Assembly (NCBI RefSeq): GCF_964059125.1
Contig: NZ_OZ060395.1
Coordinates: forward strand, 447,680 to 511,679
Source of the DNA: Buchnera aphidicola (Eriosoma lanigerum)
GTDB lineage: Bacteria; Pseudomonadota; Gammaproteobacteria; Enterobacterales; Enterobacteriaceae
Direction: 5' to 3'
DNA: 64,000 nt
In this document: in pieces, positions 1 through 64,000 of the stretch
Numbering within the stretch: the first letter of the stretch is position 1
Layout: each line of letters opens with the position of its first letter
Position numbers and translations under genes: made by a program
Notes under the pieces: generated by a model
What the model was told of the DNA's origin: nothing
The model's input: the letters and a program-made list of their open reading frames with translations, nothing else
Databases searched by the model: none

Positions 1-188
1 TCATTAATCCAAATAATCTTATTTTGTTCTTTTAATAAAATTAAATTTGGAGATAAATTATCAGATAACACATTAACTTTTGCTCCTGCTTTCAATAATA
101 ATTGAATTTTACGTTCAGATACTATCCCTCCACCTACTACTAAAACAAATTTAGATCTTAAATTTACAAAAACTGGAAGATAATTCAC
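1..188 (-). CDS. cysG: Siroheme synthase CysG, N-terminal part (runs off the window edge)
   Basis: Partial gene. The minus strand read from 188 begins GTG-AAT-TAT and gives MNYLPVFVNLRSKFVLVVGGG, the start of the CysG precorrin-2 dehydrogenase/ferrochelatase domain with its Rossmann GGG loop. The frame stays open to base 1. In enterobacteria CysG converts uroporphyrinogen III to siroheme, the prosthetic group of sulfite reductase CysI, which lies upstream on the same strand. The GTG start is chosen because AAGGA sits about 5 nt upstream. The nearby ATG at 190 runs straight into TGA. The C-terminal methyltransferase domain cannot be seen, so I cannot say whether the gene is full length. It is probably the last or a middle member of the cysJIHG unit. 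Confidence 0.85.
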   Translation of the reverse strand, partial: MNYLPVFVNLRSKFVLVVGGGIVSERKIQLLLKAGAKVNVLSDNLSPNLILLKEQNKIIWIN

Positions 189-468
189 ATATTCCTTATC
201 AATAATAACTAATATATTAATTATATTGTATTAATTAAAATAAATATTTAATTTAAATATTATATTATATAAAATTACTATCACAATAAAAACAAAATTA
301 ATAAAAAATGATATACATTCATAAATATAAGACATATAAATATAACAACAATTAATTGATAATTACATCATATATTTTATACTACAATATATTTATATAC
401 ATTATGAATTAAATAATATTGAATAGTTAAAAAAAAATAAATTATTATTGATGAATAATTTAATACTA

Positions 469-1206
469 TTATAATTTATCGTGTAAACCACATTCTCTTT
501 TTAAACCAAAAAAACGAGTATCCTCTGGTAACATACCAACTTGATATTTATGTGTAGTGTGAATATCTCCTATAGATAAATAGCCTTTATTCCATAGTGG
601 ATGATTCAATAAATTATTATTTTTTATATATTTATTTACTAATTTTGTATTCCAATCTATCATAGGTAAAACTTTTAATACATTATGTTGAATAGAAAAA
701 TATTCTAAATTTGAACGAAAATTAGATTGATCATGTCTTAGTCCTGAAATCCAAGTCATAACTGATAGTTCTTTTAATGCGCGTTTCATTGGTTCAATTT
801 TATTCATTTCATTATATTGTTTTAGTCCTACAACACCTTTCTTCCACAATTTTCCATAACGTGATTCTTGCCATGCTGGTGAAAGATAAGAACGAAATAT
901 GTTTAAATTTAATTTTAAAGAATCAGTAATTAAATCAATATAACAATATGTCTCTGAAAATAAATAACCAGTATCAATTAAAATTACAGGAATATTTGGT
1001 TGATGTGTTACTATAAGATGTAAAAATGCTATAGATTGCAAACCAAAACTAGATGTGATTACAATATTATTAGGTAAATTATTAAAAATCCAATTTATAC
1101 GTTTACTAATATCATATTCTTTAAATAACATATTATATTCATGTAATATAGATTTTTTTGTAGAAAAATCTAAATTATTTAAATTTGTTAAATTAATTTT
1201 TGACAT
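469..1206 (-). CDS. cysH: Phosphoadenosine phosphosulfate (PAPS) reductase
   Basis: 245 aa, the usual CysH length. CysH reduces PAPS to sulfite using thioredoxin or glutaredoxin. The N-terminal half has the nucleotide-binding SSFG motif (around residue 52) and a DTGYLFSETY segment. The extreme C-terminus carries KRECGLH, in which Cys239 is the catalytic nucleophile of this family. There is no CCxC pair, so this is the PAPS-type enzyme and not the iron-sulfur APS reductase. It starts 14 nt after the cysI stop, with AGGA before the ATG, so it is co-transcribed with cysJ and cysI. Recognition is by strong similarity to E. coli CysH along its whole length. Confidence 0.96.
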   Translation of the reverse strand: MSKINLTNLNNLDFSTKKSILHEYNMLFKEYDISKRINWIFNNLPNNIVITSSFGLQSIAFLHLIVTHQPNIPVILIDTGYLFSETYCYIDLITDSLKLNLNIFRSYLSPAWQESRYGKLWKKGVVGLKQYNEMNKIEPMKRALKELSVMTWISGLRHDQSNFRSNLEYFSIQHNVLKVLPMIDWNTKLVNKYIKNNNLLNHPLWNKGYLSIGDIHTTHKYQVGMLPEDTRFFGLKRECGLHDKL

Positions 1207-1220
1207 AATTTATTCCTTTT

Positions 1221-2936
1221 TTAATTCCAGAAATCTAATATAGAATTCTTGATTTCTTTTACTATATTATAACGAATACAAAAATCACCGAAATTTTCAT
1301 TTAATTGACGTTTATTAGACCATAATTGAATTAAATTATCTAATTTATCAAATAATTCAGATTCATTTAAATTTTCAGCATATAAACTTGCTAATTTTGT
1401 TCCAATAGTATTTCCACCTAAATACAAATTATAGCGATTCAGAGATTTACCAACTAATCCAATTTCTGCTAATAATGATCTACCACATCCATTAGGACAA
1501 CCAGAAATTCTAAATATAATTTTTTCATTATTTACTGAATACTTAATCATAATATTTTCAAGTTTTTTAATAAAAGATAATAAAATTCTTTCAGATTCAG
1601 CCATAGCTAATGGGCAAGTAGGAAAAGAAACACAAGCCATAGAATTTTCTTCTAATGGTGATCTTAAAACCATAAATCCATAACGAGAAGCTAAATTTTC
1701 AATAATTGTTTTATTAGCATTATCAATATTAGCAACAATTATATTTTGATTAGCAGTTAAACGAAATTCGCCAGTATGAATTTTTGCAATTTCTATTAAA
1801 CCTGATTTTAAAAGTTGATTTACATCATCCCGTAATCTACCTCCTGGTATAAATAATGTTAAATTCCATTTACCATTAATTCCTTTTTTCCACCCAAATT
1901 GATCTCCTCTCATCAAGAATTTATAAGGACGAATTGATGAAAATTTCACATTAGATCTATTTTCTACTTCATTTTTAAATTTTTGTATTCCATATTTTTG
2001 TAATGTATATCTAGTTTTAGCGTTTTTTCTATTAACTCGATTACCCCAATCTCTTTGAGTAGTAATTATTGCTTCTACAACATTTAATATATTGTTTAAA
2101 GGTATAAAACCAAATTCTGTAGATAACGATGGCCAAGTAGAATGATTCCCATGTTCAAAAGATAAACCACCTCCAACCAACACATTAAAACCAATTAATT
2201 TTTCTTCTTTTGCTATTGCAATTAAATTCATATCATTAGCATGTAAATCAATATCATTATGAGGTGGAATAAGTATTCCAGTTTTAAATTTTCTAGGTAA
2301 ATATGTTTTACTCAGAATAGGTTCATTCTCTGTTGTTATTATTTTTTTTTGATTTAACCAAATTTCTGCATAAGCTTTTGTTCTAGGTAATAAATGTTCA
2401 GATATTTTTTTTGCCCATGAATATACTTCATAATGTAAAAAAGACTCAACAGGATTAGAAGTACATAATACATTTCTATTTACATCATTAGCTGTTCCTA
2501 TAGAATCCAATCCTACATCATGTAAAATTTGATGAATTTTTCTCAAGTTATTTTTTAAAATTCCATGTAATTGAAAAGTTTGACGATTTGTTAAACGAAT
2601 AGATCCATATAATGTATGTTTGCTAGCAAAATCATCGATCTTTAACCACTGTTTAGGTGTAATTACACCTCCGGGTAAACGACAACGTAGCATCATTGCA
2701 TATTTTGGTTCTAACTTTTGTTGCATCCGTTCAATTCGAATATCACGATCATCTTGTTGATACATACCATGAAATCTAATAAGAGAATAATTATCTCCTT
2801 TAAAACCATTAGTTAAAGTATCATTTAAATCATCAACAATTGTACCTCTTAAATAATTACTTTCTTCTTTAATACGTTCAAAATCAGATAATTTGTTTAC
2901 TTCATTATGTAATTTAATTTTTATATTTTTACTCAT
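1221..2936 (-). CDS. cysI: Sulfite reductase (NADPH) hemoprotein beta subunit
   Basis: 571 aa, matching E. coli CysI (570). It catalyses the six-electron reduction of sulfite to sulfide at a coupled siroheme/4Fe-4S centre. The cluster ligands are visible as CVSFPTC and, further on, GCPNGCG, around residues 435-485. The substrate-binding basic segments ([21 protein letters not shown]) are also intact. The ATG overlaps the cysJ stop by one base (TAATG), so the two subunits are translationally coupled. Siroheme would come from cysG two genes downstream. No damage is seen. Confidence 0.97.
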
Positions 2937-4756
2937 TAATAAACATCCCTTTGATATCGATTATTGATTCGTAAATTGTTTAAATATTCATATGAATCTT
3001 GTTCATTCATAGAACCATACTTTATAAAAATTTTTAATAATACTGACTCCACATCTTTGGCCATATTCAATTTATCTCCACAAATATAAATATACGCTCC
3101 ATTAACTATCCAATCCCACACTTCTTCTCCTTGTTCCCATAATTTATATTGAACATAAATTTTTTCTTGAGTATCTCTAGACCATGCTAAATCAATTTTA
3201 GTTAATAATCCTTTATTAAAATAATTTTGCCATTCTCTTTGATATAAAAAATCTTCAGTAAAAGTATTATTTCCATAAAAAAGCCAATTTCTTCCACGAG
3301 CTTTTAAATAATCTCTTTCTTGCATAAAAGCTCGAAATGGTGCTATACCTGTACCAGGACCAATCATAATAATAGAAATTTTATCATCTTTAGGTAATCG
3401 AAAATTTTTATTAGATTGAATAAATAATCGAATTTTACTATCTTCCGATATCCGATAAGATAAATAACTTGATGCTCCTCCTTGACATAAACGATTAGCT
3501 GAAAAATATTGAACAACTCCAACTGTAATATGTACTTCATCATTATATAATTTTTGAGAAGAAGAAATTGAATAAAATCTAGGTAATAAAGGTCTTAAAA
3601 AACCAATCATTTGTTCTGCAGTTAATGTACATGGATATTCATAAAACATATTTACTATAGAAGTATTTTTGGAATAAAAACTTAATTTCTTTTTATCCAA
3701 TATTATTTTTTTTAAATTATTATTATTTGTAATTTGAGCATATTGAATAACAATATGATTAGTATTAACTGTTAATTCAAAATATTTTGATAAAGCAATA
3801 AATATACTCATACAATGTTTATTAACTATTACTGATTCATTTCGATTAATATTAAATATTTTTAAAATATCAATTACCAATTGTGAATCATTCTCATACC
3901 ATACTCCTAATGAATCACCAGGTTGATATTGAATCTTAGAATTACATACTCCAATTTCAATATGTCTAATATCTTTAACAGAATCACGACCAGTAATTTT
4001 TTGATTAACTAATAATTCTCCTGAATATGGATTTTCTTTTGTAATTAATTGATTAGTTTTAATTGATAATGGATGTTGAATATTAGTTATAGAAAAATCA
4101 TTCTTGTTTATCTTTCTGTTGTTTAATTTAACTTTTAATATATTTATTAATTCAGTACGCCATTTTTTTGCTATTTCACTATATTCAATATCCGCATCTA
4201 CCCTATCAATCAATCGTTGAGCTCCTAATTTATTTAACTGATTATCAAAATCTTTTCCTGCTTGACAAAATAAATCATAAGAAGAATCACCTAATCCAAA
4301 TACAGAAAAATATAGATTTTTTAAATCAGGAGCTTTTGATGATTTTAAGAAATTATAAAAAGCTATTGATTCTTCTGGAGGTTCCCCTTCTCCTTGAGTA
4401 GAAGTAATAATTATTAAAAATTGTTCTTTAGAAATTTTTTTAAATGAATAATCACAAGCTTGTACTAATCGTGATTGAATATTATTTAATTGTAATTCAT
4501 TAAAAAAAATTGTTGATAAATCTTGAGCATTTCCAGTTTGAGAAGCAGAAACAACTGTCACAATTTCAGTCATTTCTTTATCAATATTAGTTTCTACAGA
4601 GTTATTATCTTTTACATTATTATGAGCTTTACCCCAATAATAACCGGATAACCATATTAATTGAGAATTTGATAAAAGACTAGCATCAACTTTGAGAGAT
4701 GATAATAATTCAGAAGTCATTGGAAATAAAAAGTTTGATATTTCACTATTTTTCAT
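2936..4756 (-). CDS. cysJ: Sulfite reductase (NADPH) flavoprotein alpha subunit
   Basis: 606 aa, E. coli 599. It passes electrons from NADPH through FAD and FMN to CysI. The flavodoxin-like FMN domain starts near residue 66 with [12 protein letters not shown]. The FAD/NADPH ferredoxin-reductase-like half contains RFYSISSS (FAD), [12 protein letters not shown] (NADPH phosphate) and ICGD. The C-terminus is YQRDVY, as in E. coli. It is the first gene of the leftward cys unit. The 295 bp upstream, to mutS, are AT-rich and show no CysB-like site I can recognise, so the operon may be expressed constitutively (inference). Confidence 0.96.
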
Positions 4757-5051
4757 TGTATTAAATATCCATTTATAAATATATATTTAAAAAAAATAAA
4801 AATGAAAATGCAATTATATCAATAATATAAAATCTATTATATACGTGATTAATGAAAACAATCCATAAATATGATAGTCACATTACTATTAGAGTTATAT
4901 TGTAATAATAATGCGTTATTAAAAATATATATTTTACATATATATTCAAATAAAATATATACTAATAATTTAATTATATAAAGAAATTAATTATATTATT
5001 AGTATACTTTATATTATGTATTTTTATGATTAATTAATTTTATATTTAAAG

Positions 5052-7595
5052 TTACAACATGTTTTTTAATAAATAAATATAATTTAATGCTTCTCTAGGA
5101 GAGATTTTATCAGGTTCTACTGATGAAATAAAATTAATTATATCAATAGATTTGTTATTCTTTAATAATCTAATATCTAATTCTTTTAATTTTTTTTTAG
5201 CACTAGAAATAATTGAATTAGGTAATCCAGCTAATTCAGCAACTGACAAAGAATAACTTTTTTTAGAAACTCCTGGCTTAATAGTATGTAGAAAAATAAT
5301 TTTTCCATCTTGTTCTAACACACTGAAAAATAAATTTTTTATCATACTTAATATATTAGATAAATAAGTTAATTCAAAATAATGAGTAGCAAATAAAGTC
5401 ATAGAATTAATATTCTTAGCTAAATGTTCTAAACATGACCAGGCTAAAGATAAACCATCATTAGTAGCAGTACCTCTTCCAATTTCATCTATTAAAACCA
5501 AACTATTTTCTGTAGAAAAATTTAGAATACTAGTTAACTCAACCATTTCAAGCATAAAAGTAGACTGTTTTTTAAATACATTATCTGCAGATCCTATACG
5601 AGTAAATATTTTATCAATAATACCTATTCGAGCATATTTAGCAGGAACAAAACTTCCAATACTAGACATAATTACAATAAGAGCAATTTGTCTCATATAT
5701 GTACTTTTTCCTCCCATATTAGGACCAGTAATCACCATTATTGTTTTTAACTGTGTTAAATTAATATCATTAGCTACAAATGATACGTCAGGCAATAATT
5801 CTATGACTGGGTGTCTACTTTTCTTTAATCTTATTTCTTTTTTATCAGTTAAAATTGGACATACATAATTTAATGTTATAGATCGTTCAGATAAATTTGT
5901 TAATACATCTAATTCAGATAAAGCTTTAGAAGTCATTTGCAATTTTTCTAAATAAGGAAAAATTAAATCAAATAATTCTTCATATAATATAGTTTCTAAT
6001 TCAACAGATCTAAATTCTGCTGTTAAAAAAGTTTCTTGAAATTGTTGTAATGATGGAAAAGTATATCTAGTAAAATGTTTTAATGTTTGCTTTTTTATGT
6101 ATTCTTTCGGAATTAAATGTAAATATTTATTACTAATTTGAATATAATAACCAATTAAGCTATTAAAATTAATTTTTAAGGTATTGATACCATATTTAAT
6201 TTTTTCTTCTACTTCTATATTAATTAAAACATCATGAGCTGAACTTTTAATTGTCCTTAATTGATCTAATTGTAAATTATACTGATCAGCAATTACGTTT
6301 CCTTCACGAATAGAATTTGAAGGAAACTCTGCTATAGCTTTTTCTAATAAATCTATTAAATCAGGATAAGTATTAATTAATAAAGATAAACTTTTTAAAT
6401 TATTTGATTTTAATTTTAATAATAAATCGTTAATTTTGGGTAATATTCGTAATGAAATTCTTAACAATAACCAATCTCTAGGTAAAGCAGTTCTTAATGA
6501 TAAACGTGAAGTAATTCTTTCTAAATCAGAAATGCGAATAAGTAATTTTTGTAATTCTAAATAATGTGATTGTAATTCTAAAATACTTTTTTGTCTATTT
6601 TGGAGAATTAATTGATTACGTATTGGCATACATAACCATCTTTTTAACATTCTACTACCCATTCTCGTTACTGTATGGTTAAGAACAAAATATAACGTGT
6701 TAGAAACATTACCAGATATATTTTCTACTAAATCAAGTTGTTTTATAGTTGCTACATTCATATAAATATAGTCTTCATTATTTAACTTTTTTATACAACG
6801 TATGTGATGTAAATAATTATAATGCATAGACTTTACATATTTTAACAAACAACCAGATGCAGAAAGCGCTGCTCCATCTTGATTAATTTCAAATAATTTA
6901 TATTTTTCAGAACCAAAATGTAATTTTAATATTTTTTTAGAAGAACAAGCTGAAAAATCTATACTAGAACGTTTATTTAATCCTTTTCTATCACTAATTA
7001 AATACATATATGAAAAATTATCAGGATATAACAATTCTTGAGGATTAGTACATTGAATTCGAGATAATAGTAATTCTGGATTATAATATTCTGAAACATA
7101 GAATCTACCTGAAGCTAAATCTAATGTAGCATACCCAAAAATATTATCTTGTTCATATAAAGAAGCTACTAAATTATCTGTATGTTCTGATAAAAAATCT
7201 TCATCTGTAATAGTTCCTGGTGTTATTACTTTTACTACTTTACGTTCTAACAACCCTTTTCTTAATAATTTATTTCCTATTTGATCACAGATAACAACTG
7301 ATTTACCTAATTTTACTAATTTTGATACATAAACATTAATATTATTACAAGGAATACCTGCCATAGGTACATTATTATTAATATACCCCCTTTTAGTTAA
7401 TGTAATATTTAATAAATTTGAAATTTGTTTAGCATCATTAAAAAAAAGCTCATAAAAATCTCCCATCTGATAAAATAACAACATATTAGGATATTGTTCT
7501 TTCAATAATAAATATTGTTTAATCATCGGAGTATGGGAATGTTTACTATTTGAATTAATAACAATGGATTGATTATTTTTATTAAAATTTTTCAT
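5052..7595 (-). CDS. mutS: DNA mismatch repair ATPase MutS
   Basis: About 847 aa from the chosen ATG, E. coli 853. It binds mismatches as a dimer and recruits MutL. The mismatch-contacting Phe-x-Glu (GDFYELF) lies in the N-terminal domain. The ABC-type ATPase has Walker A TGPNMGGKSTYM, Walker B LVLIDEIGRGTATNDG and the FATHYFEL switch. A longer reading from 7610 would need a TTG codon, so the ATG at 7595 (MKNFNKNN) is preferred. The C-terminal helix-turn-helix region is present. The gene looks intact, so mismatch correction may persist if mutL exists elsewhere. Confidence 0.95.
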   Translation of the reverse strand: MKNFNKNNQSIVINSNSKHSHTPMIKQYLLLKEQYPNMLLFYQMGDFYELFFNDAKQISNLLNITLTKRGYINNNVPMAGIPCNNINVYVSKLVKLGKSVVICDQIGNKLLRKGLLERKVVKVITPGTITDEDFLSEHTDNLVASLYEQDNIFGYATLDLASGRFYVSEYYNPELLLSRIQCTNPQELLYPDNFSYMYLISDRKGLNKRSSIDFSACSSKKILKLHFGSEKYKLFEINQDGAALSASGCLLKYVKSMHYNYLHHIRCIKKLNNEDYIYMNVATIKQLDLVENISGNVSNTLYFVLNHTVTRMGSRMLKRWLCMPIRNQLILQNRQKSILELQSHYLELQKLLIRISDLERITSRLSLRTALPRDWLLLRISLRILPKINDLLLKLKSNNLKSLSLLINTYPDLIDLLEKAIAEFPSNSIREGNVIADQYNLQLDQLRTIKSSAHDVLINIEVEEKIKYGINTLKINFNSLIGYYIQISNKYLHLIPKEYIKKQTLKHFTRYTFPSLQQFQETFLTAEFRSVELETILYEELFDLIFPYLEKLQMTSKALSELDVLTNLSERSITLNYVCPILTDKKEIRLKKSRHPVIELLPDVSFVANDINLTQLKTIMVITGPNMGGKSTYMRQIALIVIMSSIGSFVPAKYARIGIIDKIFTRIGSADNVFKKQSTFMLEMVELTSILNFSTENSLVLIDEIGRGTATNDGLSLAWSCLEHLAKNINSMTLFATHYFELTYLSNILSMIKNLFFSVLEQDGKIIFLHTIKPGVSKKSYSLSVAELAGLPNSIISSAKKKLKELDIRLLKNNKSIDIINFISSVEPDKISPREALNYIYLLKNML

Positions 7596-7885
7596 AAATA
7601 AAAAATACAAAATATTAGTAACTTTATGTAGTTAATTATTTGTTGGTGTATTTTAAAATACTATTTATCATAATAAAAATTATTTGTTCTATATAAATAA
7701 TAAATGATAAATAATAAATAAAATTAATTATAATATATATTATATAAAATATAAAAAATAAAATTAATGAAAATATATATATAATAAATCATAAAAATGG
7801 TAATATATACATATATTGAATTAAAAATATAAAAAATAAATTGTGAATATAATCATAATCTAATTATTATAGTAAATTACTAACT

Positions 7886-8536
7886 ATGCCATTAATAAAA
7901 AAATTGAAAAAATTATTAATTATTACTATTGTCAATATAATATTTTCATTTAATATATTTGCACAATCCTTTGTAGAAGGGAAACATTATATACGTTTGC
8001 CTCAACATATTAATAATATTCATAAAATAGTAGAATATTTTTCTTTTTTTTGTCCTCATTGTTATACATTAGAAAAAAAATATCATTTATATGAAAAATT
8101 AAATAATATCAATAATTTAAAGAAAGAAATAAAAATATGTCATGTTAACATAATTAATAACAAAATTGGAAAAATTTTAACACATATTTGGTGTATGGCA
8201 CAGGCTATACATGTTGAAAAAAAAATTATAATTCCAATTTTTGAATTAATTCATCAAAAAAATTCTGTTTTAAATAAAAATAATATAGAAACAATATTTA
8301 TTCAATGTACAAAAATTAACAAAAAAGAATATAATCTACTATGGAATAGTTATACTGTTTATAATTTAATCATTCAAAATCAAAAATATATTGATAAAAT
8401 TTATTTACAATATGTACCTACAACAATCATTAATGGAGAATATATTCTCAATAATACATCTCTCTATACTACATCTAAAACAATATTTTTTTCACAATAT
8501 ATTAATATTATAAAATATTTAATTCATAAAAAATAA
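7886..8536 (+). CDS. dsbA: Periplasmic thiol:disulfide oxidoreductase DsbA
   Basis: 216 aa, E. coli 208. It introduces disulfides into secreted proteins. Residues 1-26 form a signal peptide: a lysine-rich start, a hydrophobic core, and FA before QSF as the likely cleavage site. The thioredoxin-fold active site is FFCPHCYTLE (CPHC). The cis-proline loop is VPTTIING near residue 180. The middle alpha-helical domain is strongly drifted toward Ile, Asn and Lys. It stands directly upstream of polA, as in E. coli, though 147 bp separate them and each may have its own promoter. Confidence 0.92.
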   Translation: MPLIKKLKKLLIITIVNIIFSFNIFAQSFVEGKHYIRLPQHINNIHKIVEYFSFFCPHCYTLEKKYHLYEKLNNINNLKKEIKICHVNIINNKIGKILTHIWCMAQAIHVEKKIIIPIFELIHQKNSVLNKNNIETIFIQCTKINKKEYNLLWNSYTVYNLIIQNQKYIDKIYLQYVPTTIINGEYILNNTSLYTTSKTIFFSQYINIIKYLIHKK

Positions 8537-8683
8537 CATATATGATTACTAAAAATAAAACAAAATTAAATTTTATAATTTAAAATAATTATTTTATATA
8601 TAAATATTTCATTTATATAACAATCGTAATATATTAATTGAAAAACATATATACTTTATTTATTACTTAATCAAGAATAATTT

Positions 8684-11401
8684 ATGATAACAAAAAAATC
8701 TATATTACTTATAGATGGTACTTATTATTTATATCGTGCATATTATGCTTTACCATTATTTACTAATACATTAGGAGAACCTATTGGAGCGATTTATGGA
8801 ATAATAAATATGATTAAAAAAATCTTACATGATCATAAACCAAAATATATGATTATTATATTTGATTCACCTAGTAAAAATTTTAGGCATCAGTTATTCC
8901 CAGAATATAAAAAAAATCGAAAAAACATACCGGACGAATTAAAAATACAAATTAATTCAATTTATAAAATAATAAAATATCTAGGTGTATCCACTATAAT
9001 TATACCAAATTTTGAAGCAGATGATGTTATAGGAACTTTATCTAACTACTATGCTCAAAAAAACAATTTAGTTTTAATTAGTACTAATGATAAAGATTTA
9101 GGACAATTAGTATCCAATAATATAAAAATAATTAATAATGATAATAAAATTTTAGGTCCAAAAGAAATAGAACTAAAATATGGTGTACAATCTCAATTCA
9201 TTCCAGATTTGTTAGGTTTAATGGGAGATACAACAGATAACATTCCAGGAATACCAGGGATTGGAAAAAAAACAGCTATAAAGTTAATACAAAATTTTGG
9301 ATCCATCGATAATATTTATAAAAATTCAAATTTAATTTCATCTCTACCAATACGTAATGCAAAAAATATTGCAATTAAAATTATTACTCATAGAAATATA
9401 GCTTTTTTGTCATATATGTTATCAAAAATCAAAACAGATGTACCAATAAATTTTAATACAATACAATTACAAATAAAACCACCATATATTAGTAAATTAC
9501 TAAAAATATTTGAACATCATGGATTGGAGAAATGGAAAAAAAATATTAATAATTTAATTAATTTTAATATTAAAAATCAAATAGAATACAATAATACTAA
9601 CAATCATATCAACAATAAACAAATTACTAACTGTAACATTACATCTATTGAAATACTAATAAAATGGATAAAAAAATTAGATACTTTATCCATATTTTCT
9701 TTTTATTTACACTTAGAAGATATTAATTTTAATAGAAATATTATTGGTATTGGTATAGCAATTAATTCTCAAGAATCTATGTATATTAATTTTTGTAATT
9801 ATGACAAGAAAGACACTTCTAAACTTAATCACAAAAATGTTTTTTCTTACTTAAAATATATACTTGAAGATCCAAAAAAAATAAAAATTGGATATAATTT
9901 TAAAAACTATTATTATGCATTAAAAAAATATAACATTAATTTAAATGGTGCTAAATTTGATGTGATATTAGAATCATATATTATTAATCAATCAGAAAAT
10001 TTTTATAATTTATGTACTAAAGCAAAATTAGAAAATATATTTTTAGAATATATTAACAAGAACACTGAAAAAAACAAACAATTATCAGCTGATCAATTAA
10101 ATTTAGGATTACAAGCATACATTATACTTCAATTACATAATATTATGTGGAATAAAATCAAAAAAGATTCAACGACTTCCCATATATTTCATACTATTGA
10201 TATTCCACTTATAAAAATACTTGCAAAAATAGAATATTATGGAGTTTTAATTGATAAAGAAAAATTACATATTCAATCTAATTTAATTAAACATAAATTA
10301 TTAAAATTAATATCACAAGCGCATCAATTAGCTGGAGAACCATTTAATTTATGTTCAAATAAACAAATAAAAAATATATTATATTTTAAAAACCAACTAA
10401 ATATTAGTATGAAAACAAAAACAGGAAACAAATCAACTAATAAATTAACTTTAAATAAATTATCATTATTACATCCTTTACCTAAAATAATTCTAGAATA
10501 TCGCAGTTTATATAAATTACAATCAACATACTTAAATAAATTGCCAAAAATGATAAATAGTTATACTGGTAGAATTCATAGTTCATATTATCAAACTAGT
10601 ACTATTACGGGAAGATTATCATCGCGCAACCCTAATTTACAAAATATTCCTATTAAACAAAAAATAGGAAAAAAAATAAGACGAGCATTTATTCCAGAAA
10701 AAAATTTTTTTATTTTATCATTGGATTACTCTCAGATTGAATTAAGAATACTTGCTCATTTTTCTCAAGATCCAAAACTAACTCAATATTTTACAAATAA
10801 TCAAGATGTACATATTTTAACTGCCACTGAGATCTTTAATATACCTTATAATGAAGTAACAATAGAACAAAGAAATCATGCAAAAAGTATTAATTTTGCT
10901 GTAATTTATGGAATTAGTGCTTTTGGATTAGCTGAACAATTAAAAATTAATTATAAAGATGCAAAAAAATATATTCATACATATTTTAATCAACATAAAG
11001 GAATTGTTAACTATATAAATGAAACTAAAAAACATGTAAAAAAATTAGGTTATGTATCTACTATTACAGGTAGAAAAATATATATTCCAAATATTAATTC
11101 AACTACAAAATATATACAAGAATCTTCTGAAAGAACAGCAATTAATGGATCAATTCAAGGAACAGCATCAGATATTATTAAATTAGCTATGATTAATATA
11201 GAAAATTGGTTAAACAAATTTTATCCTATTGATGTAAAAATGATTATGCAAGTACATGATGAACTAATATTTGAAGTACATCATCAATATATTAATATAA
11301 TTAAAGAAAAAATCAAATATTTGATGGAAAATAGTATTTTATTAAACGTACCAATTAAAGTGAATGCTAAAATTGGAATAAATTGGAATGAAATATATTA
11401 A
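8684..11401 (+). CDS. polA: DNA polymerase I (proofreading site degenerate)
   Basis: 905 aa, E. coli 928. It fills gaps, removes Okazaki primers and acts in excision repair. Domains in order: a 5'-3' exonuclease (1 to about 290) with conserved acidic clusters (FEADDVIG, STNDKDLG) and the GIPGIGKKTA helix-hairpin-helix; a 3'-5' exonuclease fold (about 325-500); and the polymerase (about 500-905) with motif A LDYSQIELR, motif B HAKSINFAVIYG and motif C MQVHDEL. The proofreading carboxylates are gone. By alignment, E. coli Asp355/Glu357 become Tyr341/His343, Asp424 becomes Tyr409 and Asp501 becomes Gln477. Polymerase and flap nuclease should work, but proofreading should not (inference). polA is followed by engB on the opposite strand, as in E. 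coli. Confidence 0.95.
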   Translation: MITKKSILLIDGTYYLYRAYYALPLFTNTLGEPIGAIYGIINMIKKILHDHKPKYMIIIFDSPSKNFRHQLFPEYKKNRKNIPDELKIQINSIYKIIKYLGVSTIIIPNFEADDVIGTLSNYYAQKNNLVLISTNDKDLGQLVSNNIKIINNDNKILGPKEIELKYGVQSQFIPDLLGLMGDTTDNIPGIPGIGKKTAIKLIQNFGSIDNIYKNSNLISSLPIRNAKNIAIKIITHRNIAFLSYMLSKIKTDVPINFNTIQLQIKPPYISKLLKIFEHHGLEKWKKNINNLINFNIKNQIEYNNTNNHINNKQITNCNITSIEILIKWIKKLDTLSIFSFYLHLEDINFNRNIIGIGIAINSQESMYINFCNYDKKDTSKLNHKNVFSYLKYILEDPKKIKIGYNFKNYYYALKKYNINLNGAKFDVILESYIINQSENFYNLCTKAKLENIFLEYINKNTEKNKQLSADQLNLGLQAYIILQLHNIMWNKIKKDSTTSHIFHTIDIPLIKILAKIEYYGVLIDKEKLHIQSNLIKHKLLKLISQAHQLAGEPFNLCSNKQIKNILYFKNQLNISMKTKTGNKSTNKLTLNKLSLLHPLPKIILEYRSLYKLQSTYLNKLPKMINSYTGRIHSSYYQTSTITGRLSSRNPNLQNIPIKQKIGKKIRRAFIPEKNFFILSLDYSQIELRILAHFSQDPKLTQYFTNNQDVHILTATEIFNIPYNEVTIEQRNHAKSINFAVIYGISAFGLAEQLKINYKDAKKYIHTYFNQHKGIVNYINETKKHVKKLGYVSTITGRKIYIPNINSTTKYIQESSERTAINGSIQGTASDIIKLAMINIENWLNKFYPIDVKMIMQVHDELIFEVHHQYINIIKEKIKYLMENSILLNVPIKVNAKIGINWNEIY

Positions 11402-11471
11402 AACATATTCTATATAAATGTAAATAATTTTAAATTAATACAATTATTTTAAAATACATAACATATTATCC

Positions 11472-12064
11472 TTATGTAAACCAAAAATTAATTTTTTGTT
11501 TTAATTTATCTATGCCAATACTTTTATGAGAAGAAAATACTATATAATCTATCTTGATATAAAATTTAGATAAATATTCTTTAATTACCTGTATCTTTTT
11601 TTTTTTTTATCTTGATTTAGTTTATCTGATTTAGTTAATATAATACATATTGAAATTTTTTTTTGAATTAAGATATGTAAAAATTTTTTATCTAACTCTT
11701 TTATTACATGTCTAATATCCATACAAACAAATACACCAATTAAACAAATACTATGTAATAAATATTGATTTAATAAAAGATTTAAATTCATTTTATTTTC
11801 TTTTGATACTTTTGCATATCCATAACCAGGTAAATCAATTAAACGATAACCAGTTGATATTTCAAAAATATTTATCATCTGAGTTCTACCAGGAGTTTTA
11901 CTAATTTTAGATAAACCTCTTTTTTCTGTTAACATATTAATCACACTAGATTTACCTACATTTGAATATCCAATAAAAGCAATTTCTTTTCCTACAGTTA
12001 ACAATTGCCCTACATTAACGATACTAGTTAAAAAAAAAGTATCTTTATAATAATTTAAAAACAT
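11472..12064 (-). CDS. engB: Ribosome-biogenesis GTPase EngB (YihA), frameshifted in a 13-base poly(A) tract
   Basis: An essential GTPase of 50S subunit assembly. Read from ATG 12064 (strong AAGGGG ribosome site) the frame holds G1 GYSNVGKSS, G2 GRTQM, G3 DLPGYG and G4 TKSDKL, then stops early at 11585 (159 aa). Just before that stop the coding strand has 13 consecutive A (11596-11608). One extra A, or two fewer, reopens the frame as KIQVIKEYLSKF ... SSHKSIGIDKLKQK and ends in WFT at 11472. This restores the G5 SSHK element and a length near 197 aa (E. coli 210). The sequence past the tract is still EngB-like, so the gene is probably functional through slippage, or the tract length is a sequencing error. 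Confidence 0.85.
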
Positions 12065-12527
12065 ATTATACCCCTTTTATAATAAAATTATTAATTATGC
12101 ATTAGTTAAAAAAAAATAGTAAATATATAATTTATACATTTAATATTTTAATTTAAAACTAAAATATAATTATTTATCACATTTTAAACAAAATTGTTTA
12201 ATATCATTTAAAAAAATTATACAATATCTTTTATTGACACTAACATATTTATATTTTATAAACATTAATTTTCATGTTCATTTTTAAAATACTAGTATGG
12301 TTTTAAAAAAAATAGTATAATTTAATATAAAAAACATATGCATATATTGAATTATTATTTAATGAAAATTAAATATTTTATAAACAATTGCTAAAAAACT
12401 CTATTAATAGATACATAAACTAAATATTAATCATACTAAAATATCAAACTTCATATTTTAATCTCGTTTTACCACCAATTAAAATCTATACTTGTTAATT
12501 TTTACAATTAACATATTAGGATAAGTT
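12065..12527. other. 463-bp divergent intergenic region between engB and typA
   Basis: No open frame or RNA gene is recognisable. It separates two divergently transcribed GTPase genes and should hold both promoters. The only strong signal is the consensus promoter facing typA at 12234-12262. The rest is A/T-rich. Confidence 0.6.
12234..12262 (+). promoter_or_regulatory. Sigma70-type promoter upstream of typA
   Basis: A perfect -35 box TTGACA at 12234-12239, a 17-bp spacer, then TATAAA at 12257-12262. TATAAA boxes are cheap in this base composition, but a full TTGACA at exact spacing is not. It would start transcription near 12269, giving a leader of about 260 nt before the typA ATG. Confidence 0.55.
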
Positions 12528-14342
12528 ATGAATCAAAACATAAGAAATATAGCAATTATTGCGCACGTTGATCATGGAAAAACTACTTTAATTGATAAAT
12601 TATTACAACAATCAGGAACTTTTGATATACATGAAGTACAAACAGAAAGAATCATGGATTCTAACGATTTAGAAAAAGAAAGAGGTATTACTATACTATC
12701 AAAAAATACTGCCATAAAATGGAACGGATATCATATTAATATTGTTGATACCCCTGGACATGCTGATTTTGGTGGAGAAGTTGAGCGTATCTTATCTATG
12801 GTAGATTCTGTATTACTAATTGTAGATGCTTTAGAAGGACCTATGCCACAAACTAGATTTGTTACAGAAAAAGCATTTAATTATGGAATGAATCCTATAG
12901 TCGTAATTAATAAAATTGATAGAATAAATGCTCGCCCTGAATGGGTTATAGATCAGATTTTTGATTTATTTATTAATTTAAACGCTAATGATGATCAAAT
13001 TAATTTTCCTATTATTTATACTTCAGCATTAACTGGAATTTCTGGAACTAATCTGAAAAATATGAAGACTGATATGACAGCTTTATATGAATCAATTATT
13101 AAGTATGTACCAGCCCCAAAAAAAAATTATAATAAAAAACTACAAATGCAAATTTCTCAATTAGACTATAATAACTACTTAGGAGTTATCGGAATCGGAA
13201 GAATTAAACAAGGTACAGCAAAATCAAATCAAAACATAATTATTACTAATAATAATGGAAAAAAACAAATAGGGAAAATTAATCAAATTTTAACCTATAT
13301 TGGTTTAAAACGTATTCCTACTAATATAGCTATTTCAGGATCTATTGTAGCTATTACTGGACTAAATAATATTAATATATCAGATACAATTTGTGATCCT
13401 GAATACATTCAACCACTACCCAAATTAAATATAGATGAACCTACGATTAAAATGTTTTTCTCTGTTAACAGTTCTCCTTTTGCAGGAAAAGAAGGAAAAT
13501 ATGTTACTTCTCGTCAGATTGGAGAAAGATTAAAAAAAGAACTAATTCATAATGTTGCTTTACATATGGAAGAAACTAATAATTCTAATACATTTTGTGT
13601 TTCTGGAAGAGGAGAATTACATTTATCAATTTTAATTGAGAACATGAGAAGAGAAGGATTTGAATTAGAAGTATCACGTCCAAAAGTCATTTTTCGAGAA
13701 GCAAATTCTATTAAACAAGAGCCATTTGAACATGTTATTTTAGATACCGAAATAAAATATCAAGGCATAATTATGAACTTTCTAGGAAATAGAAAAGGAG
13801 AAATGATAAATATAACACCTATGAATAATAATCGAATACGTTTAGAATATATACTTTCCAGTCGTGCTTTAATAGGTTTTCGTTCTGAATATATTAGTAT
13901 GACTTCTGGAACCGGATTATTTAATTCTTCATTTAGTCATTATGGAAATATACAAAATTCTAATATAGGACAACGTAGAAATGGAGTACTTATATCAAAT
14001 AGTACAGGTATGGCCGTAGCTTTCGCTTTGTATAATTTACAAGATAGAGGAAAATTATTTTTAGGACATGGATCTAATGTATACGAAGGTCAAATTATTG
14101 GTGTACATAATCGATCTAATGATTTAACAGTTAACTGTTTAACTGGAAAAAAATTAACTAATATGAGAGCTTCAGGAACTGATGAATCTATTTCATTAAC
14201 AACAGCTATTAATATGAATTTAGAAGATGCTTTAGGATTTATTAATGATGATGAATTAATAGAAATAACTCCTAATAATATTCGATTAAGAAAACAATAT
14301 TTAACTGAAAATGAAAGAAAAAAAAATTTCAAAAAAAAATAA
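12528..14342 (+). CDS. typA: Ribosome-associated translational GTPase TypA/BipA
   Basis: 604 aa, E. coli 607. An EF-G-like GTPase that binds the 70S ribosome and helps 50S assembly and stress adaptation. The G domain spans about 1-200 with [10 protein letters not shown] (G1), ERGITI (G2), DTPGHADFG (G3) and NKIDR (G4). It is followed by EF-Tu-like domain II, EF-G-like domains III and V, and the BipA-specific C-terminal domain containing [11 protein letters not shown]. The start has AGGATAAG upstream. The C-terminus ends in a short lysine run. A strong hairpin follows 66 nt after the stop. Confidence 0.96.
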
Positions 14343-14408
14343 ATAATAAAATTATTCAATTCAATATTATCAATTTAATATCAACACAAATAATATTAAG
14401 CATAAAAG

Positions 14409-14441
14409 AATATAATCCTATATAATTAATAGGATTATATT
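14409..14441. terminator. Bidirectional hairpin terminator between convergent typA and gmk
   Basis: A 13-bp perfect stem (14409-14421 with 14429-14441) with a 7-nt loop. It contains two G-C pairs (TCC/GGA), unusual in this A/T background. It lies between the ends of typA (+) and gmk (-), where a shared terminator is expected. The following T-run is interrupted. Confidence 0.55.
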
Positions 14442-14608
14442 AGTATTTCTAATCATAATAAATATAAAAACATATATTTGAGTAATATTAATAACTCACA
14501 AAAATTGTAACAAAATATATAAAATAATTATACATTAATTAGTACTAATCAAAAAAACTATTTATATGAAAACGATAATTTTTTTTATAATAATAGAATA
14601 TTATTAAA

Positions 14609-15238
14609 TTATTTTTTTATATTAATTAACTGATGAATTAAGTTATAATACACATTTTTCTGTAAATGTGTACTTAATTGTTTTGCTCGAATAATTAATT
14701 CTAAATCAGATACTGCTACATTAAATTTATCATTAATAATTAAATAATCATAATCTAAATAATGTTTCATTTCTGATACTGCTTGTGCCATTCTTTTAGA
14801 AATAACAAGATGAGTATCTTGACCTCTTTTCTTTAATCGTTGATATAATTCTAATTTAGATGGAGGTAGTATAAAAATACTACAAGTTTGTAAGACTGTT
14901 CTTCGAATTTGTTCCGCGCCTTGCCAATCAATATCTAAAAATACGTTATCACCATTTGATAATAATTTATTAATAACTTTTTTAGAAGTACCATAATAAT
15001 GATTAAATACTTTAGCATACTCTAAAAAATCTTGATCTTGTATCATTTTACGAAACTGTCTCTTAGAAACAAAATAATAATGTTTACCATGATGCTCACC
15101 TGGACGAATAGTTCTAGTAGTATGAGAAATTGAAATCTTCATATTACATAATTGTTTGGTATTTAATAATTCTGTAATTAAACTTGATTTCCCAGTTCCA
15201 CTAGGAGCGGAAACAATAAAAAGCATACCTTTAGTCAT
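14609..15238 (-). CDS. gmk: Guanylate kinase
   Basis: 209 aa, E. coli 207. It phosphorylates GMP to GDP with ATP. Near the N-terminus is the P-loop APSGTGKSSL. The GMP-binding part carries SHTTRTIRPGE and the HYYFVS stretch. DIDWQGAEQ contains the conserved Asp pair. The lid and C-terminal helices are complete. No clear ribosome-binding site precedes the ATG. The gene stands alone on its strand between typA and ygfZ. In E. coli it neighbours rpoZ and spoT, and neither is seen here. Confidence 0.95.
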   Translation of the reverse strand: MTKGMLFIVSAPSGTGKSSLITELLNTKQLCNMKISISHTTRTIRPGEHHGKHYYFVSKRQFRKMIQDQDFLEYAKVFNHYYGTSKKVINKLLSNGDNVFLDIDWQGAEQIRRTVLQTCSIFILPPSKLELYQRLKKRGQDTHLVISKRMAQAVSEMKHYLDYDYLIINDKFNVAVSDLELIIRAKQLSTHLQKNVYYNLIHQLINIKK

Positions 15239-15417
15239 AATTATTAAAAAATTAAAAAAAAAAAAAGAAATAATTCAAAATAACAAAAAGTGAATAACAA
15301 TTAAATTAAAAATTTAATAATATTAAATAAATAATACATAAATTACACAAATACAAACAAAAAAAAAACAAAAAATATAAGATACACTGAAATTAAAATA
15401 ACATTACTACTATATAA

Positions 15418-16410
15418 TTATTTTATAAAATTACCATAAAAAACAGAATCATTAATATACAATGGATAATTTACATCTTCATTTAAATATAAAATACTTT
15501 CCTTAGATATTTTATCTTTAAGTATTGCCTGTATCCAAATTAAATCAGAACTGATCCTTACCACTGATAAAATAAAACCAACATATATAAAATGATCATT
15601 ATTTTTCACTTTCAATATTGAACCTAACACTGGAATATAATTAATATTTCCAACTAACCAATACATTTTTTTATAATTAATTTGACTGAAATAAATTTTT
15701 GCAATAATTTCTTGACCAATATAACAACCTTTATGATAATTAATTCCGTTAAATAAATCTAAATTAACTGATTGCGGAATAAATTTTGATTTTATTTCTT
15801 TATCAAAAATAGGAAAACCTGAAGCAATATCTAAATATTTCCAATACTTTCTATCATATACATGTATTAAATTTTTAATTTTTTTTTGAAAATCAATTGC
15901 ATATGATAAAGGCATTAATAATAAAAATCGTTCTGTTGGTACATTAAACCACAAAATGCTAATCTTGTTTTTAATATGTATAATTATATTATCTTTATTA
16001 GGCAAAAGTATAAAAAATTTTTCTAAAAAAATTCTTATATCTAATCCAATCATTCCTAACAACACAATTTGATCATCTAAGAAAATCTGAACTTTAGAAA
16101 ATAGTGAATATTTTTTAAATGTCATTAATGTCTGCTGAACCAAGCTTTTTCTGACAATACACATAACACCATCATCATAAAAAAATAATCTAATAATACT
16201 ACGAACTTTACCATTAACATCACATTGTGCAGTCATAACATGTTCATTAATTTTTAAAGAAAAAACATCAATAGTTAATTGACCTTGCAAATATCGTTTA
16301 AAATCTATACCTTTTATAAAAATACAGGACAAATCATCTAAAATAATACTAGTTGTATGTAAATTATTTATTGAACATACAAATTGATCAGTTAATGTTA
16401 TATTAGACAC
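15418..16410 (-). CDS. ygfZ: YgfZ, folate-dependent Fe-S maintenance protein
   Basis: 330 aa, E. coli 326. YgfZ is a GcvT-like protein that uses tetrahydrofolate to support certain Fe-S enzymes, including the tRNA methylthiolase MiaB, which is also encoded in this window. The family signature KGCYIGQE, with its essential Cys, is clear near residue 230. Elsewhere the sequence is drifted and rich in Ile and Lys. The start is GTG (MSNITLTDQF) with AGGA about 9 nt upstream. The gene is divergent from prfB, with about 290 bp between them. Confidence 0.9.
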   Translation of the reverse strand: MSNITLTDQFVCSINNLHTTSIILDDLSCIFIKGIDFKRYLQGQLTIDVFSLKINEHVMTAQCDVNGKVRSIIRLFFYDDGVMCIVRKSLVQQTLMTFKKYSLFSKVQIFLDDQIVLLGMIGLDIRIFLEKFFILLPNKDNIIIHIKNKISILWFNVPTERFLLLMPLSYAIDFQKKIKNLIHVYDRKYWKYLDIASGFPIFDKEIKSKFIPQSVNLDLFNGINYHKGCYIGQEIIAKIYFSQINYKKMYWLVGNINYIPVLGSILKVKNNDHFIYVGFILSVVRISSDLIWIQAILKDKISKESILYLNEDVNYPLYINDSVFYGNFIK

Positions 16411-16704
16411 ACAATTAAATCCTATAAAAATTGAAAGTAAAATTTACTTTTTTATTTACTAAAAATAAATATTTTATATATACCACTTTTATTGTTAACA
16501 ATATATTAATTAATAAATATAGTATATAAATATATATTTTAAATACATACATTTAATATATATATATTAATAAATATTTATAATTCCATTATATATATTT
16601 AAAAAAAAAGTAAAAATAATAAAAAATTATTTTAATTAATAAATATAGTATATGTAATACAACTGTAAATGTAATTAATTTACTATAGTAGAGAAAAAAA
16701 AATC

Positions 16705-17802
16705 ATGTTAGAACTCAATTTTATTAAACATAAAATTAATGAATTTACTATTCGTAGAAATAAATTATGGAAAAATCTTGAATATGCAACTAAACAAGAT
16801 AAACTTAATGAAACAATTTTACAATTAAATTCATCGATAACCTGGAATGATAAAAACAAAGTTGCAATACTAAATAAAGAAAAATCTAATCTTGAAAAAT
16901 CTATTAAAGATTTTCAATTAATCGATAATCTTATACAAGAAATAACAATTTTTTTAGAACTTATGTATGAAAGTTATAATAATCACATAGAATCTGAAAT
17001 TCTATTTCATATAAATGAAATAGAACAAAAAATTAATCACATGGAAATCTGCTATATATTTTCAAATAAAAATGATTATTTAAATTGTTATATTGATTTT
17101 CAATCTGGATCAGGAGGAATAGAAGCACAAGATTGGACTAATATATTACTACGTATGTATTTAAGATGGACAGAAAAACAAGGTTTTAAAACAGAAATTT
17201 TACACTTATCAGAAGGAGAAATTAAAGGAATTAAATCAGCTACTATACAAGTATCTGGAAAATATGCATTTGGATGGTTAAGAACGGAAAGTGGAATTCA
17301 TAGATTAGTTCGTCAAAGTCCTTTTAATACAGGTAATCGTAGGCATACTTCTTTTAGCTCTGTATTTGTCTATGCTGATATCAATCAAAACATTGAAATC
17401 AATATTAATACAAATGATATTCGTATTGATGTCTATAAAGCATCTGGAGCTGGAGGTCAACATGTTAATAGAACTGAATCTGCAGTTCGAATTACACATT
17501 TACCGACAGGTATTATTACTCAATGTCAAAATAATCGATCTCAACATAAAAATAAAGCTCAAGCTATGAAGCAAATTAAAGCTAAATTGTACAATTTAAA
17601 TATGAAAAACAAAAATATAGAAAAAAAAAAACTAGAAAAAAATAAATCTAACATAGGATGGGGAAAACAAATTCGTTCTTATATATTAGATCAATCCAGA
17701 ATTAAAGATTTAAGAACAGGAATAGAATATCGAGATATACATAACATATTAGATGGTAACTTAACAACATTAATATTAGATAATTTACAAGCTGGAATAT
17801 AA
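16705..17802 (+). CDS. prfB: Peptide chain release factor 2 (no programmed frameshift)
   Basis: 365 aa, full-length RF2, which terminates at UAA and UGA. The stop-recognition tripeptide SPF lies in VRQSPFNTG and the catalytic loop is GAGGQHVN. The residue preceding Ser-Gly-Ala-Gly-Gly-Gln is Ala, as in most bacteria (E. coli K-12 has Thr246). The frame is continuous. At codons 25-26, where E. coli has CTT TGA C and needs a +1 shift, this gene reads CTT GAA. An 11-A tract occurs at 17621-17631 without breaking the frame. lysS follows after 9 nt, the same prfB-lysS operon as in E. coli. Confidence 0.96.
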   Translation: MLELNFIKHKINEFTIRRNKLWKNLEYATKQDKLNETILQLNSSITWNDKNKVAILNKEKSNLEKSIKDFQLIDNLIQEITIFLELMYESYNNHIESEILFHINEIEQKINHMEICYIFSNKNDYLNCYIDFQSGSGGIEAQDWTNILLRMYLRWTEKQGFKTEILHLSEGEIKGIKSATIQVSGKYAFGWLRTESGIHRLVRQSPFNTGNRRHTSFSSVFVYADINQNIEININTNDIRIDVYKASGAGGQHVNRTESAVRITHLPTGIITQCQNNRSQHKNKAQAMKQIKAKLYNLNMKNKNIEKKKLEKNKSNIGWGKQIRSYILDQSRIKDLRTGIEYRDIHNILDGNLTTLILDNLQAGI

Positions 17803-17811
17803 GGTAAAAAT

Positions 17812-19317
17812 ATGTCATTTAAGAATAATTTAAATAACAATGAATATTGTACTAGATTAAAAAAATTAAATAGTATTAAAAAACAAGGCTTTATATTTCC
17901 AAATAATTTTAAACCAAATTATAATTCTAATGAAATTTATCTAAAATATAATTTTATGACAAAAGAAGAACTAAAAAAAATTAATATAACATTTAAAATA
18001 GCAGGTAGGATACTTCAAAAAAGAATTATTGGTAAAGCAACTTTTATAAATTTAAAAGATCAAAATCAAATTATTCAAATTTATATTAAAGAACATAATT
18101 TAATAAATCTTAATAAATATAAAACTAAAATAAAAGAACTAGATTTAGGTGATATATTAGGTGTAGAAGGAACAATATTTAAAACCAATACTGGAGAATT
18201 ATCAATTAATTGTAAACAAATCCAATTACTTACAAAAGCAATTCGTTCGTTACCAAGTAAATTTCATGGTTTAACTAATCAGGAATTACGTTATCGTTTA
18301 CGTTATATTGATTTAATTATAAATCCATGTACCAAACAAATTTTTCAAACTAGATCTACAATAATTATGATTATTAGACAATTTATGAATAAAAATCAAT
18401 TTTTAGAAGTAGAAACTCCCATTATTCAATCTATTCCAGGAGGAGCTACAGCACGTCCTTTCATTACTTTTCATAATACACTAGATAAAAATATGTATTT
18501 AAGAATAGCTCCTGAATTATATCTCAAACGTTTAATTATTGGAGGATTTCAAAAAATATTTGAAATTAATAAAAATTTTAGAAACGAAGGTATATCTTCA
18601 AAACATAATCCAGAATTTACTATGATGGAAATATATATTGCTTATGCAGATTATAAAGATATGATGAAACTAATTAAAAAATTATTAATTACTATAAATA
18701 AGAAAATCAACAATAATAAAAAAATACAATACCAAGAACATATATTTGATTTATCTAAAGAGTATGAAGAACTAACTATGCAAGAAGCAATTTTAAAATA
18801 TGTTCCTGATATTAAATTGTCTGACTTAAATAATATAAAAAAAATTAATAACATTCTTAACACATTAAATATTAAATATGAAAAACATTGGGGGATTGGA
18901 AAATTAACTAGTATAATTTTTGAAAAATGTGTAGAAAAAAAACTAATACAACCTACATTCATTACTGAATATCCAATAGAAATATCACCTTTATCAAAAC
19001 GAAATGATCTAAATAATAATGTAGCAGAAAGATTTGAATTCTTTATAGGTGGATATGAAATTGCTAATGGATTTTCTGAACTTAATGATTCTGAAGATCA
19101 AAAAGAACGATTTAAAGAACAAATCAAACAACAAAAATTAGGAGACGATGAAGCAATGTTTTATGATGAAGAATATATTTGTGCATTAGAACATGGGTTA
19201 CCTCCTAGTGCAGGATTAGGAATTGGAATTGATCGATTAATTATGATTTTTACTAATCAAACTAGTATTAGAGATGTAATTTTATTTCCTACAATGAAAA
19301 TAAAAGAAAAAAAATAA
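17812..19317 (+). CDS. lysS: Lysyl-tRNA synthetase, class II
   Basis: 501 aa, E. coli 505. It charges tRNA-Lys. The N-terminal OB-fold anticodon-binding domain covers about 55-155. The class II core has motif 2 (FRNEGISSKHNPEF, near residue 260) and motif 3 (GLGIGIDRLIMIF) close to the C-terminus. Translation starts 9 nt after prfB with an AAGG site, so the two are co-transcribed. Nothing is abnormal except the lysine-rich drift typical of the genome. Confidence 0.96.
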   Translation: MSFKNNLNNNEYCTRLKKLNSIKKQGFIFPNNFKPNYNSNEIYLKYNFMTKEELKKINITFKIAGRILQKRIIGKATFINLKDQNQIIQIYIKEHNLINLNKYKTKIKELDLGDILGVEGTIFKTNTGELSINCKQIQLLTKAIRSLPSKFHGLTNQELRYRLRYIDLIINPCTKQIFQTRSTIIMIIRQFMNKNQFLEVETPIIQSIPGGATARPFITFHNTLDKNMYLRIAPELYLKRLIIGGFQKIFEINKNFRNEGISSKHNPEFTMMEIYIAYADYKDMMKLIKKLLITINKKINNNKKIQYQEHIFDLSKEYEELTMQEAILKYVPDIKLSDLNNIKKINNILNTLNIKYEKHWGIGKLTSIIFEKCVEKKLIQPTFITEYPIEISPLSKRNDLNNNVAERFEFFIGGYEIANGFSELNDSEDQKERFKEQIKQQKLGDDEAMFYDEEYICALEHGLPPSAGLGIGIDRLIMIFTNQTSIRDVILFPTMKIKEKK

Positions 19318-19425
19318 ATATTAAAAAATATTAATTAATTATATAACAGTATATTTTATTTATTTTAAATATAATAAGTACAATTTTAAATTATACACAT
19401 GTAAGGTATATTTTTATAAAAATAA

Positions 19426-20682
19426 ATGATAGAGATAAATATGAATCATACCAATAATAAAAAAGATCAATTTGATAAAAATACTCTAATCAAATTAATT
19501 AATAAATATAATACTCCGTTATGGATATATGATAAAAACATCATTCAAAAACAAATTATCCAATTACAACAATTTAATAGAATTCGATTTGCTCAAAAAT
19601 CATGTTCTAATATTAATATATTAAAAATAATGAAAGAACATAAAATTCATGTTGATGCTGTTTCTCAAGGAGAAATAGAACGTGCTTTAACTGCAGGATT
19701 TACACCAAAAGAAATCATATTTACTGCAGATTTATTTGACTATCAAACGTTATTAAGAATTATTGAATTAAATATTACCGTTAATATTGGATCTATTGAT
19801 ATGCTACATCAAATAGGAAAACTATCTCCTCAACATGCTATATGGTTAAGAGTAAATCCAAAATTTGGACATGGACATCATGAAAAAACAAATACAGGAG
19901 GAGAAAATAGTAAACATGGTATATGGAATATATTAGAAGCAATTGATATAATTAATAAATATAAACTAAAACTTATAGGAATACACATCCATATTGGATC
20001 TGGAGTGAATAATGAATATTTAGAAAAAGTATGTAATGCTATGGTTAATACAATATATTCTTTAAAAAAAGATATACAATGGATATCAGCAGGAGGAGGA
20101 TTACCTATTCCTTATAGACTAGAAGAAAAAAATATTAACATAAAAAATTATTTTAATTTATGGAATATAGCTAGAATAAAAATAGAAAAATTTTTAGGAC
20201 ATTCAATTAAATTAGAAATCGAACCAGGAAGATTTTTAGTAGCAGAATCTGGAATCTTAGTATCTGAAATCAGAGCTATTAAAACTATGGGAAAGAAACA
20301 TTATACTCTAGTTAATGCAGGATTTAATGATTTAATAAGACCAACGATGTATGGAAGTTACCATTATATATCTGTTATTCATAAAAACGATCCAAATACT
20401 TACTCAAATCAACAAGTAGAAACTATTATAGGAGGACCATTATGTGAATCCGGTGATATTTTTACGCAAAATAGTAATAATATTTTAACAACCAGATTAC
20501 TTCCAAAAACAAAAATAGGTGATTATATTATTTTTCATGATACAGGAGCTTATGGTGCATCAATGTCTTCAAATTATAATAGTCGTCCATTAATTCCTGA
20601 AATTATATTAGAAAATGGAATACCAAAATTAATTAGAAGAAGACAAACATATCAAGAAATGATGCAATTAGAATTAATTTAA
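19426..20682 (+). CDS. lysA: Diaminopimelate decarboxylase
   Basis: 418 aa, E. coli 420. This PLP enzyme makes lysine from meso-diaminopimelate, the last step of a pathway that also uses Asd, encoded in this window. The PLP lysine lies in RFAQKSCSN. HIGSG and GGGLPIPY line the cofactor phosphate site. The catalytic Cys is in GPLCESGD, and GAYGASMSSNYNSRP is the C-terminal active-site segment. A second ATG at 19441 (MNHTNNKK) has a better-placed AGAG and may be the true start. No LysR-type regulator gene is adjacent, unlike in E. coli. Confidence 0.95.
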   Translation: MIEINMNHTNNKKDQFDKNTLIKLINKYNTPLWIYDKNIIQKQIIQLQQFNRIRFAQKSCSNINILKIMKEHKIHVDAVSQGEIERALTAGFTPKEIIFTADLFDYQTLLRIIELNITVNIGSIDMLHQIGKLSPQHAIWLRVNPKFGHGHHEKTNTGGENSKHGIWNILEAIDIINKYKLKLIGIHIHIGSGVNNEYLEKVCNAMVNTIYSLKKDIQWISAGGGLPIPYRLEEKNINIKNYFNLWNIARIKIEKFLGHSIKLEIEPGRFLVAESGILVSEIRAIKTMGKKHYTLVNAGFNDLIRPTMYGSYHYISVIHKNDPNTYSNQQVETIIGGPLCESGDIFTQNSNNILTTRLLPKTKIGDYIIFHDTGAYGASMSSNYNSRPLIPEIILENGIPKLIRRRQTYQEMMQLELI

Positions 20683-20888
20683 AATAAGATATTAATCTTG
20701 TAAAATACAGATACATAATATAAAAATTGTATCTTATATATATTATTGATATAATTATATAAAAATAACAAATTCATATATTTATATATATAATTATTAA
20801 TAATGATATAATATTTCTCATTACTATATATAATATAAATTATAACTTACAAATATTCTAACAATTAAAATCAATACTATATACATAA

Positions 20889-21740
20889 ATGAATAAATAT
20901 TCTATATTACTTCCTAATTTTAATCCTATCGCTTATTCTTGCGAAATGTTTTCTATCCATTGGTATGGATTACTATATCTTATAGGATTTTATTTTTCTA
21001 TTTGGTATGGAAAAAACTTTGCAAAAAAAACTAAACAAAAATGGTTAAAAAAAGAAATAATTAATATAACATATATTAGTTTTGTTAGTATTATTATAGG
21101 AGGAAGATTAGGATATATTATTTTTTATAACTTTCCATATTATTCTAAAAATATACTATCATGTTTTAAAATTTGGGAAGGAGGAATGTCTTTCCATGGA
21201 GGATTAATCGGAATAATTGTTATGATTCTAATATATTCTAAAAAAAACAAAAAAAAATTTTTAGAAATTACAGATTTTATCGTACCATTAGTTCCTTTTA
21301 GTTTAGGATTAGGTAGATTAGGTAATTTAATTAATGGAGAATTATGGGGTAAAATATCTATTAATTATCCAATTTATATATTATTTCCAGCTGCTAAAAA
21401 AATAGATTTTGCAGCATCACAACAAAATATACAATTAAAATTAATATTTGATAAATTTGGAAATTTACCCAGACATCCTTCACAAATCTATGAATTTATT
21501 TTTGAAGGATTATTATTATTTATCTTATTTCATTATCTCAAATATACTAATCAAAAAACAGGAATTATATCAGGATTATTTCTAATCTGTTATGCAATTA
21601 TTCGAATAATACTTGAATTATTTCGTGAACCTGATATAAATATTGGATATTTTCTCAACTGTATTACTATGGGACAAATATTATCTATTCCTATGCTAAT
21701 TATTGGAATAACAATTCTAATATATGCTAAAATAAAATAA
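20889..21740 (+). CDS. lgt: Prolipoprotein diacylglyceryl transferase
   Basis: 283 aa, E. coli 291. An inner-membrane enzyme that attaches diacylglycerol to the lipobox cysteine of prolipoproteins. Several hydrophobic segments are evident. The Lgt signature region includes [14 protein letters not shown] (essential His) and [13 protein letters not shown] (essential Arg/Asn). HPSQIYE is also conserved. CyoA, a lipobox protein in this window, is one likely substrate. thyA follows after 16 nt, the E. coli lgt-thyA arrangement. Confidence 0.94.
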
Positions 21741-21756
21741 ATTATTTCAATATAAT

Positions 21757-22551
21757 ATGAAACAATATCTAAAATTATTACAAACTATTATTAAAACTGG
21801 AAAAAAAAAACAAGATCGAACTAAAATAGGTACATTATCTATTTTCGGTTATCATTTAAAATTTAATTTACAACATGGATTCCCTCTCGTCACTACTAAA
21901 AAATGTCATATACCATCTATTATTCATGAGTTATTATGGTTTCTTAAAGGAGATACAAACATAAAATACCTTAATGATAATCATGTTTCAATTTGGAATC
22001 CATGGGCTAATAAATTAGGAGAATTAGGACCTATTTATGGAAAACAATGGAGAAATTGGACCACACCTAATGGAGATACAATTGATCAAATACAATTAGC
22101 TATAGAAAAAATAAAATATCAACCTAATTCCAGAAGAATTATTGTTACTAGCTGGAACGTGGGAGAACTAGATCAAATGCATTTACCACCTTGTCATGTT
22201 TTATTTCAATTTTATGTTATCGATAACACATTAAGTTGTCAAGTATATCAAAGATCATGTGATACATTTCTGGGGTTACCATTTAATATTGCTAGCTATG
22301 CTTTACTGGTTCATATGATAGCACAACAATGTAAATTAACAGTTGGAGAACTATTATGGACAGGAGGAGATGTTCATTTATATCAAAACCATTTATGTGC
22401 AGCTAATATACAACTAAAAAGAAAGCCCAAACCATTACCAACATTAATATTAAATGGTCATCCAAAATCATTATTTAAATATAAAATCACAAATTTTAAT
22501 ATAATCAATTATTATCCCGATCCAAGTATAAAAACAAGTATAGCTATTTAG
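21757..22551 (+). CDS. thyA: Thymidylate synthase
   Basis: 264 aa, identical in length to E. coli ThyA. It converts dUMP to dTMP with methylene-tetrahydrofolate. The catalytic Cys is in [12 protein letters not shown]. The dUMP-binding arginines are in [10 protein letters not shown] and [17 protein letters not shown], and the C-terminus is the expected short IAI tail. A 10-A tract near codon 15 (21801-21810) leaves the frame intact. The gene is directly downstream of lgt with little room for its own promoter. Confidence 0.97.
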
Positions 22552-22666
22552 AACATATTTTTTTTTTTTTTCATTATATAATATATATATTCAAATATTA
22601 TAAAATTAATATTTATAAAACAATACTAACTTAATTTATATATAAATATACAGTGAGCATATAATC

Positions 22667-23992
22667 ATGCATAAAAAAATGTTTATTAAAACATGGGGAT
22701 GTCAAATGAATGAATATGACTCTTCTATAATTCTTGATACATTAAAAAAAAAACAATATATTATTACTACCATTCCAGAAGAAGCAGATATATTAATATT
22801 AAATACTTGTTCTATTCGAGAAAAAGCTCAAGAAAAACTCTTTCATCAATTAGGTAGATGGAAAAAATTAAAAAAATTAAATCCTAATATAATAATAGCT
22901 GTAGGAGGATGTGTTGCTACACAAGAAGGGAAAGAAATCTATAAAAGAGCAAATTATATTGATATAATATTTGGAACTCAAACATTACATAGATTACCTA
23001 ATATGATAAAAATGGCAAAAAAGTTAAAAAAACTAATAATTGATATTTCTTTTCCTGAATTTGAAAAATTTAGTTCCAGTCCTATTTTATTACAAAAAAA
23101 ACCAACTGCATTAATTTCTATTATGGAGGGTTGCAACAAATTTTGTTCATTTTGTATAGTACCTTATACTAGAGGTATAGAAATTAGTCGTCCTCTAGAA
23201 GATATTTTATATGAAATAGCCATGTTGTCTGATCAAGGCATTAAAGAAGTAAATTTATTAGGACAAAATGTCAATGCCTATTTAGGAAAAGGATTAGATG
23301 GAAAATTATATAAATTTTCAGAACTATTGCAAATAATTGCAGAAATTGATGGAATTGAAAGAATTAGATTTACCACCAGCAATCCTATTGAATTTACAGA
23401 TGATATCATCAATGCATATTATTATACTCCTAAAATAGTTAATTTCTTACATTTACCAGTACAAAGTGGATCCGATAAAATTTTAAAATTAATGAAAAGA
23501 TCACATACAATATCAGAATACAAAAATATAATAAATAAATTAACTTCAGTAAGAAAAAATATTCAAATTAGTTCTGATTTTATTGTTGGTTTTCCTGGAG
23601 AAACAGAAAAAGATTTTGAACAAACATTAGAATTAGTTAAAGATATTAATTTTGATATGAGTTTTAGTTTTATATACTCTAAAAGACCAGGTACTCCAGC
23701 ATCAGAATTAATGGATACTGTAAAATTAGAAGAAAAAAAAGAACGACTGTATATTTTACAAAAACAAATTAATAAACAAACAATAAACTGGAGTAAAAAA
23801 ATGTTAGGAACTAAACAATTAGTTTTAGTTGAACAAGTTTCTAAAAACAATCCTCAAGAACTCTGTGGAAAAACTGAAAATAATAGAATAGTTACGTTTC
23901 AAGGTCCAAAAAAATTAATAGGTAACTTTATAAATATTAGCATTACTAAAACTAATTCTTATTCATTACATGGAACTATTGTATTATCTTAA
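22667..23992 (+). CDS. miaB: tRNA-2-methylthio-N6-dimethylallyladenosine synthase MiaB
   Basis: 441 aa. A radical-SAM methylthiotransferase acting on i6A37 of tRNAs that read UNN codons. The N-terminal MTTase domain has three cluster cysteines ([25 protein letters not shown]). The radical-SAM motif is CNKFCSFC, near residue 155. The C-terminal TRAM domain covers about 375-441. In E. coli ybeZ lies between miaB and ybeY. Here that space is empty. Confidence 0.96.
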
Positions 23993-24374
23993 AAATATTT
24001 ATTATCATTTCATCTTCAATGACAAAATGTATTTTAGTAAATAAAAAATAAATTCTATTATTTTTTTATGTAATTAAAGATATAAGAATTCAAATAAATA
24101 TATAACATTAATGTTAATAAATAAAAAAGAAATTTTCCTAACATAGCAATTATAATAAAAATACAATATATTTTCTATAATCTAAAATTAGTATACAATT
24201 TAAAATAAATAACACAAAAATTATTGTATTAATTAAATTATATATAATTACTTATAATTATTTTTTAAGAAAAAACAGAAATTTACTGAATATTTTAAAA
24301 AAACTATAGCTAATATAAAATTTTACTAAAATATATTACAAAAATTTTCACCAAATAAAATAAATTTTATTTTT
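23993..24374. other. 382-bp gap at the expected ybeZ (phoL) position
   Basis: A/T-rich with no open frame and no recognisable remnant of the PhoH-like ATPase ybeZ, which sits here in E. coli. It probably reflects complete erosion of that gene and also supplies the ybeY upstream region. Confidence 0.5.
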
Positions 24375-24836
24375 ATGAATAAATTAAAATTAAATCTACA
24401 ATTGGCTTGTACAAATTCCAGTTATATACCAAAAAAAATATATATAAAAAGATGGTTGTCCATTATTTTATATAATTTAAAAATTAAAACTGAAATTACT
24501 GTACGTATTGTCAATAAAACTGAAATCAAATTTCTTAATTATACATATCGAAACAAAAATAAAGTTACTAATATTTTATCATTCCCTTATCAAATTTTAA
24601 ATTTTATGCACACATACTTAATTGGAGAATTAGTCTTGTGTAGTCAAAAAATTCAAGAAGAATCTATTAAACAAAAAAAAAATATAAATGCTCATTGGGC
24701 ACATATGATCATACATGGAACTCTACATTTAATAGGTCATGATCATATTAATAAAACTGATCAAATGAATATGGAATCATTAGAAATTAATTATTTAAAA
24801 AATCTTGGTTTTTCTAATCCATATATCAAATATTAA
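24375..24836 (+). CDS. ybeY: Endoribonuclease YbeY (16S rRNA maturation)
   Basis: 153 aa, E. coli 155. A metal-dependent RNase needed for 16S rRNA 3' maturation and 70S quality control. The family zinc site HGTLHLIGHDH (His-x3-His-x5-His) lies near residue 114. NILSFPY, before the conserved acidic patch, is also recognisable. The N-terminal third is weakly conserved. It is followed after 80 nt by corC, the E. coli ybeY-ybeX order. Confidence 0.93.
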   Translation: MNKLKLNLQLACTNSSYIPKKIYIKRWLSIILYNLKIKTEITVRIVNKTEIKFLNYTYRNKNKVTNILSFPYQILNFMHTYLIGELVLCSQKIQEESIKQKKNINAHWAHMIIHGTLHLIGHDHINKTDQMNMESLEINYLKNLGFSNPYIKY

Positions 24837-24916
24837 TATTTATTTTAAAATTATTTTAAATTAAAATATTTCACTATAATCATCAAGTTAACTAGCATAA
24901 AATATATAATGAAAAT

Positions 24917-25786
24917 ATGAGTGATGACTATTCAGAACAAACTAAAAAGATAAACAAAAAAAATTTTTTTTCTAATTTTCTTCATCAACTTCGACAAGAA
25001 GAACCTAAAAATTGTGAAGAACTACTTTTACTTATAAAACAATCCAAAAAAAATGAACTTATTGATCATGATACTAGTGACATGTTAGAAGGAGTTATTA
25101 ATATTACCAAAAAAAGAGTACGAGACATTATGATACCAAGAACACAAATGATCACTCTAAAATTAAATTATGATCTTAATACATGTATTAATACAATTAT
25201 TCAATCAGCTCATTCTAGATATCCTGTTATGAGTAATGATAATAACCATGTAGAGGGTTTTCTAATAGTAAAAGACTTATTACCCTTTATTCAACAAAAA
25301 ACAAATACATTTTCTATTAAAAAAATATTAAGAAATTCTGTTGTAGTACCTGAAAGTAAATATGTCAATAGAATGTTAAAAGAATTTCGATCAAAACATT
25401 ATCATATGGCAATAGTTATAGATGAATTTGGAGCAATTTCAGGATTAGTAACTATTGAAGATATATTAGAACTAATTGTAGGAGATATAGAGGATGAATA
25501 TGATACTAATGAAGTATTAAATGTACATCAAATTAACAAATATTCTTTTGCTATTCCAGCATTAACTGAAATTAAAGAATTTAATGAAATGTTTAACACA
25601 AATTTTAATGATCAAGAAGTAGATACTATTGGCGGATTGGTAATGACTAAACTAGGTCGTTTACCAACTAAAGGAGAATCCATTAACATTCAAGGATATA
25701 TCTTTAAAATATCTATTGTTGATAATAGAAAAATAATACAAATCCATGTTACTATTCCTACTAATAACATAAAGAAAAAAGAATAA
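24917..25786 (+). CDS. corC: CBS-domain protein CorC/YbeX
   Basis: 289 aa, E. coli 292. In order: a short charged N-terminus, paired CBS domains (about 65-190) with the family-typical VRDIMIPRTQM and IVIDEFGAISGLVTIEDILE, then a CorC_HlyC transporter-associated domain with DTIGGLVM. The family is linked to magnesium/cobalt efflux and, for YbeX, to ribosome metabolism. No membrane segment is seen, so it should be cytosolic or peripheral. In E. coli lnt follows. Here there is 778 bp without a gene. Confidence 0.92.
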   Translation: MSDDYSEQTKKINKKNFFSNFLHQLRQEEPKNCEELLLLIKQSKKNELIDHDTSDMLEGVINITKKRVRDIMIPRTQMITLKLNYDLNTCINTIIQSAHSRYPVMSNDNNHVEGFLIVKDLLPFIQQKTNTFSIKKILRNSVVVPESKYVNRMLKEFRSKHYHMAIVIDEFGAISGLVTIEDILELIVGDIEDEYDTNEVLNVHQINKYSFAIPALTEIKEFNEMFNTNFNDQEVDTIGGLVMTKLGRLPTKGESINIQGYIFKISIVDNRKIIQIHVTIPTNNIKKKE

Positions 25787-26564
25787 TGTATAATATGATC
25801 GTAAAATACTTAAACAACTTATTTGTAACAAATAAAATACATACAAAACATAAATAATATAAAATACATATATAAAATTAAATTAACAAAAAATTCTATA
25901 TTATAAAACGATATTAATTGTTATTTATTATTTAAAAATTATATTATTATTGTTACAGTTGATTTTCAAAAATAATCAATTATATTCATAAAAAATAAAA
26001 AAAATAAATAATACATATATATATTAATCAACTATTAATTATAAAATTAAATATTTTAAATATTTATCATGATTTACAATATATCTCAAATCATTCTTAA
26101 TAATAATTAAATTAATATTTGTATATTACGTATACAATACAATAAAAATGAGTAACTATTACAATTTAAATTAAAAATATTATTAATAAATAATAGATTT
26201 AATTTGAATTATATTTAATTTATACATATAAATTTCTATTTATATTCAAACTATATTCTAATATAATATTTATTATTCAACTTATATTATTATAAAAATA
26301 TTGCATATTATAAGTACTAAAATAGTATATTGTATTAATGATAATTACGATAAACATAGTCATGGTATACATATACCTAATAAAGTTTTAAATTAATTAT
26401 AACTAAAATATACATTAAAATAATAACATATAAATCAATTATACTTACATAAAAAAATATTAATAATTTTGTTGCAATATATTCAATAATAACAATTATT
26501 ATAAAACAAAACAAAAAAATATTAATATACAAAATTTATATAATTTAAATAAAGATTAATAACA
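25787..26564. other. 778-bp gene-free region between corC and leuS
   Basis: No open frame or RNA gene is seen. In E. coli lnt follows corC, so this may be a fully eroded lnt, but no residual similarity is visible. A small hairpin at 26119-26137 (TTGTATA/TATACAA, loop TTACG) is short enough to be chance. Otherwise it is A/T-rich with scattered homopolymer runs. Confidence 0.5.
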
Positions 26565-29168
26565 ATGAAAGAAACTTATCATCCAGAACAAATAGAAAAA
26601 ATAATCCAAAAATATTGGAAAGAAAACAATACTTTTGTAGTAACAGAAAACAAAAAAAAAGAAAAATTTTATTGTTTATCTATGCTTCCTTACCCATCTG
26701 GTAATCTACATATGGGACATGTTAGAAACTATACAATTGGAGATGTTATTTCTAGATATCAACGTATGCTGGGGAAAAATGTACTACAACCAATCGGATG
26801 GGATGCTTTTGGTTTACCAGCTGAAGAAGCAGCTATTCAAAATCAAATTGAACCTGAAAAATGGACTAAAAAAAATATTCAATTTATGAAAAAACAACTA
26901 TTATCATTAGGTTTTAGTTATGATTGGAGTAGAGAAATTAATACTTCTAAACCAGAATATTATCGTTGGGAACAATGGCTATTTACAAGATTATATAAAA
27001 AAAATTTAGCATATAAAAAATTTGCTTTAGTGAACTGGTGTCCAAAAGATCAAACGGTATTAGCAAACGAACAAGTAATAGAAAAAAAATGTTGGAGATG
27101 CAATTCTATTGTAACTCAAAAAAAAATTAATCAATGGTTTTTAAAAATAACTAATTATGCTGAAGAATTATTAAATCATTTAGATCAACTATCTGGATGG
27201 CCTAATAAAGTAAAACAAATGCAAAAAAATTGGATAGGAAAATCAGAAATTATAGAAATCACTGTAAATCTATATAATTCTAACAATAAAAAAATACAAG
27301 TTTATACTAATAGATTAGATACATTAATGGGAGCTACATATATAGCAATTTCTCCTTTTCATAAATTATCTACAGAACTAAAACATAATAATTCAAAAAT
27401 TAATAATTTCATTCATAATTCATGTTCTAATATTGATTATTTAAATAATCCAATTGAATTTAACACAAGAGGAATAAATACTGAAAAATTTGCAATACAT
27501 CCATTTACTAATGAAACAATCCCTATTTGGATTGCAAATTTTGTTTTAAATCAACATAAAGAAACAGCTATCATTTGTACACCTGCACACAATAAAAATG
27601 AATGGACATTTGCTATACATCATAAATTGTTAATTAAACCAGTTATTTTAAATATGTTAAAGAAAGAAAAATCAGATTTTCAAAACAAACCTACTATATA
27701 TCCAGGATTGCTATACAATTCCCAAAAGTATAACAATTTAACAAGTCAACAAGCATATGTAGAAATTTTTAAAGAATTAAATAATAAAAAAATAGGAAAA
27801 AAAAAAATAATTTTTCAAATTAAAGATTGGGGAATATCAAGACAAAGATATTGGGGAACACCTATACCTATTGCTACTACCCAAGATGGTATTATCCATA
27901 CCATACCTGATCATGAACTTCCTGTAATACTACCTAAAATTAATTACAATTATAAAATTGAAAATCGATTATTACCAAAAGAAATTTCTATATGGGAAAA
28001 AATATCGATTGAAAATAATGAAGCATGTAGAGAAATAGATACTTTTGATACATTTATTGAATCTTCATGGTACTATGCCCGTTATACTTCTCCTAATTAT
28101 CAAGAAGGTATGATTGATCCAATTGCTTCAAAATATTGGTTACCAGTAGATCAATATATTGGAGGAATAGAACATGCTACCATGCATTTAATATATTTTA
28201 GATTCTATCACAAACTGCTACGTGACTTTGGACTAATACATTGTGATGAACCAGTAAAAAATTTATTATGTCAAGGTATGGTACTATCTGATGCTTTTTA
28301 TTATTTAGATGAAAATAATAACACAGTATGGATATCATCTAAATTATTAAAAATAAAAAAAAATAATAGAGGAGATATCATTTATATTCATAACTATCAT
28401 GGAAAAAAAATTGTTCATGCCGGAATGATGAAAATGTCAAAATCAAAAAAAAATGGAATTGAACCAGAAGTGATAATTAAAAAATATGGTGCAGATACTT
28501 TACGTTTATTCATCATGTTTGCTGCACCTATAGATATGTCTTTAGAATGGAAAGAATCTGGAATTACTGGAATTCATAAATTTTTAACAAAATTATGGAA
28601 ACTAACTTATATCTATATTAATCAAAAACATGAATATACTAATTTAAATTGGATACAATTAAATAATTCTCAACAAAATCTATATATAAAAATAAACGAA
28701 ACCATTACAAAAGTAACAGATGATATTGATAGAAGAAAAATTTTTAATACTGCAATTGCTGCTATTATGAAACTCGTTAATAAATTACATCAATTTCCAT
28801 TAAATAATGCACAAGACAAAAATCTTATGTACTACGCTTTAACAAATATAATAAAAATGTTATATCCATTTACACCACATATATGTTTTTTTATGTGGGA
28901 AAAAATAACAAAAAAAAACAATATAGATTATGCTACCTGGCCAGTTGCCGATAATTCAAATATAAAAAAAATAAACTATAACATAGTATTACAAATTAAC
29001 GGTAAAAAAAGACATATTATTCAAGTTGATGATGAAAACTTATCAAAACAAAAGATTATATTAATAGCATTACAAGAACCAAAAATTAAAAAACATATTC
29101 AAAATAATAATATAGAAAAAATTATTTATGTTAAAAATAAATTATTAAACCTAGTTCTATTTAATTAA
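26565..29168 (+). CDS. leuS: Leucyl-tRNA synthetase (editing pocket degenerate)
   Basis: 867 aa, E. coli 860, class I. Catalytic motifs are intact: PYPSGNLHMGH (residues 42-52) and KMSKSKKNG. The CP1 editing insert is present in size, but its conserved pocket is altered. The Thr-rich TTRPDT is TNRLDT (248-253). The E. coli GTGAVM strand is replaced by KETAII. The two conserved aspartates (E. coli 342 and 345) are Asn343 and Glu346. Aminoacylation should be normal, while hydrolysis of mischarged tRNA-Leu is doubtful (inference). An 11-A tract (27797-27807) is in frame. holA follows. lptE, which separates them in E. coli, is gone. Confidence 0.96.
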   Translation: MKETYHPEQIEKIIQKYWKENNTFVVTENKKKEKFYCLSMLPYPSGNLHMGHVRNYTIGDVISRYQRMLGKNVLQPIGWDAFGLPAEEAAIQNQIEPEKWTKKNIQFMKKQLLSLGFSYDWSREINTSKPEYYRWEQWLFTRLYKKNLAYKKFALVNWCPKDQTVLANEQVIEKKCWRCNSIVTQKKINQWFLKITNYAEELLNHLDQLSGWPNKVKQMQKNWIGKSEIIEITVNLYNSNNKKIQVYTNRLDTLMGATYIAISPFHKLSTELKHNNSKINNFIHNSCSNIDYLNNPIEFNTRGINTEKFAIHPFTNETIPIWIANFVLNQHKETAIICTPAHNKNEWTFAIHHKLLIKPVILNMLKKEKSDFQNKPTIYPGLLYNSQKYNNLTSQQAYVEIFKELNNKKIGKKKIIFQIKDWGISRQRYWGTPIPIATTQDGIIHTIPDHELPVILPKINYNYKIENRLLPKEISIWEKISIENNEACREIDTFDTFIESSWYYARYTSPNYQEGMIDPIASKYWLPVDQYIGGIEHATMHLIYFRFYHKLLRDFGLIHCDEPVKNLLCQGMVLSDAFYYLDENNNTVWISSKLLKIKKNNRGDIIYIHNYHGKKIVHAGMMKMSKSKKNGIEPEVIIKKYGADTLRLFIMFAAPIDMSLEWKESGITGIHKFLTKLWKLTYIYINQKHEYTNLNWIQLNNSQQNLYIKINETITKVTDDIDRRKIFNTAIAAIMKLVNKLHQFPLNNAQDKNLMYYALTNIIKMLYPFTPHICFFMWEKITKKNNIDYATWPVADNSNIKKINYNIVLQINGKKRHIIQVDDENLSKQKIILIALQEPKIKKHIQNNNIEKIIYVKNKLLNLVLFN

Positions 29169-29295
29169 TACAAAAATATATAAAAAATAATTTAAATATA
29201 TTTATTAAAATAATTATTTTCAATTTAAAGTTTATAGCTATAATAAATAAAATATATTTATATAATTTCATCAACATAAATTAATTGTAAAAACA

Positions 29296-30288
29296 GTGAA
29301 TACATTCTATGACAATCTAATTAATAATTTAAAAAATCAATTATTATCTGTATATATATTACAAGGTAAAGAAATAATTTTATGTCAAGAAAGCGAAAAA
29401 ATAATTTGTATATACGCACAAAAACAAGGATATAGTAATAAAAAATATTTTTATCCTATTAATGAACTAGAATGGAAACATATATTTTTAATTTATCAAA
29501 TGCAAAATATATTTCTTAAAAAGATTATTTTAATCATTACTATATTTATTAATGATGTTAAAAACGATAATTATAAATATATAATAATTTTATTAAAAAG
29601 AATAAATAAAAATATTATATTAATAATAAAATGCTATGAAAATTATTTTTTTAAAAAAAATAAAATATTTCTTCATCACACGTATATGTTAGGAACAATC
29701 GTAAATTGTGTTATCAATAATAAAATTGAATTTATACTCTGGTTTGAAAGAAAAATCAATGATTTAAAAATAATAATGAATAAAAAAACAAAAAAACTAT
29801 TATATCAATATTATGAAAATAATCTATTTTCATTATCAAAAATATTAGAGGTAATATCTTTAATTTACTTTAATTCTATAATTAAAATAGAAAATATTCG
29901 TAATATTATTACTGATGAAGGATTGTTTACCGCTTACCAATGGGCACAATCAGTATTAAATGGAAACGGTATACAAGCAATTAGAATATTAAATTTATTA
30001 CATAAAAATAATTATGAACCATTGATACTCATTCGAGTACTACAAAAAATATTAATTAAAATTATTTATCAATCTCATAATATTAGAACAGAACAAAAAA
30101 AAATTACAAAAATAAATAATAATAATCAAATTTTAGAAAATTATAATAAAAAAAAATACATTCATTTAATTTACAAAATTATTAAAATATTAACTTTTTT
30201 AGAAATTAAAATTAAAACAAATAAAAAATGTTCCATATGGATTCAATTAAAAACATTATCATTAATACTAACTAAATATCATACATAA
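29296..30288 (+). CDS. holA: DNA polymerase III delta subunit
   Basis: 330 aa, E. coli 343. Delta opens the beta clamp within the clamp-loader complex. The protein is very drifted and rich in Ile, Lys and Asn. It keeps the family layout and landmarks such as LLSVYILQGKE...LCQES at the start, DEGLFTAYQW and EPLILIRVLQK in the C-terminal collar domain, and KCSIWIQLKTLSLIL at the end. Position right after leuS supports the call. The start is GTG with no good ribosome site. It is among the least conserved proteins of the window. Confidence 0.85.
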   Translation: MNTFYDNLINNLKNQLLSVYILQGKEIILCQESEKIICIYAQKQGYSNKKYFYPINELEWKHIFLIYQMQNIFLKKIILIITIFINDVKNDNYKYIIILLKRINKNIILIIKCYENYFFKKNKIFLHHTYMLGTIVNCVINNKIEFILWFERKINDLKIIMNKKTKKLLYQYYENNLFSLSKILEVISLIYFNSIIKIENIRNIITDEGLFTAYQWAQSVLNGNGIQAIRILNLLHKNNYEPLILIRVLQKILIKIIYQSHNIRTEQKKITKINNNNQILENYNKKKYIHLIYKIIKILTFLEIKIKTNKKCSIWIQLKTLSLILTKYHT

Positions 30289-30822
30289 AAAAAAATACTT
30301 ATAATATATTTTATATATATATAAATAAAAAAATTATTTATTAAAAATATTTCAATATTATTAATAACAATTATAAATTAAAATTAAATAAAATTTAATT
30401 TTACTAAACTTATATTAATGTATTAAATTAATCATAGTGATTTATATTTTATATATAATTATTGAACACTCTATGTAAAAAAATGTAAATACTTTTTATT
30501 TATAAAAAAAACACACATGATAAAAATATAATTAATAATTTTTAACTTATAAATGAATTATAATAACATGTAAGTTTTATATTAATTTGAATACCATAAT
30601 AAATTTTAAAACATATTATAATATAAAAAAAAATATATATCTTTTTTTTTAATACAAATTAATAAAAAATTTAATATTTTATATTTAACTTAAATCAAAA
30701 TTATATATACTAATATACAATATTTAATTCTAACCATTTTATAAACAAGTAAATTTACTATTTAAATCAATATATATTAAATAACTATTTATAAAATACA
30801 ATTATACAATACCAATACTACA
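30289..30822. other. 534-bp gene-free region between holA and tusA
   Basis: No open frame or RNA gene is recognisable. In E. coli nadD follows holA, and nothing resembling it remains. The DNA is A/T-rich with several poly(A) runs. It must contain the tusA promoter, which I cannot single out. Confidence 0.5.
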
Positions 30823-31059
30823 ATGAAAAATAAAATACATCATGTTAAAATAAATCTGGAAGGATTAATTTGTCCAGATCCTATAATATTTATAAGAAGA
30901 AAATTAAGAAAAATGAATAAAGAAGATATCCTATTAGTAATAACTGATGATCCAACAACTAAACGAGATGTTCCTATTTTTTGTCATTTTATTGGACATA
31001 AATTATTAAATAAAAATATCAAAACGAAACCATATGAATATTTAATTAAAAAATGTTAA
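30823..31059 (+). CDS. tusA: Sulfur carrier protein TusA
   Basis: 78 aa, E. coli 81. It accepts persulfide sulfur from IscS and starts the relay (TusA, TusBCD, TusE, MnmA) to 2-thiouridine at tRNA wobble position 34. The family motif LICPDPIIFIRRKLR holds the acceptor Cys, followed by the short TDDPTTKRDVP segment. tusE, a later relay member, is also in this window, supporting an active pathway. A hairpin begins at the stop codon. Confidence 0.94.
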   Translation: MKNKIHHVKINLEGLICPDPIIFIRRKLRKMNKEDILLVITDDPTTKRDVPIFCHFIGHKLLNKNIKTKPYEYLIKKC

Positions 31060-31078
31060 TACTAATCTATTTAGTATT
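31058..31078 (+). terminator. Hairpin at the end of tusA
   Basis: An 8-bp perfect stem (AATACTAA/TTAGTATT) with a 5-nt loop, overlapping the tusA stop codon. Downstream DNA is T-rich but has no clean T-run. It lies between convergent tusA and asd. A stem this long in A/T DNA can be chance, so position is the main support. Confidence 0.35.
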
Positions 31079-31327
31079 CATAAATATTTTGATATTCATT
31101 TTCATATTGTTAATAAATAGTTATCAACTATACAACATGTTTTAATTATATATTTAAATATATTAAAAAAAATTAAAATTAATATTTTTACAATAATCAA
31201 TAAATAAAAATATTTTATTAGTAAATATGAATAAAAATATTTTATTACACAAAAAAAAACAATCTATAAAAAAATTTATAATTTTATTATTAAATCAATA
31301 TAAATTAAGAATAAATATATTAATACG

Positions 31328-32446
31328 TTAATCTAATAATAATCTTAAAGTTCTCCTTAATGGTTCAGCAGCTCCCCATAATAATTGATCTCCTACACTA
31401 AAAACAGAAATATACTTAGAACCAATAGACATTTTTTTAATTCTTCCAACAGGAATATTTAAAGTACCTGAAACTGCAACCGGACTCAGTTTTTGAATCG
31501 TTTCTTCATAATCATTAGGAATAACAGTTACCCATTCATTACTATCTTTCAATATTGATTCGATATCAAATATTGATATATCTTTATTTAATTTTATAGT
31601 AAAAGATTGACTATGACATCTCATTGATCCTATACGAACACATATCCCATCGATCGGAATTACATTATTTTTTGTATAACCTAAAATTTTATTAGCTTCA
31701 ACTTGACCTTTCCATTCCTCTCTAGTTTGTCCATTATTCATTTTTTTATCAATCCAAGGAATTAAATTAGTAGCTAGTGGAACAGAAAAATTAAGAGTAG
31801 GAAAAAGACTAGAATTAACTGTATTTAATACATTACGATCAATATCTAAAATTGAAATTAATGGATTTGTTAAATCTTTCGAAACTGAATTGTATACTAT
31901 TCCCATCTGAGATAGTAATTCAATCATATGACTAGATCCACTTCCAGAAGCTGCTTGATATGTAGATACTGAAATCCATTCAATTAATTTATGTTGAAAT
32001 AATCCTCCCAATGCCATTAACATTAAACTAACTGTACAATTACCTCCAACAAATGTTTTAATATTATTTTGTATAGCATAATCTATCATTTTATAATTAA
32101 TAGGATCTAAAACAATGACTGCATTAGATTGCATTCGTAATATTGAAGCAGCATCAATCCAATATCCAGACCAAGATAAACTTCTTAATTTAAAATATAT
32201 ATCATTAGTATATTGTGTTCCTTGACAAGTAATAATAATATCCAGATCCATTAATAAATTAATATCATAAGCATTCTTCAATGTACCATAAGATATATTA
32301 TTAATTGTTGGAGCTACATTTCCTATGTTAGAAGTAGAAAAAAAAGTAAGATTAATATTATTCAAATCATGTTCTTGAATCATTCTCATTAATAAAACAG
32401 AACCTACCATTCCTCTCCAACCAACAAATCCAACTGATCTATTCAT
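31328..32446 (-). CDS. asd: Aspartate-semialdehyde dehydrogenase
   Basis: 372 aa, E. coli 367. It reduces aspartyl phosphate to aspartate semialdehyde, the branch point to lysine/diaminopimelate, threonine and methionine. The N-terminal NADP-binding region has GFVGWRGMVGSVL. The catalytic Cys is in GGNCTVSLML. AASGSGSSHM and the GSMRCHSQ segment also match. AGGTGG lies about 12 nt before the ATG. It works upstream of lysA in this window. No regulatory lysine riboswitch is recognisable ahead of it. Confidence 0.96.
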   Translation of the reverse strand: MNRSVGFVGWRGMVGSVLLMRMIQEHDLNNINLTFFSTSNIGNVAPTINNISYGTLKNAYDINLLMDLDIIITCQGTQYTNDIYFKLRSLSWSGYWIDAASILRMQSNAVIVLDPINYKMIDYAIQNNIKTFVGGNCTVSLMLMALGGLFQHKLIEWISVSTYQAASGSGSSHMIELLSQMGIVYNSVSKDLTNPLISILDIDRNVLNTVNSSLFPTLNFSVPLATNLIPWIDKKMNNGQTREEWKGQVEANKILGYTKNNVIPIDGICVRIGSMRCHSQSFTIKLNKDISIFDIESILKDSNEWVTVIPNDYEETIQKLSPVAVSGTLNIPVGRIKKMSIGSKYISVFSVGDQLLWGAAEPLRRTLRLLLD

Positions 32447-33085
32447 GCTAAATACTAACCACCTTAATATATGTTATTATATAAATGTTATATTTACAAC
32501 CTAAAAAATACAGATGTACTGAACTATAATTTAATCTATACTTAAAAAAAGTATATATATAAAAATAATTACAATTAAAATTATAATTAATTTAATAATT
32601 TTTTATAAAAATTAATATAGTGCTATATTTATGATTGTTTTAAATTAAATCATCTAATTACATATTAATAAATATCTATAATTGAATATACTAATAACAA
32701 CCATAAAATATTAATTTAAAAAAAAATATTTATTTCAAATAAATAAATATTGTGCTATGTATATTACTTTTACATATTTTATATAATAAATTTAAATAAT
32801 ACTATACAATAACTATAGTAATTTCATTTAAAAACAATAAATAAATATTCATACCAACTAATGTATAATACCATATTTAAAATTATTTTAAACATGTATC
32901 TATTAATTATTAATTTCTACTTTAAAAATATTATTTTTATCATAGTTAACAATATATTTTAATTATTTTTAAATTAAAAAAAATGTTTTAATAAATTATA
33001 GTAACATTACTAAAAACAAAATTTTATAAAAAATACATATAGATATTATCTAATTATAATTACTAATATCTTTCAGGAAAAAATA
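32447..33085. other. 639-bp divergent region between asd and yhgN
   Basis: No gene or RNA is recognisable. It should hold promoters for both flanking genes. An 11-bp perfect hairpin (32725-32735 with 32741-32751, loop of 5) is preceded on the plus strand by a run of A, so it would read as a terminator on the minus strand, but no minus-strand gene ends there. At this base composition such stems are expected by chance. Confidence 0.45.
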
Positions 33086-33682
33086 ATGAATGAAATAATT
33101 TCTACTACTATACTACTGACTTTTATTATGGATCCAATAGGTAATCTTCCTATCTTTATGTCACTTTTAAAAAATATTGAACCTAAAAGAAGACAATTAT
33201 TATTGTTAAGAGAAATGATTATAGCTTTATTAATTATGTTACTATTTTTATTTGGAGGTGAAAAAATATTATTATTACTTAATTTAAGAACAGAAACTGT
33301 ATCCATATCTGGAGGAATTATTTTATTTTTAATTGCAATAAAAATGATTTTTCCATCAGAAGAAAATATAAGAACAAATAAAACAATCATTAACAATGAA
33401 CCATTTTTAGTACCATTGGCTATTCCTTTAGTAGCTGGTCCTTCTTCATTAGCTACATTGATTTTATTATCTCATCAACATCCTACTCAACTACTATATT
33501 TATCATCATCTCTTTTTATAGCATGGATTATTACGGTAACAATATTATTGTCATCTAGTTTTTTTTTACGAATATTTGGATCTAAAGGAATCGATACTTT
33601 AGAGAGACTTATGGGTTTAATTTTAATTATGTTATCTACACAAATGTTTTTAGAAGGAATTAGAACTTGGTTTAAAAATTAA
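33086..33682 (+). CDS. yhgN: MarC-family inner-membrane protein YhgN
   Basis: 198 aa, E. coli YhgN 197. An integral membrane protein with about six hydrophobic segments and the family-typical MDPIGNLPIFMSLL near the N-terminus and PLAIPLVAGPSSLATLILL in the middle. The function of MarC/YhgN proteins is unknown, and an older link to antibiotic resistance is not well supported. The ribosome site is CAGGA. In E. coli yhgN also lies next to asd, so the pair is ancestral. Confidence 0.92.
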   Translation: MNEIISTTILLTFIMDPIGNLPIFMSLLKNIEPKRRQLLLLREMIIALLIMLLFLFGGEKILLLLNLRTETVSISGGIILFLIAIKMIFPSEENIRTNKTIINNEPFLVPLAIPLVAGPSSLATLILLSHQHPTQLLYLSSSLFIAWIITVTILLSSSFFLRIFGSKGIDTLERLMGLILIMLSTQMFLEGIRTWFKN

Positions 33683-33934
33683 TGTGTTATTTCTATTGTA
33701 TATATAAAAAAATTCATTTTTATAATAAGAAGTAAAAAAAATCTATGTATAATATAGGAGTATATATTTATAATTATTTAAAAAAATTAATTTTATATAT
33801 TTAATATAATACATAAAAATAGAATATCATATGAAATCTTGTAAAAAAAAATCTTATATATTTCAAAAATAGAATGTATAAATATATGAAAAATATCTTA
33901 TATAATTTAAACTAATATTTAAAGGTAAAACACC

Positions 33935-35089
33935 ATGCCAATTACAAGTATATCTGAACTCGATCTTTATAATAAAACAGTATTAATAAGAGCCGATTTA
34001 AATGTACCAATGAACAACGGAACTATTACTTCCTATACAAGAATTATAGCAACTCTACCAACTATTAAATATGCACTCCAAAAAAAAGCAAAAGTAATAA
34101 TTATGTCTCACTTAGGTAGACCTAAGGAAGGTGTTATCAATAATAAGTTTTCTCTATATCCAATTTTTCAATATTTAAAAAAAATATTACCGAACAATAA
34201 AATACAATTTTCAAATACATATTTAAATAATAAAAAAATAGAATTTGATGAAATACTAGTACTCGAAAATGTTAGATTTAATATAGGAGAAAAAAAAGAT
34301 AGTCATACTCTTGCTAAAAAATATGCATCTTTATGTGATATTTTTGTAATGGATGCTTTCGGTTCATCTCATAGAAAACAAGCTTCTACTCATAATGTGA
34401 TTAAATATGCTAAACAATCTTGTGCTGGTTTATTATTAATAAATGAAATAAATAATTTAACTAAATATTTAACCAACCCAATTCGTCCTATGATTGCTAT
34501 CATAGGAGGATCAAAAGTATCAACCAAATTTGATATTTTAAATTCACTTTCTAATTTATCTGATACTGTAATTGTTGGAGGAGGAATAGCAAATACATTT
34601 ATTGCTATTGATCATAATGTAGGAAAATCCTTACATGAACCAGAATTCATTACATTAGCTAAATCATTACGAGATAAAAAAAATATTTTAATTCCTATTG
34701 ATTCACATGTCATCGATTATAATAATAATACATCTTCTATAAAAAAAATATCAGACATACACCAAAATGAAGAAATTATGGATATTGGAACAGAAAGTAT
34801 TAAAAATATAACTCATGTTATAAATAAAGCAAAAACTATTTTATGGAATGGACCCGTAGGAGTTTTTGAAATTTCTAAATTTAGAACAGGAACTGAAAAA
34901 ATAGCAACAACTATAGCTAATAGTACAGCTTTTTCTATAGCTGGAGGTGGAGATACTTTAGCTGTAATAGATATGTTTAATATAAAAGATCAAATTTCTT
35001 ATATTTCTACAGGAGGAGGAGCTTTTCTAGAATTTATTGAAGGAAAAAAATTACCTACAATTGCTATGTTAGAAACACATAAAAACTAA
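33935..35089 (+). CDS. pgk: Phosphoglycerate kinase
   Basis: 384 aa, E. coli 387. It makes ATP from 1,3-bisphosphoglycerate in glycolysis. The N-domain substrate site is RADLNVPMNNG and SHLGRPKEG. The hinge and nucleotide domain contain GGSKVSTKF and WNGPVGVFE, and the C-terminal GGGDTLA loop precedes STGGGAFLEF. The ribosome site is AAGG. fbaA follows after 77 nt, as in E. coli. epd, normally just upstream, is absent. Confidence 0.97.
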   Translation: MPITSISELDLYNKTVLIRADLNVPMNNGTITSYTRIIATLPTIKYALQKKAKVIIMSHLGRPKEGVINNKFSLYPIFQYLKKILPNNKIQFSNTYLNNKKIEFDEILVLENVRFNIGEKKDSHTLAKKYASLCDIFVMDAFGSSHRKQASTHNVIKYAKQSCAGLLLINEINNLTKYLTNPIRPMIAIIGGSKVSTKFDILNSLSNLSDTVIVGGGIANTFIAIDHNVGKSLHEPEFITLAKSLRDKKNILIPIDSHVIDYNNNTSSIKKISDIHQNEEIMDIGTESIKNITHVINKAKTILWNGPVGVFEISKFRTGTEKIATTIANSTAFSIAGGGDTLAVIDMFNIKDQISYISTGGGAFLEFIEGKKLPTIAMLETHKN

Positions 35090-35166
35090 TAAAATTTTTT
35101 TTTTATATATACAAATTATATATATAATACTTAAAAAATTATCAGATTTACTAAAATAGGAAGATC

Positions 35167-36255
35167 ATGTCTGAATATATTAATTATTTTAAACCTGGTG
35201 TATTATCAGCTAATGAAGCACAAAAATTGTTTCAATTAGCAAAAAAAAAATGTTTTGCTTTACCAGCAGTAAATTGTATAGGAAATGATTCCATCAATAC
35301 AGTCTTAGAAACAGCTGCATTAATGAAATCTGCTGTAATAATTCAATTTTCTTATGGAGGATCTGCTTTCATAGCTGGATCAAATATTACAAAACAAAAT
35401 CAACAAGAACTAGCTATATTAGGATCAATTTCTGGAGCACAACATGTACATTTATTAGCAAAATATTATAATGTACCTGTTATACTTCATACCGATCATT
35501 GTCATAAAAATATTTTACCTTGGATAGATAGCTTAATAGAAGAAGGAGAACGTTTTTTTAAAAAATATGGAAAACCATTATTTACTTCTCATATGATTGA
35601 TTTATCTAAAGAAAAATTAAAAGACAACATTAATATTTGTAGTCAATATTTAACAAAGATGAAAAATATAAACATGATGTTAGAAATAGAACTAGGATGT
35701 ACAGGAGGAGAAGAAGATGGTGTTGATAATAGTACTCTAAATATTCAATCTTTATATACAAAACCAGAAGAAGTAAACTATGCATATGAACAATTAAATC
35801 CAATTAGTTCAAATTTTACTATAGCTGCTTCTTTTGGAAATGTACATGGAGTATATAAATTAGGAAATGTACATTTAACTCCTTCAATTTTAAAAAAATC
35901 ACAACAATTTGTTCAAAATAAACATAATTTATCTTGTTCTAAACCTTTAAATTTTGTATTCCATGGTGGTTCTGGATCATTAAATAGTGAAATTCAACAA
36001 TCAATTGACTATGGAATAGTAAAAATGAATTTAGATACTGATATGCAATGGGCTACTTGGGAAGGAGTTCTAAATTTTTATAAAAAAAACAAAAACTATC
36101 TACATAGTCAACTAGGAAATCCTCATGGAATACATGCTCCAAACAAAAAATATTATGATCCAAGAAATTGGATCCATGCAGCTAAACATTCTATGTCAAT
36201 TAGATTACAAAATTCTTTTGAAATATTAAGATCTAAATATATCTTTGCTACATAA
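35167..36255 (+). CDS. fbaA: Fructose-bisphosphate aldolase, class II
   Basis: 362 aa, E. coli 359. A zinc-dependent aldolase that splits fructose 1,6-bisphosphate. Zinc ligands sit in LHTDHCHKN, in ASFGNVHG and in the glycine-rich FHGGSGS phosphate loop. EIELGCTGGEEDG is the family signature acidic segment. AGGA lies 6 nt before the ATG. Probably co-transcribed with pgk. In this order mscS follows, as in E. coli. Confidence 0.97.
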   Translation: MSEYINYFKPGVLSANEAQKLFQLAKKKCFALPAVNCIGNDSINTVLETAALMKSAVIIQFSYGGSAFIAGSNITKQNQQELAILGSISGAQHVHLLAKYYNVPVILHTDHCHKNILPWIDSLIEEGERFFKKYGKPLFTSHMIDLSKEKLKDNINICSQYLTKMKNINMMLEIELGCTGGEEDGVDNSTLNIQSLYTKPEEVNYAYEQLNPISSNFTIAASFGNVHGVYKLGNVHLTPSILKKSQQFVQNKHNLSCSKPLNFVFHGGSGSLNSEIQQSIDYGIVKMNLDTDMQWATWEGVLNFYKKNKNYLHSQLGNPHGIHAPNKKYYDPRNWIHAAKHSMSIRLQNSFEILRSKYIFAT

Positions 36256-36687
36256 TAATTCAAGTAAATCATAATTTTTTATTTAAAAATAAAATACAAT
36301 TAATAGAATTTATATTCTTATTTAAATATGAAACATTAATATAAATTAATATTATAGACATATAAAACATGTACTATTTTTACTATAGATATAGTATTAT
36401 AAAAATAAAAATAAAAATATTAGTAATGATACATTATATATACAAAAAAACTTTATATATTACAAAATAAATTTTAATATACAATAAAAAATTATAATTA
36501 AAATCCATTATTTTCTATAAAAATTTTATTTTGTAATTATATATATAACAATATATTTTAATAATAATAATATATTAATAATATGAATTATAATATCATA
36601 TTATAATTCATATTATAAAAAATAATATTAATTAATAAAAAAACCATAAAAATATAACAACAATACTGTTAACTATTAGGAACAAAA
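36256..36687. other. 432-bp region between fbaA and mscS
   Basis: No gene is recognisable. The region is nearly all A and T and is dominated by the long palindrome at 36578-36616 just before mscS. I see no clean fbaA terminator. Confidence 0.5.
36578..36616. repeat. 39-bp palindrome (19-bp perfect stem) upstream of mscS
   Basis: Arms at 36578-36596 and 36598-36616 are perfect complements around a single central C at 36597, ending 71 nt before the mscS ATG. Each arm includes one G or C (GAATT with AATTC), so the match is not only alternating AT. There is no T-run after it on the plus strand. A perfect 19-bp stem is well beyond what random A/T-rich sequence of this length should give. Confidence 0.7.
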
Positions 36688-37536
36688 ATGGAAGATTTAA
36701 ATGTCGTGAATGATATTAATCATGCTGGGAATTGGATTATTCGAAATCAAGAACTATTATTAAGTTATTTAATTAATTTAACATCTGCTATCGTTATTTT
36801 AATTGTTGGAATGTTTATAGCACGAATAATATCTAATGGCGTGAATAAAATATTAATTACTAGACATATAGATGCTACTATTTCTGGATTTTTATCTACT
36901 TTAGTCAGATATATTATTATTACATTCACATTAATTGCTTCATTAGGTAGAATTGGAGTACAAACTACATCTGTAATTGCAATATTAGGTGCAGCAGGAA
37001 TGGCTATTGGATTAGCATTACAGGGTTCTTTGTCTAATTTTGCTGCAGGTGTGTTATTAGTAGCTCTTAGACCTTTTAGAACTGGAGAATACGTAGATTT
37101 AGGTACAGTTTCTGGAACAGTACTGAATGTTCATATTTTTTATACTACTCTACGTACTTTAGATGGTAAACTTGTGGTAGTTCCAAATGGAAAAATTATT
37201 TCTGGAAATATTATTAATTACTCTCGTGAGCCAGTACGAAGAAATGAATTTATCATTAGTGTAAGCTATGACTCTGATATTGATTTAGTTATAAAAGTAC
37301 TAAAAAATGTTATAGAATCAGAAAAAAGAGTATTAAAAGAATTAGGAGTTATTATTGGACTAAGTGAATTAGCACCTTCTTCTTTAAATTTTATAGTTCG
37401 ATGTTGGAGTAATACTGATGATTTAAATATAGTATATTGGGATTTAATGGTAAAATTTAAAAAAGCTTTAGATATTAATAACATTAATATTCCATATCCA
37501 AAAATGGATGTATATCTACATCACAATAATACATAA
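36688..37536 (+). CDS. mscS: Small-conductance mechanosensitive channel MscS
   Basis: 282 aa, E. coli 286. A homoheptameric inner-membrane channel that opens on osmotic downshock. The N-terminus [16 protein letters not shown] is nearly that of E. coli. Three membrane segments fall at about 25-50, 65-85 and 95-125. The pore helix TM3 keeps its Gly/Ala packing ([20 protein letters not shown]). The cytosolic beta and alpha-beta domains are complete. The high conservation suggests purifying selection for osmotic protection. AGGA precedes the ATG. Confidence 0.96.
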
Positions 37537-37727
37537 TCATGTTCATAAAAGGTGACTAATATATAAATATATATATATATATCGTTATTTATATATAATA
37601 AATAAAAATTTATCATTAATATATTAGTCATGATATATGTAATTAATTACATATACATTCATTATTTATGAATACATAAATAATACTATTTGTACTTATT
37701 TTACTAACAATTATTAAAAATAAAAAA

Positions 37728-40700
37728 ATGTTAATCATATATCAATCTAATAATTTTGAAACATTATTAAAACAAGCATGCCAAATTATAAAAAACAAAC
37801 CATTATCAAATCCAATGAAAAATGAATTATTCATAGTTAACAATACAACAATAGAACAATGGATAAAAATTTTTATTGCTAAATATATAGGTATATACGC
37901 TAACATTAAATTTGATCAATGTGAAAATTTTATATGGAAAATTTTTACTTATATACTACCAAAATACACAAATCAATATAGTTTTACACATTTACATATA
38001 TTATGGAAAATATTATCTATACCTAAACTGAACAATTATTTAATGAATCATAACAGTAATACAAAAAACGAAAAGTTTCAATTTGCGTTTACAATGTCTA
38101 AAATTTTTAATCAGTATTTAATATATCGACCAGAATGGATCGAATTATGGGATAATAATACTAATATTCCGAACTTATCTAAAGAACAAAAATGGCAAAA
38201 AAAACTATGGAGATCCATCTTATACTATTCAAAAAAAAATAATCAAAATATACATCATTTCTCTAATATAAAAAAAAAATTATACAAAAAATTACAAATA
38301 ATACAAGTATTATAAAACAAATCTTACCTATTAGAATATTTATTTTTAATACCATTTATATTCCTAATACTTATATTGAAATACTCAATCATATTAGTAA
38401 AATATGTAAAATATATATATTAAACATAAAAAATACTATATCTACTAATAAGTCTATATTAAACATATCAAAAAATCATCATCCATTATTATCATATAGT
38501 CAAAATATTATATTAAATCATATTCAATACTTATATTCTTTTCAACATAAAAATAAAACCATATTTTCAAAAATTCAAGGAAATAATTTATTACAAAAAA
38601 TACAAAAAAAAATTTTATTTTATTCAACAAACATAAATATCAAACAAAAACAATGCAATAATAAATATGGTGAAATTTTTTATTCTACAGATAATTCTAT
38701 TAGTATACATATATGTAATTCAATACGACAAGAAATAGAAATATTACACTATAATTTACTAAATATATTTCATAAAAATAATACAATTAATCCTAAAGAT
38801 ATCATTGTATTATCGACAAATATTAGTATATATATACCATTTATTCGATCTGTTTTTAATTCTGTACCAAAAAAATATTTTATACCATTTTCTATATCTA
38901 ATTCATCAACTATAATCAATAATTCAATACTACAGATATTGAATAAATTATTTAATATAATAAATATTGAATGTAACCAAGAAGAAATTTTGTCACTCTT
39001 ATCATTTCCAATTTTATTAGAACGATTTAATATTAATGAAATTGAATTTAAGATTCTAAAACAATGGATCCAAAAAGCAAATATTAAATTAGGAATCAAT
39101 AAACAACATTTATATGAATTATTTAATATTAAAACTAATTATAATAATTGGAATTTTGGAATTAACAATATGTTATTATCATATTCTGTTAATGAAAATA
39201 ATTTTATTTGGAATAATAACGTATCTTATAATGAATTTCATCATGAACATGCTGAACTAATAGCAAAAATACAAGAATTTATCATATTATTAAATAAATG
39301 GAAAAAAATATTTTTATATTCTAATAATCTTATAATATGGAAAACAAAATTCAAAAAAATGATAAAAGATTTTTTTTCAACAAAATATTTACATCATGAA
39401 TTTATATTATTTTTACAAGATACTTGGAATAAGATCATCAATGATGGTATCAAATCAAAATTTAAAAAAAAAATCAATATAAAAATATTAAAAAATATAT
39501 TTCTAAAACAAGTTCAAAAAAGAAACTATCACTCTAATTTATGTATAGGTTCAATTAATTTTTGTAATATTGATACATTAGAAAATATTTCTTTTAAAAT
39601 GATATATTTACTAGGAATAAACGAAAATATATACCCTAGAAAAACAAACGAAAAATTTTTCAATTTAATTACACATAAATTAAAAATAGGAGATATTAAT
39701 TATAGAATGTATGATTTTCATATGTTTTATAATTGTTTATTTAATGCAAAACAATATTTTTATATTAGTTATATTAATAACCATAGTAGCGATAGTAATA
39801 CAATTAATTCATCCATAGTAATCGAAATTCTACAAAAATATATAATCAACAATTTTAAAATAATGACACATGATATAAATTTAATACAATCTGAAACAAC
39901 AATAGAAAACCAAAAAAAAATAATTAATCATTTATATCATTTTCATCCTATAACTATATATAATAAAAATAATAAATTATTTTGTTGTAAAAATTATAAA
40001 AAACTAGATCATGATGTCATAATAGAAAAAAAATATAACCAAATTAACAATATTAATAATAATTCCTGTAATAATATATATACTACAATTAATGTACAAG
40101 ATTTAATTAAATTTTGGAAACATCCTATACGTTTTTTCTTTAATCATACATTAAAAGTAAAAATACCTTATCTTCAAAAAAACGAATCTGAATTAAACTA
40201 TTTTTACATTAATCCAATTCACATTTATCAAATGAAATCAGAAATATTAGATTCTTTGATTTATAAAAAAAATATTAATTATTTACATATATTATATAGT
40301 CAATCAGGAATATTACCATACGGAAATTTTGGAAAACATATTTGGGAACAAATGATAATAGAAATGCATGATTTATATAAAAAAATATATCTATTACGAG
40401 ATAAACCTAATAGAAAAAAAATATGTATAACAATTAATTCATATCAATTACAAAATTATCAATTATCAGAAATACATAAAATAGGATTAATACGATGGAA
40501 ACCTAATATCATTTATATTCCAGATATAATATCTCTTTGGATTGAACATTTAATATATTGTTATTTACAAGGAAATGGGATGAGCTATGTTTTAGGAACA
40601 AAAAACAGTTGTTCATTTTCTACAGTATCAGTTCAAACTGCAAAAAAATACTTAAATATGTATATTACAGGCTATATAAAAGGAATATCTCAACCTTTAC

Positions 40701-40972
40701 TATTAACTAAATCAGGAATAACATGGTTGTTATCTCAATATAATAATAATAATAATATTATATTTAATAATAATCTAGATTATCAAAAAAGTAATAAACA
40801 ATTTTTTAACATATGGAATGGAAATACTATCAATGATGGAGAAAAGCAAGACTTTTATATTAATAAAATCATACCTAATTTAGATCAATCCATATTTCTA
40901 AAATTATGTAATACAGCAAAAAAATGGTTTTTACCAATTTTACATTATTATAAAAAAAATAATTTACAATAA
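37728..40972 (+). CDS. recC: RecBCD subunit RecC, frameshifted at a poly(A) tract
   Basis: The first frame (37728-38315, 195 aa) matches the RecC N-terminus and stops after IIQVL. The remainder, about 880 codons including ILPIRIFIFNTIYIP and SIHICNSIRQEIEILH, continues in another frame to 40972. That frame is open back to 38267. The switch must fall between 38267 and 38313, where a run of 10 A lies (38270-38279). One extra A joins the frames into about 1,081 aa, E. coli 1,122. The second frame is not a separate gene: it has no ribosome site and its similarity begins upstream of any start. RecC normally stabilises RecBCD and recognises Chi. Its function here depends on slippage, unless the read is wrong. 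Confidence 0.85.
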
Positions 40973-41054
40973 AAATATAATTAATGAAAAATATATTATT
41001 AATATTTACTATTTTACATTAATTAATCAAATATTAAAAATAATAAAAAATAAA

Positions 41055-44000
41055 ATGAAAAAAACATCTATTCCCATTGATATTTTTAGTTTCCCATTTA
41101 ATAAAAATACATTAATTGAAGCATCAGCTGGAACAGGAAAAACATTTACAATAATTATTTTGTATTTATTACTTCTATTAGGAATAGGAAGTAACAATAA
41201 TTTTTCTAAACCATTATCAGTACGAGAAATATTAATTGTCACATTTACAAAAACAGCTACAGAAGAACTTAAAAGAAGAATTAAACAATACATTTATAAA
41301 TTAAAAATAGCTTGTATTAATAATACAACTAAAACAGATAGTTTAAAGAAAATTATAAAAAAAATTACAAATTTTAAAAAATCTATATATCTGTTAGAAA
41401 AAGCAGAATACGAAATAGATTTAATTGAAATTTATACTATACATGGATTTTGTAAAAAAATATTAAAAAATTACTGTTATCAATATCAATTTTTAAATCA
41501 ATATCAACCTATAGAAAATGATTACTATATATATTTACGAGCGACAAGAATTTTTTGGAAAAAATATTGTCATTTATTATCGTATGATATATCCAAATTA
41601 ATTTATCAATATTGGACAAATGAAGAAAAATTTTTACAAAATATTTATCCATTATTAAAAATTAAATCTTTAAAAATACAAACATTTTTTAAAAAAAAAC
41701 AAAATATTAAAACATATCATAGAATATTAATTCTAAAAATTACTAAATTTAAAAAAATATGGTTAAAAAATAAAAAAAGAATAACTATTTACATTAATGA
41801 TATAATAATTAATCGTAGTATTTATAATATCAACAACACAAATAGATGGATAAATATTATTACTACATGGTCTAAAACTAATACAATTGATTATGTAATC
41901 CCTAAAGAAATGTATTATTTTTCTTATATTAAAATAAAATCACAAATAAAGAACAATATAAAAAAAATTCCATATATTTTCAAAATTATTCAAAAATTAT
42001 TAAAAACTAACTTTTCCATTAAAGAAATTATTATATTTAATGCATTAAAGATTATACCAAGTATTCTTGAAAAAGAAAAAGAAAAAAATTTATTATATGA
42101 ATTTCATGATTTAATTACAATGTTAAATAACTCTCTTAAAAACAAAAAAATTATTAAAATAATTAAAAAAAAATATCCAATTGTATTTATTGACGAATTT
42201 CAAGATACTGATGCAGAACAATATAAAATATTTAAAACAATATATACTGATTCTAATCAATCAGGGTTGATTGTTATTGGTGATCCTAAACAAGCTATAT
42301 ACAATTTTAGAGGAGCTGATATCTTTACATATATGCAAGCAAAATCTGAAATTAAATCACATTATTATCTTACAACTAACTTTCGTTCATCATCTCATAT
42401 GGTTAATAGTCTTAATATATTATTCTCTAAAATAAAAAATCCTTTTATATTCCATAATATACCATTTACTTCTATTTTATCTAATAATGCAAATCAAAAT
42501 ATATACTTTAAAAAAAATGAACTGTTAATACCAGCTTTACAATTTATAGTAGAACCTATAAAACAAGTCAATCCAAATAACAATTGGATTGCTGATCAAT
42601 GTGCAATTAATATTTCTAATTGGATTAACATTTCTCCTGATCATAAATTTACAATTATGATCAACAATAAAACCAGATTAGTAAAAAAAGAAGATATAGT
42701 AGTTTTAGTTAGAAATAAGAATGAAGCAAAAGTAATTCAAACGGCATTAGAAAAAATTAATATTAATTCTATATATCTTTCAGAAAAAAAATCTATTTAT
42801 AATTCAAAAGAAGCTTATGAAATATTATGGATTTTAAAATCCATTATAAATTTAAATAACGAAAAAAATTTTTTAACAGCACTCTCTACGAATATTATGA
42901 ATAATTGTATCCAAAAAATAAATAAAATAAATACAAATTATGAATATCGATTAAAATGGATCAATATATTTACTCAATATATAGAAAAATGGGACAAATA
43001 TGGAATCTATATTATGTTCAAAGAAATTATTAAAGATCAACAATTTATATTTTCTAATCAAAATTTAATACAAAATGAATATACTATTAATAATATTTTA
43101 CATTTAGGAGAATTATTACAAGAACAAGAACAAATATTACAAAACAAATATAATTTAATACAGTGGTTACAAGAAAAAATACAAAATAAACAACAAAACA
43201 TTTCAAAAAAAGAAATAATACAACATAAAAATAAAAATTCTATTAGAATTATTAATATACATACTTCTAAAGGATTAGAATTTTTCATTGTATGTATACC
43301 GTTTACTACAAATTATACAATATCTAAAAATCCTGTATTTCATAAAAAAAATAATCAAGTAATACTAGATTTAAAAAATAATGATAATAGTTTTAAAAAA
43401 TCTGAACAAGAAAGATTAGCAGAAGATATAAGACTATTATATGTAGCACTAACAAGAGCTATTGTACATTGTTATGTAGGAATATCTACTTCCAAAATCA
43501 AAATAAAAAAAAAAAATAATTTAACTAATTTACATCATACTGCTTTAGGATATATCCTACAATCAGGAAAACAATTAAATATAGAACAATTTTATAATAT
43601 AATATATAAATTAGAAACAAAAAAAATAATTAAAATTACTGAAGAAGAAGAACATTTAAACCAAAGTCATACAATTAATGCAACTAATAATAATCATATC
43701 CAAATTAAGTATAAAAAAATTAACATTAATAAAAAAATAGAAATTACAAATTATACTAAACTAAATCATGAAAATAAAATTATTAATAATAATACAAAAA
43801 ATCAAATTAATATTCAATTGAATACAAAAAAAATATTAAATAATATTACAAATAACCCACATAATTTTATTACAGGAAAATTAGCAGGAATAATATTACA
43901 TAATTTATTAAGAAAAATTGATTTTTCAAAAAAAATAGAACCAATAATAATTAAAAAAGAAATAGAAAAATATAATCTATGTACTCAATTACTGTCTATG

Positions 44001-44555
44001 TTATCAAATTGGATATATGATATTTATCATACCAAACTATTTAAAAATAAAAATTTTTCTTTATCTAATTTAAAAAAAAACGAATATATAAAAGAATTAG
44101 AATTCTTTTTACCTATAAAAACAATATTAAACTCCATAAAATTAAATAGTATTACTATAAAATCAGATCCATTATCAAAAATATTACCAAAAATACAATT
44201 TTACAATAAACAAGGAATGATTAATGGATTTATTGACTTAGTATTTTCCTGGAACAAAAAATATTACATATTAGATTATAAATCTAATTGGTTAGGAGAA
44301 AATAATGAATATTATAATTTATTTTATATTAAAAATGAAATAATTAAAAATAGATATGATTTACAATATCAAATATATTCTGTAGCTCTACATAGATATT
44401 TAAAAAATAAAATAAAAAATTATAAATGTGAAACACATTTTGGAGGAATTTTTTATTTCTTTATTAGATCAGCAGATGGAAATAACAAAAATAATGGTAT
44501 TTTTTATCAACCACAACCAATAAAATTAATACAACAATTAGACAAAATAATATAA
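41055..44555 (+). CDS. recB: Exodeoxyribonuclease V beta subunit RecB
   Basis: 1,166 aa, E. coli 1,180. A 3'-5' helicase plus the nuclease of RecBCD. SF1 helicase motifs: Walker A EASAGTGKTFTI, IFIDEFQDTD-type motif II (FIDEFQDTDAEQ), GDPKQAIYNFRGAD, NFRSS, and the C-terminal LLYVALTRA. The nuclease domain near the end keeps GFIDL and LDYKSNWLGE, with the catalytic Asp, Asp and Lys. A 12-A tract at 43505-43516 stays in frame. The central part is very Lys/Ile/Asn-rich. ptrA, between recC and recB in E. coli, is lost, and the gap is 82 nt. Confidence 0.95.
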   Translation: MKKTSIPIDIFSFPFNKNTLIEASAGTGKTFTIIILYLLLLLGIGSNNNFSKPLSVREILIVTFTKTATEELKRRIKQYIYKLKIACINNTTKTDSLKKIIKKITNFKKSIYLLEKAEYEIDLIEIYTIHGFCKKILKNYCYQYQFLNQYQPIENDYYIYLRATRIFWKKYCHLLSYDISKLIYQYWTNEEKFLQNIYPLLKIKSLKIQTFFKKKQNIKTYHRILILKITKFKKIWLKNKKRITIYINDIIINRSIYNINNTNRWINIITTWSKTNTIDYVIPKEMYYFSYIKIKSQIKNNIKKIPYIFKIIQKLLKTNFSIKEIIIFNALKIIPSILEKEKEKNLLYEFHDLITMLNNSLKNKKIIKIIKKKYPIVFIDEFQDTDAEQYKIFKTIYTDSNQSGLIVIGDPKQAIYNFRGADIFTYMQAKSEIKSHYYLTTNFRSSSHMVNSLNILFSKIKNPFIFHNIPFTSILSNNANQNIYFKKNELLIPALQFIVEPIKQVNPNNNWIADQCAINISNWINISPDHKFTIMINNKTRLVKKEDIVVLVRNKNEAKVIQTALEKININSIYLSEKKSIYNSKEAYEILWILKSIINLNNEKNFLTALSTNIMNNCIQKINKINTNYEYRLKWINIFTQYIEKWDKYGIYIMFKEIIKDQQFIFSNQNLIQNEYTINNILHLGELLQEQEQILQNKYNLIQWLQEKIQNKQQNISKKEIIQHKNKNSIRIINIHTSKGLEFFIVCIPFTTNYTISKNPVFHKKNNQVILDLKNNDNSFKKSEQERLAEDIRLLYVALTRAIVHCYVGISTSKIKIKKKNNLTNLHHTALGYILQSGKQLNIEQFYNIIYKLETKKIIKITEEEEHLNQSHTINATNNNHIQIKYKKININKKIEITNYTKLNHENKIINNNTKNQINIQLNTKKILNNITNNPHNFITGKLAGIILHNLLRKIDFSKKIEPIIIKKEIEKYNLCTQLLSMLSNWIYDIYHTKLFKNKNFSLSNLKKNEYIKELEFFLPIKTILNSIKLNSITIKSDPLSKILPKIQFYNKQGMINGFIDLVFSWNKKYYILDYKSNWLGENNEYYNLFYIKNEIIKNRYDLQYQIYSVALHRYLKNKIKNYKCETHFGGIFYFFIRSADGNNKNNGIFYQPQPIKLIQQLDKII

Positions 44556-44587
44556 TTTTAAAATTCCAACAAAAATATAAAATTAAA

Positions 44588-46438
44588 ATGAAAATAAAAT
44601 ACATTTTAGAACAAGCAGTTAAAAAAAACAAGATTAGATGCATTGATTTAAATTTCGCTTTGTATATTTCAAAAAAACAACATTATCTTGTTACACTTAC
44701 TGCAGCTTTTACAAGTTATGCAATTGGAAATGGACATATTTGCTTACCCATAAATATTTTATATAAATACATTATAGATTTAAAAAAAACAATAACAAAA
44801 TATCATGAAATATTTCAATTTCTAGATTCATATCAAATCTGGGACCAAATTTTATTAAAAAGTAAAATAATAGGAAACGATACTGTAGTAAGACCATTAA
44901 TTTTTTCTAATAATTGTGTATATCTATATAAAACATGGAAAGCTGAAAATCTTGTACTAAATTTTATATTTTCTCAGAATCCAAAATTTATTTATGATAT
45001 TAAACAATGTAAATTAGTCATTAATAGCTTATTCGATTCTACTAATTTTATAAATTTTCAAAAAATAGCCGTTTCAATGGCAATTATTCAAAAAATAACA
45101 TTTATTATTGGAGGACCAGGTACAGGTAAAACTACTGTCATTGCTAAAATTTTAATAACTATGATTAAAATTCATAAACAACCAATTAAAATTAAATTAG
45201 CTGCTCCAACTGGAAAAGCAGCAGCACATTTAACACAATCTTTAAATAAAAATATATCATTACAAAAAATATTAAACGAAAATAATAAAAAAAAAATATA
45301 CAAAGCTGTAACTATTCATAAGTTAATAGGAATTATACCTGATTCATCACTAACATATTATAATAAAACAAATGTATTAGATCTGGATCTATTAATTATT
45401 GATGAAAGTTCTATGATTGATTTATTTATAATGGAGAAATTAATAAATGCATTACCAAAACATACTAAAGTAATATTTTTTGGTGATATTAATCAATTAC
45501 CTTCTATAGGAAATGGAAATTTATTAAAAGATATATGTTACATTGCGAATAATACATTTAATAATATAATTCCAATATTAAATAAAATCACTAATTATAA
45601 CATTGTAAGTAATGTAAATTCCCATTTTTTTAACAATCACATTTGTATACTAAATAAAAATTATAGATTTGAAAATAATTCTGGAATTCATCAATTATCT
45701 ACAGCATTAATGAAAGAAGATCCATTAATTTTTTATAAAATAAAAAATAAACATTTTAAAAATATCAAATTATATACAATTCATTCAAAATATCAATATA
45801 TAAGAATGTTACAGAATATTATTCAACAATACAAAGATTATTGGAAAGCAATTCTACAAAATAAACCAATACAAAATTGTATAAAAATATTTTATAACTG
45901 TAGAATATTAGTAGCTATTAAAAATGGAATATTTGGAATGGAAGAAATTAATAAAAATATAGAAAAATTAATGAAACAAAAAAGATTAATTAATTACGTA
46001 ATTAGAAATGGATACAAAGGATATATTGGAAAACCAATTATTATTTCTAAAAACAGCAAAACATTAGGATTACTGAATGGTGATATTGGAATTATGAAAT
46101 TAGATAAAAATAATAATTTAGTTACTTATTTTCAAATAGCTAATGAGAAAATTGTAATAATTCCTGCAAATATTCTTCCAGAACATAACACAGCTTGGAC
46201 TATGACTATACATAAAGCACAAGGATCTGAATTTATACATTCTATATTAATATTACCTAATATTATGAGTACCATCTTAACAAAAGAACTAATTTATACC
46301 GCAATTACAAGATCAAGAAAAACATTAGTAATATATGCGTCACAAAAAATATTTTTACAATCCATGATAAAAAAAACCAATCGGTATTCTCAAATTAGAC
46401 AAAAAATATTAATTAATTCATCTAAATCAATTGTTTAA
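44588..46438 (+). CDS. recD: Exodeoxyribonuclease V alpha subunit RecD
   Basis: 616 aa, E. coli 608. The 5'-3' SF1B helicase of RecBCD. The N-terminal RecB-binding domain is about 1-150. Walker A is GGPGTGKTTV (near 175), followed by LAAPTGKAAAHL, the motif II segment LIIDESSMIDL, GDINQLPSIG, and the C-terminal MTIHKAQGSEF and TAITRSRK. It starts 32 nt after recB. Intact recB and recD next to a frameshifted recC suggest that the complex is still under selection. It converges on argA as in E. coli. Confidence 0.95.
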   Translation: MKIKYILEQAVKKNKIRCIDLNFALYISKKQHYLVTLTAAFTSYAIGNGHICLPINILYKYIIDLKKTITKYHEIFQFLDSYQIWDQILLKSKIIGNDTVVRPLIFSNNCVYLYKTWKAENLVLNFIFSQNPKFIYDIKQCKLVINSLFDSTNFINFQKIAVSMAIIQKITFIIGGPGTGKTTVIAKILITMIKIHKQPIKIKLAAPTGKAAAHLTQSLNKNISLQKILNENNKKKIYKAVTIHKLIGIIPDSSLTYYNKTNVLDLDLLIIDESSMIDLFIMEKLINALPKHTKVIFFGDINQLPSIGNGNLLKDICYIANNTFNNIIPILNKITNYNIVSNVNSHFFNNHICILNKNYRFENNSGIHQLSTALMKEDPLIFYKIKNKHFKNIKLYTIHSKYQYIRMLQNIIQQYKDYWKAILQNKPIQNCIKIFYNCRILVAIKNGIFGMEEINKNIEKLMKQKRLINYVIRNGYKGYIGKPIIISKNSKTLGLLNGDIGIMKLDKNNNLVTYFQIANEKIVIIPANILPEHNTAWTMTIHKAQGSEFIHSILILPNIMSTILTKELIYTAITRSRKTLVIYASQKIFLQSMIKKTNRYSQIRQKILINSSKSIV

Positions 46439-46548
46439 AAAAAATATTAAACATAAATATTATATATTAATTAATAAATTTTAAAAATAAAAAAAAAATA
46501 ACTATATGAAATTAAATATTTTCTTATGTTAATAAAATTTCATCATTT

Positions 46549-47883
46549 TTACGAATCAAGAATATTTAACATTAAAATTTTAGATTTTCTTTGATGATTA
46601 TATATTTTCTTTTTACTCTCAGGTAGTAAATTTATATCTACTGGAGAAAAACCACGTTCTTGAAACCAATGAACACTTTTAATAGTTAATACAAAAATTT
46701 TATTTAAATTTAATTTTTTTGCTTTATATATAATTTTTTTTAGTAATATTTCCCCTCTAGAAGAACTACGATAATCAGGATGAACAACTAGACAAGCCAT
46801 TTCTCCTATTTGTTCTTTTTGAAAAGGATACAATGCTACACAGCCAATAATTAAATTATCTTGTTGAATAATAGTAAATTTATCTATTTCTACTTCTATT
46901 TGTTTGCGAGAACGCCGAATTAATATACCTTTTTTTTCTAGCGGACGAATTAATTCTAAAATGCCTCTAATATCATGTATAGTCGCAGATCTAATTTTTT
47001 CAGTAGATTCCATAACAATTTGTGTTCCTATACCATCTCTAGAAAACAATTCTTGTAACAAAGCTCCATTTTCTTTATAACTAATTAAATGACTTCTTTT
47101 TACACCTTTCTGACATGCCTCAATTGCACCACGTAAAAAACGAACTGTACTTGAAAAAAAATCATTTCTTTCTTCAAAATTGAGTATTATTTCTTTAGCT
47201 TCATTAGGAAATAATTCAGAAATAATACAACTATTATTATCCAATACTCCTTGTTCACTACAAAATCCTATCATTTTTTCTGCATTTAATTGAATTGCTA
47301 ATTGAGTTGCGATGTCTTCAGATGTTAAATTAAAACATTCTCCTGTAACTGATGCCGCGACAGGACCAATTAACACAATAGAACGATTACTTAATTGATT
47401 ATATATTGCTCTTTTGTTAATTCTTCTTACTCGACCACTATGACAATAATCTACTCCATCATCAATTCCCAAAGGTTGAGAAATAATAAAATTACCACTA
47501 ACTACACTAATATCAGCTCCTTGTAAAGGAGTGTTACTAAGACTCATCGATAATCTAGCTGTTATTTCTAATTGTAATCTACCAGCTTCTTGCTTAATAC
47601 ATTCTAAAGAATGAATATCTGTAACACGAGTATACTTATGGTAAACTGATTTCATATTAGATTTATATAAATTACCATTAATTTGAGGAGATGCTCCGTA
47701 TACAACAATTAAATTAATACCTAAACTATGTAATAATCCAATATCATTAATAATTTCCGAAAAATTTTCATGTTTTATAGCTTCCCCTCCTAACATAATT
47801 ACAAATATTTTTCCTCTATGTATATTAATATATGGAACAATATGACGAAATCCTTGTACCAATTCTGTACTTCTGATTTTCAT
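46549..47883 (-). CDS. argA: N-acetylglutamate synthase (amino-acid acetyltransferase)
   Basis: 444 aa, E. coli 443. First step of arginine synthesis: acetyl-CoA plus glutamate gives N-acetylglutamate. The N-terminal amino-acid-kinase-like domain (1 to about 290), which binds arginine for feedback, begins [18 protein letters not shown]. The C-terminal GNAT acetyltransferase domain contains [19 protein letters not shown] (acetyl-CoA loop) and [11 protein letters not shown]. It is strongly conserved. No ARG box is recognisable upstream. Retention fits arginine provision to an insect host (inference). Confidence 0.97.
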
Positions 47884-48114
47884 GAATATACCTACATTTA
47901 ATAATAAAAATATGTCAATTACTATAAAATAGTATTAATACTTTTTAATATAAAAATTTTATTACTAAAAAAAATCTATATTAAAACATTAAATAATTTT
48001 ACAATTTAAGAATTAGGGATTATTAAAAAAAAAGAAGTATATGAACAACAAATGAATAAAATATGAAAATAAAATAAATTTTGGATTTTTTATTATATAA
48101 TAAATAAAAATAAT

Positions 48115-48191
<77 letters not shown>

Positions 48192-48212
48192 ATTTATATA
48201 TACTATATATTA

Positions 48213-48241
48213 TGTATAAATGCAATAGTTATTTTTATCAA
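48213..48241 (-). promoter_or_regulatory. Possible sigma70 promoter for tRNA-fMet
   Basis: On the minus strand, TTGATA (48236-48241), a 17-bp spacer and TATACA (48213-48218) lie about 22 nt before the mature 5' end, leaving a short leader for RNase P. Similar boxes arise often in A/T-rich DNA, so this rests mostly on spacing and position. Confidence 0.35.
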
Positions 48242-48416
48242 TAATAAAATTATATGTTAAATTTTTTTTTATTGTACAATACCATTAATGATATATTATA
48301 TACATAACAAAATACATTATTAGTATATAATAAAATATTATGTTCAAATTTAAAATCATAATTTTAATGTAAATTAAATATGAATCTCTATTACTCATAC
48401 TAACAAAGGAAAATAT

Positions 48417-48899
48417 ATGAATGTTATACAAGCAGGAATTACTGTTCAAAACGAATTAATTGCTATTATCATTTCAAGATTCAACGATTTTATAAACAAA
48501 AATTTATTATCATCGACTATAGATACTTTAACAAGATTAGGTCAAGTACAAGAAAAACAAATTAAAATTTTTCAAGTCCCAGGATCATACGAAATACCTA
48601 TTACTGCTAATAGTATAGCTAAAACTAATTATTTTAAAGCAATTATTACTTTAGGTACAATTATTAAAGGAGAAACTTCTCATTTTAAATATATTACAAG
48701 TGCAATTAGTAGTAATTTGACAAAAATTAGTATTGACTATTCTATTCCTATTGCATGTGGTTTATTGATAACCAATAATATAGAACAAGCTATAGAAAGA
48801 GCAGGTCTAAAAATGGGAAACAAAGGTCATGAAGCTGCTTTATGTGCATTAGAAATGATTAATTTATTAAAAATAATTAATCAAAAAAAATATACATAA
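48417..48899 (+). CDS. ribH: 6,7-dimethyl-8-ribityllumazine synthase
   Basis: 160 aa, E. coli 156. It condenses the pyrimidinedione with dihydroxybutanone phosphate to make lumazine, the precursor of riboflavin. Family landmarks: SRFNDFINK (substrate site), VPGSYEIP, LGTIIKGETSHFKYI (with the catalytic His) and NKGHEAALCALEMI. AAGGA precedes the ATG. It lies ahead of ribD, whereas E. coli has ribD-ribH-nusB, so the locus is rearranged. 787 bp separate it from ribD. Confidence 0.96.
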   Translation: MNVIQAGITVQNELIAIIISRFNDFINKNLLSSTIDTLTRLGQVQEKQIKIFQVPGSYEIPITANSIAKTNYFKAIITLGTIIKGETSHFKYITSAISSNLTKISIDYSIPIACGLLITNNIEQAIERAGLKMGNKGHEAALCALEMINLLKIINQKKYT

Positions 48900-49686
48900 A
48901 TAAATAATTTACAATTTTATTATATAAATAATAATTTATTCTACTATAAAAATCATTTAAAATTATATATGATATACACTATATTTTATAGTACAAATAA
49001 AAATATGTATTAATAAAAATAAATTATCATATAACTGATTTTTTTTTAAAAAATATATATTTATAGTATTTATTTATGAATTAATAAATCTATTTATTAA
49101 AAATAAAAATAAAATTTTATATACTTTATATTAAAATAATTTCAGTATTAATTTAATTTTTAATAAAAAAATAATAATACTTAATTGATATATATATATA
49201 AATATATATTGTATGATACTAATAAGATAAAGAATTGAATATATATATTCATTTAATATGTATTAAACTATATATATTTTTAAATTTAATTTTTTAAAAT
49301 TGTTATAAATATATATATCAATATTTTTATTGAAATATTTCATATTAATAAAATATCTTGTATATGTTAAAAATAATATTTGAAATATATCAATAAATAA
49401 TTTTTTAAATATACAAATATTAATATTAATAATAATTAATTAAATTTTATTTAAATATAATATAATAAATTTATTTTTTTTGTATTGATTTCTAATAAAT
49501 ATCAATACTAATATTATTAAACAAATTAATATATTTTATTAAAATTAATAAATAATATAAGAGTGAAATAAACTATTAATTATCTATATATGATACTAAT
49601 CAACCATATTTAATATATATAAAAAAAGAAAAATAAAAATATAACATTTTTTTATAATATTAATTATATTTATAAAAGAGGAAAAT
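48900..49686. other. 787-bp gene-free region between ribH and ribD
   Basis: No open frame or RNA gene is seen. The DNA is almost exclusively A and T with many short poly(A) and poly(T) runs. I find no trace of an FMN riboswitch, which would show G/C-rich conserved boxes. Confidence 0.5.
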
Positions 49687-50814
49687 ATGAATGATATGTT
49701 TTATATGAAAAAAGCATTACAATTAGCTGTAAAAGGAAAATTAACTACAGATCCTAATCCAAATGTAGGATGTATTATTGTAAAAGATGGATTAATTGTA
49801 GGAAAAGGTTGGCATAAAAAACAAGGAGATTCACATGCAGAAATTATTGCTCTGAAAATGGCTGGAGATCTTGCTCATGGATCAACAGTATATCTGACAC
49901 TTGAACCTTGTAATCACTATGGAAACACTCCTCCTTGTTGTCCACAATTATTAATTTCTAAAATCAAAAAAATTGTTATAGCTACTATAGATCCTAATCC
50001 TGAAGTATCTGGAAAGGGAATAACATTTCTCAAAAAAAATGGAATTCTGGTATCTTACGGAATATTAGAAAAAGAAGCTCAAAATATTAACCAAAGATTT
50101 TTTAAAAGAATGATAACAGGTCTTCCTTGGTTACAACTAAAATTAGGTATATCTATTGATGGAAGAATCGCTTTACATAATGGAGATAGCAAATGGATTA
50201 CCTCTCACGAATCAAGGAAAGATGTTCATAACTTCAGATCTCAAAATCAAGCAATATTGAGTACTAGTATTAGTATTATACGAGATAATCCATCATTAAA
50301 TATAAGATATATAAATACCAATCCTAAAAACAATATAAAAAAATATCAGCAACCAATAAGAATAATTATAGATAGCAAAAATAGAATAAAACCAAATCAT
50401 CCAACAATTAAAATAAATACTGGAGATATATGGTTGATTAGATTATATAAAGATAATCAAAAATGGCCTAATCATGTAAAACAAATCGTTTCATTAGAAT
50501 CAAACAAACAAATTAATTTACTACAATTATTTTTATTACTAAGAAAAAAAAACATTAATTCAATATGGATTGAAGCTGGTGGTACTTTATCCGGAGCATT
50601 AATAGAACAAAATTTAATTGATGAATTAATTCTTTATATTTCACCTAAAATACTAGGACAAACAGCTAAACCTATGTTTATATTACAAAAAATGTTTAAA
50701 ATTAATCAAATCAAACAATTTTACTTTGCTCAAGTTAACAAATTACATACAGATATCAGAATTATTTTAAAAAAAAATAAAACTTATAATATTTCATTTA
50801 CACAATACAAATAA
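49687..50814 (+). CDS. ribD: Bifunctional riboflavin deaminase/reductase RibD
   Basis: 375 aa, E. coli 367. Both activities are in one chain. The N-terminal cytidine-deaminase-like domain (1 to about 145) has the zinc motif HAE and LEPCNHYGNTPPCC. The C-terminal reductase domain (about 146-365) begins LPWLQLKLGISIDGRIA and contains SKWITS and SIWIEAGGTLSGAL. Together they convert the GTP-derived diaminopyrimidine to the ribitylamino-pyrimidinedione. AGAGGA gives a good ribosome site. I recall the Buchnera strain from the pea aphid carrying this as two genes, ribD1 and ribD2. Here the fusion is intact. Confidence 0.95.
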   Translation: MNDMFYMKKALQLAVKGKLTTDPNPNVGCIIVKDGLIVGKGWHKKQGDSHAEIIALKMAGDLAHGSTVYLTLEPCNHYGNTPPCCPQLLISKIKKIVIATIDPNPEVSGKGITFLKKNGILVSYGILEKEAQNINQRFFKRMITGLPWLQLKLGISIDGRIALHNGDSKWITSHESRKDVHNFRSQNQAILSTSISIIRDNPSLNIRYINTNPKNNIKKYQQPIRIIIDSKNRIKPNHPTIKINTGDIWLIRLYKDNQKWPNHVKQIVSLESNKQINLLQLFLLLRKKNINSIWIEAGGTLSGALIEQNLIDELILYISPKILGQTAKPMFILQKMFKINQIKQFYFAQVNKLHTDIRIILKKNKTYNISFTQYK

Positions 50815-50923
50815 AATATAATACATAAAATATATACTTTGAAATTTAATGTTTCAAAAAAAATATATAATAAAAATTAAATCAATTAATCATTTTTATA
50901 TTAACTAATTATAGGAAATTTAT

Positions 50924-51343
50924 ATGAAACCCTTGTTTAGAAGAAAAGCACGTGAAAAAGCAATACAAGCATTATATGCATGGCAAACTTCTGGAAATAA
51001 TATAAATAATATTGAATCTCATTTTTTAGAAGAACAAAATATGAATAATGTTGACTTAGAATATTTTAAAAATTTAATTATAGGAGTCTCACAAAATTAT
51101 CAATATATAGATAAAAAAATACAACCATACTTATTTCGGACAGCTAAACAATTAGATTTAATAGAAAAAACTATACTACGTATTGCTTTTTATGAATTAT
51201 TTAAAAGAAATGACATTCCTTATAAAGTTTCAATTAATGAAGGTATCGAATTAGCTAAAATGTTTGGATCTAAAGATAGTCATAAATTCATTAATGGAGT
51301 ATTAGACAAAGCAGTAATTAATATCAAATTAAATTTAAAATAA
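50924..51343 (+). CDS. nusB: Transcription antitermination factor NusB
   Basis: 139 aa, identical in length to E. coli NusB. With NusE/S10 it binds boxA RNA and helps rRNA antitermination. The [15 protein letters not shown] start and the helical core with RIAFYELF and [18 protein letters not shown] match the family. AGGA precedes the ATG. It ends the ribD-nusB pair. thiL and pgpA, downstream in E. coli, are absent, and a hairpin begins at its stop codon. Confidence 0.95.
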
Positions 51344-51382
51344 CTATTAATATATTTATTATTTTAAATAAAATTAATAGTT
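51342..51382 (+). terminator. Hairpin at the end of nusB
   Basis: Ten-bp perfect arms (AACTATTAAT at 51342-51351, ATTAATAGTT at 51373-51382) with a 21-nt loop, starting within the nusB stop codon. There is no clean T-run. The stem length is within chance for this composition, so only the position makes it a terminator candidate. Confidence 0.3.
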
Positions 51383-52275
51383 CTATGTATTGTGATATTT
51401 ATATAAATAAAATATAGGATACATAACCATAAATAAAATTAATAATATTTAATTATTATTAAATAAGATAATATATATACAAGAAATATCAATAATAAAA
51501 ATTATTAAAAAATAATGAATAAATACATTTTTTTATATATATAAAAATATTATATATCTATATTTAATAAATTTAAAATTAAGTGTAATACAATATATGT
51601 TGTATTAACATATATTTAATAATCAAAAATTTAATATATATCATAAAAATTATAAAAATAATTTAATTTATTTAATTTTTAATTATTAAATAAAATATGA
51701 ACTTAATATAAAAAAAAATAAAATTTAAAATAGATATTTATACTAAATACATTTAATAATTAACATTATACATACTATACATTATTATTCATTAATAAAT
51801 TAAAGTATTATTTGTTTAAAATCATTAATTTATGATACACAGTATTAAAATTATTAATTTATTCTGTATAGAATACAGACTATTCATATATAGAATTTCC
51901 ATATAATATTATTTATATTAAATAAATTATAAAATTACTATTAATTAATTAATTAATTTAATATGAATTATTATTAATAATATATACTTAATTAAATATA
52001 AAAAAATAATTATAATAATTCCATAATAGAATAAAATATAAATTTTACAAAAATAAAATTTAATGAAATTACTTTTAATAAACACATATATTTTTATAAA
52101 AATAATAAAAATTTTTTTTTAAAAAAAATAAATTTCAATAATTAAAAATTAATAATATTTTATTTTTAATTAAAATATAATTATTGATTTATACTACATA
52201 AAATTATATTAATTAACTAATTATTTCACAAATAATATAATAAAAAAAAATATTTATAATGACAATATCAATCCT
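51344..52275. other. 932-bp gene-free region between convergent nusB and yajR
   Basis: The longest empty stretch of the window. No open frame or RNA gene is seen. A 7-bp hairpin (51863-51869 with 51873-51879) is unremarkable. It lies downstream of both neighbours, so promoters are not needed here. It is probably the eroded site of former genes such as thiL or pgpA, though no similarity is left. Confidence 0.5.
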
Positions 52276-53454
52276 TCATTTACTTTTTTTATTAAAAAAT
52301 ATTAATATAAATGTTAACCATAAAAAACAAATACAAATTAAAATATATAATACTATTTTTAATTGAAAAAAATGTAATATCCAACCTCCAAGTATACTAC
52401 CTACAGCTGATCCAAAAAATTGACTTGTAGAATAAAACCCCATGATACTTCCTCTATGTGAAATAGAAATAGATTTAATCAACATAGAAGGAATAAAAGA
52501 TTCCAAAAAAGTTAATGATATAAAAAATATTTGAATAGACAAAAATAATGAAATAATATTATTCGATAATAGTAATAAAAATTCTGAAATAATTAATAAA
52601 ACAATAAAAAATGTCAATAAATATTTATTAACAATTTTTTTTTCTAAATAGTTCATATTCAACAAAAAAATTAACATAGATAAAAATATTGCAAAACAAT
52701 AAATTTTCCAATGATCACATAACTCTATTCCTAATAGTAACATTGTTTTAGGAATAATCATAAAATTTAATATTAATACTAAATGCAAACAAAAAATACT
52801 AACAAACAAACTACATGTATATACATTAATATTTAATCGAAAATTATTAAAAAAATCTCTATTAAAAAAGTTCTTTTTTATACTTACAGTTGAAGGAAAA
52901 AATAATATTACCATCAATATCAAAATAAAACATAGTATTGAAACTAACCAATATAAGGCACTAATATTAAATAAATTAAAAATTAATGGGCCTATAATCA
53001 TAGATGAATAAAAAGATATTCCAAAACAAACACCTAAAAAAAACATTGTTTTGGTTCTATTTTTTTCAGATACAATATCAGAGAAACAAGCCATAATAGT
53101 TGAAGAAATAGCTCCTGAACCTTGTAATGAACGACTTATAATAAATTGAAAAATAGATTCACTAAATATTCCTAATACACTACCAAAAAAAAACAGTAAT
53201 AAACATAAAATAATTACAGGTTTTCTTCCTATTATATCCGATAACATACCAAATGGAATTTGCAATATAGCCTGTAATAATCCATAAATTCCCATTGCAA
53301 TACCTATAAACAATTTATTTTCATAATTTAAATTGAAACCATGAATGAATATAAACGGAAGAATCATAAACATTGCAAACATTCTTACAGAAAAAATTGC
53401 ATATAATATATATATTATGTATGAATTATAAAATTGACATTCATTATTTTTCAT
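52276..53454 (-). CDS. yajR: Major facilitator superfamily transporter, YajR-like
   Basis: 392 aa with about 12 hydrophobic segments. The MFS motif A is in GMLSDIIGRKPVI, between segments 2 and 3, after FGIYGLLQAILQIPFG-like sequence (GIYGLLQAILQIPFGM). E. coli YajR is 454 aa and ends in a cytosolic YAM domain. This protein stops after the last membrane segment, so that domain is missing. The substrate is unknown. As one of few exporters in such a genome it may move metabolites across the inner membrane (inference). AAAGGA lies before the ATG. The position next to cyoE is as in E. coli. Confidence 0.88.
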   Translation of the reverse strand: MKNNECQFYNSYIIYILYAIFSVRMFAMFMILPFIFIHGFNLNYENKLFIGIAMGIYGLLQAILQIPFGMLSDIIGRKPVIILCLLLFFFGSVLGIFSESIFQFIISRSLQGSGAISSTIMACFSDIVSEKNRTKTMFFLGVCFGISFYSSMIIGPLIFNLFNISALYWLVSILCFILILMVILFFPSTVSIKKNFFNRDFFNNFRLNINVYTCSLFVSIFCLHLVLILNFMIIPKTMLLLGIELCDHWKIYCFAIFLSMLIFLLNMNYLEKKIVNKYLLTFFIVLLIISEFLLLLSNNIISLFLSIQIFFISLTFLESFIPSMLIKSISISHRGSIMGFYSTSQFFGSAVGSILGGWILHFFQLKIVLYILICICFLWLTFILIFFNKKSK

Positions 53455-53688
53455 TACAATCCTTTTATAATAAAAAAGATAAATTGATTATACTTATTAA
53501 TATTAGTATCTATTGTTTAATTAAAAAAAATAACTTAATTAAACTAAATAACTCTAAATTAATACTTTATTAAATAAAATTATTAGTTGCATTAATTCAA
53601 TAAATAATATGTAATATATCAATAATTAATAATATTTTATTCATTAATCGAATTATATTTTTATTGTAATATAAAAACTACATATACT

Positions 53689-54033
53689 ATGATAACTAAC
53701 AAAAATTACATACTGAATGAACATAATATAATAGTCGATAATGCAGGTTATCTTTATAATTATAAAGATTGGAATAAAAATATTGCAAAAATACTAGCTG
53801 ATCAAGAACATATTATTCTTACACCAGAACACTGGGAAATAATAAATTTTATTAGAAATTTTTATTTAAAATTTAACACTACACCATCTATGAAAATGTT
53901 ATCCAAATGTATACAAATAAAATTTGGAAAAAAAAAATCTACTAGCATTTATTTATATAAACTATTTCCTCTTGGACCAGCACAACAAGGTAGTAAAATA
54001 GCAGGTATTCCCAAACCAGATCATTGTTTTTAA
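53689..54033 (+). CDS. tusE: Sulfur relay protein TusE
   Basis: 114 aa, E. coli 109. It takes sulfur from TusBCD and hands it to MnmA for 2-thiolation of tRNA wobble uridine. Conserved segments: LTPEHWEIINFIRNFYLKFNT, then LFPLGPAQQGSKIAGIPKPDHC near the end, whose penultimate Cys is the sulfur-carrying residue. TusA at 30823 belongs to the same relay. The gene stands alone on the plus strand between yajR and cyoE, both minus. Confidence 0.94.
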   Translation: MITNKNYILNEHNIIVDNAGYLYNYKDWNKNIAKILADQEHIILTPEHWEIINFIRNFYLKFNTTPSMKMLSKCIQIKFGKKKSTSIYLYKLFPLGPAQQGSKIAGIPKPDHCF

Positions 54034-54106
54034 CATAATAATGAGATACAATTTTTCAATTAACAATATTAAACATACTATAATAAATTTTTACTACATT
54101 TATATT

Positions 54107-54961
54107 TTATATTACATAATCGATGCTCATCATTATACTTAAATTCATTATCACCAAAATTGAACAAAAAAATAAAATTTTATATAATAAAAAACAATAT
54201 GAAGATTTTAAAAAAGTTAAAAAGGATATAAAAAACCACAAAACACTAAATATTAAATTACTAAAAAAATATAATTTTCCAGTCAATTGAATATAAGTAA
54301 ACATAGAAGAAAATAAAAAAAATAGTAAAATATATAACATAATATGTATTTTAGTTAATTTAATTCCTTTTATTAATGGGAAAATTGGTATTCTTGCTTT
54401 TTTGTAATCTTGTATGCGACAAATTCCTATAGAATAAAAATGTGGAATTTGCCATAAAAAAAAAGTTAAAAATAAAATAACAGAACTATAATCAAAATGA
54501 TGAACAACTGTAAAATAACCAAACAATGGTGGCATAGATCCTGCAATACTACCAATAAATGTTGAATATACTGTCTTTCTTTTAAAAAGAACAGTATAAA
54601 ATATTACATATATAATTACTCCAATTAATAATATTATTAAAGCAAAATTATTTAAAAAAAAATAACTAAATAGAAAACCAAACAATCCTAAAAAAATAGA
54701 AAATACTATTGCATGTGTTACTAATTTAGAATTGACTACTAATAATCTATTTTTAGTACGATGCATATATTGATCAAGATCTCTATCTAAAATATTATTT
54801 ATAATACAACTTGATGCAATAACTAGAGATAAACTTAAAATAGAAAAACACAATAAATTAAAATGCACATCACCTTTTGAAGCTAAAAAAAAACCACCTA
54901 TCATAGAACAAATATTTCCAATGATAATTCCTGGTTTAATTAATTGAATATAATTTAACAT
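54107..54961 (-). CDS. cyoE: Protoheme IX farnesyltransferase (heme O synthase)
   Basis: 284 aa, E. coli 296. A polytopic membrane prenyltransferase that makes heme O for cytochrome bo. The first Asp-rich site is NILDRDLDQYMHRTKNR. The rest is a series of hydrophobic helices, with PPLFGYF and the loop containing WQIPHFYSIGICRIQDYKKARIP-type residues typical of the UbiA family. It starts 13 nt after cyoD. It is the last gene of cyoABCDE. Confidence 0.95.
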   Translation of the reverse strand: MLNYIQLIKPGIIIGNICSMIGGFFLASKGDVHFNLLCFSILSLSLVIASSCIINNILDRDLDQYMHRTKNRLLVVNSKLVTHAIVFSIFLGLFGFLFSYFFLNNFALIILLIGVIIYVIFYTVLFKRKTVYSTFIGSIAGSMPPLFGYFTVVHHFDYSSVILFLTFFLWQIPHFYSIGICRIQDYKKARIPIFPLIKGIKLTKIHIMLYILLFFLFSSMFTYIQLTGKLYFFSNLIFSVLWFFISFLTFLKSSYCFLLYKILFFCSILVIMNLSIMMSIDYVI

Positions 54962-54974
54962 ATAACTTAACTAT

Positions 54975-55310
54975 TTAATCAATAATGAAGTGATGGTTTA
55001 AATTATACATAATCCATATTGAACCTGATATAATAATAAACACAACAATCAAAGTAAAAATCATGAAAACCATACTCCAAATATCATAGTTTAATTTATT
55101 TATATTGAAAAAATATCGAAAATGTACAAAAATTTGTAATAAAAAACCAACTAAAATAAAAAATATAGTAATTTCTTTTGAAAACCAACCTAAAAAAATT
55201 AATAAAAAAGAACAAGAAGTTAAAATAATTGATAAAAATATTCCTAAAAAATAAAAATATTTTATTTGGTTAATTAAATTTATATTATACACTTCTTTAT
55301 TTAAATTCAT
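54975..55310 (-). CDS. cyoD: Cytochrome bo quinol oxidase subunit IV
   Basis: 111 aa, E. coli 109. A small subunit with three predicted membrane helices, needed for CuB assembly in subunit I. Similarity is clear in FFILVGFLLQIFVHFRYFFNIN. Its ATG overlaps the cyoC stop as ATGA, showing translational coupling. Confidence 0.92.
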   Translation of the reverse strand: MNLNKEVYNINLINQIKYFYFLGIFLSIILTSCSFLLIFLGWFSKEITIFFILVGFLLQIFVHFRYFFNINKLNYDIWSMVFMIFTLIVVFIIISGSIWIMYNLNHHFIID

Positions 55311-55921
55311 TTAATTACTCCAAAAAAATACACAAAAGTTAATACACAAATCCATATCACATCTAAAAAATGCCAAAATAAACCTAAACACTTCATTTTA
55401 ACATATATAACTTGAGTATAGTAATCTAATGTAGATAATTGAAATAACATTACTACAATCCATAACAGTCCAATTATAACATGAATTCCATGTAAACCAA
55501 TTAAAGTAAAATAAGCAGAAAGAAAAGCACTGTTTTGCGGACTATGTTGTGTTATACATAAATGAAAAAATTCATATATCTCTATACTAACAAAACTAAA
55601 ACCTAATAAAAAAGTGTTAACCAACCAAAAATAAATTAATTTTTTATTATTTTGTAAAAAATAAATCATACTCATTCCAAATGAAAATGAGCTAATTAAT
55701 AAAATAAAACTTTCAATCATCACTAATGTTAAATTAAATATTTTTTTTATGTTTATATAATCAGTAATATTAATTAATAATACTTCATATACTGCAAACA
55801 TAGTAGCAAAAATAATACAATCACTCATTAAATACAACCAAAAACCTAATATTTTTTTATTATTAAAAATATTATAATCATTAATGTTTTTGATTTGTTT
55901 TACACATGCATCATTTATCAT
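55307..55921 (-). CDS. cyoC: Cytochrome bo quinol oxidase subunit III
   Basis: 204 aa, the same length as E. coli CyoC. Five membrane helices of the heme-copper oxidase subunit III family. Conserved segments include GFWLYLMSDCIIFATMFA near the N-terminus, GLHGIHVIIGLLWI in the middle and LFWHFLDVIWICVLTFVYF at the end. It starts 7 nt after cyoB and overlaps cyoD by 4 nt. Confidence 0.95.
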   Translation of the reverse strand: MINDACVKQIKNINDYNIFNNKKILGFWLYLMSDCIIFATMFAVYEVLLINITDYINIKKIFNLTLVMIESFILLISSFSFGMSMIYFLQNNKKLIYFWLVNTFLLGFSFVSIEIYEFFHLCITQHSPQNSAFLSAYFTLIGLHGIHVIIGLLWIVVMLFQLSTLDYYTQVIYVKMKCLGLFWHFLDVIWICVLTFVYFFGVIK

Positions 55922-55928
55922 ATTAATC

Positions 55929-57887
55929 CTAATATTTATTATTATTACTTTCCATGAATTCTATTTCTTTAGATGAAATACAATATTCGTTCTCTTTATT
56001 AAAGCTATCAATTATAATACTTAAAATAATCGAAAATAACGATAAACTAAATAACCACCAAATATGCCAAATTGCAGAAAAACCAAAAAATACAGATAAT
56101 ATACCAATTATACAACCTATTGCATTATTTTTAGGCATGTGTATATCGTGATAAATAATATTAGTAGAATTATTTTTAATTTGTTTTATTCTCCAAAAAT
56201 CATCTCTATCTTTAACAATAGGTAGAACTGCAAAATTATATAATGGAGCAGGTGATGGAATTGACCATTCTAAAGTTCTTGCATCCCAAGGATCTCCTGT
56301 AATATCACAATATAATTTTCTATCTCGAATAGAAACATATAATTGAATAATTTGACAAATAATACCAAAAAAAATAATTATTACTCCAAAAGAAGCAATT
56401 GTTAACATAACATGAAAATCAGAATCTATATTCTGACTTAATCTACGAGTCATACCCATTAAACCTAATATATATAATGGAATAAAAGCTAAGAAAAAAC
56501 CAATTATCCAAAACCAAAAAGCACGTTTTCCCCATGTTTCATTAAGAATAAATCCAAACATTTTTGGAAACCAATAAGTAATTCCAGAAAAACAACCAAA
56601 GACAACTCCACCAATAATAACATTATGAAAATGAGCTACTAAAAATAAGCTATTATGCAAAACAAAATCTGCACTAGGTAACGATAATAATACACCACTC
56701 ATTCCTCCAACAGAAAAAGTAATGATAAAACCAATAGTCCATAACATAGATGAATGCATCCAAATGCGTCCTCTATACATAGTAAACAACCAATTAAATA
56801 TTTTCACTCCAGTAGGAATAGCAATAATCATAGTTGTTATTCCAAAAAAAGAATTTACACTAGCTCCTGCACCCATAGTAAAAAAATGGTGCAACCAAAC
56901 AATAAAAGATAAAATAGTAATTGAAACTGTAGCCCAAACTAAAGAAACATATCCAAATAAAGATTTTTTAGAAAAAGTAGATACTACTTCAGAAAATACA
57001 CCAAAAACAGGTAATATTAAAATATATACTTCAGGATGTCCCCAGATCCAAATTAAATTAATATACATCATCATATTACCTCCATTCTCAAATGTAAAAA
57101 AATGAAAATTAAGATAACGATCTAATGTTAGTAATAATAAAGTCAATGTTAATACAGGAAATGCAGCTAATATTAAAATATTTGTACATAAAGCTGTCCA
57201 AGAGAAAACAGGCATTTTAAATAAATTCATCCCTACTGTTCTCATCTTTAAAATTGTGACTATAAAATTAATTCCAGTTAAAGTAGTACCTATTCCAGAT
57301 AATTGCAAACTCCAAATCCAATAATCTACACCTACTCCGGGACTATATTGAATACCTGAAAGAGGTGGGTATGCTAACCATCCAGTTTTAGCAAATTCAC
57401 CAATTCCTAAAGATAAATTTATTAAAATCACACCTGTAACGGTTAACCAAAAACTTATATTATTTAATACTGGAAAAGCTACATCACGAGAACCAATCTG
57501 TAACGGAATAACTAAATTCATTAAACCAACAACTAACGGCATAGCTACAAAAAAAATCATAATTACACCATGAGCTGTAAAAATTTGATCGTAATGATGA
57601 GGTGGTAAAAACCCAGAATGTCCTAATGAAGAACAAAATTGTTGAGCTCTCATCATTAATGCATCAATGAATCCTCTAAAAAACATGATAAAAGCAACAA
57701 TAAAATACATAACAGCTATTTTTTTATGGTCAACTGAAGTAAACCATTCTAACCACAAATATTTCCATTTTTTATAATATGTAATTATAGACATGATACC
57801 CATGGACAATAAAATAATTCCTAAATAGGTACACATAATAATTGGTTCATGATATGGTACTGCTTCTAATGTCAATTTTCCAAACAT
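55929..57887 (-). CDS. cyoB: Cytochrome bo quinol oxidase subunit I
   Basis: 652 aa, E. coli 663. The catalytic, proton-pumping subunit with low-spin heme b and the heme o3/CuB centre. [17 protein letters not shown] supplies a heme b ligand. [12 protein letters not shown] holds a CuB His and the cross-linked Tyr. The next conserved pair, [11 protein letters not shown], gives two more CuB ligands, and [11 protein letters not shown] gives the heme ligands. The N-terminus [16 protein letters not shown] mirrors E. coli. It is one of the best conserved proteins in the window, so this oxidase is probably the main respiratory terminus (inference). Confidence 0.98.
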
Positions 57888-57994
57888 TATTATATCCTTA
57901 TGATCAATTATATTTAAAATTATTTACATTCACAGTAAATAATTAACAACCCAATCTTAAAAATAAAATATAGTATTAAAATGTCAAAATATAC

Positions 57995-58849
57995 TTAATT
58001 TATAGATTTGAGAATTTTATTAAATAAATTTGGTTCAATGTTAGAGAAATGTATAATATTACTATTTTTGTTCTGTTTAGATATTTTTTTAAAATCATTA
58101 AAGGTACTCAAATATAAATCAGATGTTTTTACAATTTGAATCCAACGATAAAATCTATCATAATTATTATGAACAGTAACTATAAATTTCATATTAGAAA
58201 ATCCCTCACCGCTATAATTTGCAGATATTCCTTTATATTGACCTGAATGATTTGCAATTAAATATAATATACTTTTCATCCCTTTCATAGCATAAATTTG
58301 ACTTCCTAAAGATGGAATAAAAAATGAATTCATTACAGAAGAAGAAGTTATTTTAAATAAAATTGGAGTATTAACAGGAATAGAAATCTCATTAATAGTA
58401 GCAATATTATAATCTGGATAAATAAATAACCATCTCCAATCTAATGAAACCACTTCTATTACAATTGGACAACTCTTCTTATTAGTTATAATTGGTTTAC
58501 TTGGTTCTAAAACATGAGTAGAACTCCAAGATAATAATGCTAGTACAAAAATAATAATAATTGGTATACTCCAAATACATATTTCTATTATATTTGAATG
58601 ATTCCAATTAGGAGTATAAACTGTAATTTTATTTGATTCTCTATATTTCCAAATAAAATACAATGTCATAACAATCACAGGTATAACAATTAACAACATC
58701 ATTGTTAATGATGATAATATAATTAAATGTTGTTGTCTTACTATATCTCCTTTAGGAGACAATATACCATTAGAACAACCACCTAAAAATAAAATCATCA
58801 TTATTAATGAAATTTTTTTTAAAATATAATTTTTTTTTATTAAATTCAT
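57995..58849 (-). CDS. cyoA: Cytochrome bo quinol oxidase subunit II (lipoprotein)
   Basis: About 284 aa from the chosen start, E. coli 315. It begins MNLIKKNYILKK, then a hydrophobic stretch ending in the lipobox LGGC, so it is a Lgt substrate. Two membrane helices follow, then a periplasmic cupredoxin domain with WRWLFIYPDYNIAT and the segment SGQYKGISANYSGEGFSNM, which lacks the CuA cysteines, as expected for a quinol oxidase. The frame extends to a GTG at 58879, but ATG 58849 has GAGG at the right distance. First gene of the operon. cyoB follows after 107 nt. Confidence 0.95.
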   Translation of the reverse strand: MNLIKKNYILKKISLIMMILFLGGCSNGILSPKGDIVRQQHLIILSSLTMMLLIVIPVIVMTLYFIWKYRESNKITVYTPNWNHSNIIEICIWSIPIIIIFVLALLSWSSTHVLEPSKPIITNKKSCPIVIEVVSLDWRWLFIYPDYNIATINEISIPVNTPILFKITSSSVMNSFFIPSLGSQIYAMKGMKSILYLIANHSGQYKGISANYSGEGFSNMKFIVTVHNNYDRFYRWIQIVKTSDLYLSTFNDFKKISKQNKNSNIIHFSNIEPNLFNKILKSIN

Positions 58850-59389
58850 GACAAACCTCAATACAAAACCACTTAACACTTAATTTAATAAAATTTTACA
58901 ATGCATGTTTTAAAATTAACATAAATTAAAAATTACATTATTCATAACTAATTAAATTATTAAAAAAAAATAAACTTAAAACAAAACATGAAGATATATA
59001 ATCATGAAATAATTAAATATAAATTACACACAATATAATTTATGTTATAAAAAATAAAAATTTTATTTTATAATATTTATATCATTAAAATATACTGTTT
59101 ATTAAACATAATAACTATTATTAATAATGAAATATAATTATTAAATTACATTTCATATATATATATACATAAATTATTCAATTGAAATGTATATTAAATA
59201 AAATGTAATAAAATTACATATTTTTTGAAATATATAATACAGTAGTAAAATTTATATAACAAATATATAAGAATATAAATTTAAATTAATATTTTTATAA
59301 AATTACTAAAAAATAAATGTATATATATATCAATATAGTCACTTAAAACATAAAATTAAATATATATTATTAATATACTAAATACTAAT
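58850..59389. other. 540-bp divergent region between cyoA and bolA
   Basis: No gene or RNA is recognisable. It must carry the cyo operon promoter (leftward) and the bolA promoter (rightward). No binding site for ArcA or FNR can be singled out in the A/T-rich background. ampG, upstream of cyoA in E. coli, is not present. Confidence 0.5.
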
Positions 59390-59701
59390 ATGATTAAAGT
59401 AAAAATTAAAGAAATACTTCAAGAAAAACTTAATCCAAATTTTATCAAAATTTCAAATCATAGTAATAAACATAAAATCAAAAAATTTCATATACATCTT
59501 ACACATCTACAAATTATTGTTGTTAGTAAATTATTTGTAAATCAATCAATAATAAATAGACATAGAATGGTACAAAATATTATCAATACATATATCCAAC
59601 AATATATTTATAGTATTTCCTTGTATACATATACAAATGAAGAATGGAAAAACATTCATCTAAATAAGATATTTTGTATATCTTGCATAAATAAAAAATA
59701 G
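59390..59701 (+). CDS. bolA: BolA-family protein
   Basis: 103 aa, E. coli 105. BolA proteins pair with monothiol glutaredoxins in Fe-S/redox handling and in E. coli also act as transcriptional regulators. The class II KH-like fold landmarks are present: IVVSKLFVNQSIINRHRMVQN, matching the helix with the conserved His of the HRM motif, and TYTNEEW near the C-terminus. The remaining positions are drifted. The position upstream of tig is as in E. coli. Confidence 0.9.
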   Translation: MIKVKIKEILQEKLNPNFIKISNHSNKHKIKKFHIHLTHLQIIVVSKLFVNQSIINRHRMVQNIINTYIQQYIYSISLYTYTNEEWKNIHLNKIFCISCINKK

Positions 59702-59791
59702 TTAATAGTTTTATATACAAATATTTGTATTCATATTTAAAAAATTAATATTTATCAAGATTAAATATAAAAAAACAAAAAATAAATAAAA

Positions 59792-59836
59792 ATATCTATA
59801 TGCTGTCATCTAGACGATATACCGACTTATAGATAT
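59792..59836 (+). other. Inverted repeat with a G/C-enriched loop in the tig upstream region
   Basis: Nine-bp perfect arms ATATCTATA (59792-59800) and TATAGATAT (59828-59836) enclose a 27-nt loop carrying GTCATCT, TCTAGAC and CCGAC, far richer in G/C than surrounding spacer DNA. It lies about 115 nt before the tig ATG. It may be a regulatory leader structure or a bolA terminator. There is no T-run. Confidence 0.4.
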
Positions 59837-59949
59837 AATATTATTAAGTTAACTTAACTAATATACATATACATTAACTTTATCATTTTTAATTTATAAT
59901 AATGTGCTTTTTATGTCTATGATAAAATCATTTTTTTTGGAGTTACAAA

Positions 59950-61260
59950 ATGCATGTTGTAACAACACCACAACAAACTTGCAATAATTGCATAGAAATT
60001 ACAATATCATCAGAAATAATTAAGAAACAAATAGCAATTGAATTAAAAAAAACTAGAAATGAAATTAAAATAAATGGTTTTAGAAAAGGGAAAATACCTA
60101 TTTCTATAATCAAACAAGATTATTTGGATACAATAGAAAAAAATGTAATTAATCATTTAATGCAATATTATTTTTTAAAATTTATCAAAGAAAAAAATAT
60201 AAATATTATAGGAAAACCTACATATAATATACGACAATATCAACCTGAAAAAATATTGATTTATTCAATTTATTTTGAAAAATATCCAAAATTTGATTTA
60301 AAATATCCAAAAAAAAAAGAGATAAAACAATTATCTATTCAAATTACTGAAAATGATATAAAACAAACTATTCAAAACATCCATAATAAACAAAAAAAAA
60401 TATGGATAAAAGTAAATCGAGCAATTAAAAATAAAGATTTAATTACTATTAATTATCAATTATTAATTAAAAATAAAATATTACATAAATACACTAAAAA
60501 AAATTTTCAATTTATTATTGGAAATAATTCTATATTACCAACTATAGAACAATCGATATTAAATAAAAAAATAGGAGACTACATTGAATTATATATTATG
60601 TTTCCTATCAATCATTGTGATCAAGAAATACAAGGAAAAAAAATTCATACACAAATATACATCAAAAATATTGAAGAATTAAATTATCAAAAATATCAAA
60701 AAAATAATATTATTATAAATAAAAATAAATATCAAAGTTTTAATGATCAATATAAGATCATTAAAAACAAAATTAACATTGAAGTTGAAAAAATTAAAAA
60801 AAATTATTTAAAGAATCAGATAATATCAAAATTACTAAAAGAAAATTTAATTAATATACCTAACCAACTATTAATGGAAACTATAACTAACTTACAAAAT
60901 GAAAACATTAAAATATACAAAGAACAAGGAGAACCAGTATTATCATTACATATTAATAATCAAAATTTTCAAAAAAAAGCAATAGAAATAATTACTATAC
61001 AACTATTACTAAAAAAAATTATTGATATTAATCACATAAATATTGATGAAAAAGTCTATAACATACTAAATACTAATTTAGAATCTAAATCAAACAATGA
61101 AAAAAAAATAAAAAAACTATATTCTAATATTCATTTTATAAAATCAATCAAAAATATGATTTTTGAAGAAACAGCTTATGAATTGTTGTTAAAACAATTT
61201 AATTTAATAAAATTAAAATGTAATTTTCAAGAAGCTTTAATTCATATACAAAATGTATAA
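59950..61260 (+). CDS. tig: Trigger factor chaperone
   Basis: 436 aa, E. coli 432. A ribosome-bound chaperone for nascent chains. The N-terminal ribosome-binding domain (1 to about 115) includes the exit-site signature GFRKGKIP near residue 45. The middle FKBP-like peptidyl-prolyl isomerase domain (about 150-245) and the long helical C-terminal arms follow. The arms are strongly drifted and lysine-rich. GGAG lies about 8 nt before the ATG. It heads the tig-clpP-clpX-lon block. Confidence 0.93.
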   Translation: MHVVTTPQQTCNNCIEITISSEIIKKQIAIELKKTRNEIKINGFRKGKIPISIIKQDYLDTIEKNVINHLMQYYFLKFIKEKNINIIGKPTYNIRQYQPEKILIYSIYFEKYPKFDLKYPKKKEIKQLSIQITENDIKQTIQNIHNKQKKIWIKVNRAIKNKDLITINYQLLIKNKILHKYTKKNFQFIIGNNSILPTIEQSILNKKIGDYIELYIMFPINHCDQEIQGKKIHTQIYIKNIEELNYQKYQKNNIIINKNKYQSFNDQYKIIKNKINIEVEKIKKNYLKNQIISKLLKENLINIPNQLLMETITNLQNENIKIYKEQGEPVLSLHINNQNFQKKAIEIITIQLLLKKIIDINHINIDEKVYNILNTNLESKSNNEKKIKKLYSNIHFIKSIKNMIFEETAYELLLKQFNLIKLKCNFQEALIHIQNV

Positions 61261-61421
61261 TAACAATTTTAAATTGTCTAAATTATTATTTTAAATATGA
61301 ATATTATACAATAAACATATTATAATGAAACTATTTTTTATCACTAATCCTTAGTTTAAAAAACTGATATTCTTATTGTATGTTTATTACTTCATTTAAC
61401 CAATAAAAATTTTGGAACATC

Positions 61422-62066
61422 ATGTTTAATATTAAAAATATGTCCAATATCAAAAAAAATCACAATAATAATGTAAATTATATTCCTATAGTAGTTGAAC
61501 AAACTATAAAAGGAGAAAGAGCATATGACATTTTTTCTAGACTATTAACAGAAAGAATTATTTTCATTAATGGTATTATTGACGATACATTAGCAAACTT
61601 AGTTATAGCTCAACTTTTATTTTTAGAATCTGAAAACACAAAAAAAGATATCTATTTATATATTAATTCACCAGGAGGTATAATTACTGCAGGTTTATCG
61701 ATTTATGATACTATGCAATTTATTGCACCAGATATTAATACTATTTGTATCGGACAAGCTTGTTCAATGGGGGCTTTTCTTTTAACTGCAGGAAAAAAAG
61801 GAAAAAGATTTTCATTACCAAATTCTCAAATTATGATTCATCAACCTTTAGGTGGATATCAAGGACAAACTACAGATATAGAAATACATACAAAAGAAAT
61901 GGTTAAAATTAAAAATAAAATTAATGAAATTATTTCTATACATACTGGAAAAAACTTAAATATAATTAAAAAAGATACAGAACGTGATTGTTTTTTTACT
62001 GCCAAAGAAGCAATGCAATATGGATTAATTGATAATATTTTAACTAAAAGATTAATTGATAATTAA
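61422..62066 (+). CDS. clpP: ATP-dependent Clp protease proteolytic subunit
   Basis: 214 aa, E. coli 207. A tetradecameric serine protease working with ClpX. The catalytic Ser lies in [11 protein letters not shown] (E. coli has GQAASMGAF, so the preceding Ala is Cys). The catalytic His is in [13 protein letters not shown], and the Asp is in the later helical part. [21 protein letters not shown] is the substrate-binding strand region. The N-terminal propeptide differs from E. coli. A GGA precedes the ATG. clpX starts 50 nt downstream. Confidence 0.96.
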
Positions 62067-62116
62067 CTATAAAATTAAGAAATAATATATATAACAAATC
62101 AATCACGAGGTAAATA

Positions 62117-63388
62117 ATGTCAGATCATCAAAAAGATGATAACCGGAAAATACTATTTTGTTCTTTTTGTAACAAAAAACAACAAGAAATACAACAATTA
62201 ATAGCTGGACCATCCGCATATATCTGTAATGAATGTATTAAATTATCATATGAAATTATTAATCAAAAAATAATAGAAAATACAATAAATAAAACTGATG
62301 ATTATAAGATACTTACTCCTCATCAAATTAAAACACATTTAGATCAATACATTATAGGACAAAAACAAGCTAAAAAAATCCTGTCTGTAGCAGTATATAA
62401 TCACTATAAAAAAATTCAATATTTAAAAATGAATGACAAAGAAATAGAATTAGAAAAAAGTAATATTTTACTAATTGGTCCTACTGGAAGTGGTAAAACA
62501 TTGTTAGCTGAAATTTTAGCTAAATTACTTGATGTTCCTTTTTCTATAGCAGATGCAACGAATTTGACTGAATCTGGATATGTTGGAGAAGATGTAGAAA
62601 ATATTTTACTAAAATTATTACAACAATGTTCATTTAATGTAAAAAAAGCAGAATTAGGAATTATTTATATAGATGAAATTGATAAAATTACTAAAAAATC
62701 TGAAAATATATCAATTACTAGAGATGTTTCTGGAGAAGGTGTACAACAATCTTTACTAAAATTAATAGAAGGAACTATAGCTAACGTTCCTCCTAATGGA
62801 GGAAGAAAACATCCACAACAAGAATACATAAAAATTAATACATCAAAAATTCTATTTATATGTGGAGGAACTTTTGTTGGATTAGAAAAAATAATTGAAA
62901 ATAGAAAAAACAAGCAATCAAAAATTGGATTTCAAGCTAGTATTAACACAAAAAAATATAATAATACTTTATTAAATCAAGTTCAAACTGAAGATTTAAT
63001 TAAATTTGGTTTTATTCCTGAATTCATTGGAAGATTACCAATCATAATTACATTACATGAGTTAAATCAAGAATCATTAGTACAAATTTTATCTCAACCT
63101 AAAAATGCTTTACTTAAACAATATAAAAAATTATTTGATTTAGAAGGAGTTGAATTAATATTTGATGATCATGCTATAATTGCAATTGCTCAAAAAGCAA
63201 TATTAAAAAAAACAGGAGCTCGTAGTTTACGTGCTATATTAGAAACAATTTTACTAGAAACAATGTATAATTTACCTTCATTAAGTAATGTTAAACAAGT
63301 TTTTATCAATCAATCTGTTATATCTGGAAAATCATTACCAATATTAATATATAAAAATGAAGATAATACCATAACATCTAATAAGTAA
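62117..63388 (+). CDS. clpX: ATP-dependent unfoldase ClpX
   Basis: 423 aa, E. coli 424. An AAA+ hexamer that unfolds substrates and feeds them to ClpP. The N-terminal zinc-binding domain has CSFCNKKQ and CNEC. Walker A is [12 protein letters not shown], Walker [11 protein letters not shown], and pore loop 1 is in SGYVGEDVE. The ClpP-contacting IGF loop is visible as IGF in SKIGFQAS. Sensor 2 is GARSLRAI. All functional landmarks are intact. GAGG precedes the ATG. Confidence 0.97.
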
Positions 63389-63567
63389 AATTCAATAAAT
63401 AAATGTTATTTAATACAATAAAAATATTACTCTAATGTCATCTGAATATAATTAATATTAAATCTCAAATATCTATTCCGACATACTCTACTGGTTATGG
63501 ATTTCATTATGATACTTAATTAATTTTATAATCCTTTATTAAGTGTAAAAAAAAAAGAGAGAAATCT

Positions 63568-64000
63568 ATGAATATTGAGTGTTCTCAACGCACTGAAATT
63601 CCTGTATTACCATTAAGAGACGTTGTCGTATATCCATATATGGTAATTCCGTTATTTGTAGGTCGTGAAAAATCAATTAGATGTATTGAAGCAGCTATGG
63701 ATAATGATAAAAAAATTATGCTAGTAGCTCAAAAAGAAGCCTCTACCGATGAACCTAGTATTAACGATTTATTTAATATAGGAACTGTTTCATCCATTTT
63801 ACAAATGCTACAACTACCTGATGGTACAGTAAAAGTATTAGTAGAAGGTCTACAAAGAGCTAATATTCAATCATTAATAAATAATGGAAATTATTTTCTT
63901 GCTAAAATAGAATGGATTATTTCTCCTACAATAGAAGAAAAACAGCAAAAAATCTTAGTTCAAACAACAATTAATACATTTAAAAATTATATAAAAATTA
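63568..64000 (+). CDS. lon: ATP-dependent protease Lon, N-terminal part (runs off the window edge)
   Basis: Partial gene. The 144 codons from ATG 63568 match the Lon N-terminal substrate-binding domain closely: EIPVLPLRDVVVYPYMVIPL, FVGREKSIR, KKIMLVAQKEAS and LPDGTVKVLVEGLQRA. The frame is open to base 64000. GAGAG sits about 8 nt before the ATG. The AAA+ and protease domains lie beyond the window. A TATAAT at 63527-63532 could be the -10 box, but I see no convincing -35 or heat-shock (sigma32) element. Confidence 0.96.
   Translation, partial: MNIECSQRTEIPVLPLRDVVVYPYMVIPLFVGREKSIRCIEAAMDNDKKIMLVAQKEASTDEPSINDLFNIGTVSSILQMLQLPDGTVKVLVEGLQRANIQSLINNGNYFLAKIEWIISPTIEEKQQKILVQTTINTFKNYIKI

What the first reader, a model, noticed from the sequence alone, without database searches (positions are those of the whole stretch)
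11585..11620. engB is interrupted only at a 13-base poly(A) tract
The EngB frame breaks exactly at 13 A (coding strand, 11596-11608). The missing C-terminus, including the G5 element and the terminal WFT, continues in another frame to 11472. EngB is essential in E. coli, and the downstream part still reads as EngB, so selection is apparently acting on it. Rescue by RNA polymerase slippage on poly(A) has been reported for Buchnera and Blochmannia, and this is a strong candidate. It would make a fraction of transcripts, not all, encode the full GTPase.
Basis: partly seen in the sequence, partly recalled or inferred. Interest (0 to 1): 0.72.

Follow-up and report, generated by a model that had tools for sequence, protein, structure and literature searches.

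The report
Poly(A) frame break in Buchnera engB
In an aphid symbiont's shrunken genome, the gene for a ribosome-assembly GTPase is split between two reading registers only at a run of 13 A's, as several other genes there are too; slippage during gene expression probably still makes some whole protein, a phenomenon already known in these bacteria.

Summary
In detail: 13 A's (coding strand, 11608-11596) end the EngB frame at 11585, and the rest of EngB continues in another register to the stop at 11472. The genome is a Buchnera close to that of Eriosoma grossulariae. Both parts remain EngB-like against the sister (64% and 63% identity, equal pN/pS), but the test on 39-43 downstream codons has little power.

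It is not unique. In 464 kb of this genome, five other genes (holB, tilS, fabD, truA, recC) break at coding-strand A-runs of 10-12. The sister's engB breaks at a different A-run and is deposited as a full 201-residue protein. holB breaks at the same place in both species, yet both parts evolve under constraint, the best sign that such breaks are tolerated here.

Rescue by RNA polymerase slippage, already described for Buchnera and Blochmannia, is the best explanation; a minus-one ribosome slip would serve equally. Undecided: recent inactivation (engB is gone from the same locus in four related small genomes) and a one-base undercall of the run. A published transcript survey of another Buchnera saw no frame-restoring errors.

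A new member of a known kind.

The parts
11585..12064 (-). engB (yihA/ysxC), first piece, 159 aa to an out-of-frame stop; holds G1 (GYSNVGKS), G3 (DLPG) and G4 (TKSD) motifs (motif names recalled)
   Evidence: ORF; TIGR03598 183.3 bits, profile 3-150/186; 64% identical to the sister over 133 codons
11596..11608 (-). 13-A tract where the frame breaks
   Evidence: read directly; longest coding-strand A-run in homology-supported coding of the 464 kb examined
11472..11606 (-). engB, last piece in another register, with a G5-like SSHK (motif name recalled) and terminal NFWFT
   Evidence: 63% identical to the sister over 43 codons
8684..11401 (+). polA, converging neighbour; context polA - engB - typA
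   Evidence: ORF, named by eye; its protein finds a match in 15 of 16 relatives searched
12528..14342 (+). typA/bipA, diverging neighbour
   Evidence: ORF, named by eye from sequence
38270..38279 (+). A10 tract breaking recC (pieces 37680-38312 and 38267-40969): a second gene of the same kind in the window
   Evidence: both pieces match TIGR01450 recC

Best explanation
A poly(A) frame break of the kind known from insect endosymbionts. Shown: the run of 13 A puts the two parts of an otherwise sound engB in different registers, and five other genes in the part of this genome examined are broken in the same way. Inferred: RNA polymerase slips on the run, a fraction of mRNAs carries a changed number of A's, and that fraction is translated into whole EngB; the 159-residue product of the rest lacks the G5 region and the last helix and is probably inactive. 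The register is the one that a single added A restores, and single added bases in A/T runs are the commonest transcription insertion reported in Buchnera (PMC5574713). How large the fraction is, and whether the ribosome also contributes, is not shown.
For: Tract and frames. Equal constraint on both parts versus the sister: pN/pS 0.39 over 133 and 0.39 over 43 codons. Same pattern in 5 other genes of 464 kb: holB A12, tilS A11, fabD, truA, recC A10. Sister G001 (480 kb): engB A11 at another site, dnaA A11, ksgA A10, fabG A9 and holB A12. holB is broken at the same site and in the same direction in both species and open (326-348 residues) in 9 of 12 genomes searched, G002 among them, while its two parts have pN/pS 0.53 (81 codons) and 0.52 (239 codons): if inherited, it has stayed functional while broken. 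In the 464 kb, no break found by homology in a frame of 100 residues or more lay away from an A-run, one rRNA-like row aside. 16 events were found in 6 of 11 genomes scanned; 14 of 16 have the register that one added base would restore (p = 0.004 against equal odds). The sister's EngB is deposited as 201 residues, which no single frame of its DNA gives (P0002). Literature: 1-18 homopolymeric frameshifts per genome in eight Buchnera (PMC3164680 Table 1, passage); corrected frames in 12-50% of transcripts at long poly(A) runs in earlier cases (PMC5009743, passage).
Against: No transcript, read or protein data for this gene. A transcriptome survey of Buchnera found no transcription error that restored a frame (PMC5574713, passage), though its longest run was 11 and it studied another Buchnera. 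The engB downstream test is too weak to exclude neutrality on this branch. engB has been lost from the same locus in four relatives. The tract is not shared: the sister and G002 are in frame here. The excess of 'one base short' registers is also what undercalled homopolymers or deletion-biased replication would give, and two of the 16 events (G112, G094) lie near the same place of one gene and may not be independent.
Confidence: 0.55

Rival explanations
1. Assembly artefact: the real genome has a tract length that keeps engB whole, and the assembly lost a base in a long homopolymer.
For: 14 of 16 breaks are one base short modulo 3, the direction in which long-read base callers and PCR stutter tend to err (recalled). 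Breaks are about 6 of 71 coding A-runs of 10 or more and 0 of 140 runs of 9 in G000.
Against: Runs of 14-22 A or T stand in the same assembly. holB is broken at the same site and in the other direction in two different genomes. Similar counts are published for Buchnera, in two of those genomes with indel polymorphisms called only if seen in both Illumina and 454 data (PMC3164680, passages).
Confidence: 0.2
2. Recent inactivation: a replication indel has just broken engB, nothing rescues it, and it is on the way to loss.
For: engB is absent between polA and typA in G054, G183, G090 and G203; losses reported in Blochmannia (PMC12779916, passage). Two of three genomes of this genus have a broken engB, at different runs, as expected if constraint is relaxed. 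Downstream neutrality on this branch is not excluded. In four other Buchnera genomes 42 of 69 pseudogenes were restricted to one genome and due to homopolymeric runs (PMC3164680, passage).
Against: No second defect seen in either species' engB; in the 464 kb no break in a frame of 100 residues or more away from an A-run was found, so a tail of older pseudogenes is missing at this sensitivity; the shared holB break shows no decay.
Confidence: 0.17
3. Ribosomal rescue: a minus-one slip of the ribosome on A_AAA_AAA within the tract joins the registers, with or without RNA polymerase slippage.
For: The downstream frame lies at minus one, and the tract offers repeated A_AAA_AAA heptamers in the upstream frame; such heptamers are known slip sites (recalled).
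Against: No stable downstream structure: -4.5 kcal/mol, z 0.36, 127 of 200 shuffles fold at least as well; no Shine-Dalgarno-like stimulator seen by eye upstream.
Confidence: 0.08

Closest known systems
Transcriptional slippage at poly(A) tracts in Buchnera and Blochmannia (Tamas et al. 2008, PMC2567471; Wernegreen et al. 2010, PMC2877537; neither is held; known here through passages of PMC5009743, PMC3017870 and PMC3164680)
   Same: AT-rich insect endosymbiont, gene sound but for one break at a long A-run, other such genes in the genome, and here a break (holB) shared between species without decay
   Different: No cDNA evidence here; another gene (engB) and a longer run (13) than the 9-12 mentioned in the passages seen
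Homopolymeric frameshifts of Blochmannia vafer (dnaX, dnaG, pth and others; PMC3017870, passages)
   Same: Information-processing genes broken in A/T runs, and independent breaks at different sites of one gene (ytfM there, engB here)
   Different: Other host lineage; engB is not named in the passages seen
Programmed minus-one ribosomal frameshifting (dnaX type, recalled)
   Same: A-rich slip sequence, minus-one register
   Different: No stimulatory hairpin or Shine-Dalgarno element found; no use for a second product known

Membership tests
EngB/YihA/YsxC GTPase | match to TIGR03598 above its cut-off | tested here: met
   183.3 bits against 124.45 for the first piece alone
EngB/YihA/YsxC GTPase | complete G domain including the G5 region in one frame | tested here: not met
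   the profile match stops at position 150 of 186; the rest lies in another register
slippage-rescued poly(A) frame break | single break, at a long coding-strand A-run, gene otherwise open | tested here: met
slippage-rescued poly(A) frame break | both parts under purifying selection | tested here: inconclusive
   pN/pS 0.39/0.39 but the bootstrap bound is uninformative; for holB 0.53/0.52
slippage-rescued poly(A) frame break | mixed A-run lengths in mRNA | not testable with these tools
   no transcript data
slippage-rescued poly(A) frame break | same break kept in related genomes (seen in some published cases, not all) | tested here: not met
   sister G001 has an A9 in frame at about this place and breaks at an A11 near codon 20; G002 is whole; the exact tract occurs in G000 only, 1 of 3 genomes of the genus
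programmed minus-one ribosomal frameshift | slip heptamer plus stimulatory structure | tested here: not met
   heptamer present, structure not above shuffles

The most novel reading that the evidence does not exclude
In Buchnera, A-run frame breaks in needed genes are kept mainly in the register that the polymerase's own commonest insertion error (one added A) restores, so that genes such as engB, holB, tilS, fabD and, in the sister, dnaA live permanently on transcriptional noise, and their tract lengths act as crude dosage settings that drift between species. (holB itself is an exception to the direction rule.)
Probability: 0.15. Interest if true: 0.6.

Novelty: new member of a known kind. 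Interest (0 to 1): 0.35.

Why it matters
If rescue is real, gene catalogues of reduced genomes that drop frame-broken genes undercount needed functions, and the genus offers natural replicates: engB broken at two different A-runs in two species and holB broken at one shared run. That makes it testable whether slippage-dependent genes are stable states or first steps to loss. The direction excess (14 of 16) is a prediction that can be tested on accurately sequenced genomes.

Tried and rejected
Chance open frame downstream: rejected by homology. T-runs as an equally breaking class: only 7 coding-strand T-runs of 10 or more were counted in homology-supported coding of G000, none linked to a counted break, so no contrast can be drawn (p = 1). 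Age of the engB break from the sister comparison: underpowered. A stimulatory RNA structure: none. RNA families: the only gathering-level hit in the window is a tRNA at 48118-48191. A close strain of the same species: the protein search lists the window's own cluster (2 member sequences, 1 contig), then 66% identity. apbE (A10 near its start) was left out of the tally because its N-terminus is poorly conserved. Of 14 frame-change candidates at A-runs I kept six (engB, holB, tilS, recC, fabD, truA); apbE was left aside and seven were judged by eye ordinary gene ends or starts, or unassigned frames. In one search, of 9 rows for G000 I counted 5 genes and dropped one rRNA-like row and three frames under 100 residues; of 12 rows for G001 I counted 4 and dropped one rRNA-like row and seven frames under 100 residues, none of them followed up. 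tilS and truA come and did not pass the filters. In one search the 4 rows of other genomes are 3 events (G112, G094, G032); the gene of the first two was not identified. In one search, of 6 G195 rows I counted 3 at A-runs (A9, A10, A11) and dropped two rRNA-like rows and one near a T-run. holB was counted once; the homology scan missed it because both species are broken; it comes.

Full report
What is there. On the minus strand, engB starts at 12064 and runs open to a TAA at 11585 (159 aa); the run of 13 A lies at 11608-11596 and the rest of EngB follows in another register to the stop at 11472. The first piece is EngB by TIGR03598 at 183.3 bits, covering profile 3-150 of 186. In the whole-genome search the same family hits the place with one internal TAA. 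The last 44 residues are too short to score alone but match the sister species' EngB C-terminus at 63% identity, and the solved EngB 1pui (E. coli, recalled) aligns to residues 4-199 of the sister's 201-residue protein.

Which genome. The window lies in a 626,868-base chromosome of a 637,734-base, 3-contig assembly. One of the two congeners held (G001, contig 606,948) is Buchnera aphidicola of Eriosoma grossulariae by the name and contig length of P0002. G002 has 530,976 bases, close to the Tetraneura akinire symbiont (530,863), and the window's chromosome is close in size to that of E. harunire (627,315; PMC12243488, read whole). So an Eriosoma-type host is likely; the exact host is not shown. 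G046 (615,980 bases) equals the published chromosome size of the Baizongia pistaciae symbiont (PMC3164680, passage).

Relatives' engB. I looked at 45 engB loci from G000 and small-genome relatives (one, G125, is masked in part). Besides G000, the sister G001 is broken at an A11 near codon 20, a different place; at about the G000 site it has an A9 in frame. G212 is broken at an A11; G284's frame ends just after an A10, its other half unchecked. G002 is whole, and G165 carries an A14 in frame in nearly the same lysine-rich stretch after the G4 motif. The sister's protein is deposited as 201 residues, which its DNA gives in no single frame: its annotators evidently bridged the break. In 28 of 295 family genomes no match reached E 1e-15. 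I followed 16 of the 20 such genomes listed there: none reached the TIGR03598 cut-off, and in 4 of them (G054, G183, G090, G203) the polA match is followed directly by typA with 55, 58, 244 and 290 bases between the matches. So engB has been lost from this locus in lineages with the same gene order.

Is it alone? In 464 kb of this genome I compared A-runs of 9 or more with open frames on both sides and searched for genes whose homology jumps frame. Six genes break, each at a coding-strand A-run: engB A13, holB A12, tilS A11, fabD A10, truA A10 and recC A10 (identities). Homology-supported coding holds 71 A-runs of 10 or more and 140 of 9; 6 and 0 of them are counted as breaks (p = 0.001). Only 7 coding-strand T-runs of 10 or more were counted, none a break, which says nothing (p = 1). 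In the sister (480 kb) dnaA A11, ksgA A10, fabG A9, engB A11 and holB A12 break. Eight further genomes gave three events in 880 kb and G195 three in 400 kb. Over all, 14 of 16 events, found in 6 of 11 genomes scanned, have the register that one added base restores (p = 0.004); the exceptions are holB and one in G032.

holB is the best argument for function. It is broken at the same site, in the same direction, in both species (A12 in each). Of 12 genomes searched, 9 have it open over 326-348 residues; in G094 the match starts late in a 270-residue frame, not followed up. Its two parts have pN/pS 0.53 and 0.52. If the break was inherited, an unrescued gene would have drifted towards 1. Two independent hits cannot be excluded.

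engB itself. pN/pS is 0.39 on both sides of the tract. Leaving out the tract, a bootstrap for the share of this branch spent without constraint gives 0.48 with a 95% range of -0.26 to 1.41: no decision.

Mechanism. The needed register is plus one base in RNA or minus one for the ribosome. In Buchnera 151 of 157 transcription insertions fell in homopolymers, all of these in A or T runs, and frequencies of single-base insertions rise exponentially with run length up to the 11 observed (PMC5574713, passages and one section). The same paper found no frame-restoring case, which counts against general rescue. The 2016 review gives 12-50% corrected transcripts for the cases studied earlier (PMC5009743, passage). 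There is no stimulatory RNA structure. I therefore favour polymerase slippage, with ribosome slippage as a possible contributor.

What remains open. Two rivals are serious. An undercalled run would look just like this, and the one-base-short excess fits it; against it stand runs of 14-22 in the same assembly and holB. Recent inactivation fits the loss of engB elsewhere. No tool here can count A's in reads or cDNA.

Novelty. Homopolymer frame breaks with possible slippage rescue are described for Buchnera and Blochmannia (PMC3164680, PMC3017870, PMC4389277, passages). Searches for engB with Buchnera (10 papers listed, passages of one read) and for frameshift, homopolymer and slippage with Buchnera (12 listed, passages of six read) showed me no paper that reports this gene as a case; the library holds only part of the literature and the two founding papers are not in it.

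Noticed in passing
window 38270-38279 (recC 37680-40969): recC is broken at an A10 run in the same way; the sister's recC is open there.
   Followed up: partly
G000 chromosome 378636 (L064:18636-18647) and L209:4080-4091 (G001): holB (DNA polymerase III delta') is broken at a shared A12 site in two species with both parts constrained; open in 9 of 12 genomes searched.
   Followed up: partly
L191 about 14052 (G001): dnaA, the replication initiator, is broken at an A11 run in the Eriosoma grossulariae symbiont.
   Followed up: no
L283, L282, L276, L273 (polA) with L287-L290 (typA): In four small genomes the polA match covers only about its first 300 residues (in three with stops inside) and engB is gone between polA and typA.
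   Followed up: no
L095 (G165), engB: An A14 run stays in frame in engB at nearly the same place, so its transcripts might slip out of frame.
   Followed up: no
window about 21750 (genome 469429), - strand: A short frame with a T10 on this strand shows a frame jump against the sister; may be a shadow of the other strand.
   Followed up: no
window 15254-15266, + strand: A second 13-base run in the window, A on the + strand, lies just upstream of the start of the - strand ORF 14609-15238.
   Followed up: no
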